Assembly: GCA_021805955.1 (NCBI GenBank)
Contig: JAJZDO010000124.1
Span: forward strand, 1 to 5,673
Origin: Acidobacteriota bacterium
GTDB lineage: Bacteria > Acidobacteriota > Terriglobia > Terriglobales > Acidobacteriaceae
Direction of reading: 5' to 3'
DNA length: 5,673 bases
Shown here: one piece after another, positions 1 to 5,673 of the stretch
How positions within the stretch are numbered: position 1 is the stretch's first letter
Layout: every line of letters begins with the position of its first letter
Translations under genes and position numbers: made by a program
Notes under the pieces: model-generated
The model's input: only the letters and a program-made list of their open reading frames with translations
The model's database searches: none
Told to the model about the DNA's origin: nothing

Positions 1-46
1 TCGAATTGATTGACTTGTCCATTGGGCTCAGTCTAGTCTGATTGCG

Positions 47-742
47 ATGCGCAGACGAGATTTTGTGAAAGCGATTGTGGCTGTTCCGGTGACAGCCACA
101 TCAATGTTCGGGCAGACCACAACGGCTCCTTCTGGAGAGAAACCCTCAGCGCCGCAAACTTCTTCCACTTCGACGGTTCCACCTGCAATAGAGACTACCC
201 CCAGATCCATCGAACAGCGGGGGAGCTTCGGCTTTCGGAGTCCAGCGATTCCCGCCACTATTCCAGATGCAATTGCAACGACAGAAGGGCATTTTTTTGA
301 CGTCCGGCAGATGGCGACGCTACGCAAACTTGGCGACATACTCCTGCCGCCACTCAATGGATATCCCGGATCGACGCAGGCCTGTGCGCCAGAATTCATT
401 GACTTTTTAGTCGGTGTCTCGCCAGCCGAGCGCCAGCACATGTATCGGTCAGGGTTGGACCGGCTGAATGCGGAGGCGGAAAAACGGTTTGCGGTTCCTT
501 TTGCGGACGTGAACGCCGAACAGGCAGATGCGCTGCTGCGACCTTGGCTGAGAGTCTGGATGCGTGACCATCCGCCCACAGAGCCGTTTGCCCAGTTCAT
601 CAACCTGGCGCATGAGGATATTCGTACCGCGACGATGAATTCACAGACTTGGAGCATCGCGGCGACTTCCGCCGGGGAGCGAGCGCCCGGAATCGGTCTC
701 TACTGGTCTCCGATCGATCCGGACATCGAGATGTATGTGTAG
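47..742 (+). CDS. Tat-exported small subunit of a GMC dehydrogenase (gluconate 2-dehydrogenase subunit 3 family)
   Basis: The 231-residue protein opens with a twin-arginine motif (RRDFVK, residues 3-8) and a short hydrophobic stretch (9-22), so export by the Tat route is likely. A Pro/Ser/Thr-rich linker (about 24-75) precedes the folded domain (about 82-231). That domain has the family pattern: a helix leading to DILLPP (97-102), [15 protein letters not shown] (106-120), and a C-terminal [12 protein letters not shown] (215-226). In this family the small subunit pairs with a GMC flavoprotein that lacks its own signal and carries it across the membrane folded. The flavoprotein gene follows 20 bases downstream, which fits. 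The ATG at 47 is chosen because the Tat motif follows at once; I see no good Shine-Dalgarno before it. Only 46 bases of upstream DNA are visible, so an earlier operon gene is possible. Family assignment is fairly secure; the substrate is unknown. Confidence 0.85.
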
Positions 743-762
743 GAAGAGGAGCTAAATTTCCC

Positions 763-2334
763 ATGAAGGAGACACATGCTGACGTACTGATTATTGGTTC
801 GGGTCATTCTGGCGGGATGGTAGCCAAGGTTCTTACAGAAAAAGGCATTTCCTGCCTGATGTTGAACGCAGGACCTATCGTCGATTTTCAAAAAGACCGC
901 GAACTTAAGCCTGCGTATGAATTGCCCTATCGGGGCTTTAACATGCCGGGGCGACTGGAGCACGTTTTTCAGGCGACCGAGTTTAACGCCAACACATGGG
1001 TCGATGAAAAGGTAGTTCCATACACATACGACCAAGGAAATCCTTACAACTGGGTGCGGGTGCGACTGTTCGGCGGGCGCTCTCTCTTCTGGTCGCGTCA
1101 ATCCTTCCGCCTCAGCAACTATGAATTCAAGGCCAAGGACCACGATGGCTTTGGGGACAACTGGCCCATCAGCCTGGCCGACCTGGCGCCTTATTACTCC
1201 CGTGTGGAAGAAATCTTCCGGGTGAGCGGGTACCCGGATGGGCTGCCGCAATATCCCGACGGCAATTTTGTCGTCAATGACACTCCCTGGTCGGGGTCCA
1301 TGCAGCGCTTCATTGCGGCCGGCAAAAAATTGAATGTTCCGGTCTGCAAGCCGCGCAGCGCCATGGGTCGCGATGGACTGGCCAGCTCAATCAACCTTCT
1401 GCTGCCGGATGCGATCGCAACTGGAAAGTTTACGGCTGTGCCGAACGTGGTGGTGCGCCAGCTCACCGTGGATAAGAACACTGGCCTGGCGAATGGAGCG
1501 CTCTTTGTCGATCGCCATTCACGGCGGGAAATGTCGGTGAATGCGCGGGTGGTGATTCTGGCGGCGGGCTGCCTGGAGAGCACACGACTGCTGCTGAACT
1601 CCGGACTGGCAAATTCCAGCGGTGTCCTTGGCCATTATTTGATCGACAACGTGTACGGTCCCGGTGTGGTCTGCTCTGTACCGGAGGCACGCGACGGAAA
1701 AGCGACGCCGGATTTAATGGGAGGCGGGGCGCTGATACCTCGCTTCCGCAATATCAACACCAAAGCAAAGAACTTCATTGGAGGCTATGCTCTGAACGTT
1801 TGGAGCAGCACGCGATCCATGGACCCGCGAAACTTTGCAGCCTATGGAGCTGACTTGCAAAAGAAGCTGGACAGCTATGACGGAAGCGGCTTTTCCATGG
1901 GCATGATGGGCCAAGTTCTATCGCATTACGAGCACCATGTCAGCATCGACAAGAACGTGGTGGATGCATGGGACATCCCTGTTCTGCACGTGGAAACGCG
2001 TTATACCGACAACGAGTTCAACATGTCGCGCGACGCAGTCGACACAGGCGTGGCAATGGCTGAAGCCGCGGGGTTTGAAGTGCTCTCAAAGAATTATGAT
2101 CCCAACCCTCCGGGCTACAGCATTCACGAACTTGGCACATGCAGAATGGGAGACAATCCGAAGACCAGCGTTTTGAACAAGTGGAATCAGAGCCATGACA
2201 TCAAGAATCTGTATGTGGTCGATGGCAGCAGTTTCGTCAACAGCGGATGGCAGAACCCTACCATGACGATTCTCGCCCTTTCCATGCGTGCCGCCGATCA
2301 TCTGGCGGAACAGATGCGTCAGGGGAACGTCTAG
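763..2334 (+). CDS. GMC-family FAD-dependent dehydrogenase, large (catalytic) subunit
   Basis: The 523-residue flavoprotein has an N-terminal FAD-binding Rossmann motif ([12 protein letters not shown], residues 7-18). It also has the GMC loop GGRSLFW (104-110), the segment [19 protein letters not shown] (134-152), and the C-terminal GMC block. In that block HELGTCRMG begins at His455 and QNPTMT contains Asn498; these are the likely His/Asn pair that abstracts the substrate proton. YVVDGSSF (481-488) is the usual FAD-contact segment. There is no signal peptide, consistent with export in complex with the Tat-bearing subunit upstream. I see no three-cysteine cluster of the kind that binds the 3Fe-4S centre in bacterial FAD-glucose dehydrogenases; only Cys195 lies in that region. 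The frame is open from ATG 649, but ATG 763 is chosen because GAGGAG lies at 746-751 and the Rossmann fold follows at once. Candidate substrates are sugars (including glucoside 3-dehydrogenase-type oxidation), sugar acids or other alcohols. Confidence 0.88.
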
Positions 2335-2336
2335 TC

Positions 2337-2945
2337 ATGGACTCATGGCGCATGTTTGCTTTGCTCACGCTAATGGCCTTCTGGACACAACCGGCCTTGC
2401 GTACTCCGATGATTGTAACTGTACAAAGCTCTGCAAATGTCCCGGCCGCTGCGCCGGCGCAGAACAGCGTCCCCGCACCGAGCGGCGCAACTGCACAAAG
2501 CAACACGCCAGCCCCGTTGCCTGGCCCCGTACAACCCATTCCATTTAGCCATAAGCAACACGCGGGCATGATGAAGTTGCCATGCGAGTTCTGCCATGTT
2601 CCTTCGCGTTCTGGAGATACCTTGTCCATTCCGCGGGCTACGTTCTGTATGCAGTGTCACCAGACGATGGGCACCAAGGATCCTGGCGTCCAAAAACTTG
2701 CGAACTACGCCGAATCCAACGATCCGATTCCGTGGGTGCGTGTGTACGAGCTGCCTTCGTTTGTTTCTTTCAGCCACAAGACCCACCTTGCACAAGGCAT
2801 TTCTTGCCAGGAGTGCCATGGACCTGTCGCGGACCGGGTACAGCTCTTCAAGGAAACGGACATATCGATGGCCGGTTGCGTAAATTGCCACCGCGAAAAA
2901 AAAGCTAACATTGAATGCAATACCTGCCACATACTGGACCAGTAA
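2337..2945 (+). CDS. Pentahaem cytochrome c, ActA-like (cytochrome c3/c7 superfamily)
   Basis: This 202-residue protein has five CXXCH haem sites: CEFCH (83-87), CMQCH (104-108), CQECH (157-161), CVNCH (181-185) and CNTCH (194-198). Two FSHKxH segments (70-75 and 146-150 region) supply likely distal histidine ligands, so the protein looks like a duplicated two-haem unit plus a fifth haem. The run NDPIPWVRVYELPSFVSF (128-145) and DISMAGCVNCHR (175-186) resemble ActA, the pentahaem subunit of alternative complex III; the other act genes are absent here. An N-terminal hydrophobic helix (about 7-20) is a signal or anchor, followed by an Ala/Pro-rich linker (35-68). ATG 2337 starts two bases after the flavoprotein stop, with AGGGGA at 2321-2326 inside the upstream gene, so translation is probably coupled. 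Likely role: wiring electrons from the dehydrogenase to the respiratory chain. Haem count is directly visible; the partner is inferred. Confidence 0.85.
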   Translation: MDSWRMFALLTLMAFWTQPALRTPMIVTVQSSANVPAAAPAQNSVPAPSGATAQSNTPAPLPGPVQPIPFSHKQHAGMMKLPCEFCHVPSRSGDTLSIPRATFCMQCHQTMGTKDPGVQKLANYAESNDPIPWVRVYELPSFVSFSHKTHLAQGISCQECHGPVADRVQLFKETDISMAGCVNCHREKKANIECNTCHILDQ

Positions 2946-3025
2946 TTCGCCTCGTGCCAGTAGAATTTAAGAATGCATCTGTCCTCCAAATCCACGATTT
3001 CTATCGATATGAACAAGGAGATTCT

Positions 3026-3346
3026 ATGAAACTTTTGACGGTATTTTTTTCGGCGGCAGCGGTCGTTTGCTCCCTGTCTGGGGTTGCGATTGGACAGAAC
3101 AACGGAGCCACGCTGTTCCAGTCGCGCTGCGTTATGTGTCACGGTGCTGATGGAAAAGGAACGCCCACCGGTGCTGCATTGAAAGTAGTAAACCTGCACA
3201 GTCCCACGGTCAAGAAACTGAGTAACGCCGAGATGGCAACTGTGATTCGCAAAGGAAAAAACATGATGCCGGCATTCGGCAACAGTTTGACTTCGCCGCA
3301 GATCGAAAGTCTCATTTCCCACATTCGCGAGCTTCAGAAGAAATAA
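3026..3346 (+). CDS. Small monohaem c-type cytochrome (class I)
   Basis: The 106-residue precursor has a Sec signal peptide (about 1-23: Lys2, hydrophobic core 3-22). It carries one haem site, CVMCHG (Cys35, Cys38, His39), followed by ADGKGTPTG, the usual class I cytochrome c loop. Met81 in NMMPAFG is the likely sixth iron ligand, and the C-terminal helix LTSPQIESLISHIREL (88-103) completes the fold. The mature size of about 83 residues is typical for a soluble periplasmic electron shuttle. AAGGAG at 3015-3020, five bases before ATG 3026, fixes the start. It lies 80 bases after the pentahaem cytochrome and is probably cotranscribed as the final carrier of this dehydrogenase set. A separate promoter in the 80-base gap cannot be excluded. 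Family assignment is secure; the redox partner is inferred from position. Confidence 0.88.
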   Translation: MKLLTVFFSAAAVVCSLSGVAIGQNNGATLFQSRCVMCHGADGKGTPTGAALKVVNLHSPTVKKLSNAEMATVIRKGKNMMPAFGNSLTSPQIESLISHIRELQKK

Positions 3347-3453
3347 CCTGTGCAGCCGGCTCTTGGGGAAGATGGTCGCTATAACGCGCCCCGTAACTCG
3401 CTGGTGGAACAGTTGCGGATCATGAGCTAATGCGTCACCGGGTCATTGCCGCG
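3347..3453. other. Gap between convergent genes
   Basis: This 107-base gap separates the end of the cytochrome gene from the end of the deformylase gene, which run towards each other. I looked for a bidirectional terminator and found no stem of convincing length and no T-run on either strand. Transcription termination for both units therefore remains unassigned. Confidence 0.5.
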
Positions 3454-4047
3454 CTATATCTCGCGCCGACTAAGAGAGATCAGCGACTCAGCAGGCTGGT
3501 CTTTCCAGTGTCGCGTGTAATTTTCAAGTGAAGAAAAACTGCGTGCATGCATTCGGTCGATATAGAGCCTGCCGTGCAAATGATCGATTTCATGCTGGAG
3601 GATACGGGCGTACCATCCGGAAGCTTCGATGATCCGAGATGTGCCTTGATGATCGAGACAGGCGACGCGCACTTCCCTTGCGCGGGGCACCAGGGCGGTG
3701 AATCCTGGCAAGCTCAAGCAGCCTTCGAAGTATGTCGCAGTCGGCTTTCCAAGCCATACAATTGTCGGGTTCACAATGACGTGAAATGGGACCTCAGTTC
3801 GACCGCGTTCCATCAGGTCCGCTTCGCTAAGCGTCTTTTGATACTCAGCCTTATCTTCGATCACGGCGAGCTGCAGCGATTCTCCAACCTGCGGTGCGGC
3901 AAGTCCCACTCCCGGAGCATCGCGAAGGGTCTCCCGCATGTATCCAATCAAGTTTTGGATCGATGAGCTCCGGATTTGCTCCGCGGAAAGCTCTTGCGAC
4001 ACAGCCCGCAAGCCCGGTTCCCCAACAGTCACGATTTTCAAACGCAC
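3454..4047 (-). CDS. def: Peptide deformylase, PDF1A-like
   Basis: This metalloenzyme removes the formyl group from the N-terminal formyl-methionine of new proteins in the cytoplasm. All three catalytic motifs are present (numbering from the GTG at 4047, 197 residues): GVGLAAPQVG (46-55), EGCLSLPG (108-115, metal ligand Cys110) and HEIDHLHG (152-159, metal ligands His152 and His156, catalytic Glu153). An insertion of about 20 residues between the first two motifs (around 64-88, beginning EDKAEYQ) and ASGWYARILQ just before the histidine motif match my recollection of mitochondrial/plastid PDF1A enzymes. The frame is open to a GTG at 4056, but AGGTGATC (minus strand, 4058-4051) is an excellent ribosome binding site for the GTG at 4047. 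That start also gives the usual short lead into VRLKIVTVGEPGLR. No fmt or other translation gene is beside it. Function is secure; the exact start is not. Confidence 0.93.
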   Translation of the reverse strand: MRLKIVTVGEPGLRAVSQELSAEQIRSSSIQNLIGYMRETLRDAPGVGLAAPQVGESLQLAVIEDKAEYQKTLSEADLMERGRTEVPFHVIVNPTIVWLGKPTATYFEGCLSLPGFTALVPRAREVRVACLDHQGTSRIIEASGWYARILQHEIDHLHGRLYIDRMHARSFSSLENYTRHWKDQPAESLISLSRREI

Positions 4048-4050
4048 TTC

Positions 4051-4058
4051 GATCACCT
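4051..4058 (-). promoter_or_regulatory. Ribosome binding site deciding the deformylase start
   Basis: On the minus strand AGGTGATC is complementary to the 3' end of 16S rRNA and ends three bases before the GTG at 4047. The alternative GTG at 4056 lies inside this site, which argues against it as the start. Confidence 0.55.
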
Positions 4059-4068
4059 TCGCAACGCG

Positions 4069-4097
4069 AGTATACCTGCGAGATCGACATGCACCAA
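4069..4097 (-). promoter_or_regulatory. Candidate sigma-70-type promoter for the deformylase gene
   Basis: On the minus strand TTGGTG (4097-4092) and TATACT (4074-4069) are separated by 17 bases. The -10 hexamer matches consensus at five of six positions and the -35 at its first three. A transcript starting about seven bases on would have a leader of only about 15 bases, just enough for the AGGTGATC site. This is inferred from sequence pattern alone. Confidence 0.45.
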
Positions 4098-4209
4098 CAG
4101 CATCATCCGGCGAAGCACGCGCGCACCGCAGGGCATAGGCTCACTACTTCGCGGTACCGTATCGTTGTCCGGCTCAGAGTTTGCGGCTTACACTGGGCGG
4201 TTGGAAGTC

Positions 4210-4315
4210 CTAGAGCATTTTCACAGATAGCGTAAGGTTTGGGTGCCCCATCCCTAGCACAGCTAGGGTGGGATAGCGCTATGTCCGCATTACAGCAACT
4301 GTGAAACTGGTCTAG
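4210..4315. mobile_element. 106-bp foldback element, MITE candidate with CTAG-bounded terminal inverted repeats
   Basis: The left end (4210-4226, CTAGAGCATTTTCACAG) and the right end (4299-4315, CTGTGAAACTGGTCTAG) are inverted copies matching at 15 of 17 positions. Both ends lie at CTAG, the kind of site at which IS630/Tc1-mariner elements insert with duplication of the central TA. The inside also folds: a near-perfect 11-bp stem with a 3-base loop (4247-4272) sits almost at the centre, so the whole piece could form one interrupted hairpin. There is no room for a transposase, so it would move only in trans. The pairing is directly visible. The family link and mobility are inferred and need copies elsewhere in the genome. 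Confidence 0.5.
4247..4272. repeat. Central hairpin of the foldback element
   Basis: CCCATCCCTAGC (4247-4258) pairs with GCTAGGGTGGG (4262-4272) across the loop ACA, with the T at 4251 bulged out. Directly beside it lies a perfect 10-bp palindrome, ATAGCGCTAT (4273-4282). The motif style GGGTGCCCCATCC...GGGTGGGAT recalls intergenic repeats I remember from acidobacterial genomes; this is recollection only. No T-run follows on either strand, so it is not a standard intrinsic terminator. Confidence 0.6.
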
Positions 4316-4368
4316 TGCTTATCTGGAAGTCAAATCGGCTTCGTGTCTGCAACTTTCGCTCCGACAAT

Positions 4369-4653
4369 CTACTCGCCCTGTCGAAATTGAATGCCAGCCG
4401 GAGCAAACCGATACGACGCCCCTGCGGCTTGCATTTGCGGCATAAAACATTCGCCAAATTGAGGCCCAGGAACCTTCGATCGCACAGTCGTAGAGGATGT
4501 CCCGCAAATCTACGCCCGAATCTCTTCTCGTGAATTTCAGAGCCTCGCTCACGCACTGCCCATGGATTTCCCGTATTAAGGGAATTTAATCCAGTCAATT
4601 GGAGCATCAGCCACCATTTTGGACAACATCGCATCCCACCATTCGGATACAAT
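4369..4653 (-). pseudogene. Possible decayed gene fragment of unknown family
   Basis: On the minus strand three protein-like stretches follow one another without overlap. The first (4653-4576) reads VSEWWDAMLSKMVADAP then IDWIKFP and a stop. The second (about 4585-4475) is in another frame and includes VSEALKFTRRDSGVDL then RDILYDCAIEG. The third (about 4473-4369) is back in the first frame, includes FGECFMPQMQAAGASYRFAP, and ends with TAG. The return to the first frame is what two small indels in an old gene would give. I do not recognise the family. There is no start, no ribosome binding site and an early stop, so nothing functional is expected. The pieces could be chance open frames, because third-position GC is not strongly biased. 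Confidence 0.3.
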
Positions 4654-4808
4654 CTACTGCGGCCAAACTGAAGGAAGTTGCTAGTCCCCGAACAAGGATG
4701 AATCAGTGAACTACCGAATTTGACGTTTTCACCATCGGCGGCGTAGTTTTGCTAAAGCGAAATTTCGGCATGCGTTGCAGCCGTTTTTCCTGAGAAGTGC
4801 GAGGTGCA

Positions 4809-4824
4809 GTGTGATCTGTCACAC
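4809..4824. promoter_or_regulatory. Perfect palindrome, possible CRP/FNR-family operator
   Basis: GTGTGA and TCACAC form perfect 6-bp arms around the 4-base spacer TCTG. The half-site TGTGA is that of CRP-type regulators, but CRP sites have a 6-base spacer; the 4-base spacing is that of FNR sites, whose half-site is TTGAT. It lies about 230 bases upstream of the hydrogenase start. Assignment to a regulator is speculative; the symmetry is directly visible. Confidence 0.3.
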
Positions 4825-4924
4825 ACCCTGCATCGCTTCGCCCCTCAGCAACTCTCTCCCTGTGTATCTGCAGTATCACCTTTCAAATCCAGCCTGTCTT
4901 CATGATTCCGGCGCCGCCCGAATT

Positions 4925-5065
4925 TTGCATTCCCAACAAACACGGATTTCCAACATCGCCAATCAAGCGGCCCAAGCTGCGGACTTGGTGACGCAAATCA
5001 CCGCGTCGCACAACATCATGAACGAAAAAATTGCGCAACAAGGAGGGCCCTATGGCCGAGCCTAA
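4925..5065 (+). CDS. Possible small coiled-coil protein overlapping the hydrogenase start
   Basis: A plus-strand reading frame ends with TAA at 5063-5065, 14 bases inside the hydrogenase gene. Its last 46 codons (from TTG 4925) encode a helix with a clean 3-4 heptad pattern: in RISNIANQAAQAADLVTQ and the following ITASHNIMNEKIAQQ, hydrophobic or small residues recur at Ile, Ala, Ala, Val, Ile, His, Met, Ile. Third-position GC in this part is about two thirds, as expected for coding DNA here. Against it, there is no ATG before a late Met (NIMNEK) and no ribosome binding site at any candidate start, and the first 50 codons of the longer frame (TTG 4775) do not look protein-like. If real, it would be translationally coupled to the hydrogenase. 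It may instead be a chance frame or the tail of a decayed gene. Confidence 0.25.
   Translation: MHSQQTRISNIANQAAQAADLVTQITASHNIMNEKIAQQGGPYGRA
5040..5046 (+). promoter_or_regulatory. Strong ribosome binding site of the hydrogenase small subunit
   Basis: AAGGAGG ends five bases before the ATG at 5052. This decides the start against the in-frame ATG at 5031, which lies upstream of the site. Confidence 0.8.
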
Positions 5066-5639
5066 CTCCGGTGCCAAAATGCAGCCGCCATCAACCGTGA
5101 AAGACGTTCATATCCTCTGGATCACAGCCGGACTTGGCTGCGACGGAGATAGTGTTTCTATCACTGCAGCCACACAGCCGAGCATTGAAGATGTTCTGCT
5201 CGGGGCCATTCCCGGTCTTCCCGAAGTACATCTGCACAATCCGGTGCTGGCATACGAGAATGGCGACGACTTCATGAAGTTCTCCTATCAGGCGGAAAAA
5301 GGGGAGCTCGATCCTTTCGTACTGGTGATGGAAGGCTCAATTCCCAACGAGAAGATCAAAAAAGAGGGTTACTGGGCCGGAATGGGCACCAACCCTGACA
5401 CCGGGCAACCGATCCTTACCTGCGACTGGATCGATCGCCTCGCGCCGAAGGCGTTGGCGGTAATCGGTTGCGGCACCTGCGCCACCTATGGCGGAATCCA
5501 CGCAATGCAAGGCAATCCGACCGGGTGTATGGGGTTGGCCGATTATCTGGGATGGAATTGGCGCTCGAAAGCCGGACTACCTATTATCAAGGTGCCGGGA
5601 TGCCCGGTGCAACCAGACAACGATGCCTGGTTTCTCTGA
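5052..5639 (+). CDS. hhyS: [NiFe]-hydrogenase small subunit, group 1h type, truncated by internal deletion and frameshift
   Basis: Residues 1-190 match the iron-sulfur subunit of high-affinity (actinobacterial-type, group 1h) uptake hydrogenases, which oxidise trace H2 to feed respiration. Visible motifs are ILWITAGLGCDGDS (21-34), EGSIPNEKIKKEGYW (94-108), GCGTCATYGGIHA (139-151) and VPGCPVQPDN (181-190). The proximal [4Fe-4S] ligands would be Cys30, Asp33, Cys143 and Cys184; aspartate in place of the usual cysteine is a known trait of this group. No signal peptide or Tat motif is present, also as expected. After Asn190 the frame reads DAWFL and stops at 5637-5639. The normal protein continues for roughly 150 more residues, including all ligands of the medial and distal clusters, so this product could not carry electrons normally. 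The large-subunit gene would lie beyond the window. Identity is secure; whether the break is biological is not. Confidence 0.88.
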   Translation: MAEPNSGAKMQPPSTVKDVHILWITAGLGCDGDSVSITAATQPSIEDVLLGAIPGLPEVHLHNPVLAYENGDDFMKFSYQAEKGELDPFVLVMEGSIPNEKIKKEGYWAGMGTNPDTGQPILTCDWIDRLAPKALAVIGCGTCATYGGIHAMQGNPTGCMGLADYLGWNWRSKAGLPIIKVPGCPVQPDNDAWFL

Positions 5640-5673
5640 TAAGTTCATGCCGTTCATGGACGAACCGCCCGGC
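5623..5673 (+). pseudogene. hhyS: Out-of-frame C-terminal remnant of the hydrogenase small subunit
   Basis: Read from 5623 in the frame one base on from the preceding coding frame, the DNA gives MPGFSDKFMPFMDEPPG. This matches the segment that follows the last cluster-binding cysteines (GCTMPGF...) in group 1h small subunits. It directly abuts the PDN codons at 5613-5621, which belong about 95 residues earlier. The frame runs open off the end of the window. Confidence 0.75.

Follow-up and report, generated by a model that had tools for sequence, protein, structure and literature searches.

In the analysed stretch of DNA (5,673 nt, from a soil bacterium, hereafter the window), hhyS, the small-subunit gene of a predicted acidobacterial [NiFe]-hydrogenase, is written without 290 internal bases and continues in a shifted frame. 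We consider it probable, with moderate confidence, that a chimeric read or a fault at the contig end lies behind this junction, and favour this explanation over a recent null allele. The record ends 52–54 bases beyond the junction, the part of the gene preceding it is apparently constrained, the junction pattern was absent from hhyS of 200 relatives, and breaks inside hhyS are seen in other metagenome records as well.

Gene Content of the Window and Identity of hhyS

The following features were identified in the window:

47–742, forward strand, gluconate-dehydrogenase-subunit-3-like gene
763–2334, forward strand, GMC oxidoreductase
2337–2945, forward strand, cytochrome c7-type gene
3026–3346, forward strand, cytochrome c gene
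3454–4056, reverse strand, peptide deformylase
5041–5047, forward strand, AGGAGGG, likely ribosome binding site of hhyS (sequence inspection)
5052 to the window end, forward strand, hhyS
5052–5621, forward strand, kept N-terminal part of hhyS, residues 1–190, frame intact
5619–5625, forward strand, junction aacgatg, lacking 290 bases found in intact genes (alignment with intact relatives)
5622–5639, forward strand, shifted frame DAWFL and stop codon TGA (5637–5639)
5623–5673, forward strand, segment from further along hhyS, in another frame, encoding MPGFSDKFMPFMDEPPG

Judged by its sequence, the gene is an acidobacterial hhyS, which encodes a group 1h-type [NiFe]-hydrogenase small subunit; the group 1h label is taken from the original prediction and from an extract of PMC8027828. 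The sequence is closest to known high-affinity type small subunits, and among solved chains 5aa5 chain A ([NiFe]-hydrogenase small subunit HofK) is the best match by far, both to the part present in the window (residues 9–192, E 8.3e-100) and to the full protein of L002 (E 2e-191). However, 5aa5 chain A is a complete protein and holds the whole segment that hhyS of the window is without.

The HhyS proteins of two metagenome-assembled genomes (MAGs), L001 (DAHUZH010000041.1) and L002 (JAJYSV010000025.1), are 94 and 92% identical to the window, respectively, over residues 1–190; in contrast to the window gene, both are intact, with a length of 353 aa and hhyL directly downstream. The acidobacterial MAG of L002 (G001), where hhyL encodes 600 aa, is the nearest genome found; its genes upstream of hhyS are arranged as in the window, and its DNA is 91.8% identical over window positions 1–4117. 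In the plasmid collection 12 records match the window, 11 of them at 60–80% identity and one over 54 bases at 91%.

There were no Rfam matches within the window. A palindromic element of approximately 105–115 bases occupies positions 4205–4320 (arms 4205–4235 and 4290–4320, DNA fold z –4.5); it is missing from L002 at the corresponding site, and similar stretches are found in all ten genomes of the genus, with 1 to 27 matches in each, at most 98% identical.

The Junction in hhyS

The hhyS frame opens with ATG at 5052 and runs up to GCPVQPDN, the last in-frame residue being Asn190 (5619–5621), and the window ends inside the gene, ahead of any large-subunit gene further downstream. The segments on the two sides of the junction are 290 bases closer in the window than in each of the six relatives compared (L001, L002, L005, L006, L017, and L031), and this difference is not a multiple of three. 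The original prediction, made from the sequence without database searches, was right about the gene, its family, and the size and frame of the gap, and alignments with intact relatives confirm its placement of the breakpoint at 5619–5625 with a shared AC (5620–5621) that may be assigned to either side. It also correctly described an internal loss with a frameshift, while its estimate of about 95 lost residues has to be replaced by the exact count, 97. The recorded sequence carries a disabling change, as would be expected of a pseudogene.

The junction contains no Ns. An overlap of two bases, as seen here, can often arise by chance, in approximately one junction out of six when equal base frequencies are assumed. 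Repeat-mediated loss was considered and rejected, as the alignments show no shared word longer than two bases at the breakpoints. A search for the junction pattern in the 200 genomes yielded a single match, with one mismatch, in G187, which we take as a chance occurrence, since G187 is not among the 20 of these genomes matching hhyS DNA.

Intact hhyS and the Missing Segment

We matched one hhyS copy per related locus, and in 76 of the 80 loci this copy is read in a single frame into MPGFPD, with 97 residues between the motifs in 75 cases and 98 in L074. Of the other four, L004 and L080 reach the contig end without a stop, an NN join interrupts the gene in L046, and L049 carries a deletion of its own. 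The spacing of intact genes was also observed in 117 of the best 120 proteins from the full-length search, the other three being without one or both motifs as written.

The segment absent from the window carries eight cysteines and histidines, invariant in all 117 proteins, and the complete set of Fe–S ligands expected in HhyS is hence not encoded; we take these eight residues to serve the medial and distal clusters. In the kept part, Cys 143 and Cys 184 correspond to cysteine in 117/117 proteins and Cys 30 in 111/117; these remaining cysteines would presumably serve the proximal cluster. As written, the predicted HhyS product could not work.

Constraint on the Kept Part

The kept part of hhyS is apparently under strong constraint, with dN of 0.041 and dS of 1.23 in comparison with L002. 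Among 291 distinct sequences it ranks 118th for unusualness. Three of its residues, K58E, F78S, and N180K, occur in none of the other 290 sequences, and two of the three fall in columns conserved to at least 80%, a level that 23 of the 291 sequences reach. Changes specific to one sequence number three in the window, compared to one in L001 and two in L002. After the junction, the window has Ser at the position occupied by Pro in 88 of 88 copies compared and in 117 of 117 proteins. Both read errors and a slight relaxation would fit the private residues and the Pro-to-Ser change. General decay was considered as evidence for a pseudogene, but neither the rank nor the number of specific changes is convincing in either direction. 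Given the constraint, the rank, and the small number of specific changes, the break in hhyS, if real, is recent.

Other Broken hhyS Records

Six proteins (P0003, P0006, P0031, P0053, P0055, and P0094), found by eye among the 120 matches listed, jump inside hhyS at differing points; the length limit of this list excludes intact full-length proteins, and hence these six give no rate of breakage. At the DNA level, NN joins with missing bases occur inside an hhyS copy in L007 (near 940), L040 (near 2124), and L046 (near 5820), pointing to failures of scaffolding within hhyS. In G098, the frame of hhyS changes near residue 184, which splits the gene.

The case most similar to the window is L049 (JASHRF010000101.1), where an out-of-frame loss also starts inside hhyS, with no Ns and a few shared bases at the join. 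Unlike in the window, approximately 2.1 kb are gone compared to L031, the loss reaches into hhyL, and the join is situated inside a 77.6-kb contig. At approximately 5520–5730 of L049, the hhyS sequence is joined, in a different frame, to the last part of hhyL.

The nearest other protein, P0002 (250 aa), is 95% identical over residues 1–190 and loses the frame of hhyS near residue 231, after CDR; it represents either a second damaged hhyS close to the lineage of the window, or another assembly fault. The truncated protein of the window heads cluster P0001, comprising five sequences from four contigs, the longest of 96,124 bases. In the full-length search with L001 HhyS, none of the best 120 of 8000 proteins exceeded 87% identity, and neither L001 nor L002 was among them, so we suspect that these two sit in cluster P0001 with longer intact members.

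Distribution and Divergence of hhyS

The hhyS gene is present in two of the ten genomes of the genus, a third match, at 33% identity in G007, being another hydrogenase, and in 51 of the 398 genomes of the family. In G001 (L084/L162, contig C123, approximately 5571–19629), a hydrogenase block of about 14 kb separates a cytochrome c gene from a gene encoding 356 aa. The same two genes are adjacent in G004, G006, and G008 (L158, L159, and L160), genomes showing no hhyS; the stretch of G003 that was covered did not contain the 356-aa gene. Within the genus, the hydrogenase block is, by these gene arrangements, strain-variable.

The dS of hhyS relative to L002 contrasts with that of the five upstream genes, which is 0.16–0.31, that is, four to eight times lower, and the identity between the window and L002 drops over approximately 4800–5100. 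The hhyS genes of the window, L001, and L002 are about equidistant, with dS of 1.1–1.3. This silent-site divergence suggests either that the operon was exchanged in one lineage, or that the record is a mosaic.

Origin of the Junction

If the junction results from a fault, the source would be an uncultured acidobacterium, probably with an intact hhyS, and the last bases of the record would most likely come from a chimeric read or a faulty extension of the contig end that skipped 290 bases of the gene. The window end presumably coincides with the contig end, and the junction would be held by one or few reads and would not represent the allele of the organism. A plain misjoin in an assembly graph needs a long shared word. 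As only two bases are shared here, the junction was probably present in at least one read, either a library chimera or a copy of a real allele; this counts against a fault insofar as such a join is hard to obtain without a read holding it, and a pure graph error is unlikely. The clean deletion inside the long contig of L049 also speaks against a fault. On the other side, if the window is the whole contig, simple arithmetic places a random deletion this close to either end in approximately 2% of cases, whereas a near-end junction is exactly what a chimeric read at the end of a contig would produce. The preference for a fault would be wrong if members of cluster P0001 share the junction.

The main rival, a real and recent 290-base deletion at a two-base match producing a null hhyS allele in a part or all of the population, is in our opinion rather doubtful, although several observations are compatible with it. 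The product of such an allele would keep the cysteines near the active site and lose those of the outer Fe–S clusters, so that electrons could not leave the enzyme. The absence of Ns at the junction and its probable presence in some read agree with a true deletion, as do the patchy distribution of hhyS in the genus and the family, the existence of breaks inside long contigs (L049, G098), the frameshift, albeit further on, in P0002, and the private residues together with Ser in place of the invariant Pro. However, general decay is not observed, and the junction is only about 52 bases away from the record end. We regard as still more tentative the extended scenario of a very recent null hhyS allele in a wild acidobacterium, within a strain-variable block and an operon exchanged between lineages, with trace-H2 oxidation both gained and lost at one site within the genus.

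It is very unlikely that the hydrogenase region of the record combines DNA from two organisms, as a mosaic with the junction as one of the seams. The excess of hhyS dS over the upstream genes and the drop of identity upstream of and into hhyS could be read this way, and the 51-base tail shows 90% identity to L028, compared with 84% to L001 and 82% to L002, but the leader up to hhyS aligns with L002 at approximately 79–86% with no sharp seam, and the tail is too short to be placed. For the same reason, a foreign origin of the tail was rejected as a separate candidate, the best match to L028 being of no power over 51 bases. Even less probable is that the gene encodes a functional shortened subunit or makes use of programmed frameshifting: the likely ribosome binding site and the constrained N-terminal part would be consistent with it, but shifting the frame cannot restore the 97 missing residues, among them the eight invariant cysteines and histidines. 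A fault at the record end remains our preferred explanation.

Implications for Trace-H2 Oxidation

The original prediction offered two alternatives, a strain that has lost trace-H2 oxidation or wrongly joined reads or contigs; the evidence leans to the latter, in the form of a fault at the record end, and the claim of loss goes beyond what one broken hhyS can carry. In two acidobacterial isolates, a second hhyS copy approximately 3,600 bp upstream is described in the extract of PMC8027828, and hence some strains could retain H2 uptake despite a real break; however, G001 and G002, the closest relatives, each show a single hhyS match at E ≤ 1e-60.

Read literally, the record would be scored as belonging to a bacterium that has no functional trace-H2 oxidase. 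Since further metagenome records are also broken within hhyS, read support is required before a gene is declared lost on the basis of one contig. If the deletion is true, atmospheric H2 oxidation would have been lost recently in this lineage, where the trait is patchy.
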